From: Pseudobutyrivibrio sp.
GTDB taxonomy: Bacteria; Bacillota; Clostridia; Lachnospirales; Lachnospiraceae
Direction: 5' to 3'
Length of the DNA stretch: 38,559 nucleotides
NCBI GenBank assembly: GCA_017934625.1
Contig: JAGBJE010000276.1
Span: 1 to 38,559 of the forward strand
Shown here: positions 1 through 38,559 of the stretch, in pieces
How positions within the stretch are numbered: the first letter of the stretch is position 1
Layout: each line of letters begins with the position of its first letter
The notes under the pieces: generated by a model
What the model saw: the letters and a program-made list of their open reading frames with translations, nothing else
What the model was told of the DNA's origin: nothing
The model's database searches: none
Made by a program: the position numbers and the translations under genes

Positions 1-212
1 AAATCATCTTTGTAATCAGACAATGCTAAAGCGGCATATCCATTTCCTGCCATTTGGTTTACGCTATCATAAAATTCATCTTTTCTGCTTGAATACAATC
101 CCAAGCTTTGAAAGAATGCACAAACCAGTAATGATATCACACTGATAAATGCAAATATAGAACATCCAATTCCAAGTAAAATCTTACTGAAATTATTATA
201 AAATATTTTCAT
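1..212 (-). CDS. Sensor histidine kinase, N-terminal fragment (cut by window edge)
   Basis: Only the first 70 codons lie in the window. The start ATG (212-210) follows an AGGAGGAT ribosome binding site with a short spacer. The peptide begins MKIFYNNFSKILLGIGCSIF and has one strong hydrophobic segment at about residues 10-33, followed by a polar stretch, as expected for the first membrane helix and start of the extracellular sensor of a kinase. It begins 17 bases after the stop of an OmpR-type regulator on the same strand, the usual position for the partner kinase. No catalytic domain is visible here, so the kinase call rests on context and the membrane helix. Confidence 0.6.
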   Translation of the reverse strand, partial: MKIFYNNFSKILLGIGCSIFAFISVISLLVCAFFQSLGLYSSRKDEFYDSVNQMAGNGYAALALSDYKDD

Positions 213-229
213 ATCATCCTCCTGATGAA

Positions 230-931
230 TCAATCATCAATCTTGTACCCGTGCCCCCAGACTGCCTTTAGGTATCTTGGATTTGCACTGTCATATTCTA
301 ATTTTTCTCTGAGATGTCTGATGTGAACAGCCACTGTGCTTTCTGCACCAATCACTGTATCATTCCAGACCTTCTCGTAAATATCACGTGGTGAGAGAAC
401 TTCACCCTTATGTGTCATAAGAAGCTTTAAAATATCAAACTCAAGTGGTGTAAGATTAACAAACTCTCCGTCAAGAGTTACTTCCTTGGATTTATCATTA
501 AGCTCGATGCCACCGATAGCAAGCACACTGCCATCTTCTTCCACCTTACCTGTAGATGCTCCAAGAAGTGTGTAGCGCCTAATCTGAGATTTAACCCTTG
601 CCATTAGCTCCACTGGATTAAAAGGCTTTGTTACATAATCATCAGCACCTATAGTAAGCCCCATCACCTTATCTGCATCCTCACTTTTTGCAGTAAGCAT
701 GATGATTGGCACATTGGAAAAAGTCCTGATTTCCGCCATGGCAGCGATACCATCCATTACCGGCATCATTACATCCATTAGAATAAGCTTGATATCTGCC
801 TGTTCCTTCATGGCCTCTACAGCTTCTTTTCCATTACTTGCGCTAACAACCTGAAAGCCTTCACTTTCCAAATAGATTTTTAGAGCTGATACAATATCTG
901 GCTCATCATCACATATAAGAATTCGGTTCAT
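230..931 (-). CDS. OmpR/PhoB-family response regulator
   Basis: This 233-residue protein has a receiver domain (about residues 1-120) with the acidic pocket CDDEPD, phosphoacceptor Asp53 in LILMDVMMPVMDG and the conserved Lys in VTKPFNP. A winged-helix DNA-binding domain follows (about 135-233), with VNLTPLEFDILKLL and VHIRHLREKL typical of the family. It should bind promoter DNA when phosphorylated by the kinase that starts just downstream at 212. The start is preceded by AGGGAG. Its upstream region (932-1150) carries four consecutive hairpins, listed separately. The family call is secure; the target genes and signal cannot be read from the sequence. Confidence 0.95.
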   Translation of the reverse strand: MNRILICDDEPDIVSALKIYLESEGFQVVSASNGKEAVEAMKEQADIKLILMDVMMPVMDGIAAMAEIRTFSNVPIIMLTAKSEDADKVMGLTIGADDYVTKPFNPVELMARVKSQIRRYTLLGASTGKVEEDGSVLAIGGIELNDKSKEVTLDGEFVNLTPLEFDILKLLMTHKGEVLSPRDIYEKVWNDTVIGAESTVAVHIRHLREKLEYDSANPRYLKAVWGHGYKIDD

Positions 932-960
932 AGTTTCTCCCTGTATACTAAAATAGACTT

Positions 961-1076
961 CTTACTAACAGAACAATGAAATTGTCAGTAAGAATCTGGC
1001 TTCGCCAGATACGCCTTTGCATAAATGCAAAGCCTAGTCAAGTACGGTTTCCGTTTTTCTGATGAAAAACAAAAAC
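961..1076 (-). promoter_or_regulatory. Four consecutive hairpins upstream of the response regulator
   Basis: Four inverted repeats lie nearly end to end. Arms are 961-970/983-992 (10 pairs with one G-U), 994-1000/1004-1010 (ATCTGGC with 3-base loop), 1015-1022/1025-1032 (CTTTGCAT with 2-base loop) and 1053-1059/1064-1070 (GTTTTTC) enclosed by 1046-1050/1072-1076. The block fills most of the 263-base gap between hflC and the response regulator. It could be the folded 5' leader of the regulator mRNA or a repeated intergenic element. No matching RNA family is recognised. Confidence 0.5.
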
Positions 1077-1150
1077 CTATGATTAATCACAAACTTATTC
1101 TATTGTATATTATTTTAAGTTCCAATAGGGTAAATTATTAAGATTTGTTT

Positions 1151-1180
1151 AAGAAAAAAGGGACTGCAAATTGCAATCCC
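1151..1180 (-). terminator. Rho-independent terminator after hflC
   Basis: On the minus strand the sequence GGGATTGCA..TTTGCAGTCCC folds into a stem followed immediately by TTTTTTCTT. It lies 15 bases after the hflC stop codon, as expected for the end of the hflK-hflC transcript. Confidence 0.85.
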
Positions 1181-1194
1181 TATCACATCATTAT

Positions 1195-2058
1195 TTAGAA
1201 TAAAGAACCGTTAAGAATTCTTCCAAGCTCTGAGTTTTGGTCAAGGATAATCACATTGTCATCACCAACTAATGAATCCAAAGAATCAAGGCTTCTAACG
1301 AAGTTGTAAAAGCTTGCCTTGGCTGGGTCATTGTAGGCTTCAGAAAGAATACGCATGTATTCAGATTCGCCCTCACCCTCTAGCACATCTGCCTGCTTCT
1401 TAGCTTCAGCAACAGTAACAGTCACCTGCTTATCAGTCTCGTTCTTAATCTTCTGAGCATCTGCATCACCCTGGGCTTTGTAGCCTGCAGCGATATTATT
1501 TCTCTCAGAAATCATACGCTCATAAACAGCATTCTTATTATCTTCAGGAAGGTCAAGAGCCTTTATCTCTGCCTTTCCGATTGTAATGCCATATTGAGAA
1601 ATATCAGAATTGGATTCCTCAGTAATCTTCTTAGTAAGAGCACTTCCTCTAGATGCAATAATCTCATCCTGAGTCATTGAAGATATAGTCTTTTTGGTTG
1701 CATTATATACAGCCGCTTCGATTCGCTCGTCTGCTCTGCCCTGAACAGCATTAAGTGTCTGGTAATATTTGACCGGATCTGAAACATACCATGTAACATA
1801 GTTATCTGCAATCATAGATTTCTTATCAGAAGTGATAACATCCGATGTAGGAATATCATACAGGATATTTGCTGTATAAATTGATTTGGTAGCCTGTATG
1901 AAAGGTACCTTAAAATGAAGTCCTGGCTTATCCTCCACATACTGAACCTTTCCAAATTGAGAAATAAGAATGGCCTCATCCTCTCTAACGCTATAGGTTG
2001 ATGAGCCAAGTATAATAAGTGCTGCAATCACAAGCACTACAGGTATAATCTTTTTCAT
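1195..2058 (-). CDS. hflC: HflC, SPFH/band 7 membrane protein
   Basis: The protein has 287 residues: one N-terminal membrane helix (about 4-22), a band 7/SPFH domain (EDEAILISQFGKVQYVEDKP onward) and a long helical region rich in Ala, Glu and Lys (AQKIKNETDKQVTVTVAEAK) typical of HflC. In proteobacteria HflK and HflC form a large cage around the FtsH protease and modulate turnover of membrane proteins. The start follows AGGAGA and lies 3 bases after the hflK stop, so the two are surely cotranscribed. A terminator follows. No ftsH is nearby. Confidence 0.93.
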   Translation of the reverse strand: MKKIIPVVLVIAALIILGSSTYSVREDEAILISQFGKVQYVEDKPGLHFKVPFIQATKSIYTANILYDIPTSDVITSDKKSMIADNYVTWYVSDPVKYYQTLNAVQGRADERIEAAVYNATKKTISSMTQDEIIASRGSALTKKITEESNSDISQYGITIGKAEIKALDLPEDNKNAVYERMISERNNIAAGYKAQGDADAQKIKNETDKQVTVTVAEAKKQADVLEGEGESEYMRILSEAYNDPAKASFYNFVRSLDSLDSLVGDDNVIILDQNSELGRILNGSLF

Positions 2059-2061
2059 GAA

Positions 2062-3030
2062 TTATTCTCCTTCCACCTCATCTGAAATAGCTGCATTCTT
2101 AGCAGATGTTCCATCGTTAAGAATAATCTTTGACTGACCATCTGTAATAATTACTCGAGTGTTAGGTAGGATTTCTTCTACCTTTTCAAAGAACATTCTC
2201 TTCTTAGTGATTTCTGGATACATTGAATACTGCTCATACATCTTGTTAAACTTTGAAGCCTCACCTGTAGCCTCTGCAATTCTTGCTTCCTTAGCTGCAG
2301 TTGCATTTTGAACAATCTTATCAGCCTTTGCTTCTGCTTTTGGAATCTGCTCATTCTTATACTGAAGTGCATTGTTTTTAGCAGTATCAGCCCCCTGCTT
2401 AGCAGTTTCTACCGCCTTAAAAGCCGCAATAATATCCTCAGTAGGAGGCTCAGAATCCTGAATTGTAATGTTTTGAACAGAAAGACCTATATTAGTATCC
2501 TCCAAAGACTTTATCATAGCTTCCTTAACTTCCTGTTCGATAAGCCCCTTTGCAGTAGTCATAGCCTCATCAACAGTGTAATTAGATACTACAGTTCTGA
2601 TGTTAGCAAGAGCTATATTTTCCAAAATTTCTTCAGGAGTCTGAGAATTATATAGATAGGCCACTGGATCAGAAACCTTATACTCCATGTAAAAATCGAT
2701 ATTAAGTAAATTGAAATCCGATGTTATCATGATTCCATCTTCTTCAGATGCAATGTTCTGACCATCCTTTACATAGTATCCGATTCCTGTTCCATGAGTA
2801 GTAATATCCACAGTCTGTAAGGATTGCCATGGTGCCTTAAAATGCATTCCTGCAGTATCTACTCTGACAACCTTTCCAAACTGAGTAACCACGCCATTCT
2901 TTTGCTCAGAAATAAAATAAATTGAGCGAAATGCTATAATAGCAACAGCAATGACAAGCACAATTATTTTCCAATAACCTGACATATCCTTAATGCCGTC
3001 ACTCACATTATCTTTAAATTTGTTTTTCAT
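2062..3030 (-). CDS. hflK: HflK, SPFH/band 7 membrane protein
   Basis: The 322-residue protein has a short cytoplasmic N-terminus, one membrane helix (about 20-43), an SPFH domain (EQKNGVVTQFGKVVRVDTAG; the HFKAPW motif near residue 90) and a C-terminal Ala/Lys/Glu-rich helix (AEAKADKIVQNATAAKEARI). NITIQDSEPP is typical of HflK. It is the first gene of the hflK-hflC pair and the partner of HflC in the FtsH-associated complex. It lacks the Gly-rich N-terminal extension of the E. coli protein. A -10 box TATAAT lies about 35 bases upstream and the ribosome binding site is AAAGGA. Confidence 0.93.
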   Translation of the reverse strand: MKNKFKDNVSDGIKDMSGYWKIIVLVIAVAIIAFRSIYFISEQKNGVVTQFGKVVRVDTAGMHFKAPWQSLQTVDITTHGTGIGYYVKDGQNIASEEDGIMITSDFNLLNIDFYMEYKVSDPVAYLYNSQTPEEILENIALANIRTVVSNYTVDEAMTTAKGLIEQEVKEAMIKSLEDTNIGLSVQNITIQDSEPPTEDIIAAFKAVETAKQGADTAKNNALQYKNEQIPKAEAKADKIVQNATAAKEARIAEATGEASKFNKMYEQYSMYPEITKKRMFFEKVEEILPNTRVIITDGQSKIILNDGTSAKNAAISDEVEGE

Positions 3031-3062
3031 ACATACATCCTTTCCCTTAAAATAATAAAACT

Positions 3063-3091
3063 ATTATAGCAAAACAGAATGCATAGTTCTA
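3063..3091 (-). promoter_or_regulatory. Promoter of hflK-hflC
   Basis: On the minus strand TAGAAC (3091-3086) and a perfect TATAAT (3068-3063) are separated by 17 bases. Transcription would start near 3055, about 25 bases before the hflK start codon. The -35 box matches only 3 of 6 positions. Confidence 0.6.
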
Positions 3092-3105
3092 CTAAATAAA
3101 ACACA

Positions 3106-3141
3106 AAGCTGCCTATGTGTTACAAAACACTTAGGCAGCTT
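3106..3141 (-). terminator. Rho-independent terminator after the EF-hand-like gene
   Basis: A long stem pairs AAGCTGCCTA-GTGTT with AACAC-TAGGCAGCTT (3106-3121 with 3126-3141) around a 4-base loop and is followed on the minus strand by TGTGTTTTATTT. It separates the upstream gene at 3177-4367 from the hflK promoter. Confidence 0.85.
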
Positions 3142-3176
3142 ATAATTGATTTAATTGGCACTTCGATTATTTGTTA

Positions 3177-4367
3177 CTATAATGCTAAATCCACATGGGC
3201 CACAGTCCCAGCAGCACCTGTGCTTTCCTTCAGATAGATTCCTGTCTTTCTAAGGACAGCATCAGTATTTCCCATACCATCCTTAAAGCTAAATTCCGTA
3301 TCCAGATTTCCAAGATATATGGCTCCCACATCTGCTTCCTTAAGGCTTAGCAGCTTATCATTACCTTCAGCATCCTTAGTCCAAACCTTCAGCTTATCAA
3401 AGATTTCATCATTCTCATCTATCCAGCCATTTTTATCTTTGTCATATTCAGCTAAATCCTTGAAGCCATCGCCGGATTTCGTTCCAAACAATTCAGAGCC
3501 GTCATTTATCTTGCCATCCTCATTTTTATCTAACGCCAAAAATCCACTTCCTTTTCCCGCAAAGCTTATTTCATCCTCATCCCCATCAGAATCTATATCA
3601 AATTTGAATTTCTGGTCTGATATAGAGGTGGCATTAGTGTCCATATTAATTACAAGAGGGTCTGTTAGAATCCTTGTGTAGGTTTCATCCTTTAAGGTAT
3701 CAATCCTTTGAACAAGGCTTCGCCCTAGTGTAAGCTCTACATTAAAGGATAAGCTTCTTCCATCAGATGTCTGCACCTGACCTGTACTTTTAAAGCTGGT
3801 GTTCTCAAACTCTGTGTGAGTTCCTGATGTAGCTGTAATCCTTTGCCACACCTGCGTGCGGGACACTGATTCCATTGAAGAAAGATTTAGCGTCTTTTGC
3901 TGTGTTCCATTTAAGCTAAATTTCACCTCATCAGCTCCACATCCTCCAAAGATTTTCCTTTGCCAGTCATTAAAGGATTGTAGCTGCTCTCTTAACCTTT
4001 TGTCAGTAGGACTGGTCTTTCCATTTAACAAATCAAGAATCTTTTTCACAAGACTGATTTGCAAATCTTCCATGTCCCACTGGCTCATACCAGCATTCGC
4101 TTCTCTAACCTGCTTGTCATGCTCTGCCATCTGGCTTAACATATTCTGCAGATTCTTTTGCTGCCGTTCCTTGGCAGCCTCTTTTTCATTTTTTTGTAAT
4201 TGTTCCAGTGATTCCTTGTAAGATTTTTCACCTTCATCAGACAGCTTCAGTATTGCACCAAGCGTATCCACATTCGCTCTCCGTTCAATTGTAAGCTGTT
4301 CAACCTGGGTGTTTGAATAAGAATTGTGACTAGATGCCATGTTTACATAGCTGTTTTCAATCTTCAT
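3177..4367 (-). CDS. Protein of unknown role with EF-hand-like calcium-binding motifs
   Basis: This 396-residue protein is not assigned to a named family. The N-terminal 40 residues are polar and contain no signal peptide. Residues about 45-100 are a charged coiled coil (EQLQKNEKEAAKERQQKN). Residues about 255-320 hold three Asp-rich loops: DIDSDGDEDEI, DKNEDGKINDGSELFG and DKDKNGWIDENDEIF. The last two match the DxDxDG calcium-loop pattern found in EF-hand/dockerin-like repeats and in RTX-type and surface proteins. Calcium binding is inferred from these loops. A ribosome binding site (AAAGGAG) precedes the start, and a structured terminator-like RNA lies 30 bases upstream. A small helical protein gene is the next upstream neighbour. 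Confidence 0.7.
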   Translation of the reverse strand: MKIENSYVNMASSHNSYSNTQVEQLTIERRANVDTLGAILKLSDEGEKSYKESLEQLQKNEKEAAKERQQKNLQNMLSQMAEHDKQVREANAGMSQWDMEDLQISLVKKILDLLNGKTSPTDKRLREQLQSFNDWQRKIFGGCGADEVKFSLNGTQQKTLNLSSMESVSRTQVWQRITATSGTHTEFENTSFKSTGQVQTSDGRSLSFNVELTLGRSLVQRIDTLKDETYTRILTDPLVINMDTNATSISDQKFKFDIDSDGDEDEISFAGKGSGFLALDKNEDGKINDGSELFGTKSGDGFKDLAEYDKDKNGWIDENDEIFDKLKVWTKDAEGNDKLLSLKEADVGAIYLGNLDTEFSFKDGMGNTDAVLRKTGIYLKESTGAAGTVAHVDLAL

Positions 4368-4396
4368 AGCGGACTCCTTTCCACAAATAAAGAATA

Positions 4397-4467
4397 TAAA
4401 AAAGTGCCAAACGCTTGAAGACCTCGCACTTCCCTATGCCTGGTCTTCTATAAGTGTATCGGCACTC
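4397..4467 (-). ncRNA. Structured RNA / attenuator-like terminator between two unknown genes
   Basis: On the minus strand an outer stem AGTGCC/GGCACT (4466-4461 with 4408-4403) encloses an inner 7-bp stem GAAGACC/GGTCTTC (4448-4442 with 4423-4417). The inner loop can form GCA/TGC around TAGGGAAG. The outer stem is followed by TTTTTT (to about 4397), so the whole element ends as an intrinsic terminator only 30 bases before the start codon of the EF-hand-like gene. It may simply end the upstream transcript or act as a regulated attenuator. The GGA exposed in the loop resembles a CsrA-type site, which is speculative. It does not match any riboswitch consensus I know. Confidence 0.55.
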
Positions 4468-4504
4468 CTTTAATAAGTCTTTATAGTAAAAGTCCACTAT
4501 GATG

Positions 4505-4795
4505 TTATTTAGTATTTATGGAACTTGCCACTCTTTTGAGCCAGTCCAGTTCCCATTTGATTCTAACGCTTAAAGCTTCTATCTGCTGATTTGTAAGATT
4601 CTCCACTGTCTCTTCCTTGGAAGTAAGATCCTTCATAGTCTCTAATGATTTGTACATATCATCATATTGATTGACCTTATTGTTGTACTCGTTCATTAGC
4701 ATGGAAGATATCTTATGACTACCTATAATCTCAACCGATTTCTCATGAACCTGAGTCATCTTTTTATATAGTTCTTCTAGTTTGGTTGTTTCCAT
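4505..4795 (-). CDS. Small helical protein of unknown function
   Basis: The 96-residue product is not recognised. It is almost wholly predicted helix, charged and without Cys, Pro-rich segments, signal peptide or membrane helix. Features include METTKLEELYKKMTQVHEKS at the start and VRIKWELDWLKRV near the end. Its size and composition suit a small chaperone- or adaptor-type helical bundle, but that is only an impression. It lies between the LprI-like gene and the structured RNA preceding the EF-hand-like gene. The upstream sequence AAAGGATAAACTAAT gives a plausible ribosome binding site. Confidence 0.65.
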   Translation of the reverse strand: METTKLEELYKKMTQVHEKSVEIIGSHKISSMLMNEYNNKVNQYDDMYKSLETMKDLTSKEETVENLTNQQIEALSVRIKWELDWLKRVASSINTK

Positions 4796-4833
4796 ATTAG
4801 TTTATCCTTTAGTGTCTGCGTTTCTATGATTGT

Positions 4834-5898
4834 CTAATTAAAATACTTAAGCAGCTCCTTGCAGCGTTCCATTGTCATTGTTGCATAGATATCATTGTAG
4901 TCAACAGCTGCCTGACTACCACCTAAATTCTTTGCTCTTTCAGCACTAGCATCTCTATCCTTAAGCCACTGCCTTTGCTCCTCAAGTGCTTTGTTAAATG
5001 TAGCTTCATCTGTATTGTACTTGATTAAACGCCAAATATAATTAAGGCACTCATCTGAAACTCTAATCTGATTTGATGTAGCCTCAACCATATCTGCAGT
5101 GGTAGCAGCCTCCGAAAGCAGGCCAGCATAATAATCATAGCTTTCCTTATATGTATTATAAGTACTCTCAGCATCTTCCTTAGGAGTCATTCTAGTAGAG
5201 CTTGTAATCCCCTGATTTTCATTAACATTTACAAGTGCCATATTTTCCAGTGTATCCTGCTGATCCTGGTAAGGAATAAACAGCCAATTCCTAACTTCCT
5301 CATCAATTTCTGAAACGGGCTTACCCGGCATATAAATTTCTACAACATCAGCATTTGAAAGTGCATACGGTGTTAGCGGAATATACCTTACACCATCTTC
5401 AATACTTTCCTTATCATCATTTAAGATTGTGATATCCTTCATATGCATTTTATATGTGAATTCATCCACCTTTTGAATGTTTTCAAAATGACCTTCATAT
5501 TCGCAGTAATAAATTGTTCCATCAGGATAATCATCACCAGTATCACCCATATCAGAATCATGATAACTGCCGTGGAAGCTACCATCCTTTTCTATATCAA
5601 AATCATCTTCCCAGCCACCTGCACCACTGGTAAATGAATAGCTATATTTTGCTAAATCCTCAAATGTTAATGAGGCTTCATCAGTGTCTGCTTCTTTTGT
5701 AGCACCATCAGTATTACCTTTGTCTTCCGGTGCAGGCACATCACTATTATTATTTGTCTCAGCCGTCGTCTCAACTTCACCATTTCTGTTTACAAAATAA
5801 TAAACACCGCAACCGGCCATTAACACTAATGCAACCGCAATCAAAACAATACTTATTCTTCTTTGAGTCCTTTTCTTATGTCTTTTACTCATTATCAT
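4834..5898 (-). CDS. Membrane-anchored protein with C-terminal LprI/DUF1311-like domain
   Basis: The product is about 354 residues. A longer frame opens at 5916, but AGGAAGGG sits just before the ATG at 5898, so that start (or the ATG at 5892) is preferred. A basic N-terminus (KRHKKRTQRR) precedes a hydrophobic segment ending LMAGC, a possible lipobox, although hydrophobic residues continue after the Cys, so a plain membrane anchor is also possible. A Thr/Glu/Asp-rich linker leads to a central domain with SYSFTSGAGGWEDDF, often seen in clostridial surface proteins. The C-terminal 110 residues match the lysozyme-inhibitor LprI pattern: QIRVSDECLNYIW, EEQRQWLKDRDA, MERCKELL. It starts 71 bases after comEC on the same strand, without a clear terminator between. 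Confidence 0.75.
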   Translation of the reverse strand: MIMSKRHKKRTQRRISIVLIAVALVLMAGCGVYYFVNRNGEVETTAETNNNSDVPAPEDKGNTDGATKEADTDEASLTFEDLAKYSYSFTSGAGGWEDDFDIEKDGSFHGSYHDSDMGDTGDDYPDGTIYYCEYEGHFENIQKVDEFTYKMHMKDITILNDDKESIEDGVRYIPLTPYALSNADVVEIYMPGKPVSEIDEEVRNWLFIPYQDQQDTLENMALVNVNENQGITSSTRMTPKEDAESTYNTYKESYDYYAGLLSEAATTADMVEATSNQIRVSDECLNYIWRLIKYNTDEATFNKALEEQRQWLKDRDASAERAKNLGGSQAAVDYNDIYATMTMERCKELLKYFN

Positions 5899-5969
5899 TT
5901 CCCTTCCTCGATGCATATCGCACCGAAATTTTATTTTAATACATTAGTAATCCTTTTACCATACAAATC

Positions 5970-8300
5970 TCACTCCTCCCCTATATATCCATTCACTTCC
6001 CCTACCCTAGCTCTCACGCGGCCAGAGTTCATGGTGTAATAGATTTGGCCTGCCGCGACCGAAATGCGTTCAATGGCTTCAGCTGATGGATGGCCATAGC
6101 GATTCACCTTAGCGCAGCTGATTACCGCCACGTCAGGTGACAATATAGATAAAAACTCTGGGTCTGAGCTGAATTTGCTGCCATGGTGGCTGACCTTTAG
6201 CAAATCCACATGCCCCACCAATCCACTTGCTGCAATTGCCTGTTCCTGTTCGGCGCCAATATCTCCACCAAAAAAGCCACTGTAATCAACAACTCCATCG
6301 CAATTTTCATCATATTTCATAGCCAACGACAATGATAAGGCATTGATATCATCAGAGATCATCCCCTCAAATGGATAAACACAGCTAAAAGAAAGATGCT
6401 TAGTACCGCACACATCTCCTTGCTTCATATAAAGCACATTAGTATTATTAGCATCTGCCAGTGCGAGCAATTCCATCAGTGTTTCTCCCTCAGGTATCTC
6501 TGCAGAAAGCACAATATTATCAATCCTATATCCCATATCAAGAAGCTCCAACACTCCTGACACATGATCTAAATCCATATGGGATAAAAACCAATAATCA
6601 ATATGCCCGGCGCCCTTATATTTCAAGAATGGCAAAAGAGTATATTTTCCAACGGCATCAGAGCTGGTACTGCCGCCGTCAATAAAAAAGCGTACTCCAT
6701 CACCAGAGCTTATATAGATTCCATCCCCCTGGCCAACATCTATAATATCTACCTCAAAGCCTTGCTTTTCTGGTATAAGCCAAATACCAGCAGCCACAAT
6801 TAGCAACGCAAGAGTAACCACAAGCTTTGACTTTCTTTCCTTTAGCAATCTACGGGGATTAGTCTGAGGCATAACATTCTTTATCTTAAATCTGTAATAA
6901 TCCACTATACTAGCTAAATTAGCAATCAATACCAAAACAACATAGTAGATTACCAACAGAATAAAGCTGTGTTTTCCTACTATCGCCCTTGAAAATGGCA
7001 GCTTACTAAACAAGCTGGCAAGTAATTCGTAGAAATAAATAATGATATGTGCAGGTATTAAAATAACCTTTGCAGCTGGTAATGCTAATAATCCTACAAA
7101 CCCGCCCAACAATCCAAAGCATAGAATCAGTGGCATTAGTGGCAACAGCAAAGTGTTCAAAAGTACAGAATAAACAGGTGTCTCGTAGTAAAAGAAAGTG
7201 ACAACAGGCAGCATAGCCACAGTGATTGTCAGTGAAAATACAAAGCTTGTCATTATCCACTCTATAAATCTAAAATGCAATGGTGGTTTATTATAATTAA
7301 AGCCATCATCGTATATACGAAGTCGCTTTCTGCCATCCCAAATTTTTCTATACATTTGACTTACCGGCATAACGATGTAGAGTATGGAAAGTATTGCTGA
7401 AAATGAAAATATAAAGCTTGAATTATTTATATATAAAGGATTCTCTATTAACAGCAAATCCGCCATAACAGCAAGTGCCGTTTTTGAATCGTAGGCTTCT
7501 CCTATAATATCAGCAATTAGATATATCAAAAACATACCTATTGCCCTTACAGAAGAGATGCTTCCACCTGTAAGCATTCCATATAAAATAGCAACACATC
7601 CTGCAAAAAATCCACTAATAACAAAGCCCAAGCCACCTTTTCTCAAAAGCCTGTATAATGCCATGCATACCACAGATACATGCAATCCGGAAACAGCCAG
7701 TATGTGAGCAATGCCAACCATCTGAAACAAGTCTCTTAGTCTAACGTCAAGTGTACTTTTATTACCAATACATACGCTACCTACAAAGCCTGCCTCTTCC
7801 CCACTTAGGCACTTATTGTATACATCTTGTATATTTTGGTTCAGTCTAAAAAGAATATCAAAGCCTGCAATTATTCCCGCATCAACAGACTTAAGCCTAA
7901 CTTCATCAAGCTTAAAATAATAGCCCAAAGAATTATAATAAGCCTTCTCGTCAAATCCACCTTCATTTGTAGCACTTTTAAATAGACTTATATTTCCTTC
8001 AATATTTAATTTACTTTTGTTTGGAATTTTATCGGAATCTAATTTGAATAAAAAAGAAGTATGTGTTAATGTGCCATTTTCACAGATTAAGGTAGCATCA
8101 TTAACATAATAAATTGTTGAATCGTTTTTAATTTCCTTACGAATTATATTACCTGTTGCCTTTACCCTTGCGCCATTAACCAAATTTGCTTCAACAGCAC
8201 CTGCCTTAGTGTAGGCCCCAATCAAATCAAAGGGGCCATACACACTAAAGACAACAATAAAAATATATAGCAAGGAAATTACTCCTAGCTTTCGCCGCAA
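5970..8300 (-). CDS. comEC: ComEC/Rec2 DNA-uptake channel with metallo-beta-lactamase domain
   Basis: The 776-residue protein has the full ComEC layout: an N-terminal helix and DUF4131-type soluble region (about 25-170), a multi-helix competence domain (about 190-480, containing AHILAVSGLHVSVVC) and a C-terminal metallo-beta-lactamase-like domain (about 515-776). The latter holds IDVGQGDGIYI, SHMDLDH near residue 575 and VSHHGSKFS near 705, so its metal-binding residues look intact. ComEC carries single-stranded DNA across the cytoplasmic membrane during transformation. It is the last gene of the comEA operon, 26 bases after the GerMN lipoprotein. The length is normal for the family. Confidence 0.95.
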   Translation of the reverse strand: MRRKLGVISLLYIFIVVFSVYGPFDLIGAYTKAGAVEANLVNGARVKATGNIIRKEIKNDSTIYYVNDATLICENGTLTHTSFLFKLDSDKIPNKSKLNIEGNISLFKSATNEGGFDEKAYYNSLGYYFKLDEVRLKSVDAGIIAGFDILFRLNQNIQDVYNKCLSGEEAGFVGSVCIGNKSTLDVRLRDLFQMVGIAHILAVSGLHVSVVCMALYRLLRKGGLGFVISGFFAGCVAILYGMLTGGSISSVRAIGMFLIYLIADIIGEAYDSKTALAVMADLLLIENPLYINNSSFIFSFSAILSILYIVMPVSQMYRKIWDGRKRLRIYDDGFNYNKPPLHFRFIEWIMTSFVFSLTITVAMLPVVTFFYYETPVYSVLLNTLLLPLMPLILCFGLLGGFVGLLALPAAKVILIPAHIIIYFYELLASLFSKLPFSRAIVGKHSFILLVIYYVVLVLIANLASIVDYYRFKIKNVMPQTNPRRLLKERKSKLVVTLALLIVAAGIWLIPEKQGFEVDIIDVGQGDGIYISSGDGVRFFIDGGSTSSDAVGKYTLLPFLKYKGAGHIDYWFLSHMDLDHVSGVLELLDMGYRIDNIVLSAEIPEGETLMELLALADANNTNVLYMKQGDVCGTKHLSFSCVYPFEGMISDDINALSLSLAMKYDENCDGVVDYSGFFGGDIGAEQEQAIAASGLVGHVDLLKVSHHGSKFSSDPEFLSILSPDVAVISCAKVNRYGHPSAEAIERISVAAGQIYYTMNSGRVRARVGEVNGYIGEE

Positions 8301-8326
8301 GTTATTTCCTCCAATTCTAAGTGAAT

Positions 8327-9334
8327 CTATTCTGCCGGCACTTCCTCATCTTCTGTATAGCCTTCAGAATAATCTTCTTCTAAATATTCCTGTTCATCAT
8401 CAAAATTAAGTTTTAATTCATTTATTATATCTTCATTTCTAGATATCGCTTTGGACATATCAATATCTACATTTGAAATATGTGGTGTTTCTCCATTCAC
8501 AAGAATTTGTACCTGCTTAATATTGTCAAGCTCTGTAAGGGAATTGACAATAGAATATACTGTTACATTCTCAGTTACTCCTGTGACAACAGTTTCGATA
8601 GCACCATCAAAATTGACAATACATACACCGTTTTCTGAAACTGTAATAGAATTAAGCTTTGTTCCAGTAGGAATGGCTGAAAGTAGCCCATCTGTCTCCG
8701 GTCCCTTAAGAAGCTGATCTATAACAAGCTTCTCCAATGATACATTTCTACTGTAGTACACCTCTCTGGTTTCAGGCACAGTAGATACACCATCTGCACT
8801 GGCAAAATAAAGAGTTAAATCTGTATGTAAAAGTGAATCTGTTTCCTGACCAAAATCTTCGATAAATGTATCTGCAGACATAGCTCCAATAGCCTCTCCA
8901 TTAGAATCGGTAAGTGGAGAATCATTTACAAAAATCGATACTGAATTAACACCCTTTATCTGAACCAATGTCTTAACAATAGCCGCTCTTACAAGAATTT
9001 CCGTATAGGTATCTAAGGACTCATAATCACCTACTAAATAAAGGTCCAGGCTTTTATTGTTTAGTTCCCAATTCTTTACTTCAACACCAGATGGAATTGT
9101 ATTGATAACATCAATATCATCAATATCCTTGGCAAGCTCTGTTAAAGCTTCTGTAATAGCACCATCTGTATCCACACTCTCGAAGTTGTAATCAACAGCA
9201 TTAATACCAGCCTTGTCTGTTCTCACATAATAGATTTTTCCATTGGACAATGTATTAGTTTTTCCACAGCCTGTTACGCCTAGCATCAAAACAAAAATCA
9301 GACAAACAGAAAGCACACGTTTAAATAATCTCAT
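8327..9334 (-). CDS. Lipoprotein with two GerMN domains
   Basis: The 335-residue product begins with a lipoprotein signal peptide (MRLFKRVLSVCLIFVLML, then GVTGC), giving an anchored extracellular protein. Two GerMN-like domains follow (about 30-165 and 170-300), recognised by LTELAKDIDDIDVINTIPSG and QLLKGPETDGLLSAIPTGTK, and an acidic tail ends the protein. GerMN domains occur in spore GerM and in LpqB, the lipoprotein partner of the MtrAB two-component system. Its ATG overlaps the kinase stop by one base (TAATG), so translation is coupled. An accessory role in kinase sensing is inferred from this arrangement. Confidence 0.88.
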   Translation of the reverse strand: MRLFKRVLSVCLIFVLMLGVTGCGKTNTLSNGKIYYVRTDKAGINAVDYNFESVDTDGAITEALTELAKDIDDIDVINTIPSGVEVKNWELNNKSLDLYLVGDYESLDTYTEILVRAAIVKTLVQIKGVNSVSIFVNDSPLTDSNGEAIGAMSADTFIEDFGQETDSLLHTDLTLYFASADGVSTVPETREVYYSRNVSLEKLVIDQLLKGPETDGLLSAIPTGTKLNSITVSENGVCIVNFDGAIETVVTGVTENVTVYSIVNSLTELDNIKQVQILVNGETPHISNVDIDMSKAISRNEDIINELKLNFDDEQEYLEEDYSEGYTEDEEVPAE

Positions 9335-10770
9335 TAGTGCACCTCCTTTTTAATATAATTCAGCGGAACTCTAACATCGAAAGTAGAGCCCTCACCTAAT
9401 TTAGAGCGAACCTTTATTTCACCATTATGCATAGCAATAGAGCTTTTAGTAATAGCAAGGCCCAGTCCTGTTCCACCTATTTCTCTAGAATGAGACTTAT
9501 CCGCACGGTAGAATCTCTCAAAGATGTGATCAACAGAATCCTCTGGAATTCCAAGACCATTATCCTCTACCTTTATATAGAAAAATTGGTGATCTGAGTT
9601 AAGTGAAATATGTACCCAACCACCTTCGTTATTATATTTGATAGCATTTTCCACAAGATTGGTAATCACCAGTGTAAACTTAACCTCATCTATCTCAGCC
9701 ACAACTGGTCTAAATGATTCGTATACTACCTCTATATCAGCCTTTTCAGCTATAGGCTTAAGTCGTTTAAGGATGTGATCAATAAGCTCGTTAATATTTA
9801 CAGCTGTAATATTAAGCATAGCTCCACTTTTATCCATTCTAACAAGGCTAAGTAAATCATTTATAATCTTAGTCTCACGGTCAATCTCATCGCCGATATC
9901 TAGCATAAATTCCTTATACATCTCAATTGGCACATCCTCAGAACCATTAAGAGAATCTGCAAGCACTTTCATTGATGTAAGTGGTGTTTTTAACTCGTGT
10001 GAGACATTGGAAACAAATTCCTGCCTAGACTCATCGATAGAATGAAGCTTGCCAATAACTTCATTGAATTTATTCGCAATGCGCTCTACCTCTACAAAGG
10101 ATTTTTCTTCTGGAAGAAGTGTGTCGTATTCTCTGATAATCGAATCAAGAGAATTAGACATTCTCTTAAGTGGTCTAGAAAAATACAGCTGAGCAAAAAC
10201 AGCTAGCAAAATAGTTAATGACAGAATAATTACTGCTCCAATCAAAATATAGGAACCAAAAACATCCTCATTTTGAGTAAGGTAATCCATAGATTTATTA
10301 ATAACAAGAGCACCTACTATCTCGCCGTCAGAATTAGTTAATGGAACTGACACTATAAGATAGTTAGTAGCCTTATCATAATAATATAAAGATTCCCCCT
10401 GCATAGAATAAATAATGTTTTCCCAAATAACAGTCTTTCCTATATCTGCTGAAAAGGAATCCCTAACAATCTTTAATGCAGAATTGATAATAAGAATACG
10501 TCCATTGTAGCTTTCTGCTACTGACTTAAGCTTAGTATCCAATATCTCATTATCTTCACCTGTAGCATATCCACTTGTAACTATCTGATTGTTATAAGAG
10601 ATAGCCTCTGCCATAAGATTAGTAGCATCTGTGTGTATAGACACTGATTCATAAGCACGCAAAGAAATAGGCACACAAACCAAAAATGGTAAGATGCCTA
10701 AAATGATAATAACTAAAGCTATTTTAAAACCAATACTGCGAAAAAAAACTAAACTAAATCTATTTTTCAT
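9334..10770 (-). CDS. Sensor histidine kinase (HAMP, HisKA, HATPase)
   Basis: The 478-residue kinase has a first membrane helix (about 14-37), an extracellular sensor region of about 130 residues, a second helix (about 172-195), a HAMP linker, a dimerisation domain with the phosphorylated His in SHELKTPLTSMKVL (about residue 257), and an ATPase domain with NLVENAIKYN (N box), VEDNGLGIPEDS (G1) and GGTGLGLAITKS (G2). It belongs to the PhoR/WalK/MtrB class. It starts 11 bases after its response regulator and overlaps the GerMN lipoprotein gene. The catalytic motifs are complete; its signal is unknown. Confidence 0.95.
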   Translation of the reverse strand: MKNRFSLVFFRSIGFKIALVIIILGILPFLVCVPISLRAYESVSIHTDATNLMAEAISYNNQIVTSGYATGEDNEILDTKLKSVAESYNGRILIINSALKIVRDSFSADIGKTVIWENIIYSMQGESLYYYDKATNYLIVSVPLTNSDGEIVGALVINKSMDYLTQNEDVFGSYILIGAVIILSLTILLAVFAQLYFSRPLKRMSNSLDSIIREYDTLLPEEKSFVEVERIANKFNEVIGKLHSIDESRQEFVSNVSHELKTPLTSMKVLADSLNGSEDVPIEMYKEFMLDIGDEIDRETKIINDLLSLVRMDKSGAMLNITAVNINELIDHILKRLKPIAEKADIEVVYESFRPVVAEIDEVKFTLVITNLVENAIKYNNEGGWVHISLNSDHQFFYIKVEDNGLGIPEDSVDHIFERFYRADKSHSREIGGTGLGLAITKSSIAMHNGEIKVRSKLGEGSTFDVRVPLNYIKKEVH

Positions 10771-10781
10771 TTTAACTCACT

Positions 10782-11477
10782 TTACATATAATAATAGCCT
10801 ACGCCCCACTTTGTACGTACGTACTTAGGCTCCTTTGGATTAGGCTCAATCTTCTCTCTAAGACGTCTAACATGAACATCCACAGTTCTTTCATCACCAG
10901 GATAGTCCTCTCCCCAGATTTTATGTAATAAGTCTTCTCTGGAGAATACCTTCTTAGGATTCGTTACAAGTAAAAGTAACATATCGAACTCCTTAGATGT
11001 AAGATTATATTCTTCCCCAAGTATAGTTAATCTGCGATTGCTTTTATCAAGAACTAAATCACCGTTTTCTACAATGTTCTCTTCTTTGTGTTCTGTCATT
11101 ACTGGTTGGCCCAAAGCGGCTCTACGCATAATAGCTTTAATGCGAGCCTTAACCTCAAGTATATTAAATGGCTTAGTAATGTAGTCATCAGCACCATACT
11201 CAAGACCTAATATCTTATCCATGTCATCGCCCTTTGCTGTAAGCATAACGATTGGTACTGTAGAAAATTCTCTAATGCTTTGACACACCTCAAAACCATC
11301 AAGCTTTGGAAGCATTACGTCTAAAAGAATCATATCATAATGATTAGCTGTAGCAAGATCAAGTGCCTCCTGTCCATCATATGCACAGTCTACCTCCATT
11401 CCGTCCTGCTCTAAAGAAAATCTGATTCCCTTGACTATAAGTTTTTCATCGTCTACTACTAATACTTTTTTTGCCAT
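10782..11477 (-). CDS. OmpR-family response regulator of the com operon
   Basis: The 231-residue protein has a receiver domain with acidic residues VVDDEK, phosphoacceptor Asp53 in ILLDVMLPKLDG and conserved ITKPFN, then a winged-helix domain (YNLTSKEFDMLLLL; VDVHVRRLREKIEPNP). It starts 20 bases after comEA and is followed by its kinase. It is the likely output of the kinase/GerMN sensing unit. Whether it controls com genes, cell-wall genes or both cannot be seen. Intact and of usual length. Confidence 0.95.
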   Translation of the reverse strand: MAKKVLVVDDEKLIVKGIRFSLEQDGMEVDCAYDGQEALDLATANHYDMILLDVMLPKLDGFEVCQSIREFSTVPIVMLTAKGDDMDKILGLEYGADDYITKPFNILEVKARIKAIMRRAALGQPVMTEHKEENIVENGDLVLDKSNRRLTILGEEYNLTSKEFDMLLLLVTNPKKVFSREDLLHKIWGEDYPGDERTVDVHVRRLREKIEPNPKEPKYVRTKWGVGYYYM

Positions 11478-11497
11478 TACTTTCCTCTAAATCATTT

Positions 11498-12070
11498 TTA
11501 AATTTTAATAAGTGAATTTATTTGATTGAAAATGCCATCGCCTATTCCAGAAACCTTTTTGATATCTTCTATTGAAGAAAAACTACCATTTGCATCTCTG
11601 TAGGCAATAATTTGATTAGCCTTAGACTCACCAATACCCGGCAAAGTCTTAAGCTCTGTTACGGTGGCTGTGTTAATATTAACCAGTCCATCATCTGCCT
11701 CTTCAGCCTGGGCCTTAGCCTCTAGCCTAGTAGCCTCATCCACAGTGTAGATGTAAAGCTTTTGCCCATCCTCTAAAAGTGCCGCTTGATTAATATCACT
11801 GTCATCTGCAGAATCAAGTAAACCACCTGCAGCTTCTATTGCTGCATAGACTCTAGAGCCTTCGGGAAGCTGGTAAACATCAGGTTTATTAACCGCTCCA
11901 GCTACTTGAACATAGATTGTCTTAGGAATCAAATCCTCCACAACCTGCTGGTTGGCTTCCTGTTTATTGTCCGCCTCTTCTACTAGCTCTGTTGATTGAA
12001 AATATGATGCTTTGCTGCAACCACTAAACAAAAAAATGCTACAACAAGCAAATAAAATTAGTCTTTTCAT
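11498..12070 (-). CDS. comEA: ComEA, DNA receptor with SLBB and helix-hairpin-helix domains
   Basis: The 190-residue protein starts with a lipoprotein signal peptide (MKRLILFACCSIFLFSGC), a low-complexity linker, an SLBB domain (about 50-110: VQVAGAVNKPDVYQLPEGS, LEDGQKLYIY) and a C-terminal double helix-hairpin-helix DNA-binding module (about 128-190: VNINTATVTELKTLPGIGES, IKKVSGIGDG). ComEA binds double-stranded DNA outside the membrane and passes it to ComEC. Many ComEA proteins use a membrane helix; here lipid anchoring is predicted. It is the first gene of the operon, and its ribosome binding site AGGAG lies inside a perfect 9-bp hairpin that touches the start codon. Confidence 0.95.
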   Translation of the reverse strand: MKRLILFACCSIFLFSGCSKASYFQSTELVEEADNKQEANQQVVEDLIPKTIYVQVAGAVNKPDVYQLPEGSRVYAAIEAAGGLLDSADDSDINQAALLEDGQKLYIYTVDEATRLEAKAQAEEADDGLVNINTATVTELKTLPGIGESKANQIIAYRDANGSFSSIEDIKKVSGIGDGIFNQINSLIKI

Positions 12071-12098
12071 TAATCTCCTTTCATTACATAGGAGATTA
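12071..12098 (-). promoter_or_regulatory. Hairpin sequestering the comEA ribosome binding site
   Basis: In the minus-strand leader, TAATCTCCT (12098-12090) and AGGAGATTA (12079-12071) pair perfectly over 9 bp with a 10-base loop. The 3' arm contains the AGGAG ribosome binding site and ends directly at the comEA ATG (12070), so the folded leader should hide the translation start. This suggests conditional translation of the com operon. Confidence 0.65.
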
Positions 12099-12114
12099 CA
12101 ATATCGTCTTGCTT

Positions 12115-12143
12115 ATTGTAGCGAATTTTTCCATATATTACAA
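12115..12143 (-). promoter_or_regulatory. Promoter of the comEA operon
   Basis: On the minus strand TTGTAA (12143-12138) and TACAAT (12120-12115) are separated by exactly 17 bases. It begins 5 bases after the argD stop codon, and the predicted start near 12108 would give a short leader that includes the start-site hairpin. No strong terminator for argD is seen, so readthrough from the arg operon is also possible. Confidence 0.6.
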
Positions 12144-12148
12144 GAGTT

Positions 12149-13348
12149 TTACAAAAATGTGTCAAGTACTTTTTCTATTTTTTTCTTAAACTCGTCTACA
12201 TCCTGCTCTGTAATAACAAGCGGTGGCAAAAGTCTAAGAACATCTGAGCCCGCCGAAAGCACAATAAGATGCTCGTCTAACAGAGCCTTTGTCACTACCT
12301 CTTTAACAGGAATTGTAAGAACCAAGCCCTGCATAAGACCAAGACCTCTTCTGCCTGTGACGAAATCATACTTAGCCACAATAGCATCAAGAACCTGCTC
12401 AAAGTACGCAGCCACCTTATTTACATGGTCAATAAGCTTGTAATCCTCAAACATATCAAACACCTGAGAAACTGCTGCTGTACAAAGGGGATTACCACCA
12501 TAAGTGGTACCATGGTCTCCAGGTACCAAAGAGTTTTCTGCCACATCCTTTGTAACAGCAAATGCTCCTACTGGAACCCCATTTCCTAAAGCCTTTGCTG
12601 TTGTAAGAATATCTGGCTTAATGCCATACTGCTGATATGCATACATGCTTCCAGTACGTCCCATTCCGCACTGAACCTCGTCAAGAATCAGAAGGATTTC
12701 TTCTTCATCACATAGATTTCTAACCTTTGTAATGAATTCCTTATCAGCAGGATATAAACCACCTTCACCCTGTACTGTCTCCATGATGATTGCACAGGTC
12801 TTATCAGTGAGATTAGCCAGCACGCTTCCAAAATCATTAAAAGTGGCAAACTTCACACCAGACATAAGTGGATAGAAAGGCTCTCTATAATGGTCGGTGC
12901 CTGTAACAGAAAGGGAACCAACAGTACGTCCATGGAAGGAATTTTCCATGGCAATAATCTCATAATCCCCTGCTCCACTTTTATTATATGCATATTTCTT
13001 GGCTGTCTTAAGAGCTCCCTCTATGGCCTCAGCTCCAGAATTTGTAAAGAAAACCTTGTCCATACCAGAAGCCCTACAGAGCTTTTCTGCAGCCTCAATC
13101 ATAGGCTGATGATAATAAAGATTTGATGTATGAGTAATTCTTTTTATCTGGGATATTAGAGCATTCTCATAATCTTCATTTCCATATCCAAATGCCATTA
13201 CACCTATTCCAGAGGCGAAATCTAAATATTCTTCATCCACTTCATCATATAGATGCACCCCTTTACCATAATCAAATACTACAGGAAATCTATTGTACAC
13301 ATGAAAAAGATTTTCCTCGGCTTTTTCAATAATCTGTTTTTTATTCAT
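12149..13348 (-). CDS. argD: Acetylornithine aminotransferase
   Basis: The 399-residue class III, PLP-dependent aminotransferase converts N-acetylglutamate semialdehyde to N-acetylornithine. Visible signatures are [20 protein letters not shown], the SFHGRT motif, the cofactor-binding [14 protein letters not shown] and the PLP-lysine region [16 protein letters not shown]. Its start overlaps the argB stop by 8 bases, with GAGGT as ribosome binding site, showing translational coupling at the end of the argC-GNAT-argJ-argB-argD operon. Ornithine aminotransferases are similar, but the operon makes ArgD the clear choice. Confidence 0.96.
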
Positions 13349-14249
13349 TGTAATACCTCGTATCCTTGTCTCCTATAATGGCTGTTCCAATTCCTTTGTT
13401 TGTAAAGATTTCAAGAAGTAAACAATGTGCAATTCTGCCATCCAAAATATGCACTCTAGAAACCCCTTCCTCAATCGCTTCGATACAATTATTAAGCTTT
13501 GGAAGCATACCACCACCTATAAATCCGTCTCCAATAAGCTTCTTTGCCTCTTCTACAGATAGCTCAGAAATAAGTGTATCTGGATCATCCTTATCCTTGT
13601 AAACACCTTCGATATCAGTTAAAAATGCCAGCTTTTCTGCACTAACCGCCTTTGCGATAGCACATGCTGCATCATCAGCATTGATGTTGTAAGTCACAAA
13701 ATTCTCATCCATTCCAATAGGACATACAATTGGCAAGAAATCCTTCTCCAACAAATCCATAAGAATCTTTGGATTAACATCTGTAATCTCACCCACAAAG
13801 CCAATATCCTTGCCATCAGAAAGCTTCTTTTCTACCTTTAAAAGACCACCGTCCTTACCAGAGATTCCAATTGCATTAACTCCTAAGGATTGAACATTCT
13901 GTACCAGCGATTTATTTACCTTGTTAAGAACCATCTCGGCAATTTCCATTGTAGGTTCGTCTGTCTTTCTAAGGCCGTTAACAAACTCAGGCGTCATGCC
14001 AGTCTTCTCTACCCACTTAGAGATTTCTTTGCCACCGCCGTGGACGATGATTGGCTTAAATCCTACCAGCTTTAACAGTGTCACATCCTGAATAACCTGC
14101 TTTTTAAGCTCCTCGTCAATCATGGCACTTCCGCCATATTTTACAACTATAATCTTGCGATTAAATCTTTGAATATATGGCAATGCCTCAATTAAAACCT
14201 CTGCCTTATCCATTGCCTTGTCCATTACCTTTTGCATACTTACATCCAT
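13341..14249 (-). CDS. argB: Acetylglutamate kinase
   Basis: ArgB phosphorylates N-acetylglutamate, the second step of arginine synthesis. The amino-acid-kinase fold is evident from [52 protein letters not shown] and [11 protein letters not shown] longer frame opens at 14261, but GGAGG lies five bases before the ATG at 14249, which is chosen here (302 residues). The gene follows argJ by 13 bases and overlaps argD. Feedback inhibition by arginine is common in ArgB proteins with an extended N-terminal helix; the [20 protein letters not shown] segment suits such a helix, but this is inference. Confidence 0.95.
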
Positions 14250-14262
14250 AACATCCTCCATA

Positions 14263-15486
14263 TTAGCTGCGGTAATCAGCGTTAATCTTTACATAATCAT
14301 AGGTCAGGTCACAGCCCCATGCTGTAGCTTCGGCATTCCCTTCATGCATATCCACATACACGGTAACTGAATCAGCCTTCATAATCTTAAGTGCTTCATC
14401 CTCATCAAACACAATCGGTGTTCCCTTATCAAAAACCTTAAGTGTTCCATTCACACTTTTAAAATAAAGCTCTACATCATTTTGGTCAAAATCTGCTCCT
14501 GAATATCCCATAGCACATAGGAATCTTCCGAAGTTAGCATCACAACCAAATATTGCAGCCTTTGATAAATTGGAGCTTACAATCGCACGTGATAAAGTCT
14601 TTGCATCTTCTTTTGATTTAGCATTAACAACTGTTGCTTCAAACAGCTTGCTGGCTCCTTCACCATCTGCTGCCATCTTTTTAGCAAGGGCCTCACATAC
14701 ATAGGCTAATGCTGCTTTAAATGTATTATAATCTTCTCCCTTTTCAGTAATCTTTGGATTTTCTGCAAGTCCATTGGCCATGCATATAAGCGTGTCATTT
14801 GTAGAAGTATCCCCATCTACTGTAATCATATTGAAGGTATCAGCAACCACATCGCTAACTGCTTCCTGTAAAAGAGACTTTTCAATCGCTAAATCAGTTC
14901 CAAGGAAAGCAAGCATTGTGCACATATTAGGATGAATCATTCCTGACCCTTTACTCATTCCACCTAGCACAACCTTTTTTCCAGAGATTTCAAATTCCAC
15001 TGCAATCTCTTTATTTACTGTATCTGTTGTCATTATAGCTTTAGATGCATCAGTTCCAGCTTCTATGCTTTCATCAAGCTTTGCTGCCATCATATTTACA
15101 CCATTTACAAGCTTATCCACTGGAAGCTGCATACCAATAACACCTGTCGATGCAACAGCAACTCCCTTGAAAGGCACATTAAGCTTTGCCTCTACAGCCT
15201 TAGCTGTGGCCTCGCAAGCATCAAAGCCCTCCTTACCTGTACATGCATTGGCAATTCCTGAATTAATAACAACCGCCTGCAATGGCTCTTCTGATTTTAC
15301 AATCTCCATATCCCACTGGACACAAGCTGCCTTTACCACATTAGATGTAAAAGTACCAGCACTTACGCATGGTTTCTTAGAATAGACAAGTGCCATATCT
15401 GTTCTACCCTGATATTTAATACCGGCTGCAGCACTGGCTGCCATAAATCCCTTTGCCGCAGTAATTCCTCCACTAATCTCCTTCAT
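14263..15486 (-). CDS. argJ: Glutamate N-acetyltransferase / ornithine acetyltransferase
   Basis: The 407-residue ArgJ recycles the acetyl group from acetylornithine to glutamate and in bifunctional forms also acetylates glutamate from acetyl-CoA. It is made as a precursor that cleaves itself before a Thr; here the site is in [20 protein letters not shown] (Cys-Thr rather than the more familiar Ala-Thr). Other signatures are [15 protein letters not shown] near residue 72, [10 protein letters not shown] and the C-terminal [18 protein letters not shown]. Ribosome binding site GGAGC precedes the ATG. It lies between a GNAT gene and argB. Confidence 0.96.
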
Positions 15487-15495
15487 AGTTCGCTC

Positions 15496-15996
15496 CTATT
15501 TATTGAATGCAATAATATTTTCATCATTTAAAACAAAATCATATACATTTAAATCAGTACGTGGCTTCCACTGTTCTGATTTCCAAAAGCTATTTCCAAG
15601 CTCATTTTCTGTAAAAGCTACCAGCTGTATTTTAGTGATGCCCTCGTTCTTAAGCTTTACCATAGCCTCTAATGCCATGGCTCTCCCGATACCCTTTTTA
15701 CGATAGTCCTCATGAACACATACATGATAAAAGCAGGCGTGTCGACCATCGTGGCCAACTAATATAGTGCCTACAATCTTACCATCGGCTACAGCCACCA
15801 CTGAAAGCCCGGGATTTCTGTCAAGCATTCGACTAACGCCTTCCTTGGAATCATCTATGCTTCGCATTGCAAATCCATGAATGGTAGTCCAAAGCTTGTA
15901 AACCTCATCATAATCTTCCTTTTCCATAGTTCTAATGCTGTAGTCCATATTAACTCCTATATTAAGTGAAATCTGAAAGGTATCTGTAGTAATCAT
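15496..15996 (-). CDS. GNAT-family N-acetyltransferase within the arg operon
   Basis: This 166-residue (or 150-residue) protein has a GNAT fold: SIRTMEKEDYDEVYKLW at the start, VVAVADGKIVGTILVG and the acetyl-CoA motif VHEDYRKKGIGRAM. Two in-frame starts each have a good ribosome binding site: ATG 15996 after AAGGAGGG, and ATG 15948 after AGGAG with a 6-base spacer. The domain itself starts at the second. Its place between argC and argJ suggests a link to arginine synthesis, perhaps glutamate acetylation, but the fold is too general to fix the substrate. Confidence 0.85.
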   Translation of the reverse strand: MITTDTFQISLNIGVNMDYSIRTMEKEDYDEVYKLWTTIHGFAMRSIDDSKEGVSRMLDRNPGLSVVAVADGKIVGTILVGHDGRHACFYHVCVHEDYRKKGIGRAMALEAMVKLKNEGITKIQLVAFTENELGNSFWKSEQWKPRTDLNVYDFVLNDENIIAFNK

Positions 15997-16047
15997 AGGT
16001 CCCTCCTTATATTACTATTCGTAAAGGCGCACATTTATAATTGCATA

Positions 16048-17106
16048 TTAAGGAAACATTGGTGCAAAATCCAGTCCCGTTTTCTCATCTAAACCAAATA
16101 AAATGTTCATATTCTGAACAGCTTGTCCTGCCGCTCCCTTAACAAGATTATCAAGAGCCCCCATCATAACGATTCGGCCAGTACGCTCATCAATCTTGCA
16201 GCTAACATCAACAAAATTGCTTCCCTCAACCCACTTAGTTTCAGGGCACTCGCCATATTCTAAAACTCTAACAAAGAACTCATCATCATACATATCGTGA
16301 TATGCCTTCATTACCTCTTCCTTTGTTGGAAGCTTGCCAGCTGTCTTATTAAGTGTGGCATATTCAGTAACAAGAATTCCTCTATTCATAGGAACCAAAT
16401 GTGGTGTGAAATTAATCAAAATCTCTTTACCACAGGCATATCCTAATTGCTCTTCAATCTCTGGTGTATGTCTGTGACTGGTAACTCCATATGCTTTGAT
16501 ACTCTCATTTACCTCACAGTATAGATTAGGAAGCTTCGCCCCTCTTCCTGCACCGCTTGTACCAGATTTAGCATCAATAATAAGAGTTGATGGGTCGATA
16601 AGGCCAGCCTTAACTAAAGGATACGCTGTAAGGATTGAGCATGTGGTGTAGCAACCAGGATTGGCAATAAGTCTTGCGCCCTTTTCTTTGTCCCTATTTA
16701 TTTCACATAGACCGTATACAGCCTCTTCAATAAACTGCGGACTCATGTGCTTGATGCCGTACCATTTTTCATATATAGAAACGTCCTTAATACGATAATC
16801 TGCCGACAAATCGATTACCTTACAGTTACTTAGAATCTCTTCTGTAAGAACCCCTGCTAAAAATCCCTGTGGAGTAGCTGTAAATATAACATCCACCTGC
16901 TTTGAAAGCTCTAATATATTATCATCCAGGCATTTGCTATCTACTAAAGTAAACATGTTCTTATATATAGAAGCAAATCGTTCATCCACATAAGATTTAG
17001 ATCCGTACCATACAATTTCTGCCTCAGGATGCCCGTAAAGAATTCTAACGATTTCCGCGCCTGCATAACCAGTGGCTCCAATAATTCCTACCTTTATCAT
17101 ACCCAT
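16048..17106 (-). CDS. argC: N-acetyl-gamma-glutamyl-phosphate reductase
   Basis: ArgC reduces N-acetylglutamyl phosphate with NADPH. The NAD(P)-binding start VGIIGATGYAGAEIVRIL, the catalytic Cys in ANPGCYTTCSILTAYPL, SGTSGAGRGAKL and SHRHTPEIEEQLG are all present and the length (352) is normal. Three Met codons cluster at the start; AGGAGG lies five bases from the second (17106), which is chosen. It is the first gene of the operon, with a promoter at 17135-17163 and ARG-box-like sites upstream. Confidence 0.95.
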   Translation of the reverse strand: MGMIKVGIIGATGYAGAEIVRILYGHPEAEIVWYGSKSYVDERFASIYKNMFTLVDSKCLDDNILELSKQVDVIFTATPQGFLAGVLTEEILSNCKVIDLSADYRIKDVSIYEKWYGIKHMSPQFIEEAVYGLCEINRDKEKGARLIANPGCYTTCSILTAYPLVKAGLIDPSTLIIDAKSGTSGAGRGAKLPNLYCEVNESIKAYGVTSHRHTPEIEEQLGYACGKEILINFTPHLVPMNRGILVTEYATLNKTAGKLPTKEEVMKAYHDMYDDEFFVRVLEYGECPETKWVEGSNFVDVSCKIDERTGRIVMMGALDNLVKGAAGQAVQNMNILFGLDEKTGLDFAPMFP

Positions 17107-17134
17107 CATGTCCTCCTATTAAACGTCTGAGTAA

Positions 17135-17163
17135 ATTGTAGTACAATACTTTTATGAAGTAAA
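17135..17163 (-). promoter_or_regulatory. Promoter of the argC operon
   Basis: On the minus strand TTTACT (17163-17158) and TACAAT (17140-17135) are 17 bases apart, giving a start near 17128, about 20 bases before the argC ATG. The -10 box matches 5 of 6 and the -35 box 4 of 6 consensus positions. Confidence 0.6.
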
Positions 17164-17193
17164 GTGCTACAGTAAATTTTTATCGATTAATTA

Positions 17194-17280
17194 TGCATAA
17201 ATATACACTGTAATTCCTATATTTTCAACATCATTTTTCACAAAATTCATTTTTATGCGCTGTATATGCATATATTTACA
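17194..17280. promoter_or_regulatory. ARG-box-like operators between divergent argC and argG
   Basis: The stretch 17194-17207 (TGCATAAATATACA) fits the palindromic ArgR pattern TGNATWWWWATNCA at every position. A second site, 17267-17280 (TGCATATATTTACA), has one mismatch and overlaps TTTACA, a plausible -35 box for argG. A weaker match lies at 17246-17259 on the opposite strand. ArgR hexamers bind such pairs to repress arginine synthesis. The sites are read by eye from the known consensus; no argR gene is in the window. Confidence 0.6.
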
Positions 17281-17379
17281 CTTGTATTTTTAACTTTAAT
17301 GTAGTAAAGTATGAATCAACAAAGCCAATTGGCTTACAGGGAGATTTTTAATACACTATAGATTAAGGAGAATTTAAAC

Positions 17380-18603
17380 ATGGCACAAGAAAAAGTAATA
17401 CTAGCTTATTCAGGCGGACTTGACACAACAGCCATCATTCCATGGCTAAAGGAAAACTATAATTATGAAGTAATCTGCTGCTGTATCGATTGTGGACAGG
17501 GCGATGAGTTAGATGGACTTGAAGAAAGAGCTAAGCTTTCAGGTGCATCAAAGCTTTATATTGAAGATATCGTTGATGATTTCTGCGATAACTACATCGT
17601 TCCATGCGTACAGGCAGGCGCTGTATACGAGAATAAATATTTACTTGGTACTGCAATGGCTCGTCCTGGCATCGCAGCTAAGCTTGTAGAGATTGCTAGA
17701 AAAGAAGGTGCTACTGCAATCTGCCACGGAGCTACTGGAAAGGGTAACGATCAGATTCGTTTCGAGCTTGGTATCAAGGCTCTTGCTCCAGACATCAAAA
17801 TCATTGCTGCATGGCGTAGCGACAAGTGGAACCTCCAGTCTCGTCAGGAAGAAATCGACTACTGCAAGGCTCACGGCATCGATTTACCATTCTCTGCAGA
17901 CCAGTCTTACAGCCGTGACAGAAACCTATGGCACATTAGCCACGAAGGCCTTGAGCTTGAAGATCCTGCTACAGAGCCAAATTATGATCACCTTCTTGTG
18001 CTTACCACTCCACCTGAGAAGGCACCTGAGACACCTGAGTATGTAACTCTTACATTTGAAAAGGGTGTTCCTACATCAGTGAATGGAAAGAAAATGAAGG
18101 TAAGCGATATTATCAAAGAGCTCAATGTTATCGGTGGACGCAACGGAATCGGCATCGTCGATATCGTAGAAAACCGTGTTGTTGGTATGAAATCACGTGG
18201 CGTATACGAGACACCAGGTGGAACTATCCTTATGGAAGCACATGAGCAGCTAGAAGAACTCATCCTCGACCGCGCGACATTAGAGGTTAAAAAAGAAATG
18301 GGTGCAAAACTTGCACAGGTTTGCTATGAAGGCAAATGGTTCACACCACTTTGCGATGCTATCCAGGCATTTGTAAAATCTACCCAGGAATACGTTACTG
18401 GCGAAGTTAAGATTAAGCTTTACAAGGGCAACATCATCAAGGCTGGCACAACATCACCATACTCACTCTACTCTGAGTCACTTGCATCATTCACAACTGG
18501 TGACCTTTACGACCACCATGATGCAGAAGGCTTCATCACACTTTGGGGCCTCCCACTAAAGGTACGTGCACTAAAGCTTCAGGAAAATAAGGAAAATAAG
18601 TAA
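17380..18603 (+). CDS. argG: Argininosuccinate synthase
   Basis: The only plus-strand gene, 407 residues. It joins citrulline and aspartate using ATP. The PP-loop [15 protein letters not shown] opens the protein; [38 protein letters not shown] and [11 protein letters not shown] are family signatures. The ATG follows AAGGAG by nine bases. Codon use is visibly more biased (many GCT, CTT, ATC codons) than in the neighbours, as for a well-expressed gene. argH is not adjacent. It faces thiN and shares a bidirectional terminator with it. Confidence 0.97.
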
Positions 18604-18606
18604 AAT

Positions 18607-18646
18607 AAAAACACTATGTAGCATAAAACCTACATAGTGTTTTTTT
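18607..18646 (+). terminator. Bidirectional terminator between argG and thiN
   Basis: An 11-bp perfect stem ACACTATGTAG (18611-18621) with CTACATAGTGT (18630-18640) is followed by a T run on the plus strand and by TTTTTATTTTA on the minus strand. It can end both converging transcripts. Confidence 0.92.
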
Positions 18647-19308
18647 TAATCTCTAGACTCACAGACTATTAGGTAGCCCTCGGCCACGTGGATGGTGGCG
18701 AAGTCGTCTACGATTTCGTTGCTGACTGTGAGGGTGTTGAAGCCCTCTAAGGTGGCGCGATGAAGTGGATATTTGAAGCCCTTCATGGTGACGCCATCTG
18801 CGAAGCCTGCGTATGGAAATACAGATATGTATTTGCCGAATTGGTTGCCCTTTTCTAGTTCTAAGGTCCAACCTGGGGCAAGCATTAGGATGTAGTTGCG
18901 CTCGTCCACAAGGATAACATCACGGTCATGCTTTAGGCCAAGGCCAAGTAAGTTGATGTTTCCTAGGGTGTGGTCAATGCGGGCGCCAGTGCCTCCTAAG
19001 ATATATATTTCATCAGTATTTTTAGTACGTTTAAAAGCCAGGCGTAAAGCAAATTCGGTGTCTGTATCATCCTTGATAGGATTAAGCTTTATCACCTCAG
19101 CTCCTGTGTCTTCTATTTTCTTGTATGCATCATCTGATATAGAATCAAAATCGCCTACAACAATATCCGGATTAACTCCAAGGTCTAAGCAGGATTCAAA
19201 ACCGCTATCACAGGCAATAAATAAAGTCGTATCTATTGAATGGTCTGCTATAAATCCCTTAGCAAACTCAGGATTAATATCACCGCCTGCTATAATAAAT
19301 ACTATCAT
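18646..19308 (-). CDS. thiN: Thiamine diphosphokinase
   Basis: The 220-residue protein makes thiamine diphosphate from thiamine and ATP. Signatures: IIAGGDINPEF, ACDSGFESCLDLG, IVVGDFDSIS, LNPIKDDTDTEFALRLA and ILGGTGARIDHTLGNINLL, followed by the C-terminal thiamine-binding beta region. It overlaps rpe by 4 bases and ends the fmt-to-thiN operon, the order commonly seen in Firmicutes. Length and motifs are intact. Confidence 0.95.
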   Translation of the reverse strand: MIVFIIAGGDINPEFAKGFIADHSIDTTLFIACDSGFESCLDLGVNPDIVVGDFDSISDDAYKKIEDTGAEVIKLNPIKDDTDTEFALRLAFKRTKNTDEIYILGGTGARIDHTLGNINLLGLGLKHDRDVILVDERNYILMLAPGWTLELEKGNQFGKYISVFPYAGFADGVTMKGFKYPLHRATLEGFNTLTVSNEIVDDFATIHVAEGYLIVCESRD

Positions 19309-19967
19309 CGCATTTTCTCCAAAAGAGCTTCGGCATTAGCTTTTACATCACCATTAAAAACAGCTGAGCCTGCAACGATGATATTAGCGCCTGCATCTAA
19401 TGCATCGTCGATAGTATCGATATTAATTCCACCGTCAACCTCAATATCTATCTTCGCTCCCACCTCATTACACAGCTTAACCAGCTCACGAACCTTATCA
19501 ATTGTATAAGGGATAAGCTTCTGTCCGCCAAAGCCAGGATTAACTGTCATAATAAGAACCATGTCAACCTTATCAAGAACATGCTTAATAGTAGCTACTG
19601 GTGTAGCAGGATTAAGAGCAACACCTGCCATGGCTCCATTTGCCTTAATTAAATCAATAGTAGCATCCAAGTGCTTGCAAGCTTCAGCATGAACTGTAAT
19701 AATATCAGCCCCTGCTTCAGCGAAATCCTTAATGTATCTCTCAGGATCTACAATCATCAGATGTACGTCAAATAATCTGTCCGTATACTTACGAATGCTC
19801 TTAAGTACTGGCATTCCATAGCTGATACTTGGCACAAAAACCCCGTCCATTACATCAAAATGAACATATTGTGCGCCAGCCTCATCGATAAGCTCAAGCT
19901 GTTCCTTTAATACCCCAAAATCAGCTGATAAAATTGATGGTGCTAAGCATTTTTCCATATTAATCAC
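19305..19967 (-). CDS. rpe: Ribulose-phosphate 3-epimerase
   Basis: This TIM-barrel enzyme interconverts ribulose 5-phosphate and xylulose 5-phosphate in the pentose phosphate pathway. APSILSADF, HFDVMDGVFVPSISYG, HLMIVDPERYI, MTVNPGFGGQKLI and IEVDGGIN are the family blocks with the metal and catalytic residues. The longest start is a GTG (19967) overlapping the rsgA stop as GTGA; an ATG at 19958, five bases after AGGTGA, is at least as likely and would shorten the protein by three residues. It overlaps thiN by four bases. Confidence 0.95.
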   Translation of the reverse strand: MINMEKCLAPSILSADFGVLKEQLELIDEAGAQYVHFDVMDGVFVPSISYGMPVLKSIRKYTDRLFDVHLMIVDPERYIKDFAEAGADIITVHAEACKHLDATIDLIKANGAMAGVALNPATPVATIKHVLDKVDMVLIMTVNPGFGGQKLIPYTIDKVRELVKLCNEVGAKIDIEVDGGINIDTIDDALDAGANIIVAGSAVFNGDVKANAEALLEKMR

Positions 19968-20851
19968 CTATACTTGTTATTCCTTTCGTTTACCATTTCC
20001 CCATAGATTTGCAGATAGTTTTCATATCTGCTTGCAGCTATTTCTCCATTTGAAACAGCATCCTTAACCCCACATTTTGGTTCCTTGTCATGGGCACATC
20101 CTGTAAACTTACAGTTAGATGCTGGCTCAATAAACTCTGGAAACAGCGTATACAAATCAACCGGCTCCATCTTAGGAACAAACAGGGACGAAAAACCAGG
20201 TGTATCCATAATGAATGTATCTTCCCCAAGATACAAAAGCTCGGAATGTCTAGTGGTATGCTTTCCTCTTCCAATCTTTTCGGAAACCTCTCCTGTCTCC
20301 ATTGAATGTCCCTCTGTAAGCATATTCACAATAGAGCTTTTTCCAACACCTGAAGGTCCTGCCACAGTTGATGTCTTACCTTGTAGTACTTGTTTTATTT
20401 CATCAATGCCCTTCTCTTCCTTGGCAGAACAAAAGATAACCTTATATCCGGCTCTTTCATAAGTATCTCGCATCCTTTGCTCGAAGCCATCATCTGCAAT
20501 ATCTTCTTTATTAAAGCATATCACAATTGGTAGCTCCTGTTCTTCCATCATACACAAAAATCTGTCTAAAAGATTAAGATTTGGCTCGGGATTCTTAGTA
20601 GCAAAAATGAGCAATGCCTGGTCAACATTTGCCACCGCAGGTCTGATGAGCTCAGACTTACGTGGCAAAAGCTCTACTACATTGCCCGTTTTTTCATCTT
20701 CAGAGATGATGTCAATAATGACATCATCTCCTACTAAAGGTTTTACTTTTTCTTTTCTAAAGGCTCCTTTAGCCTTACATTCATAAATGCCTGAATCTAC
20801 TACATATACATAATAGAAGCCTGCAATTCCTTTGATAATCTTTCCTGTCAT
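19964..20851 (-). CDS. rsgA: Ribosome small-subunit-dependent GTPase A
   Basis: RsgA is a circularly permuted GTPase that checks late assembly of the 30S subunit. An N-terminal OB-fold (about 1-70) precedes the GTPase domain with motifs in permuted order: CFNKED (G4), CSAKEEKGIDEI (G5), AGPSGVGKSSIVN (G1) and DTPGFSS (G3). A C-terminal zinc finger contains CKFTGCAHDKEPKCGVKDAV. The gene starts 3 bases after the PASTA kinase stop and overlaps rpe. 295 residues is normal. Confidence 0.96.
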   Translation of the reverse strand: MTGKIIKGIAGFYYVYVVDSGIYECKAKGAFRKEKVKPLVGDDVIIDIISEDEKTGNVVELLPRKSELIRPAVANVDQALLIFATKNPEPNLNLLDRFLCMMEEQELPIVICFNKEDIADDGFEQRMRDTYERAGYKVIFCSAKEEKGIDEIKQVLQGKTSTVAGPSGVGKSSIVNMLTEGHSMETGEVSEKIGRGKHTTRHSELLYLGEDTFIMDTPGFSSLFVPKMEPVDLYTLFPEFIEPASNCKFTGCAHDKEPKCGVKDAVSNGEIAASRYENYLQIYGEMVNERNNKYR

Positions 20852-20854
20852 AGA

Positions 20855-22789
20855 TTAATTGGCTGTTCCTTGTACAACTTGATTTACTATAGGGTCACCT
20901 GGTACCCCCTCTGCAGGTGTAAGAGAAACTGTAAGCTCTGCCTTTGTAACATCAGATATATTAATCGCACCACTCTTTGGAATAGAGCCTGACTTGTTCA
21001 ACTCAGCAATAGAATATGTACATTCACCCTCATAAGGATTTGCAATTGTATAATTGTAGGTTGTTGTCTTAGCCCCTTTACTTATTACAAGTGTAATAGT
21101 GGTATTAGCTGCTACCATTTCACCTGGTGCAATTGACTGGCTGATAACCTGGCCAGTAGGAACTGTGTCAGAGTAATCTGATGATGTGCTTGTTACAACA
21201 ATATTCTTTGCATCAAGTACTGTTGTAGCCTCAGCCTGTGTAAGACCAACTACACTAGGAACTGCGACTGTAGCATCAGCATCGGAAGTAGTGTTTTCTG
21301 TTCCTGTAGCTGGTGTTGTAGTTTCAGTTGTATTATTAGTGCTTTCACTTGTAGTATTTGAACTAGTATCACTATTTGACTGTGAGCTTGAAGAATCACT
21401 TGAAGTTGAGCTATTCTTCTCTTCTTCGCCTGAAACTGTTAGTCTAAGTGTATCATTTAATGAGAATTCATCACCCTCTTTTGTTGACTGACTCAAAACA
21501 ACACCATCTTCATAGTCGTCACTGTCTTCATATGAAACCAAAATGTTATCATCATCTAGGCCAATTCCCTTAAGCTCTGTTTCAGCCTCTTCTAATTGAG
21601 TACCAACAACATTAATCATAGTTACCTTTTTAGAGCCGAACTTGAATACACCAATATGTGTTCCAAGAATAGCAACTAAAATAACAACAATAGCAATACC
21701 TGCTACGATTCCTGAAATGGTGATAATTTTATCCATTCTGGAATCATCTTCCCCATCCTCGTCATCATAGTACTCGTCGTCATCGTAGTATTCATCATCA
21801 TAATACTCGTCATCATAGTACTCTTCTTCATCATCATCGTATTCGTCATCGAAGATAAGAGCCTGGGCAGCCTTTTTAGTAATGGATTCCTCTTGCTCAG
21901 GAGTAATACGACTCATCACCTGTGTCTTGCCAAGATCTGAGGCTTCCATAATCTGAACAAAATCCTCATTAGGACTAACAAGTGCCTTCTTTAAATCCAT
22001 AAGCATGTCAGAGATAGTTGGATATCTTCTATCTGGTGACTTCATTGTAGCCTTAAGGATAATCTTCTCTAATGAAATAGGTAGGTCTGGTGCATATGCA
22101 CTAGGTGCAACCATCTCCTCCTGCAAATGCTGAATAGCGATTGCAACAGTGTTATCTCCATCAAATGGAACACGACCTGTAACCATTTCGTACATTACAA
22201 TACCAAGAGAATAAATATCACTCTTGCCATCTACAAAACCATTTCTAGCCTGCTCAGGTGATGAATAATGAACAGAACCCATCACGTCAGCATGGATTGT
22301 GTTAGAGCTTGCTGCTCTAGCGATACCAAAATCAGTAACCTTAACCTTACCCTCTGTAGAAATAATAATATTCTGTGGCTTAATATCTCTATGAATGATT
22401 CCCTTCTGGTGAGCGGCCTCGATACCACGTCCCACCTGAATGGCAATTGAGATTGCTTCCTTGAAGTTAAGCTGTCCCTTCTTTTCGATATATGTCTTAA
22501 GTGTAATACCCTCAACATATTCCATAACGATGAAGTACATGCCATTCTCAGAACCTACATCATAAATATTAACAATGTTAGGATGCTCCAGGCCAGCTGC
22601 TGACTGAGCCTCTGTTCTAAACTTTGCAACAAAGGTTGCATCCTCTGAGAATTCCTGCTTTAAAATCTTAATAGCAACTTCTCTACCTAATATATGGTCC
22701 TTAGCGCGATATACATCTGACATTCCGCCTGCGCCAACTTTATCAATAACTTCATATCTGTCTGCTATAAATACGCCTTGTGTAATCAT
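20855..22789 (-). CDS. prkC: PASTA-domain serine/threonine kinase (PrkC/Stk1 type)
   Basis: The 644-residue membrane kinase has an N-terminal catalytic domain (1-270: DKVGAGGMSDVYRAKD, VAIKIL, IIHRDIKPQNI, VTDFGIAR), an acidic Tyr/Asp/Glu repeat at about 311-346, one membrane helix (about 355-378) and an extracellular part with two PASTA repeats (about 390-455 and 510-575: VPSVVGLTQAEATTVLDAKN), separated by a Ser/Thr/Asn-rich linker, and an unassigned C-terminal domain. PASTA kinases sense muropeptides or lipid II and regulate wall synthesis and division. It lies 14 bases after its phosphatase gene. Many homologues have three or more PASTA repeats; two clear ones are seen here. Confidence 0.95.
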   Translation of the reverse strand: MITQGVFIADRYEVIDKVGAGGMSDVYRAKDHILGREVAIKILKQEFSEDATFVAKFRTEAQSAAGLEHPNIVNIYDVGSENGMYFIVMEYVEGITLKTYIEKKGQLNFKEAISIAIQVGRGIEAAHQKGIIHRDIKPQNIIISTEGKVKVTDFGIARAASSNTIHADVMGSVHYSSPEQARNGFVDGKSDIYSLGIVMYEMVTGRVPFDGDNTVAIAIQHLQEEMVAPSAYAPDLPISLEKIILKATMKSPDRRYPTISDMLMDLKKALVSPNEDFVQIMEASDLGKTQVMSRITPEQEESITKKAAQALIFDDEYDDDEEEYYDDEYYDDEYYDDDEYYDDEDGEDDSRMDKIITISGIVAGIAIVVILVAILGTHIGVFKFGSKKVTMINVVGTQLEEAETELKGIGLDDDNILVSYEDSDDYEDGVVLSQSTKEGDEFSLNDTLRLTVSGEEEKNSSTSSDSSSSQSNSDTSSNTTSESTNNTTETTTPATGTENTTSDADATVAVPSVVGLTQAEATTVLDAKNIVVTSTSSDYSDTVPTGQVISQSIAPGEMVAANTTITLVISKGAKTTTYNYTIANPYEGECTYSIAELNKSGSIPKSGAINISDVTKAELTVSLTPAEGVPGDPIVNQVVQGTAN

Positions 22790-22803
22790 TTATTCTCCTT
22801 TTA

Positions 22804-23523
22804 CTACTCAATAATTATAACTGAAACATTATCCTTACCACCATGTGTGTTGGCAAGCTCCACCAATCTATCAGCTCGATTTGCAATAGTATTGTCTGAT
22901 GTAATAACTGAAAAAATTTCGTCATCATCAACCATATTTGTCAAGCCATCTGAACATATAAGAATGTGCTCCCCGCCGTTAATGGCTACATCAAAATAAT
23001 CTGCAGTAATGGTCTTTTCAGCTCCAACAGCTCTTGTAATCATATTCTTACGTTTATCATACTTTGCATTTACCTCATCCAGCTCACCGGTACGCACCAG
23101 CTCTGCAACCACAGAGTGATCCTTTGTAACCTGCTTAAGTCTATCACTGTTTGCAACGTACAACCTGCTATCACCTACATTAGCTACATAAAGATGTCCA
23201 TCAAAAACAGTAGCTAAAACCAATGTGGTTCCCATTCCAGCCTTGGTTGGGTCAGTCTGAGCTTCAGAATAAATTTTGTTGTTTGCAATCTGTATTGCCC
23301 TTTCAAAAATCCTAACAGTTTCAAGCTCAGTAGAATTCTTGATTTCGTCTACAATAATCTCTACGCATTTAGCGGAAGCATAATCTCCAGCCAGCTCACC
23401 GCCCATGCCATCAGCGACTATATAGAGATTTGGCAATTTACCAACTCTTTCATCGGATGAAAAAACGCAATCTTGATTAACACGCCTTTTTACTCCGACA
23501 TCTGTCTTTTCATAGCTTATCAT
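22804..23523 (-). CDS. prpC: PP2C-type serine/threonine phosphatase (PrpC/Stp1)
   Basis: The 239-residue PPM-family phosphatase reverses the adjacent kinase. Metal-binding and catalytic motifs are complete: VGVKRRVNQDCVFSS, YIVADGMGGELAGDYAS, YVANVGDSRLYV, ILICSDGLTNMVDDDEI and GGKDNVSVIIIE. Its start codon overlaps the rlmN stop by one base and the kinase follows after 14 bases, so the pair is cotranscribed. Confidence 0.96.
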   Translation of the reverse strand: MISYEKTDVGVKRRVNQDCVFSSDERVGKLPNLYIVADGMGGELAGDYASAKCVEIIVDEIKNSTELETVRIFERAIQIANNKIYSEAQTDPTKAGMGTTLVLATVFDGHLYVANVGDSRLYVANSDRLKQVTKDHSVVAELVRTGELDEVNAKYDKRKNMITRAVGAEKTITADYFDVAINGGEHILICSDGLTNMVDDDEIFSVITSDNTIANRADRLVELANTHGGKDNVSVIIIE

Positions 23524-24593
23524 TAAATAGTCCCTTTCGAAGCGTCCATGTCTGCATGTCGCTTTCTCAGTTGTCCACAGGCCCCGTCAATATCGCGACC
23601 CATTTCCCTTCTAATAGTAGCATTATTCACATATTTTTCAATCTTTTTTTGGAAGGCATAAGCCCTATCCATCGAAGGAGACACGAAGTCTCTCTCCTTG
23701 ATTGGATTAACTGGAATCAGGTTAACATGGCAGTTCAGATGCCCTATTAGCTTTCCTAATTCCTCTGCATCCACATCCCTGTCATTAACACCACCTACAA
23801 GCGAATACTCAAAGGTAATTCTTCTGCCTGTTTTATTGAAATAATACTCACAGGCATCTATCAACTCATGTATTTCGTATTTGTTGGCAACTGGCATCAG
23901 CTCTTTTCTCTTCTCCTGATTAGGAGCATGCAAGGATATGGCAAGAGTGATTGTCAAATCCTCATCTGCCAACTGCTTAATCTTAGGTACGATTCCACAT
24001 GTACTAACCGTAATGTTACGCTGAGAAATGTTAAGTCCATTCTCATCAGATAATAATCTAACAAATTTTACGATATTATCATAGTTATCCATTGGCTCAC
24101 CTGTACCCATCACTACCACATTGGATACGCGCTCGCCAGTATCTCTTTGTATGGCGTAAATCTGGCCCAGCATCTCTGCTGGAGTAAGATTTCTAACCCA
24201 TCCATCAAGTGTTGATGCGCAGAATCGGCATCCCATTTTGCAGCCAACCTGTGAGCTGATGCATACAGAATTGCCATGCTTATAGCTCATCCAAACGCTT
24301 TCTACCATCTCACCATCGAAAAGCTCAAATAGGTATTTTCTGGTGCCATCTATCTTAGAAACCTGCAAATCGATTTGCTTAAGTGGTCTGTAATTGCAAT
24401 TAGCATCTAGCTTATCCTTTAGAGACTTTGGGATATTTTTCATCTCATCATAGTTAAGGGCTAAATGCTTATGCATCCACTCGTACAGCTGCTTTGCTCT
24501 AAATTTAGGCTCTGACAAATCCTTTGTTATATAATCTGTCAGCTCTATTAAATTAAGTGATCTAATGTCTACTAATTCTTTTTCATTACACAT
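23523..24593 (-). CDS. rlmN: 23S rRNA/tRNA adenine-C2 methyltransferase RlmN
   Basis: The 356-residue radical-SAM enzyme methylates A2503 of 23S rRNA and A37 of some tRNAs. The cluster motif SQVGCKMGCRFCASTLDGWV, SAM-binding VVMGTGEPMDNYDN, ISLHAPNQEKRKELMPVANK, FEYSLVGGVND and the C-terminal Cys of RREMGRDIDGACGQLRKR are present. The start lies 22 bases inside the end of rsmB and has only a weak ribosome binding site, so translational coupling is likely. Cfr is a relative, but gene order supports RlmN. Confidence 0.96.
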   Translation of the reverse strand: MCNEKELVDIRSLNLIELTDYITKDLSEPKFRAKQLYEWMHKHLALNYDEMKNIPKSLKDKLDANCNYRPLKQIDLQVSKIDGTRKYLFELFDGEMVESVWMSYKHGNSVCISSQVGCKMGCRFCASTLDGWVRNLTPAEMLGQIYAIQRDTGERVSNVVVMGTGEPMDNYDNIVKFVRLLSDENGLNISQRNITVSTCGIVPKIKQLADEDLTITLAISLHAPNQEKRKELMPVANKYEIHELIDACEYYFNKTGRRITFEYSLVGGVNDRDVDAEELGKLIGHLNCHVNLIPVNPIKERDFVSPSMDRAYAFQKKIEKYVNNATIRREMGRDIDGACGQLRKRHADMDASKGTI

Positions 24594-25843
24594 ATAAAAA
24601 ATCCATCATGATTCTTATCAGGTAATAGCTGTTCGCAATTTTTAATTGTAAACTCCTTATGTGAAGATAAGAAGTTTTCTACCTGATTTTCATTTTCATC
24701 TTTGTTAATCGTGCAAGTACTATAGCAAAGTGTTCCACCTGCCTTCACATATCTTGCAGCATTTTCAAGTATCCTGGCCTGAAGATTTACAAGTTCTGCC
24801 AAAGATTCTTCAGTCTGATTATATTTAATATCAGGCTTTTTTCTGATTATACCAAGTCCTGAACATGGCAAATCAGCAATTACTACATCGTACTTGTTTT
24901 CGGATGATTCGTCAAATACTGTGGCATCATATTGTTCGGCTTTAACATTTGTCGCCCCGGTTCTTTGAATATTTTCATTGATAAGAGCTACCTTGGCCTC
25001 AGTAAGATCACGGGCCAGCACTGTTCCCTTAGCCGCAAGCTCCGAAGCATGAAGAGCCTTGCCACCAGGAGCAGCACACAGGTCTAATACTGCATCACTT
25101 TCCTTAATTCCTGCTTTATATGGTACAAGCTGTGAAGAATAATCCTGAATGTAAAATAATCCTTCATTAAATTCTGGAATTGATGAAATCACATTAAAGC
25201 CTGCCATATAAAGTGCACTAGGAATATTATCGCATATACGAACTGATATATCTTGTGCTTTAAGCTTATTCATAAGCTCATCTCTAGTAATCTTGCCTAG
25301 ATTAACCCTAATGCAAAGCTCCTCTGGTTCGAAAAATCCCTTCAGGATTTCTTTAGTCTGCTCTTCGCCATAATCAGCATTCCACTTATCTACAATCCAC
25401 TGAGGCATAGAATACTTAACACATAAATCTGTAATATTAAGATTGCCCTTGTCCCTTGCAATGCTTCGTAAAACTCCATTAACAAACCCAGATAATCCAG
25501 CAAAGCCACGCTTCTTTGCAAGCTTAACATATTCATTACAGGTTGCAGAATCTGGCACTGCATCCATGTAATATATTTCAAAAGCACCCATTCGCATGAT
25601 TGTACGAATAAGTGGTTTCATCTTTTTCACCTTAGTTTTGGAGTAGCTGTTAATAATGTAATCAAGCTCAATCATTCGTTCCAATGTACCATTAACAAGA
25701 CGAGTAATAAAAGCTCTTTCACTTTTTTCTAAATATCCATATTTATCTAAAACTGCCTTAAGATAAATATGGGAAAACTGGCCATGCTCCAAAATCTCAA
25801 TCAAGGTATCAGCTGATATTTCTCTGATATTAATCCCTGCCAT
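24572..25843 (-). CDS. rsmB: 16S rRNA cytosine-967 C5-methyltransferase
   Basis: The 423-residue protein has an N-terminal NusB-like RNA-binding domain (about 1-140: LKAVLDKYGYLEKSERAFIT) and a SAM methyltransferase domain with VLDLCAAPGGKALHASELA, VIADLPCSGLGIIRKKPDIK (first catalytic Cys) and LCYSTCTINKDENE (second Cys). It modifies 16S rRNA. It starts 20 bases after fmt and overlaps rlmN by 22 bases. Confidence 0.96.
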   Translation of the reverse strand: MAGINIREISADTLIEILEHGQFSHIYLKAVLDKYGYLEKSERAFITRLVNGTLERMIELDYIINSYSKTKVKKMKPLIRTIMRMGAFEIYYMDAVPDSATCNEYVKLAKKRGFAGLSGFVNGVLRSIARDKGNLNITDLCVKYSMPQWIVDKWNADYGEEQTKEILKGFFEPEELCIRVNLGKITRDELMNKLKAQDISVRICDNIPSALYMAGFNVISSIPEFNEGLFYIQDYSSQLVPYKAGIKESDAVLDLCAAPGGKALHASELAAKGTVLARDLTEAKVALINENIQRTGATNVKAEQYDATVFDESSENKYDVVIADLPCSGLGIIRKKPDIKYNQTEESLAELVNLQARILENAARYVKAGGTLCYSTCTINKDENENQVENFLSSHKEFTIKNCEQLLPDKNHDGFFICVMKKN

Positions 25844-25863
25844 TTACTACCTCACAATTATTT

Positions 25864-26796
25864 CTATCTATTAGCTGACAAAACAGTGCCTGCTTCAAGC
25901 TGATATCCTCTAAGGAAATCCCCTGTAGCCATACGCTTTTTGCCCTCTAGCTGAAGCTCATTAATCTCAAGTGCTTTATCACCACATGCTATCGTAAATA
26001 CGTTTTTATTAACATCGATGACTGTGCCCGCTTCACCAGTTTTATCTACCACAGTAGCCTTCCAAAGCTTTAGCTGTTTACCATTTACAAATGTAAATGC
26101 AGATGGCCATGGATTAAGTCCTCTGATTAGTCTTTCAATCTCTTCTGCCGATTTATTCCAATCGATATTACCCATGTCCTTACTAATCATGCCTACATGA
26201 GTGGCTTCTGATTCATCCTGAGGAACTGGGGTAATCTCACCTCTTTCAAGTGCTTCGATAGTCTTGACTGCAAGCTGACCTCCATCAAGTGCCAGCTTAT
26301 CAAAAAGGCTTCCACCAGTCTCATCAGCTTCAAGCTCAATCTCAGATTTAAGAAGCATATCTCCGTCATCAAGGCCTGGTCCCATAAGCATTGTAGTATT
26401 TCCTGAAACCTTTTCTCCGTTGATAACAGCCCACTGAATTGGGGCAGCTCCACGATACTTAGGAAGAAGTGAGCCGTGAACATTAACACAGCCAAGGCGT
26501 GGCATATCAAGAATCACCTTTGGCAAGATTTGTCCAAAGGCAGCCACTACAAACACATCTGCCTCGTACTGTCTTAAGAATTCCACCGATTCCTCAGCCC
26601 TAATCTTAACTGGCTGATAAACTGGAATATCATGGGCTATGGCAAATTCCTTCACCGGTGTAGGCTGAAGCTTTCCGCTACGTCCCTTTGGCTTATCTGG
26701 CTGGCTCACCACAAGGATTACTTCGTGGCCCGCCTCATATATAGCCTTAAGTGTCTCCACCGCAAAATCCGGTGTACCCATAAATACTACTTTCAT
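25864..26796 (-). CDS. fmt: Methionyl-tRNA formyltransferase
   Basis: Fmt formylates initiator Met-tRNA using 10-formyl-tetrahydrofolate. VVFMGTPDFAVETLKAI, VSQPDKPKGRSGKLQPTPVK, VNVHGSLLPKYRGAAPIQWA and TTMLMGPGLDDGDML mark the N-terminal formyltransferase domain, followed by the tRNA-binding C-terminal domain (NPWPSAFTFVNGKQLKLW). The 310-residue length is usual. It is the first gene of the operon here; def and priA, which often precede it, are absent. Confidence 0.97.
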   Translation of the reverse strand: MKVVFMGTPDFAVETLKAIYEAGHEVILVVSQPDKPKGRSGKLQPTPVKEFAIAHDIPVYQPVKIRAEESVEFLRQYEADVFVVAAFGQILPKVILDMPRLGCVNVHGSLLPKYRGAAPIQWAVINGEKVSGNTTMLMGPGLDDGDMLLKSEIELEADETGGSLFDKLALDGGQLAVKTIEALERGEITPVPQDESEATHVGMISKDMGNIDWNKSAEEIERLIRGLNPWPSAFTFVNGKQLKLWKATVVDKTGEAGTVIDVNKNVFTIACGDKALEINELQLEGKKRMATGDFLRGYQLEAGTVLSANR

Positions 26797-26823
26797 CTAT
26801 ATCAATCCTTTCTCAATAACGCA

Positions 26824-26874
26824 AAATAAAACGCCTAAAAAGGCTACACTTTAGTGTACCATTTTAAGGCGTTT
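26824..26874 (-). terminator. Terminator ending the ABC exporter operon
   Basis: On the minus strand AAACGCCTTAAAAT pairs with TTTTTAGGCGTTT around an inner TACACT/AGTGTA stem, then runs into TTTTATTTTG. It lies about 35 bases after the last ABC gene and 28 bases before the fmt start, separating the two operons. Confidence 0.85.
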
Positions 26875-26909
26875 CGTACAACTTTTACTGTCTATGGAAA
26901 TATATATTG

Positions 26910-28778
26910 TTATGCATAATATTTTGCCTGGGCTGTCCACAATTCATGATATTTTCCAGCTTCTTTTACTAACATTCCATGGGAGCCGGTTTGTACAATC
27001 TTCCCATGGTCAAATACCATAATCTCATCGCAAAACTTGCAGGATGAAAGTCTATGACTAATATAGATAGCTGTCTTATTCTTAACCATATCTTTAAATC
27101 GCTCGTATATTTCTGCCTCAGCCACAGGGTCTAAAGCTGCTGTAGGTTCATCTAGAATCACAAAACCAGAGTTCTGATAAAGAGCCCTTGCAATTGCAAC
27201 CTTCTGGGCTTCGCCACCTGAAAGATTCACACCCTCTTCAGATAAATCCTTGTATAAAATAGTATCAAGCCCATTTTTCATAGAAGCGATTCGTCCATCA
27301 AAACCAGCCTGTTCCAAAGTTAAACGCACCCTATCTTCATCGTATTCCTTTAAGCAGCTTACATTCATCCCAAGGGAAAGAGCCAGCAGCTTAAAATCCT
27401 GAAATACAACAGAAAAGATATCCATATATTCTTTATATTTATACTTTTTAATGTTAATTCCATTTAAAAGTATTTCCCCTTCCGTTGGGTCATAAAGTCT
27501 GCATAAAAGCTTTATAAATGTAGTCTTGCCTGAGCCGTTTTCTCCAACTATAGCAATCTTAGAACCAATCTTAAACTTCACTGAAAGATTTCTAAGTGCC
27601 CATTCTTTAGCTCCAGGATACTTAAAAGAAACATTTCTAAATTCAATTTCGTAATTTGCATCCACTCGCTTTTCTGTTGTTAAGGAACCCCTATACATCT
27701 CGTCAGGACTATCTATGAATGTAAAAAGCTCATTTAGAAAATAAGCATTTCTTTTTAAACTCCCGGCTACACCGTAAAGTTCACCAAGATTTGTAGATAG
27801 CATCGAAAGAGCCGCCACGTACCTAGAAACTTCGCCAATACCATAGGCACCAGCTAAAGATTTTAAACAAACAACCATGTATACAACGCCAGTAAAGGCA
27901 ACCGAAATCATATCACCAATTGTATTCCATCGTCCTAAGCCATTCTTAGTTAATTTATCTAGCACTCCATTAACAGCGAAAGGCATCTGTGCACCAGTAC
28001 ATTTTTTTAATATGTACTCTTGCATATTATAAATACGAACATCGCAATTCATCTTTTTATCATCCATAGGTCTGCATAACAGATAATTAAAAATACGATT
28101 TCCTAATCTAATATCCTCTCCGCCTGCTCTTAGATTCAAATCAGTAGCATGTACCTTGCACTTAGAAGATGCAAAAGATATTAATACCAAAAACATTATA
28201 ATAAAAAGATTTACAATGAAACTATTAAGGAAGCGATACTCGCTATTTTCATTTACCTTTGCAGCAAAAAAGGAATATGTCAAAAGGATTACTGAACCGA
28301 TTCCGATTAAGGATTTAAGAAGTCTCTCACATATTTCGTATGCCTCAATTAATCCATACCCATTCCAATTGCTATTTTGCATAATCTGAGAAATTGCATC
28401 ACTTGTCTGTTCAGAATCAAACCTGGCATACTCCATTTCAAGAGTCTTTGACGCAATAACTCTAAGATCTATTACTTGATTATCCAGTATTTCATTTTTT
28501 ACGTTTTCCCATCTAATAAAAGCTGCTGACAATAATCCTAGCATCAAATCTATAAGAAGCATCTTAAGAATTATCCCGTAAATTAATTCAAGATTTCTTC
28601 CACCGGTGAGCTCTGATATTAAAAGAGACATGAAATAAATATTTACAAACGGAATTACTGCTGTAACTAACACTCTCACAGTAAGAATCCACACTGCCCT
28701 GCCAGTTTCCTTATTAATAATACCAAGTGCTCTAAGCCACAGCGTCAAGCTATCTTTAAACGATATTTTCTTATCCAT
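26910..28778 (-). CDS. ABC exporter half-transporter (second of pair)
   Basis: About 622 residues: an N-terminal membrane domain with about five to six helices (1-330) and a C-terminal ATPase with Walker A VGENGSGKTTFIKLL (about 412), signature NLSGGEAQKVAIARAL, Walker B FVILDEPTAALDP and the H-loop YISHRLSS. A longer frame opens at 28838, but AAGGAGG seven bases before the ATG at 28778 marks the start; this overlaps the previous gene by 8 bases. It most likely forms a heterodimer with the preceding half. There is no C39 peptidase domain. Substrate unknown. Confidence 0.92.
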   Translation of the reverse strand: MDKKISFKDSLTLWLRALGIINKETGRAVWILTVRVLVTAVIPFVNIYFMSLLISELTGGRNLELIYGIILKMLLIDLMLGLLSAAFIRWENVKNEILDNQVIDLRVIASKTLEMEYARFDSEQTSDAISQIMQNSNWNGYGLIEAYEICERLLKSLIGIGSVILLTYSFFAAKVNENSEYRFLNSFIVNLFIIMFLVLISFASSKCKVHATDLNLRAGGEDIRLGNRIFNYLLCRPMDDKKMNCDVRIYNMQEYILKKCTGAQMPFAVNGVLDKLTKNGLGRWNTIGDMISVAFTGVVYMVVCLKSLAGAYGIGEVSRYVAALSMLSTNLGELYGVAGSLKRNAYFLNELFTFIDSPDEMYRGSLTTEKRVDANYEIEFRNVSFKYPGAKEWALRNLSVKFKIGSKIAIVGENGSGKTTFIKLLCRLYDPTEGEILLNGINIKKYKYKEYMDIFSVVFQDFKLLALSLGMNVSCLKEYDEDRVRLTLEQAGFDGRIASMKNGLDTILYKDLSEEGVNLSGGEAQKVAIARALYQNSGFVILDEPTAALDPVAEAEIYERFKDMVKNKTAIYISHRLSSCKFCDEIMVFDHGKIVQTGSHGMLVKEAGKYHELWTAQAKYYA

Positions 28779-30594
28779 AAATAGCCTCCTTCTGATAGTA
28801 TTTCTTCTGCACATTAAAAAGCTTTGCATATTCTCCACTTGCTAAGATTAAAGAATCATGTGTGCCCTCTTCAATAATCCTGCCTTTATCCAAAAGCAGT
28901 ATTCTATCGCAGAATCTGGTGGAAGCTAATCTATGGGAAATAAAGACAGATGTTTTACCATTAGTCATAGAATTATATTTATGATAAATATCATTCTCCG
29001 CAATTGGATCTAATGCTGCTGTAGGCTCATCCAAAAGAAGTATTGGCGCATCCTTGTATAGAGCTCTTGCTAGTATAAGTCTCTGCTCCTCACCACCAGA
29101 AAGTAACACCCCATTTTCATATATTTTCTTTCCAATAATAGTATTCAATCCATCTGGTAAATTTTTCACCTTCACTTCAAGGCCCGCTTTACTTATAACC
29201 TCCCAAACCCTTTCTGGATTTGTAGCATCATCTTCAAGAGTAATATTGTCATTTATAGTTGCATCAAGAATTGAAAATTCCTGAAATACAGCACTAAATA
29301 ATCTATAGTACTCTCTGCGATTAAATTCTTTAATATTTATGCCATTTAATAAAACTTCACCTTCAGTAGGATTGTAAAAGCCTGATATTAGTCGGATAAG
29401 TGTAGTCTTGCCGGCACCATTAAGTCCAACAACAGCCACCTTTTCACCTGGAGCAATCCTTAGATTAATGTTATGAAGAGTATCTGTATCATTATTAGGA
29501 TACCTGAAACTTACATTTTTCAGTTCTATTTCATATTTTCCATCAGCTGCATTAGGAAGCTTTTTTCCACCTTCAAATCTAAATTGCTCTTTATAGTCAA
29601 AATATTCTCTTACAACATTTATTTCCATGCTATATCTATTCATGGTGTTACAAGTATCCATGATGCCAAGCATCTGCTCAGTCAGATTTCCAATAGTAGC
29701 AATATAAAGCACAAATAATGACGCAGGAAGATTTCCCCAAACAACTAGTTTTGCCACATATATGTATGCCACTCCATTTCTTAAAAATGACAGAATCAAA
29801 TCTAATACATTCATCCAGATATATTTGCGCTCCCTTTTACTAATAAAAGCTTCGTATGCTCTAATAGCATCATCAAACATATCCATAAGCCACGACTTCA
29901 TTCCAAAGATTCGAATATCCTTTCCAAGCCCCACATCCTTGGATTGTCTCCAGAAATACATTACCCTCTTAAAAAGTGTGGTCTCCTCATCTCTATGGTT
30001 ATACTGCCACTGAACAATTTGACGATTTATTGTATGCTCTAAAACTGAGGTACCTATTATCAATAGTAAAATCCACCATTTAAGCTTCGTAAGAATTACA
30101 AAGTATATCAACAATGAAAAGGAATACCTAACTAAATCTTCAATTTTATTCCATATATCTTCTGTGGCTTTAGAATTATTATTACATGCTGATGATGCTT
30201 TCTCCTGTAATTTTAAAAACTTTTCATCTTCTACATTAGGAAATGATGTTATACTGAATTTTTCTGCAATACACTCGATTATTCCTGTCCTGCATGAAAT
30301 CATAGGAATCGACATATAAAAATGTAGATAGGTTTTCACACCAGTTAAAACTATTAATAATCCAATAACAAGACTTATAGTTTGCATAAAGATGGCTATG
30401 CTTTTTCCTGATTCCAACAAGTCTAATATCATAGGTGTAGTTAGCATCCCAACAACATTTATGATGCAAGCCAAGATTCCACTTAGAATAGAAATCCATA
30501 GCAAATAAGGCACTCTACTGATTTTGCTACGTCTCACCATCCACATAAAATTTTGGAAAGTGTTATATTTTCCTTTTTCTTTTATCCTTTTCAT
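28771..30594 (-). CDS. ABC exporter half-transporter (first of pair)
   Basis: The 607-residue protein has an N-terminal membrane domain (about 20-330) and an ATPase with Walker A VVGLNGAGKTTLIRLI (about 385-400), signature LLSGGEEQRLILARAL (about 500), Walker B PILLLDEPTAALDP and FISHRLAS. The catalytic Glu is present in both members of the pair, so neither ATP site looks degenerate at that position. The start follows GGAGGG. The gene lies 88 bases after the GHKL kinase gene, with a hairpin between. Export of a peptide or lipid-like compound is the usual role of such pairs; the substrate cannot be told. Confidence 0.92.
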   Translation of the reverse strand: MKRIKEKGKYNTFQNFMWMVRRSKISRVPYLLWISILSGILACIINVVGMLTTPMILDLLESGKSIAIFMQTISLVIGLLIVLTGVKTYLHFYMSIPMISCRTGIIECIAEKFSITSFPNVEDEKFLKLQEKASSACNNNSKATEDIWNKIEDLVRYSFSLLIYFVILTKLKWWILLLIIGTSVLEHTINRQIVQWQYNHRDEETTLFKRVMYFWRQSKDVGLGKDIRIFGMKSWLMDMFDDAIRAYEAFISKRERKYIWMNVLDLILSFLRNGVAYIYVAKLVVWGNLPASLFVLYIATIGNLTEQMLGIMDTCNTMNRYSMEINVVREYFDYKEQFRFEGGKKLPNAADGKYEIELKNVSFRYPNNDTDTLHNINLRIAPGEKVAVVGLNGAGKTTLIRLISGFYNPTEGEVLLNGINIKEFNRREYYRLFSAVFQEFSILDATINDNITLEDDATNPERVWEVISKAGLEVKVKNLPDGLNTIIGKKIYENGVLLSGGEEQRLILARALYKDAPILLLDEPTAALDPIAENDIYHKYNSMTNGKTSVFISHRLASTRFCDRILLLDKGRIIEEGTHDSLILASGEYAKLFNVQKKYYQKEAIYG

Positions 30595-30632
30595 TGTTCT
30601 TCCCTCCTGGAGGATAGACTATCATAAAATAA

Positions 30633-30654
30633 TCCCCAGAATATAATCTGGGGA
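30633..30654 (-). terminator. Hairpin between the kinase and ABC genes (weak terminator or attenuator)
   Basis: On the minus strand TCCCCAGA and TCTGGGGA form a perfect 8-bp stem with a 6-base loop followed by TTATTTTAT. It lies between the GHKL kinase stop and the first ABC start. The T run is interrupted, so partial termination is more likely than a full stop. Confidence 0.6.
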
Positions 30655-30682
30655 TGAATCGTTAAATCCAGGTGACGAATTG

Positions 30683-31345
30683 TCACATTTGTGGAATCAA
30701 AATCTCCGTTGTAAATGCTCCATCTTCGGAATTTCTACTTAAATATCCATCATATCTTTCCACAATATTATCTATTCTTACAAGACCAAAACCGTGTCCT
30801 TCGCCCTTTGTGGTTTTAAACAAATTGTGAATCTTTTGCTTTTTTCCAGTAGCCGTAGTGTTGGTAAAATGAATATAAAGCTGAGTTTGCTTCATATCCA
30901 TATATATTCGAATCATGCGTTCCTCCACCGGCAACTGCTCTGCAGCTTCAATGGCATTATCAAAAAGATTTCCTAGGATACAGCAAAGGTCTAACTCTGT
31001 CATCTTTAGCTTCACAGGAATAGATGCTTCTACTGATACATTTATATCCTTTGAACGAGCAAGTGAAATCTTTGAATTGAGAATAGCATCTGCCATGGCA
31101 TTTCCAGTCTTTACCACAGTATCCACTGTATTCAAATCAACAGCAAGGTCTCCAAGATACTTCTTCAGCTCTTCAAGCTCACCATTTTCTAAGAGCACTT
31201 TCATAACCTGAATATGATTTCTGTAATCATGCCGCCAGCCACGAATCTGACGATACATATTGTCTACTTCTCTGTAATGGGTGTCGATTAGTTCTCTCTG
31301 ATAATTCTCTATTCGCTTATCTATCCGCTTTGATAAAAAGCTCAT
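30683..31345 (-). CDS. GHKL sensor kinase of AgrC type without membrane domain
   Basis: Only 220 residues. It starts with a helical segment and the H box RGWRHDYRNHIQVMKVLLEN (about 36-55), the dimerisation region, then a GHKL ATPase with N box CILGNLFDNAIEAAEQ and G box TTKGEGHGFGLVRIDNIVER. AgrC-type kinases normally have five to seven membrane helices ahead of this; none is encoded here or in the 27-base gap upstream. It follows a LytTR regulator and precedes two ABC genes. It may sense a cytoplasmic cue or act through a partner such as the exporter. Confidence 0.9.
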   Translation of the reverse strand: MSFLSKRIDKRIENYQRELIDTHYREVDNMYRQIRGWRHDYRNHIQVMKVLLENGELEELKKYLGDLAVDLNTVDTVVKTGNAMADAILNSKISLARSKDINVSVEASIPVKLKMTELDLCCILGNLFDNAIEAAEQLPVEERMIRIYMDMKQTQLYIHFTNTTATGKKQKIHNLFKTTKGEGHGFGLVRIDNIVERYDGYLSRNSEDGAFTTEILIPQM

Positions 31346-31372
31346 AATCTATTCTTATTCCCCCTAGTTAAA

Positions 31373-32065
31373 CTATTTCATATTGATAATTGCACGATTC
31401 ACTTTTTCGTAGGCGCCTCTTGGCAATGGCACCATCTCTCCTGTGTTCAAAAACACATCTGTCTTTGTCACACGAAGAACCTTCTCAATATTAATAAGAG
31501 CACTTCGTCCAATTCGTAAAAATCTCTCATCTAATTCTTCCTCAATGGAAGCGAGAGTCCGTTTCACCCTATAGATTTTATCTGCATGAACCATAATATA
31601 ATTTCTATCTACATCAATGTAAGAAATGCTATTTAACTGCACCCTAATGGTTTCTTCACTAGTAGAAAGAATAATTGATTTACTATTTGATTCAATCTTT
31701 GTAAGAGCTGTATCCAAAACACGAAAGAACTTTTCTTTATCAAGTGGCTTCATCAGGTAATTAAGTGCACCTACATCATACCCATCTAATATATAATCTG
31801 AATAGCCTGTAATGAATATGATTACCACATCAGAATCCACCTTACGGATACGCTTAGCCATCTCAACGCCATCCATATCCTTCATCTCGATATCAAGAAG
31901 AAGAACATCATAATTCTTCACATCTTCATACGAAAACAAAAATGCCTCAGCTGAATCAAATTCAAAAAAAGTGGTACCAATCCCTTTACACTCTCCCCAT
32001 TCCTTAACCGTATCTCTAACATTTTCTATATCAAGCTTATTGTCATCAACAATAGCAAATCTCAT
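31373..32065 (-). CDS. LytTR-family response regulator (AgrA type)
   Basis: The 230-residue protein has a receiver domain (FAIVDDNKLD; phosphoacceptor Asp58 in VLLLDIEMKDMDG; LMKPLDKEKF) and a C-terminal LytTR DNA-binding domain (about 130-230: ISYIDVDRNYIMVHADKIYR, LDERFLRIGRSALINIEKV). LytTR regulators control peptide-signalling, bacteriocin and virulence genes. It is first in the block regulator-kinase-ABC-ABC, so control of the exporter genes is the simplest guess. The ribosome binding site (GAGG) is unusually far from the ATG. Confidence 0.93.
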   Translation of the reverse strand: MRFAIVDDNKLDIENVRDTVKEWGECKGIGTTFFEFDSAEAFLFSYEDVKNYDVLLLDIEMKDMDGVEMAKRIRKVDSDVVIIFITGYSDYILDGYDVGALNYLMKPLDKEKFFRVLDTALTKIESNSKSIILSTSEETIRVQLNSISYIDVDRNYIMVHADKIYRVKRTLASIEEELDERFLRIGRSALINIEKVLRVTKTDVFLNTGEMVPLPRGAYEKVNRAIINMK

Positions 32066-32109
32066 AGCTAGTATGTACCTCTTTTCATTTATTGCAGGCA
32101 GAAATCTAC

Positions 32110-32355
32110 TTAATGCTTTTTACTTGAAATTTCCTGTAATTCAAATCTATACTTTTGCTTTACCTCAGGATACTTTTCATGGTCTACTTCAGATAAAAAC
32201 ATTTCTTTTGGTCTCACCCAAAGCGAACCATCATCATATAATTTACGATACACTACCATCTCTTCTTGAGTTTCAGAATCTCTTGCGATATCCTCCACCA
32301 GGTAATAATCCCCCTTAAAGTGCTTATAAACTCTGTGTAAAACTAATTCTTGCAT
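32110..32355 (-). CDS. DUF1653 family protein
   Basis: The 81-residue product matches the DUF1653 pattern: [40 protein letters not shown] and [20 protein letters not shown]. Its function is not known. The open frame extends to 32430 and would overlap the EamA gene, but GGAGG five bases before the ATG at 32355 sets the start, which also coincides with the start of the conserved domain. It follows the EamA gene by 43 bases. Confidence 0.88.
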
Positions 32356-32398
32356 CTTTGCCTCCGTAAATTTAATTTCTGCTCGATTATCATATATC

Positions 32399-32812
32399 TT
32401 ACAGAACCATAAACAATGTGCCTGCTCCAATCAGGATGCAACCAATAGCTGACTTTACAGTAAATTCCTCGTGAAGGAAAACAAATGCCATCACCAATGT
32501 AATAATTATGGATAGCTTATCGATTGGTACAACCTTGGAAGCATCTCCTATTTGTAGTGCTTTGTAATAGCAAAGCCATGATGCACCCGTTGCAAGTCCT
32601 GACAATATAAGGAAAATCCAACTCTTCTGGCTAATTGACCTGATGCCGTCCTGCTGATTAGTTATAAATACCATTCCCCATGCCATTATTACAACTACCA
32701 TGGTGCGGATAGCCGTTGCAAGATTTGAGGCAACACCTTCAATTCCTATTTTTGCCAGTATTGATGTTAATGCAGCAAACACTGCCGAACCAAGAGCTAA
32801 CCAAAACCACAT
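32399..32812 (-). CDS. EamA-family (DMT superfamily) half-size membrane transporter
   Basis: The 137-residue protein has about five predicted membrane helices ([73 protein letters not shown] and [17 protein letters not shown]). The [19 protein letters not shown] segment is typical of single-repeat EamA proteins, which work as dimers. The substrate is unknown. It lies between a DUF1349 gene and the DUF1653 gene, likely cotranscribed. Confidence 0.88.
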
Positions 32813-32865
32813 AACTATACCTCCTCACCTAATTGATAAAACATTCTCGATTCTCGCATCAGCTT

Positions 32866-33468
32866 TTAATCTGGTTGCTGACCGTCATGGGCCTTCCACG
32901 TACATTCTGTGATTTCCATATCTGTAAAGGTTGCCAAAAACGATGAATCCTCAGGGCTACACGCATAGATGCCAAAACTAATCTCCTTTGGTGCATTGAA
33001 CATGTGACATATCCTCATCTGCTTAAAGTTTATTCCATCTAGGGAATTTTCAACACAGAAATCATCCTCCCTGCGGCTCAAACGGAACCACATAGATTTT
33101 ATTGATGCATCAACATCTGTAGATGCCCAGTCAGAGTAGCCGTTATTTGTTACGACACTTCCTAATCTTTGAATCTTATCGTTTTCATACTCAACTGCAG
33201 CCTTAAGCCAATTTTCACTATCCAAGTACATGATTATCCCACTTTGATCGTAACGTACCTTAGAATCAAAATCTGTCCGTACCACAAACGAAAAGAATTG
33301 TTCTGTTGTTTTCATTTGCAAGACTGGGGCGTTGTCATTTCTAAAATGATAATAGGTCCTCTGCCAAAGATCAGTATGTGGCTCAGTTATGATTTCAACC
33401 TTATCCTTTGTGACCTGGCAAGATTTTGGTTTTCTTATCCATTCCATTGAACTTGCGTCAATTTTCAT
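32866..33468 (-). CDS. DUF1349 concanavalin-like domain protein
   Basis: The 200-residue soluble protein has no signal peptide. It matches the DUF1349 (concanavalin A-like) family: WQRTYYHFRNDNAPVLQMKT, YDQSGIIMYLDSENWLKAAV, WFRLSRREDDFCVENSLDG and SFGIYACSPEDSSFLATFTD. The fold suggests carbohydrate binding, but no catalytic role is known. AGGAGG precedes the start. Two hairpin-forming tandem repeats lie in its leader. Confidence 0.88.
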   Translation of the reverse strand: MKIDASSMEWIRKPKSCQVTKDKVEIITEPHTDLWQRTYYHFRNDNAPVLQMKTTEQFFSFVVRTDFDSKVRYDQSGIIMYLDSENWLKAAVEYENDKIQRLGSVVTNNGYSDWASTDVDASIKSMWFRLSRREDDFCVENSLDGINFKQMRICHMFNAPKEISFGIYACSPEDSSFLATFTDMEITECTWKAHDGQQPD

Positions 33469-33499
33469 TATAATTTCCTCCTGTATCCAGATTTGAAGT

Positions 33500-33589
33500 C
33501 ATTGCACTCCTGGTCTTAAAGAACCCTACAAACTTGAAGTTGTCGAGCTCTTTCTCTCACATAAGAGCCCTACAAAATTCCGATTTGTC
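33500..33589 (-). repeat. Two tandem 45-base hairpin repeats upstream of the DUF1349 gene
   Basis: On the minus strand two units (33589-33545 and 33544-33500) each begin GACAA, form a small hairpin, continue TTTGTAGGG(C/T)TCTT and form a second hairpin (for example GGGCTCTT with AAGAGCTC). The sequence between shared blocks has diverged but the pairing is kept. It fills most of the 142-base gap between DUF3795 and DUF1349. Role unknown. Confidence 0.55.
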
Positions 33590-33610
33590 TATGCAACAAA
33601 TACTTAGATT

Positions 33611-33985
33611 TTATTTTTTTCCTGTCTTAATGAAATTTATTAACTTTTCTACATCATCAAAATCATCATAGTCTCCATTTATACCTTCTCTATGATAAAT
33701 GATTCCTGATTTTTCATTTCGTTCTAAGCAATCTAATAATTCTCTTTCACCATATCTTTTTATAAATAATGTAAATCCATAAGGTTTAATCTTTGCCAGC
33801 AATCCTTTTTTACAGTCTTCTTCACACTCGAAACAGTGCTCTATTCCTTTTTCTAATGAACATTTTCTGTTATCACACCAATCTTTATCAGGGCAATCGC
33901 CTGAATTGCATCCACTACAATGAACATTTTCGCTGCACAAGCAACATGCCAATCCACATCGTGCTATTCCTAACTCTCTTTTCAT
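33611..33985 (-). CDS. DUF3795 cysteine-rich protein
   Basis: The 124-residue protein has a Cys-rich N-terminal half (RCGLACCLCSENVHCSGCNS, CPDKDWCDNRKCSLEKG, HCFECEEDCKKG), which suggests metal binding, and a charged C-terminal half (FTLFIKRYGERELLDCLERN). This layout matches DUF3795, a family of unknown function common in anaerobes. No signal peptide. It appears to be a single gene. Confidence 0.85.
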   Translation of the reverse strand: MKRELGIARCGLACCLCSENVHCSGCNSGDCPDKDWCDNRKCSLEKGIEHCFECEEDCKKGLLAKIKPYGFTLFIKRYGERELLDCLERNEKSGIIYHREGINGDYDDFDDVEKLINFIKTGKK

Positions 33986-34039
33986 AATAATTCTTACTTT
34001 TCCTATCTTTGAAATAATAAACTATTACCTGTCTATGAA

Positions 34040-34882
34040 TTATTCTTGTCCATCCCTTATAAATGGTGCTGAAATTGTAGCATCTAATAATCCCTTATAT
34101 GCTCCTACTTTTCTGAATGTATTGCCCATCATTTCTGTGCTTCTGTATTCTCGTATTGCATCCATATCAAAATCAGCATAATACAATCCTTCTGTCATAT
34201 CATCAGCGAGCACAATTGTATTATCAGTGCAGATACCATTTTTATCCCAGCATATAGGACTATATGCACACGAACAGCCTGCATTGTGTCCATTTGCATT
34301 TGCCATTGCTATTCCAACCATGTTTTCATATGCTCTGGTTGACAATGCTTGAATACGAGGTTTCATCGAACCACAATCATTAGGTACAAGAATTATCTCT
34401 GCTCCTTTTAACATAAGCATTCTCGCACTCTCAGGGTATTCCCTATCATAGCAAATCATTATGCCAATTTTTATTCCTTCAAAATCACAGACCTTAAACT
34501 CGGTTCCTGCCTCAACATCTTTTTCATCTGCGAAATCACAAGTATGTACCTTGGAATACTTCATCAGTATTTCCCCAGTTTTATTGATTACAAATGCTGT
34601 ATTTTGAGGTTGCACCTCGCCTTTAGTAAAAGATGTCAGCACAACACCGATGTTATGCGTTTTAGCTGCTTCGCATACTTTCTTGATAACTTCATCTTCA
34701 CAGGATATGCTTTTTTCATATGTCATCGGAAGATCGTAACCTGTTATAAAGCACTCTGGAAGCAACAAAATATCTGCTCCATGTTTCGATGCATCCTTCA
34801 TCGAACAGATTATGGTAGCAATATTTCTCTTTATATTCGAATTCTCTGCACGAGACTGTAAAATCGCCACTTTAAAAGTCAT
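34040..34882 (-). CDS. Carbon-nitrogen hydrolase (nitrilase superfamily)
   Basis: The 280-residue enzyme carries the complete catalytic triad of the superfamily: Glu43 in LLLPECFITGYDLP, Lys111 in YSKVHTCDF and Cys144 in GIMICYDREYPESARML. These enzymes cleave amides, nitriles or N-carbamoyl compounds; the substrate cannot be told. It stands alone, just downstream of a decayed peptidase E gene, with a weak ribosome binding site GGAGG or GGAAAG before the ATG. Confidence 0.9.
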   Translation of the reverse strand: MTFKVAILQSRAENSNIKRNIATIICSMKDASKHGADILLLPECFITGYDLPMTYEKSISCEDEVIKKVCEAAKTHNIGVVLTSFTKGEVQPQNTAFVINKTGEILMKYSKVHTCDFADEKDVEAGTEFKVCDFEGIKIGIMICYDREYPESARMLMLKGAEIILVPNDCGSMKPRIQALSTRAYENMVGIAMANANGHNAGCSCAYSPICWDKNGICTDNTIVLADDMTEGLYYADFDMDAIREYRSTEMMGNTFRKVGAYKGLLDATISAPFIRDGQE

Positions 34883-34904
34883 ACTTTCCTCCGTAACTTC
34901 CGAT

Positions 34905-35218
34905 TTATAATACTGTCACTTTCTGCTCCTGTTTATTCAAACTATCATCAACATTTTTAAGGACATAAGCTTTTGCTGAAATATCTGACGTAATAAAAAT
35001 AACATTCCCATCTTGCTCTACAAAGGCAACATTATTATCAAGTGCTATGCATGGAATTGGCGCATCACTAATCATCCTATCTACGATTCCTCTTCTCTCA
35101 TTATAATGTGGACAAAAAGCATATTAGGATTTTTCTTTTCAGTCATCTCCACAATATACTTATTAATTTTATGGGTAGTATCCAATTCACCACCACCTAT
35201 TGCTACAATTCTGCCCAT
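34905..35218 (-). pseudogene. Peptidase E (S51 family) pseudogene with internal deletion
   Basis: Starting at ATG 35218 the frame reads MGRIVAIGGGELDTTHKINK and continues to NPNMLFV, typical of the start of aspartyl dipeptidase/peptidase E. It then shifts frame. The other frame continues with PHYNERRGIVDRMI, IALDNNVAFVEQDGNVIF and SAKAYVLKNVDD to a stop at 34907-34905, typical of the C-terminus. About 100-130 residues, including the catalytic Ser region, are missing between the two parts, near 35107. The gene is dead. Confidence 0.78.
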
Positions 35219-35340
35219 ATTATTTGATAATCTCCTACTATAAATATTGCATGCTTCACTTACTATTTATTATGGCTTGCCTATAATGTGCGCAGCGATT
35301 TGGTCCAATTATGAGTTAAATGACAAATTCTAGCTATTAA

Positions 35341-35811
35341 TTACCTTATTGAAAAAATAGTATTCTTTTCAAACATACCAATTGCAAAACCCATTTTCAT
35401 AAATAGCGGCATATTCTCATAAGCCTGAAAACTGGTTCTGTTTAATAGCTCTTCTAAGGTTAGTTCTTCATAGTATCCATAGGGATTAGCTACGGTAATT
35501 TTGTCATTTGGAATATCCGCGCCGATGATTAATGAATAATGCAACGTCCATTCATCACCATATAATGCTGCCCACTCAAATGGAACAGGCTTACCAGCCG
35601 CCAGCGTATCATACATGATATCAATAAACTCAGTGTTCTTCACATACTTATGAATCTTTGTATTATATTCAGGAAACTGCTTATTCATCTCCGCGCAAAA
35701 ATTCTTTCCAGTTGATGTAACAATAGCTCCATATTTTTCATATAATGAATCTTCCGTCACGTCACCGCCATTCCACGCAGAAAACATTTCTATGACCGCA
35801 CGCGAAGTTAT
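35341..35811 (-). pseudogene. Truncated C39-like cysteine peptidase remnant
   Basis: The frame from 35811 to 35341 (156 residues) resembles the end of a C39-like peptidase: ITSRAVIEMFSAWNGGDVTE, then LAAGKPVPFEWAAL, the His in WTLHYSLIIGAD and ITVANPYGYYEELTLEELLN. Family members usually have a signal peptide, a Gln and GCE-ITS with the catalytic Cys; here the sequence begins at ITS, directly after the stop codon of the upstream esterase and in the same frame. An ATG at 35787 could start translation, but no ribosome binding site is evident and the catalytic Cys would be missing. Confidence 0.7.
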
Positions 35812-36582
35812 TTACCCTTCCAGCGGCAGCCAATCCAATACCTTCTTAATCTGACTATCCCAGAAATCCCAGTCATGTCCGTAATCCTCTTCGTCCCAGG
35901 TAACCTTGATTCCTTTTGACTCTAAATAATCACGAAATGCAATATTTGCTGGCATCAAATCATCCCTCGTTCCACAAGCCATGTAAACATTTGGTATGCT
36001 GCGCCCCTTTGCCAACATATCTTCTACTGCTACCCATGGATTCTTATCTGATTTAGATGCGACCTCAATATTATCAAAAAGTCCGTTGTTTGCCTCTTCC
36101 GAAGTATCCTCAAAGATATGCACCGCAGCAGAAAGTCCAGCCACATGACTAAAGGTATCAGAGTAAACAATTCCATTGCGAAGCGCTCCGAATCCACCCA
36201 TAGACAAGCCTGCGATAAAAGTATCCTCACGCTTATCGGAAAGCGGGAACATTCGTCTTGTAACCTCCACCAATTCTTTTCCGATAAAAGTTCCGTAATC
36301 ATTCCATGGTGTTCTTGAATTGAAATAAAATGCATTGTCTCCCGACGGCATGACCACCGCCAGGTTCTTTTCCTCCGCCCACTTTTGGATACGGGTCTGG
36401 CTCACCCAATCAGTATAATTTCCCAATAGGCCATGCAATAAATATAAGGTCTTATACTTTTTCTTAGGATCATTTAAATACCTATTTGTATCTGCATCAA
36501 ATCTATCCACTGGAAGAATCACATTCAGTGGAACCGTCCGAAATAATGCTTTTGATAAATAGTTTACTTGAATTAATGCCAT
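35812..36582 (-). CDS. Esterase family alpha/beta hydrolase (EstA/tributyrin esterase type)
   Basis: The 256-residue protein has no signal peptide and belongs to the esterase D/putative esterase family. It shows LYLLHGLLGNYTDWV (oxyanion region), the nucleophile elbow AGLSMGGFGALRNG, the Asp in CGTRDDLMP and the His in DYGHDWDFWD. Such enzymes cleave short-chain acyl esters, and in gut or rumen relatives act on acetylated or feruloylated sugars. AGGGGG precedes the ATG. The stop codon directly abuts the C39-like remnant. Confidence 0.92.
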   Translation of the reverse strand: MALIQVNYLSKALFRTVPLNVILPVDRFDADTNRYLNDPKKKYKTLYLLHGLLGNYTDWVSQTRIQKWAEEKNLAVVMPSGDNAFYFNSRTPWNDYGTFIGKELVEVTRRMFPLSDKREDTFIAGLSMGGFGALRNGIVYSDTFSHVAGLSAAVHIFEDTSEEANNGLFDNIEVASKSDKNPWVAVEDMLAKGRSIPNVYMACGTRDDLMPANIAFRDYLESKGIKVTWDEEDYGHDWDFWDSQIKKVLDWLPLEG

Positions 36583-36612
36583 AGTTTTTCCCCCTACTCA
36601 AATTAGAATTTG

Positions 36613-37125
36613 TTATTTAACTTTCATTACTGACCCCTGCAATTTAAGCTCTTTTCCCGAGTCCGTTACAAGTTCTTCTACGCCAAGCGTATTGATTTCG
36701 TATAGATTCGAAAACTTATTCAGTAATTTAGTACTGCCGACATTTCGAACATCAGCCTCGTAAAAGAAATTCTTTTTACCATATTTATCCTGCGCGAAAT
36801 GCAATATATAAGAAAGGGCTTCATATGCGTACCCCTTTCCCTGCTCAGGCTCACAAATCCATACTCCCACTTCCGGACAATCCTCTGAAAGTCCATGCAT
36901 CTCAACACTTCCATCAAATCTTTCTTCTGAGTCAACAACCGCAAATAAAAGTGTTTCATCCTTTTTCATTTCATCCAAGAATTCTTGTAATAACTCTTTT
37001 GCATCATCAACTGTACGAAAAGGATCAGGCCATTGGTATTTTGTAATTTCAGTATTAAAGCCATCATAATACTCATTCAAATACTTAATTTCAAAAGGAA
37101 CAATGTTAGTCTTTCTATTCGTCAT
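36613..37125 (-). CDS. GNAT-family N-acetyltransferase (RimJ/RimL-like)
   Basis: About 170 residues. NIVPFEIKYLNEYYDGFN, the substrate region FDGSVEMHGLSEDCPEVGVW and the acetyl-CoA loop EPEQGKGYAYEALSYIL followed by YEADVRNVGSTKLLNKFSN fit the Acetyltransf_3 group, which acetylates protein N-termini or small molecules. An upstream GTG at 37137 extends the frame, but GGAGGAG four bases before ATG 37125 is the better start. It lies 30 bases before the esterase and may be cotranscribed. Confidence 0.87.
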   Translation of the reverse strand: MTNRKTNIVPFEIKYLNEYYDGFNTEITKYQWPDPFRTVDDAKELLQEFLDEMKKDETLLFAVVDSEERFDGSVEMHGLSEDCPEVGVWICEPEQGKGYAYEALSYILHFAQDKYGKKNFFYEADVRNVGSTKLLNKFSNLYEINTLGVEELVTDSGKELKLQGSVMKVK

Positions 37126-37249
37126 GCTCTCCTCCACAAACTACGAGATTTATTAATGTTTCTATTCTAGTTGATTTGACTACTTAATTAAAGCTTTAAT
37201 TACCATATTTCCAATATTTGTTTATTAGAATTCTTGTAGAAGATCTCTT

Positions 37250-37345
37250 GTAAACGGCAAGTAGTTTTCCATAAATTACGGAATTTATTTTTCCAGAAAA
37301 TGCGGCAAATGATTTGCCATAGTTTGCGGCATTTTTTCCATTATG
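37250..37345 (-). repeat. Four tandem 24-base repeats
   Basis: On the minus strand four 24-base units (37345-37322, 37321-37298, 37297-37274, 37273-37250) share the pattern TATGGAAAA......TTGCCG.... In the open frame 37387-37196 they read HNGKNAAN, YGKSFAAF, SGKINSVI, YGKLLAVY, that is, xGKxx(A/S)(A/V)x. Units also contain partial palindromes such as GGCAAATCATTTGCC. The open frame has only a GTG start without a ribosome binding site, so it is not annotated as a gene. Confidence 0.65.
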
Positions 37346-37390
37346 GATAGTATCTATCAATGAAGAATATAGTATTCTTCGTAGCACTAT

Positions 37391-38098
37391 TTAAGGAGCC
37401 TGGCCTACGAAGGTTATTACGTTTGTCGTCAAATGGCTTATGACAGAGCCTCGGGGAATGTCGTATTCCTGAGAACTTACTGTTTTCTTTATGGTGCTCC
37501 ATCCTCCAAAGGCATTATCGAGGTAGGATTGTATCATTGTTGTAGGAAGATTCACCTCAAACTGTGGTTCTATATCTTCACCTGTATCTTTGTTGCATTC
37601 CTTAACTTCTGAATTGATCACCAAGCAGACAATACCATGGCTTTTTATTCCTGCGTTGATTTCTTGGAGCTTATCCAAAAAGGCCTTTTCACTTTCTACA
37701 TGCTCCAGTGCGGAGACTGCGAGTATAAAATCATATGTGCTTTTGGGGATACTAAACTGTTCGATTGTGCTCACAGTACCATTGATGATTTCTTCAACCC
37801 CATGAATACAGGCGTTTTCCCTGAGCTTTTCTATGGCTATATCAAGAATATCTACACAATCGACCAGCCCTCCCTTATTCCCTAGTTGCTCGGCTATATA
37901 TATGCTATTTCTTCCAATTCCACATCCAAGATCAAGCGCTCGGAAACACTCATGATCAGAAAGAAGTGGCATAATATCCTGTACAGTTTTAATTGGCTTT
38001 TTTAGCCAACTGTCTGTGTTGTATAAGTCTTCTTCATTGTATATTTTTGTGTGAGATTGCTTCTCACTTTTTCGTATTTTATCTATTCTAGAATTCAT
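37391..38098 (-). CDS. Class I SAM-dependent methyltransferase
   Basis: The 235-residue protein has the Rossmann methyltransferase motif I LDLGCGIGRNSIYIAEQL, motif II VDCVDILDIAIEKLRE, motif III FILAVSALEHVESEKAFLDK and a C-terminal region ending TNVITFVGQAP. The frame is open to 38176, but GGAG five bases before the ATG at 38098 and the start of the normal domain favour this start. The substrate is unknown. Confidence 0.87.
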   Translation of the reverse strand: MNSRIDKIRKSEKQSHTKIYNEEDLYNTDSWLKKPIKTVQDIMPLLSDHECFRALDLGCGIGRNSIYIAEQLGNKGGLVDCVDILDIAIEKLRENACIHGVEEIINGTVSTIEQFSIPKSTYDFILAVSALEHVESEKAFLDKLQEINAGIKSHGIVCLVINSEVKECNKDTGEDIEPQFEVNLPTTMIQSYLDNAFGGWSTIKKTVSSQEYDIPRGSVISHLTTNVITFVGQAP

Positions 38099-38213
38099 GC
38101 CAACTCCAATCTGTATCACGCTGTCACCGGCGCTCATGTGTAAAGTAATACTGTAGTATGGAACATAGTTTACCATTTACAGATTTCTGCAAATCCCAAG
38201 TTAATATATCAAT

Positions 38214-38552
38214 TTATTTCAGCAGATACTTATCAAATGCCTTATGAGGATCCATGTGAGTATCCTTAAAAAACAAAAAGCACCAAATGATAAACGTAGG
38301 AATAGCCATATAAGGCGATATAATAAAAGAAAGCACCGTACCTATGAGCATTAATGCAGACCAAATCAAACACTGATTTCTTATATCTCTAGAAATAGCT
38401 GCTCTGTCATACATCTCCTGTTCTTTATCTGTAAAGGAATTAAATCCAGCAACAAATTTAGTTGCTCTTTCTTTGAATAATCCAAACAACAGTCCTACTG
38501 TTGCAAATGGTATAACCAGTACTCCGCACATCCAAGCTCCTAGATTCATCAT
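38214..38552 (-). CDS. DUF3784 small membrane protein
   Basis: The 112-residue protein has a membrane helix at the start (GVLVIPFATVGLLFGLF), a conserved middle (FVAGFNSFTDKEQEMYDRA) and two further helices (LIWSALMLIGTVLSFII, MAIPTFIIWCFLFF). This fits DUF3784, a family of unknown function in Firmicutes. GAGGAAT before the ATG is the ribosome binding site, so the gene is complete although it touches the window edge. Confidence 0.8.
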   Translation of the reverse strand: MMNLGAWMCGVLVIPFATVGLLFGLFKERATKFVAGFNSFTDKEQEMYDRAAISRDIRNQCLIWSALMLIGTVLSFIISPYMAIPTFIIWCFLFFKDTHMDPHKAFDKYLLK

Positions 38553-38559
38553 ATTCCTC

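Follow-up and report, generated by a model that had tools for sequence, protein, structure and literature searches.

The DNA receptor ComEA and the transformation channel ComEC are encoded in a Pseudobutyrivibrio sp. on either side of a response regulator (RR), a histidine kinase (HK) and a lipoprotein with GerMN domains. This arrangement raises the question of whether the three signalling genes switch on DNA uptake and, if so, in response to what. In the literature on GerMN, comEA/comEC competence and WalR in Clostridia or Lachnospiraceae, covered mostly at the level of titles, we found no account of the operon. Throughout, the window denotes the whole analysed stretch of 38,559 nucleotides.

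The five-gene row and its conservation

The five genes are arranged head to tail on the minus strand with gaps of 20, 11, -1 and 26 bases (Table 1), as the initial annotation had reported. Pfam assigned HHH_3 and SLBB to ComEA, Response_reg and Trans_reg_C to the RR, HisKA and HATPase_c to the HK, and Competence and Lactamase_B to ComEC; the sole Pfam domain of the GerMN lipoprotein was Germane, in two stretches. ComEC exceeded the TIGR00361 cut-off (224 bits versus 190). ComEA exceeded that of TIGR00426, the ComEA helix-hairpin-helix repeat (73.4 versus 53.1 bits), and stayed below that of the full-length comE model TIGR01259 (108 versus 152 bits). Residues D9, D10, D53, T80 and K102 of the RR were invariant in 24 aligned sequences, as was H258 of the HK in 25. 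Scanning the window for Rfam families and tRNAs found nothing, and no solved structure matched the HK extracellular domain with an E value better than 1.5.

Table 1. Features of the com operon and its upstream region in the window
Feature	Positions	Strand	Basis or remark
Promoter and putative RR operator	12115..12164	-	overlaps argD end; sequence motifs
comEA, DNA-binding receptor, SLBB and helix-hairpin-helix, lipobox	11498..12070	-	domain and model matches
OmpR-type response regulator (RR)	10782..11477	-	domains, alignment, tree
Histidine kinase (HK), no PAS match	9334..10770	-	domains, alignment
Lipoprotein with two GerMN domains, GerM-like	8327..9334	-	domains, lipobox, fold
comEC, transformation DNA channel, TTG start after GGAGG	5970..8300	-	domains, TIGR00361

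All lipobox calls were made with a regular expression of our own. It matched the GerMN lipoprotein and also the ComEA of the window, in agreement with the earlier prediction that ComEA is a lipoprotein. The same expression matched ComEA at 35 of 49 Lachnospiraceae loci versus none of 14 ComEAs from other families, so that a lipoprotein ComEA seems to be characteristic of the Lachnospiraceae.

The complete row was present in 64 of 80 named loci and in 30 of 40 fetched Lachnospiraceae regions, with 12 and 4 more, respectively, broken off by contig ends. The species with operon loci include Roseburia faecis, Pseudobutyrivibrio xylanivorans and Eubacterium oxidoreducens. Among 150 Lachnospiraceae genomes, the RR-(HK)-GerMN spacing was kept in 116 of the 141 with both RR and GerMN, and the same gene order recurs in six further Lachnospirales families. 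Since the order recurs both in relatives and in these families, that of the window is not a product of chance. The signalling unit between comEA and comEC is thus kept in relatives, and our survey did not find its genes placed elsewhere in close ones. That the unit had been inserted there, as originally suggested, is just one possible history of this position: five further families of the class Clostridia supplied eight regions with comEA-RR-HK-GerMN and no comEC, so that comEC may equally have joined later.

Within the Lachnospiraceae, comEA stood ahead of the RR gene in 57 of 57 loci, and RR-HK was broken in 16 of these, a number that gives no rate because many of the 57 were fetched as odd or broken. 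Mapped on the RR tree, these breaks require 6 or more separate changes. The RR gene is linked to comEA more firmly than to its own HK gene. The HK, in turn, was followed by GerMN in 53 of 56 Lachnospiraceae loci and in 22 of 22 others. Exceptions were also found: in one genome (G039) comEA and comEC are direct neighbours, the signalling genes are missing from between them and no RR match was obtained, and below the best matches of the class GerMN occurs without a kinase (L150, L152, L160 and most of L193-L219). Both the G039 order and the kinase-free GerMN genes were counted against the proposed envelope-responsive switch of DNA uptake.

A promoter with TGWAA repeats before comEA

The window carries a -35 element TTGTAA (12143-12138) and a -10 element TACAAT (12120-12115) upstream of comEA, together with the repeats TGACA (12164-12160), TGTAA (12153-12149) and TGTAA (12142-12138) at a spacing of 11 bp. 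The promoter pattern was read off 50 loci, 27 of which carry it, and the fair test is therefore confined to 75 other loci that were not used to define the pattern and from which 2 identical ones had been removed. In 61 of these 75, which stem from one similarity search and are mutually related, the promoter was found just upstream of comEA (shuffles: mean 0.25, maximum 2). The same promoter type was found in none of the stretches upstream of argB (58), RR (79), HK (75), GerMN (75) or comEC (67). It was likewise absent from the HK genes of split loci (none of 13 starts, of which 12 belong to split units), and comEA of the same loci has it in 3 of 5. The kinase and the channel are therefore not always under this promoter.

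Relative to CTTG, TGWAA was present at -20 in 26 and at -9 in 32 of 63 sites, which are again mutually related, versus a mean of 3.6 (sd 2.8) at other offsets; a third copy at +2 in 58 of 63 sites follows for the most part from the pattern by which these sites were chosen. Direct repeats one helical turn apart are thus found at the promoter in the named loci. They were weaker in the first Lachnospiraceae set, with -20 occupied in 4 and -9 in 7 of 27, and the offsets -10 and -11 giving 8 and 7. TGWAA repeats spaced by 11 bp at the -35 element are as expected for an OmpR-type operator, and we regard them as a putative one. The consensus of the WalR-type box is TGTWAH-N5-TGTWAH. Among 64 fetched loci, this strict box stood before comEA in exact form in 4 and with a single mismatch in 12 (shuffles gave 0.16 and 3.3 on average and at most 2 and 8; the opposite strand gave 0 and 6). 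It proved too narrow as a description of the operator and was superseded by the TGWAA analysis. Outside the Lachnospiraceae, most comEA-RR loci are without the promoter, which was present in 1 of 14; this count, the weaker repeats of the first set and the HK starts of split loci were counted against the proposed envelope-responsive switch.

Genome-wide, the box pattern gave 71 matches in 21 Pseudobutyrivibrio genomes versus 47 for a backwards control. Thirty of the 71 came as loci, 7 of them before comEA, and no other promoter-type match recurred. A strict scan for box plus promoter gave 28 matches in 397 genomes versus 6 for the control, 10 of them before comEA, including that of the window. 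Neither scan revealed a wider regulon, with patterns that, being modelled on comEA, leave room for one.

Relation of the signalling genes to MtrAB-LpqB, WalRK and GerM

The trio shares with MtrA-MtrB-LpqB the RR-HK-lipoprotein order, the GerMN domain of the lipoprotein and a PAS-less kinase (PMC9210968), and had initially been assigned to that system. This assignment was not supported, and we rejected it on model cut-offs and the RR tree: the RR reached 231.3 of 300 bits with the MtrA model, the HK 189 of 450 with MtrB, and the lipoprotein, with Germane only in Pfam, 20.8 of 881 with LpqB. WalR and WalK fitted better, with best E values among the 24 aligned RRs of 1.7e-82 versus 3.6e-74 for MtrA, and among the 25 HKs of 1.6e-83 versus 1.7e-61 for MtrB. 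The trio also differs in having com genes around it. LpqB has a propeller. The window lipoprotein contains tandem GerMN domains, as does Bacillus GerM, and its model showed a GerM-like fold in a structure search, where the lack of LpqB-like folds among the matches listed was given no weight; it differs from B. subtilis GerM in adjoining kinase and com genes. LpqB is reported to bind the outer domain of MtrB (PMC3353115).

For the window RR and the kinase core, WalR and WalK were the highest-scoring models. Nevertheless, the RR stayed below the YycF/WalR cut-off (252 versus 340 bits) and the HK below that of WalK (277 versus 725 bits, the best stretch being the kinase core). In the RR tree, a quick search with no bootstrap, 39 com-type RRs formed one branch (SH-aLRT 99) and 10 of 11 rows labelled WalR-like another (97). 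Based on cut-offs and tree, we rejected the idea that the trio is WalRK proper. WalRK is reported from all Firmicutes (PMC9210968), yet none of the 150 Lachnospiraceae genomes passed the WalR cut-off, and all 57 matches to the WalR model at E<=1e-80 were com-locus RRs. Three Lachnospiraceae genomes (G039, G091, G117) had neither a com-type RR (E<=1e-85) nor a WalR-model match (E<=1e-80). A separate WalR-like RR was present in every one of ten genomes sampled from other families, 3 passing the cut-off and nine E<=1e-80, and six sampled sister-family genomes hold such an RR beside the com-type system. The walA-walR-walK-truA2 operon of C. difficile also combines a PAS-less kinase with a lipoprotein (PMC9210968); there the lipoprotein is described as a predicted propeller and the operon as not autoregulated.

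A candidate envelope-responsive switch of DNA uptake

We propose, with a probability of roughly 55%, that the five genes are one operon, encoding a three-part envelope-sensing system that switches on this operon and, with it, DNA uptake. The proposal is built on the gene order, its conservation and the conserved promoter with repeats before comEA. As the signalling trio and the two uptake genes share one row, a pairing retained throughout a large group of gut and rumen bacteria, the state of the envelope probably acts as the switch for DNA uptake in them. The HK would sense this state outside the membrane, tuned by the GerM-like lipoprotein of the next gene on the membrane's outer surface, and would phosphorylate the RR. 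Phosphorylated RR would then bind the TGWAA repeats over the -35 element and raise, rather than repress, transcription of its own gene, comEA and, where still joined, comEC; the resulting uptake would lead to transformation. The envelope side of this reading was adopted because the WalRK models score highest and because D-Ala-D-Ala carboxypeptidases adjoin loci of other families (8 of 8 neighbour genes, hand-picked by eye).

The same model scores and carboxypeptidase neighbours fit a WalRK-like housekeeping regulator of the wall, with wall genes as its real targets and the com genes as passengers. So does the restriction of strong WalR-model matches in Lachnospiraceae to com-locus RRs when all ten genomes sampled from other families carry a WalR-like RR of their own, distinct from the com-type one. 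In the named loci, the median identity to the window was 77% for the RR versus 43% for ComEA, 49% for the HK, 39% for GerMN and 34% for ComEC, a pattern that a regulator acting on many targets would be expected to show. However, the retention of comEA beside the RR at all 57 loci despite split operons is not expected of passengers, the 397-genome scan returned comEA as its only recurrent target, and three genomes show no match to either type of RR at the thresholds given above. We consider a purely housekeeping role less likely. Tentatively, the Lachnospiraceae trio might be both, the nearest thing to WalRK left and a dedicated DNA-uptake switch, placing wall remodelling and DNA import under one regulator; the tighter bond of the RR to comEA than to the HK gene belongs to this idea.

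Somewhat less probable is that the uptake genes serve a non-classical role, DNA as food or another pilus type, rather than strict competence. No ComG-type ATPase was identified in Pseudobutyrivibrio (the window's own MAG and five good genomes), which was also counted against our proposal. The MAG has one T2SSE match above the cut-off, PilT-like, and every one of the five genomes has two strong ones, roughly 404-414 and 371-378 residues long; in G158 these were TadA/VirB11-like (below cut-offs) and PilT, with 67 and 137 of 300 bits for the ComGA model, and G154 has two further, untyped partial matches. On the other hand, comEC was present in 149 of 150 Lachnospiraceae genomes, and a tad cluster is discussed together with com mutants of Micrococcus luteus, where comEA and comEC overlap and are co-transcribed (PMC8467076). 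The window operon shares with such comEA-comEC operons the receptor and channel genes, and differs in the kinase system inside it and in a ComEA that in Lachnospiraceae mostly carries a lipobox.

With a conserved and self-contained candidate regulator and its proposed operator, whether and how gut and rumen Clostridia switch on DNA uptake becomes testable in named species. If real, an envelope-responsive switch would carry over to another class, with different parts, the connection that has been reported in Streptococcus salivarius between wall damage and competence (PMC9765292). That the GerMN lipoprotein acts in uptake itself, as a scaffold for ComEA or ComEC at the membrane rather than in signalling, is improbable: its GerM-like fold, with GerM reported to help assemble a trans-envelope complex in sporulation (PMC7924749), and a Lachnospirales locus with GerMN-comEC without RR or HK (L160) would suit a scaffold, but two Lachnospiraceae genomes (L071, L072) keep comEA, RR, HK and comEC without GerMN, and in the 30 best loci of the class Clostridia GerMN follows the kinase in 30 and precedes comEC in 11.

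A conserved row of competence and signalling genes

As the initial annotation had described, comEA, the genes for an OmpR-type response regulator, a histidine kinase and a GerMN-domain lipoprotein, and comEC lie head to tail on the minus strand of the window, with gaps of 20, 11, −1 and 26 bases. The gene names match the Pfam and NCBIfam results, and comEC starts with a TTG that has GGAGG ahead of it. The source assembly comprises 3.16 Mb in 310 contigs and is 96% complete; the regulator is 98% identical to that of Pseudobutyrivibrio sp. OR37, on which the assignment to the genus Pseudobutyrivibrio is based.

Among 150 Lachnospiraceae genomes, the GerMN protein and the regulator (E≤1e-85) were each present in 144 and comEC in 149. 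The regulator gene was positioned 1.0–2.5 kb ahead of the GerMN gene on the same strand, a spacing wide enough to accommodate the kinase, in 116 of the 141 genomes having both, and 18 of the failing pairs were on different contigs. Among the comEC matches listed, comEC followed the GerMN gene at ≤3 kb from its matched part in 117 of the 129 genomes with both placed; 16 genomes were left out of this count, and 9 failing pairs were on different contigs. In the regions of the forty best GerMN matches after the window's own, the five genes were complete and ordered in 30 (in one of these, L057, comEC is in two frames), the remainder being four contig-end cuts, five regions with only kinase, GerMN and comEC together, and one with an additional GGDEF-EAL-receiver gene ahead of comEC. 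Eighty loci from named organisms, obtained by regulator similarity and thus biased toward near relatives, contained 64 complete rows and 12 cut by contig ends; comEC was short or displaced in three (L228, L238, L286), and in L258 comEA overlaps the regulator gene past the limit set for the analysis. The gene-order survey that the initial annotation had asked for thus revealed a conserved row.

ComEA had also been predicted to be a lipoprotein, and a strict regular expression indeed detected a lipobox in the window's ComEA. The same pattern was found in 35/49 family loci and 56/79 named loci, several misses resembling lipoboxes by eye, and in 0/14 other-family loci, whose ComEA looks membrane-anchored.

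Coordinates of the lipobox-bearing comEA, the putative operator and neighbouring or inserted genes
Feature	Region	Coordinates	Strand	Remark
comEA, lipobox-bearing	window	11498–12070	−	ComEA pattern also run on loci L031–L110, L141–L160, L220–L299
Putative regulator operator	window	12115–12164	−	overlaps argD end
argD, argB, argJ, argC-like semialdehyde dehydrogenase; argininosuccinate synthase on other strand	window	12149–18603		directly upstream of operon
LprI-type domain protein	window	4834–5916		gene after comEC
PASTA-domain Ser/Thr kinase	window	20855–22789		~9 kb from com operon
GGDEF-EAL protein with receiver domains	L060	5306–7480		between GerMN and comEC; one genome
Three-gene insertion (MoxR-like ATPase by eye)	L334	4900–9410		between kinase and GerMN; one genome

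In many of the 40 fetched regions argB-argD precede comEA, and several relatives carry a holA-like gene (by eye) after comEC in place of the LprI-type gene.

Relationship of the signalling genes to WalRK

The grouping of the regulator and kinase with MtrAB proposed in the initial annotation was not supported. The top-scoring NCBIfam models were WalR (YycF) for the regulator and, over the kinase core, WalK for the kinase, and both proteins were below the cut-offs of WalR/WalK and of MtrA/MtrB. All 24 aligned regulators and all 25 aligned kinases matched the WalR and WalK models, for which the best E-value across each set was lower than for MtrA/MtrB. In a 52-row regulator tree from a quick search, 39 com-type regulators from Lachnospiraceae and other families formed one branch (SH-aLRT 99) and ten WalR-like regulators another (SH-aLRT 97). 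In the ten genomes sampled from the order's other families, a separate WalR-like regulator was always present, nine times next to a kinase of roughly 510–630 residues; three passed the WalR cut-off, and the others scored 263–338. A com-type regulator accompanied the WalR-like one in six of the ten, these being the six examined (L091, L092, L093, L095, L097, L098). No regulator passed the WalR cut-off in the 150 Lachnospiraceae genomes, and all 57 family matches to the WalR model at E≤1e-80, a threshold that would recover nine of the ten other-family controls, were the com-locus regulator. Of the next best regulators in four Pseudobutyrivibrio genomes, two were encoded beside metK and the others beside unrelated genes; their kinases had roughly 390–510 residues. 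Together, the tree branches, the model scores and the distribution of WalR-like regulators indicate that the com-linked system is, by sequence, related to but distinct from WalRK and that, within the reach of this search, Lachnospiraceae have no closer relative of WalRK.

The window's lipoprotein has two GerMN domains, and its predicted structure resembles Bacillus GerM, in agreement with sequence searches. In the favoured reading, the kinase would sense the envelope state, tuned by the membrane-anchored GerM-like lipoprotein, and would phosphorylate the regulator, which would then activate its own operon and so raise the DNA receptor ComEA and the channel ComEC. Models for such a mechanism are the reported modulation of MtrB by LpqB (PMC3353115) and the wall genes reported in the MtrA regulon (PMC6265350). 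Competence is reported to rise upon wall impairment in Streptococcus salivarius, where StkP, a PASTA-type Ser/Thr kinase, is described as coupling wall state with competence (PMC9765292), and a response-regulator point mutation in M. luteus is reported to cut transformation at least 1000-fold (PMC8467076).

Breaks in the row and its distribution beyond the family

Twenty regions were fetched mostly because the regulator and GerMN genes were non-adjacent or one was missing, and 12 more for checks. Broken rows yielded two units, comEA-regulator and kinase-GerMN-comEC. Whereas comEA stood directly ahead of the regulator gene in 57/57 family loci with a full regulator, the regulator-kinase junction was broken in 16 of these, by at least six changes on the regulator tree; this is not a rate, since odd loci were deliberately sought. 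Of all the observations, this firmer tie of the regulator to comEA than to its own kinase gene speaks most strongly for a functional rather than an incidental link. GerMN followed the kinase in 53/56 family loci, the exceptions being the L334 insertion and two loci without GerMN that kept kinase-comEC (L071, L072). comEC followed GerMN in 50/55 (exceptions: two contig ends, one insertion, two inverted); one genome, G144, was counted twice in these tallies. Among single genomes, G039 lacks the signalling genes and has comEC directly after comEA, G117 carries comEC but neither regulator nor GerMN, and in G091 all three of these are missing.

All five genes occur in five further families of the order (L092, L093, L095, L097, L098) and a sixth (L159), while L091 has regulator-kinase-GerMN without com genes and L160 GerMN-comEC alone. 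The kinase was directly ahead of GerMN in 30/30 best class loci, the window's own included; comEC came after GerMN in 11, all within Lachnospirales. Twenty larger regions, 18 from outside the order, included eight with comEA-regulator-kinase-GerMN but no comEC (five families) and seven with regulator-kinase-GerMN but no comEA (two at a contig start); GerMN was away from any kinase in L150, L152 and L160, and L158 was cut by a contig end. In the phylum search, most GerMN proteins had no such kinase adjoining. Since the four-gene arrangement is more widespread than the comEC join, comEC may either have joined the row in Lachnospirales or have been lost from it elsewhere. In several other-family loci the gene adjoining the cluster is D-Ala-D-Ala carboxypeptidase-like, all eight picked being Peptidase_S11.

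Promoter, putative operator and uptake machinery

A sigma-A-like promoter, CTTGTAAT followed by TANAAT, was found ahead of comEA in 27/50 of the first family set, from which the pattern was derived (shuffles mean 0.21, max 3), and then in 61 of 75 other loci used as a test (shuffles mean 0.25, max 2), but in only 1/14 loci of other families. It was absent upstream of argB (0/58), regulator (0/79), kinase (0/75), GerMN (0/75) and comEC (0/67). In split loci it was found at 0/13 kinase starts (one of the 13 not split) and before comEA in 3/5.

GAAA-like blocks appeared in the upstream columns, which played no part in site selection. TGWAA (≤1 mismatch) was located at −20 from CTTG in 26/63 sites and at −9 in 32/63, with both in 18, compared with a mean of 3.6 of 63 at other offsets (sd 2.8, max 9); the presence of another copy at +2 (58/63) follows mostly from the pattern used to select the sites. 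An 11-bp spacing of repeats over the −35 is a signature of OmpR/PhoB-type regulators. The putative operator in the window reads TGACA, TGTAA, TGTAA in the same register; in the first family set the repeat signal was weaker and its spacing looser. Searches with patterns modelled on the comEA upstream region found no further regulon members in 21 genus genomes (box) or 397 genomes (box plus promoter).

The window's own metagenome-assembled genome has one T2SSE ATPase over the cut-off, PilT-like, and two strong matches were found in each of five good Pseudobutyrivibrio genomes, those of G158 being typed as TadA/VirB11-like and PilT; G154 has two more, partial matches. ComGA model scores of the T2SSE ATPases in Pseudobutyrivibrio genomes were far below the cut-off, so DNA uptake in this genus would need another pilus, or the machinery would serve another purpose. 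In L191 and L316 three small genes adjoin a PilT-type ATPase gene, and no PilB/ComGA-type ATPase was identified in either genome. A weak ComGE match (19.6 bits versus a cut-off of 49) comes from one of these small genes in L191.
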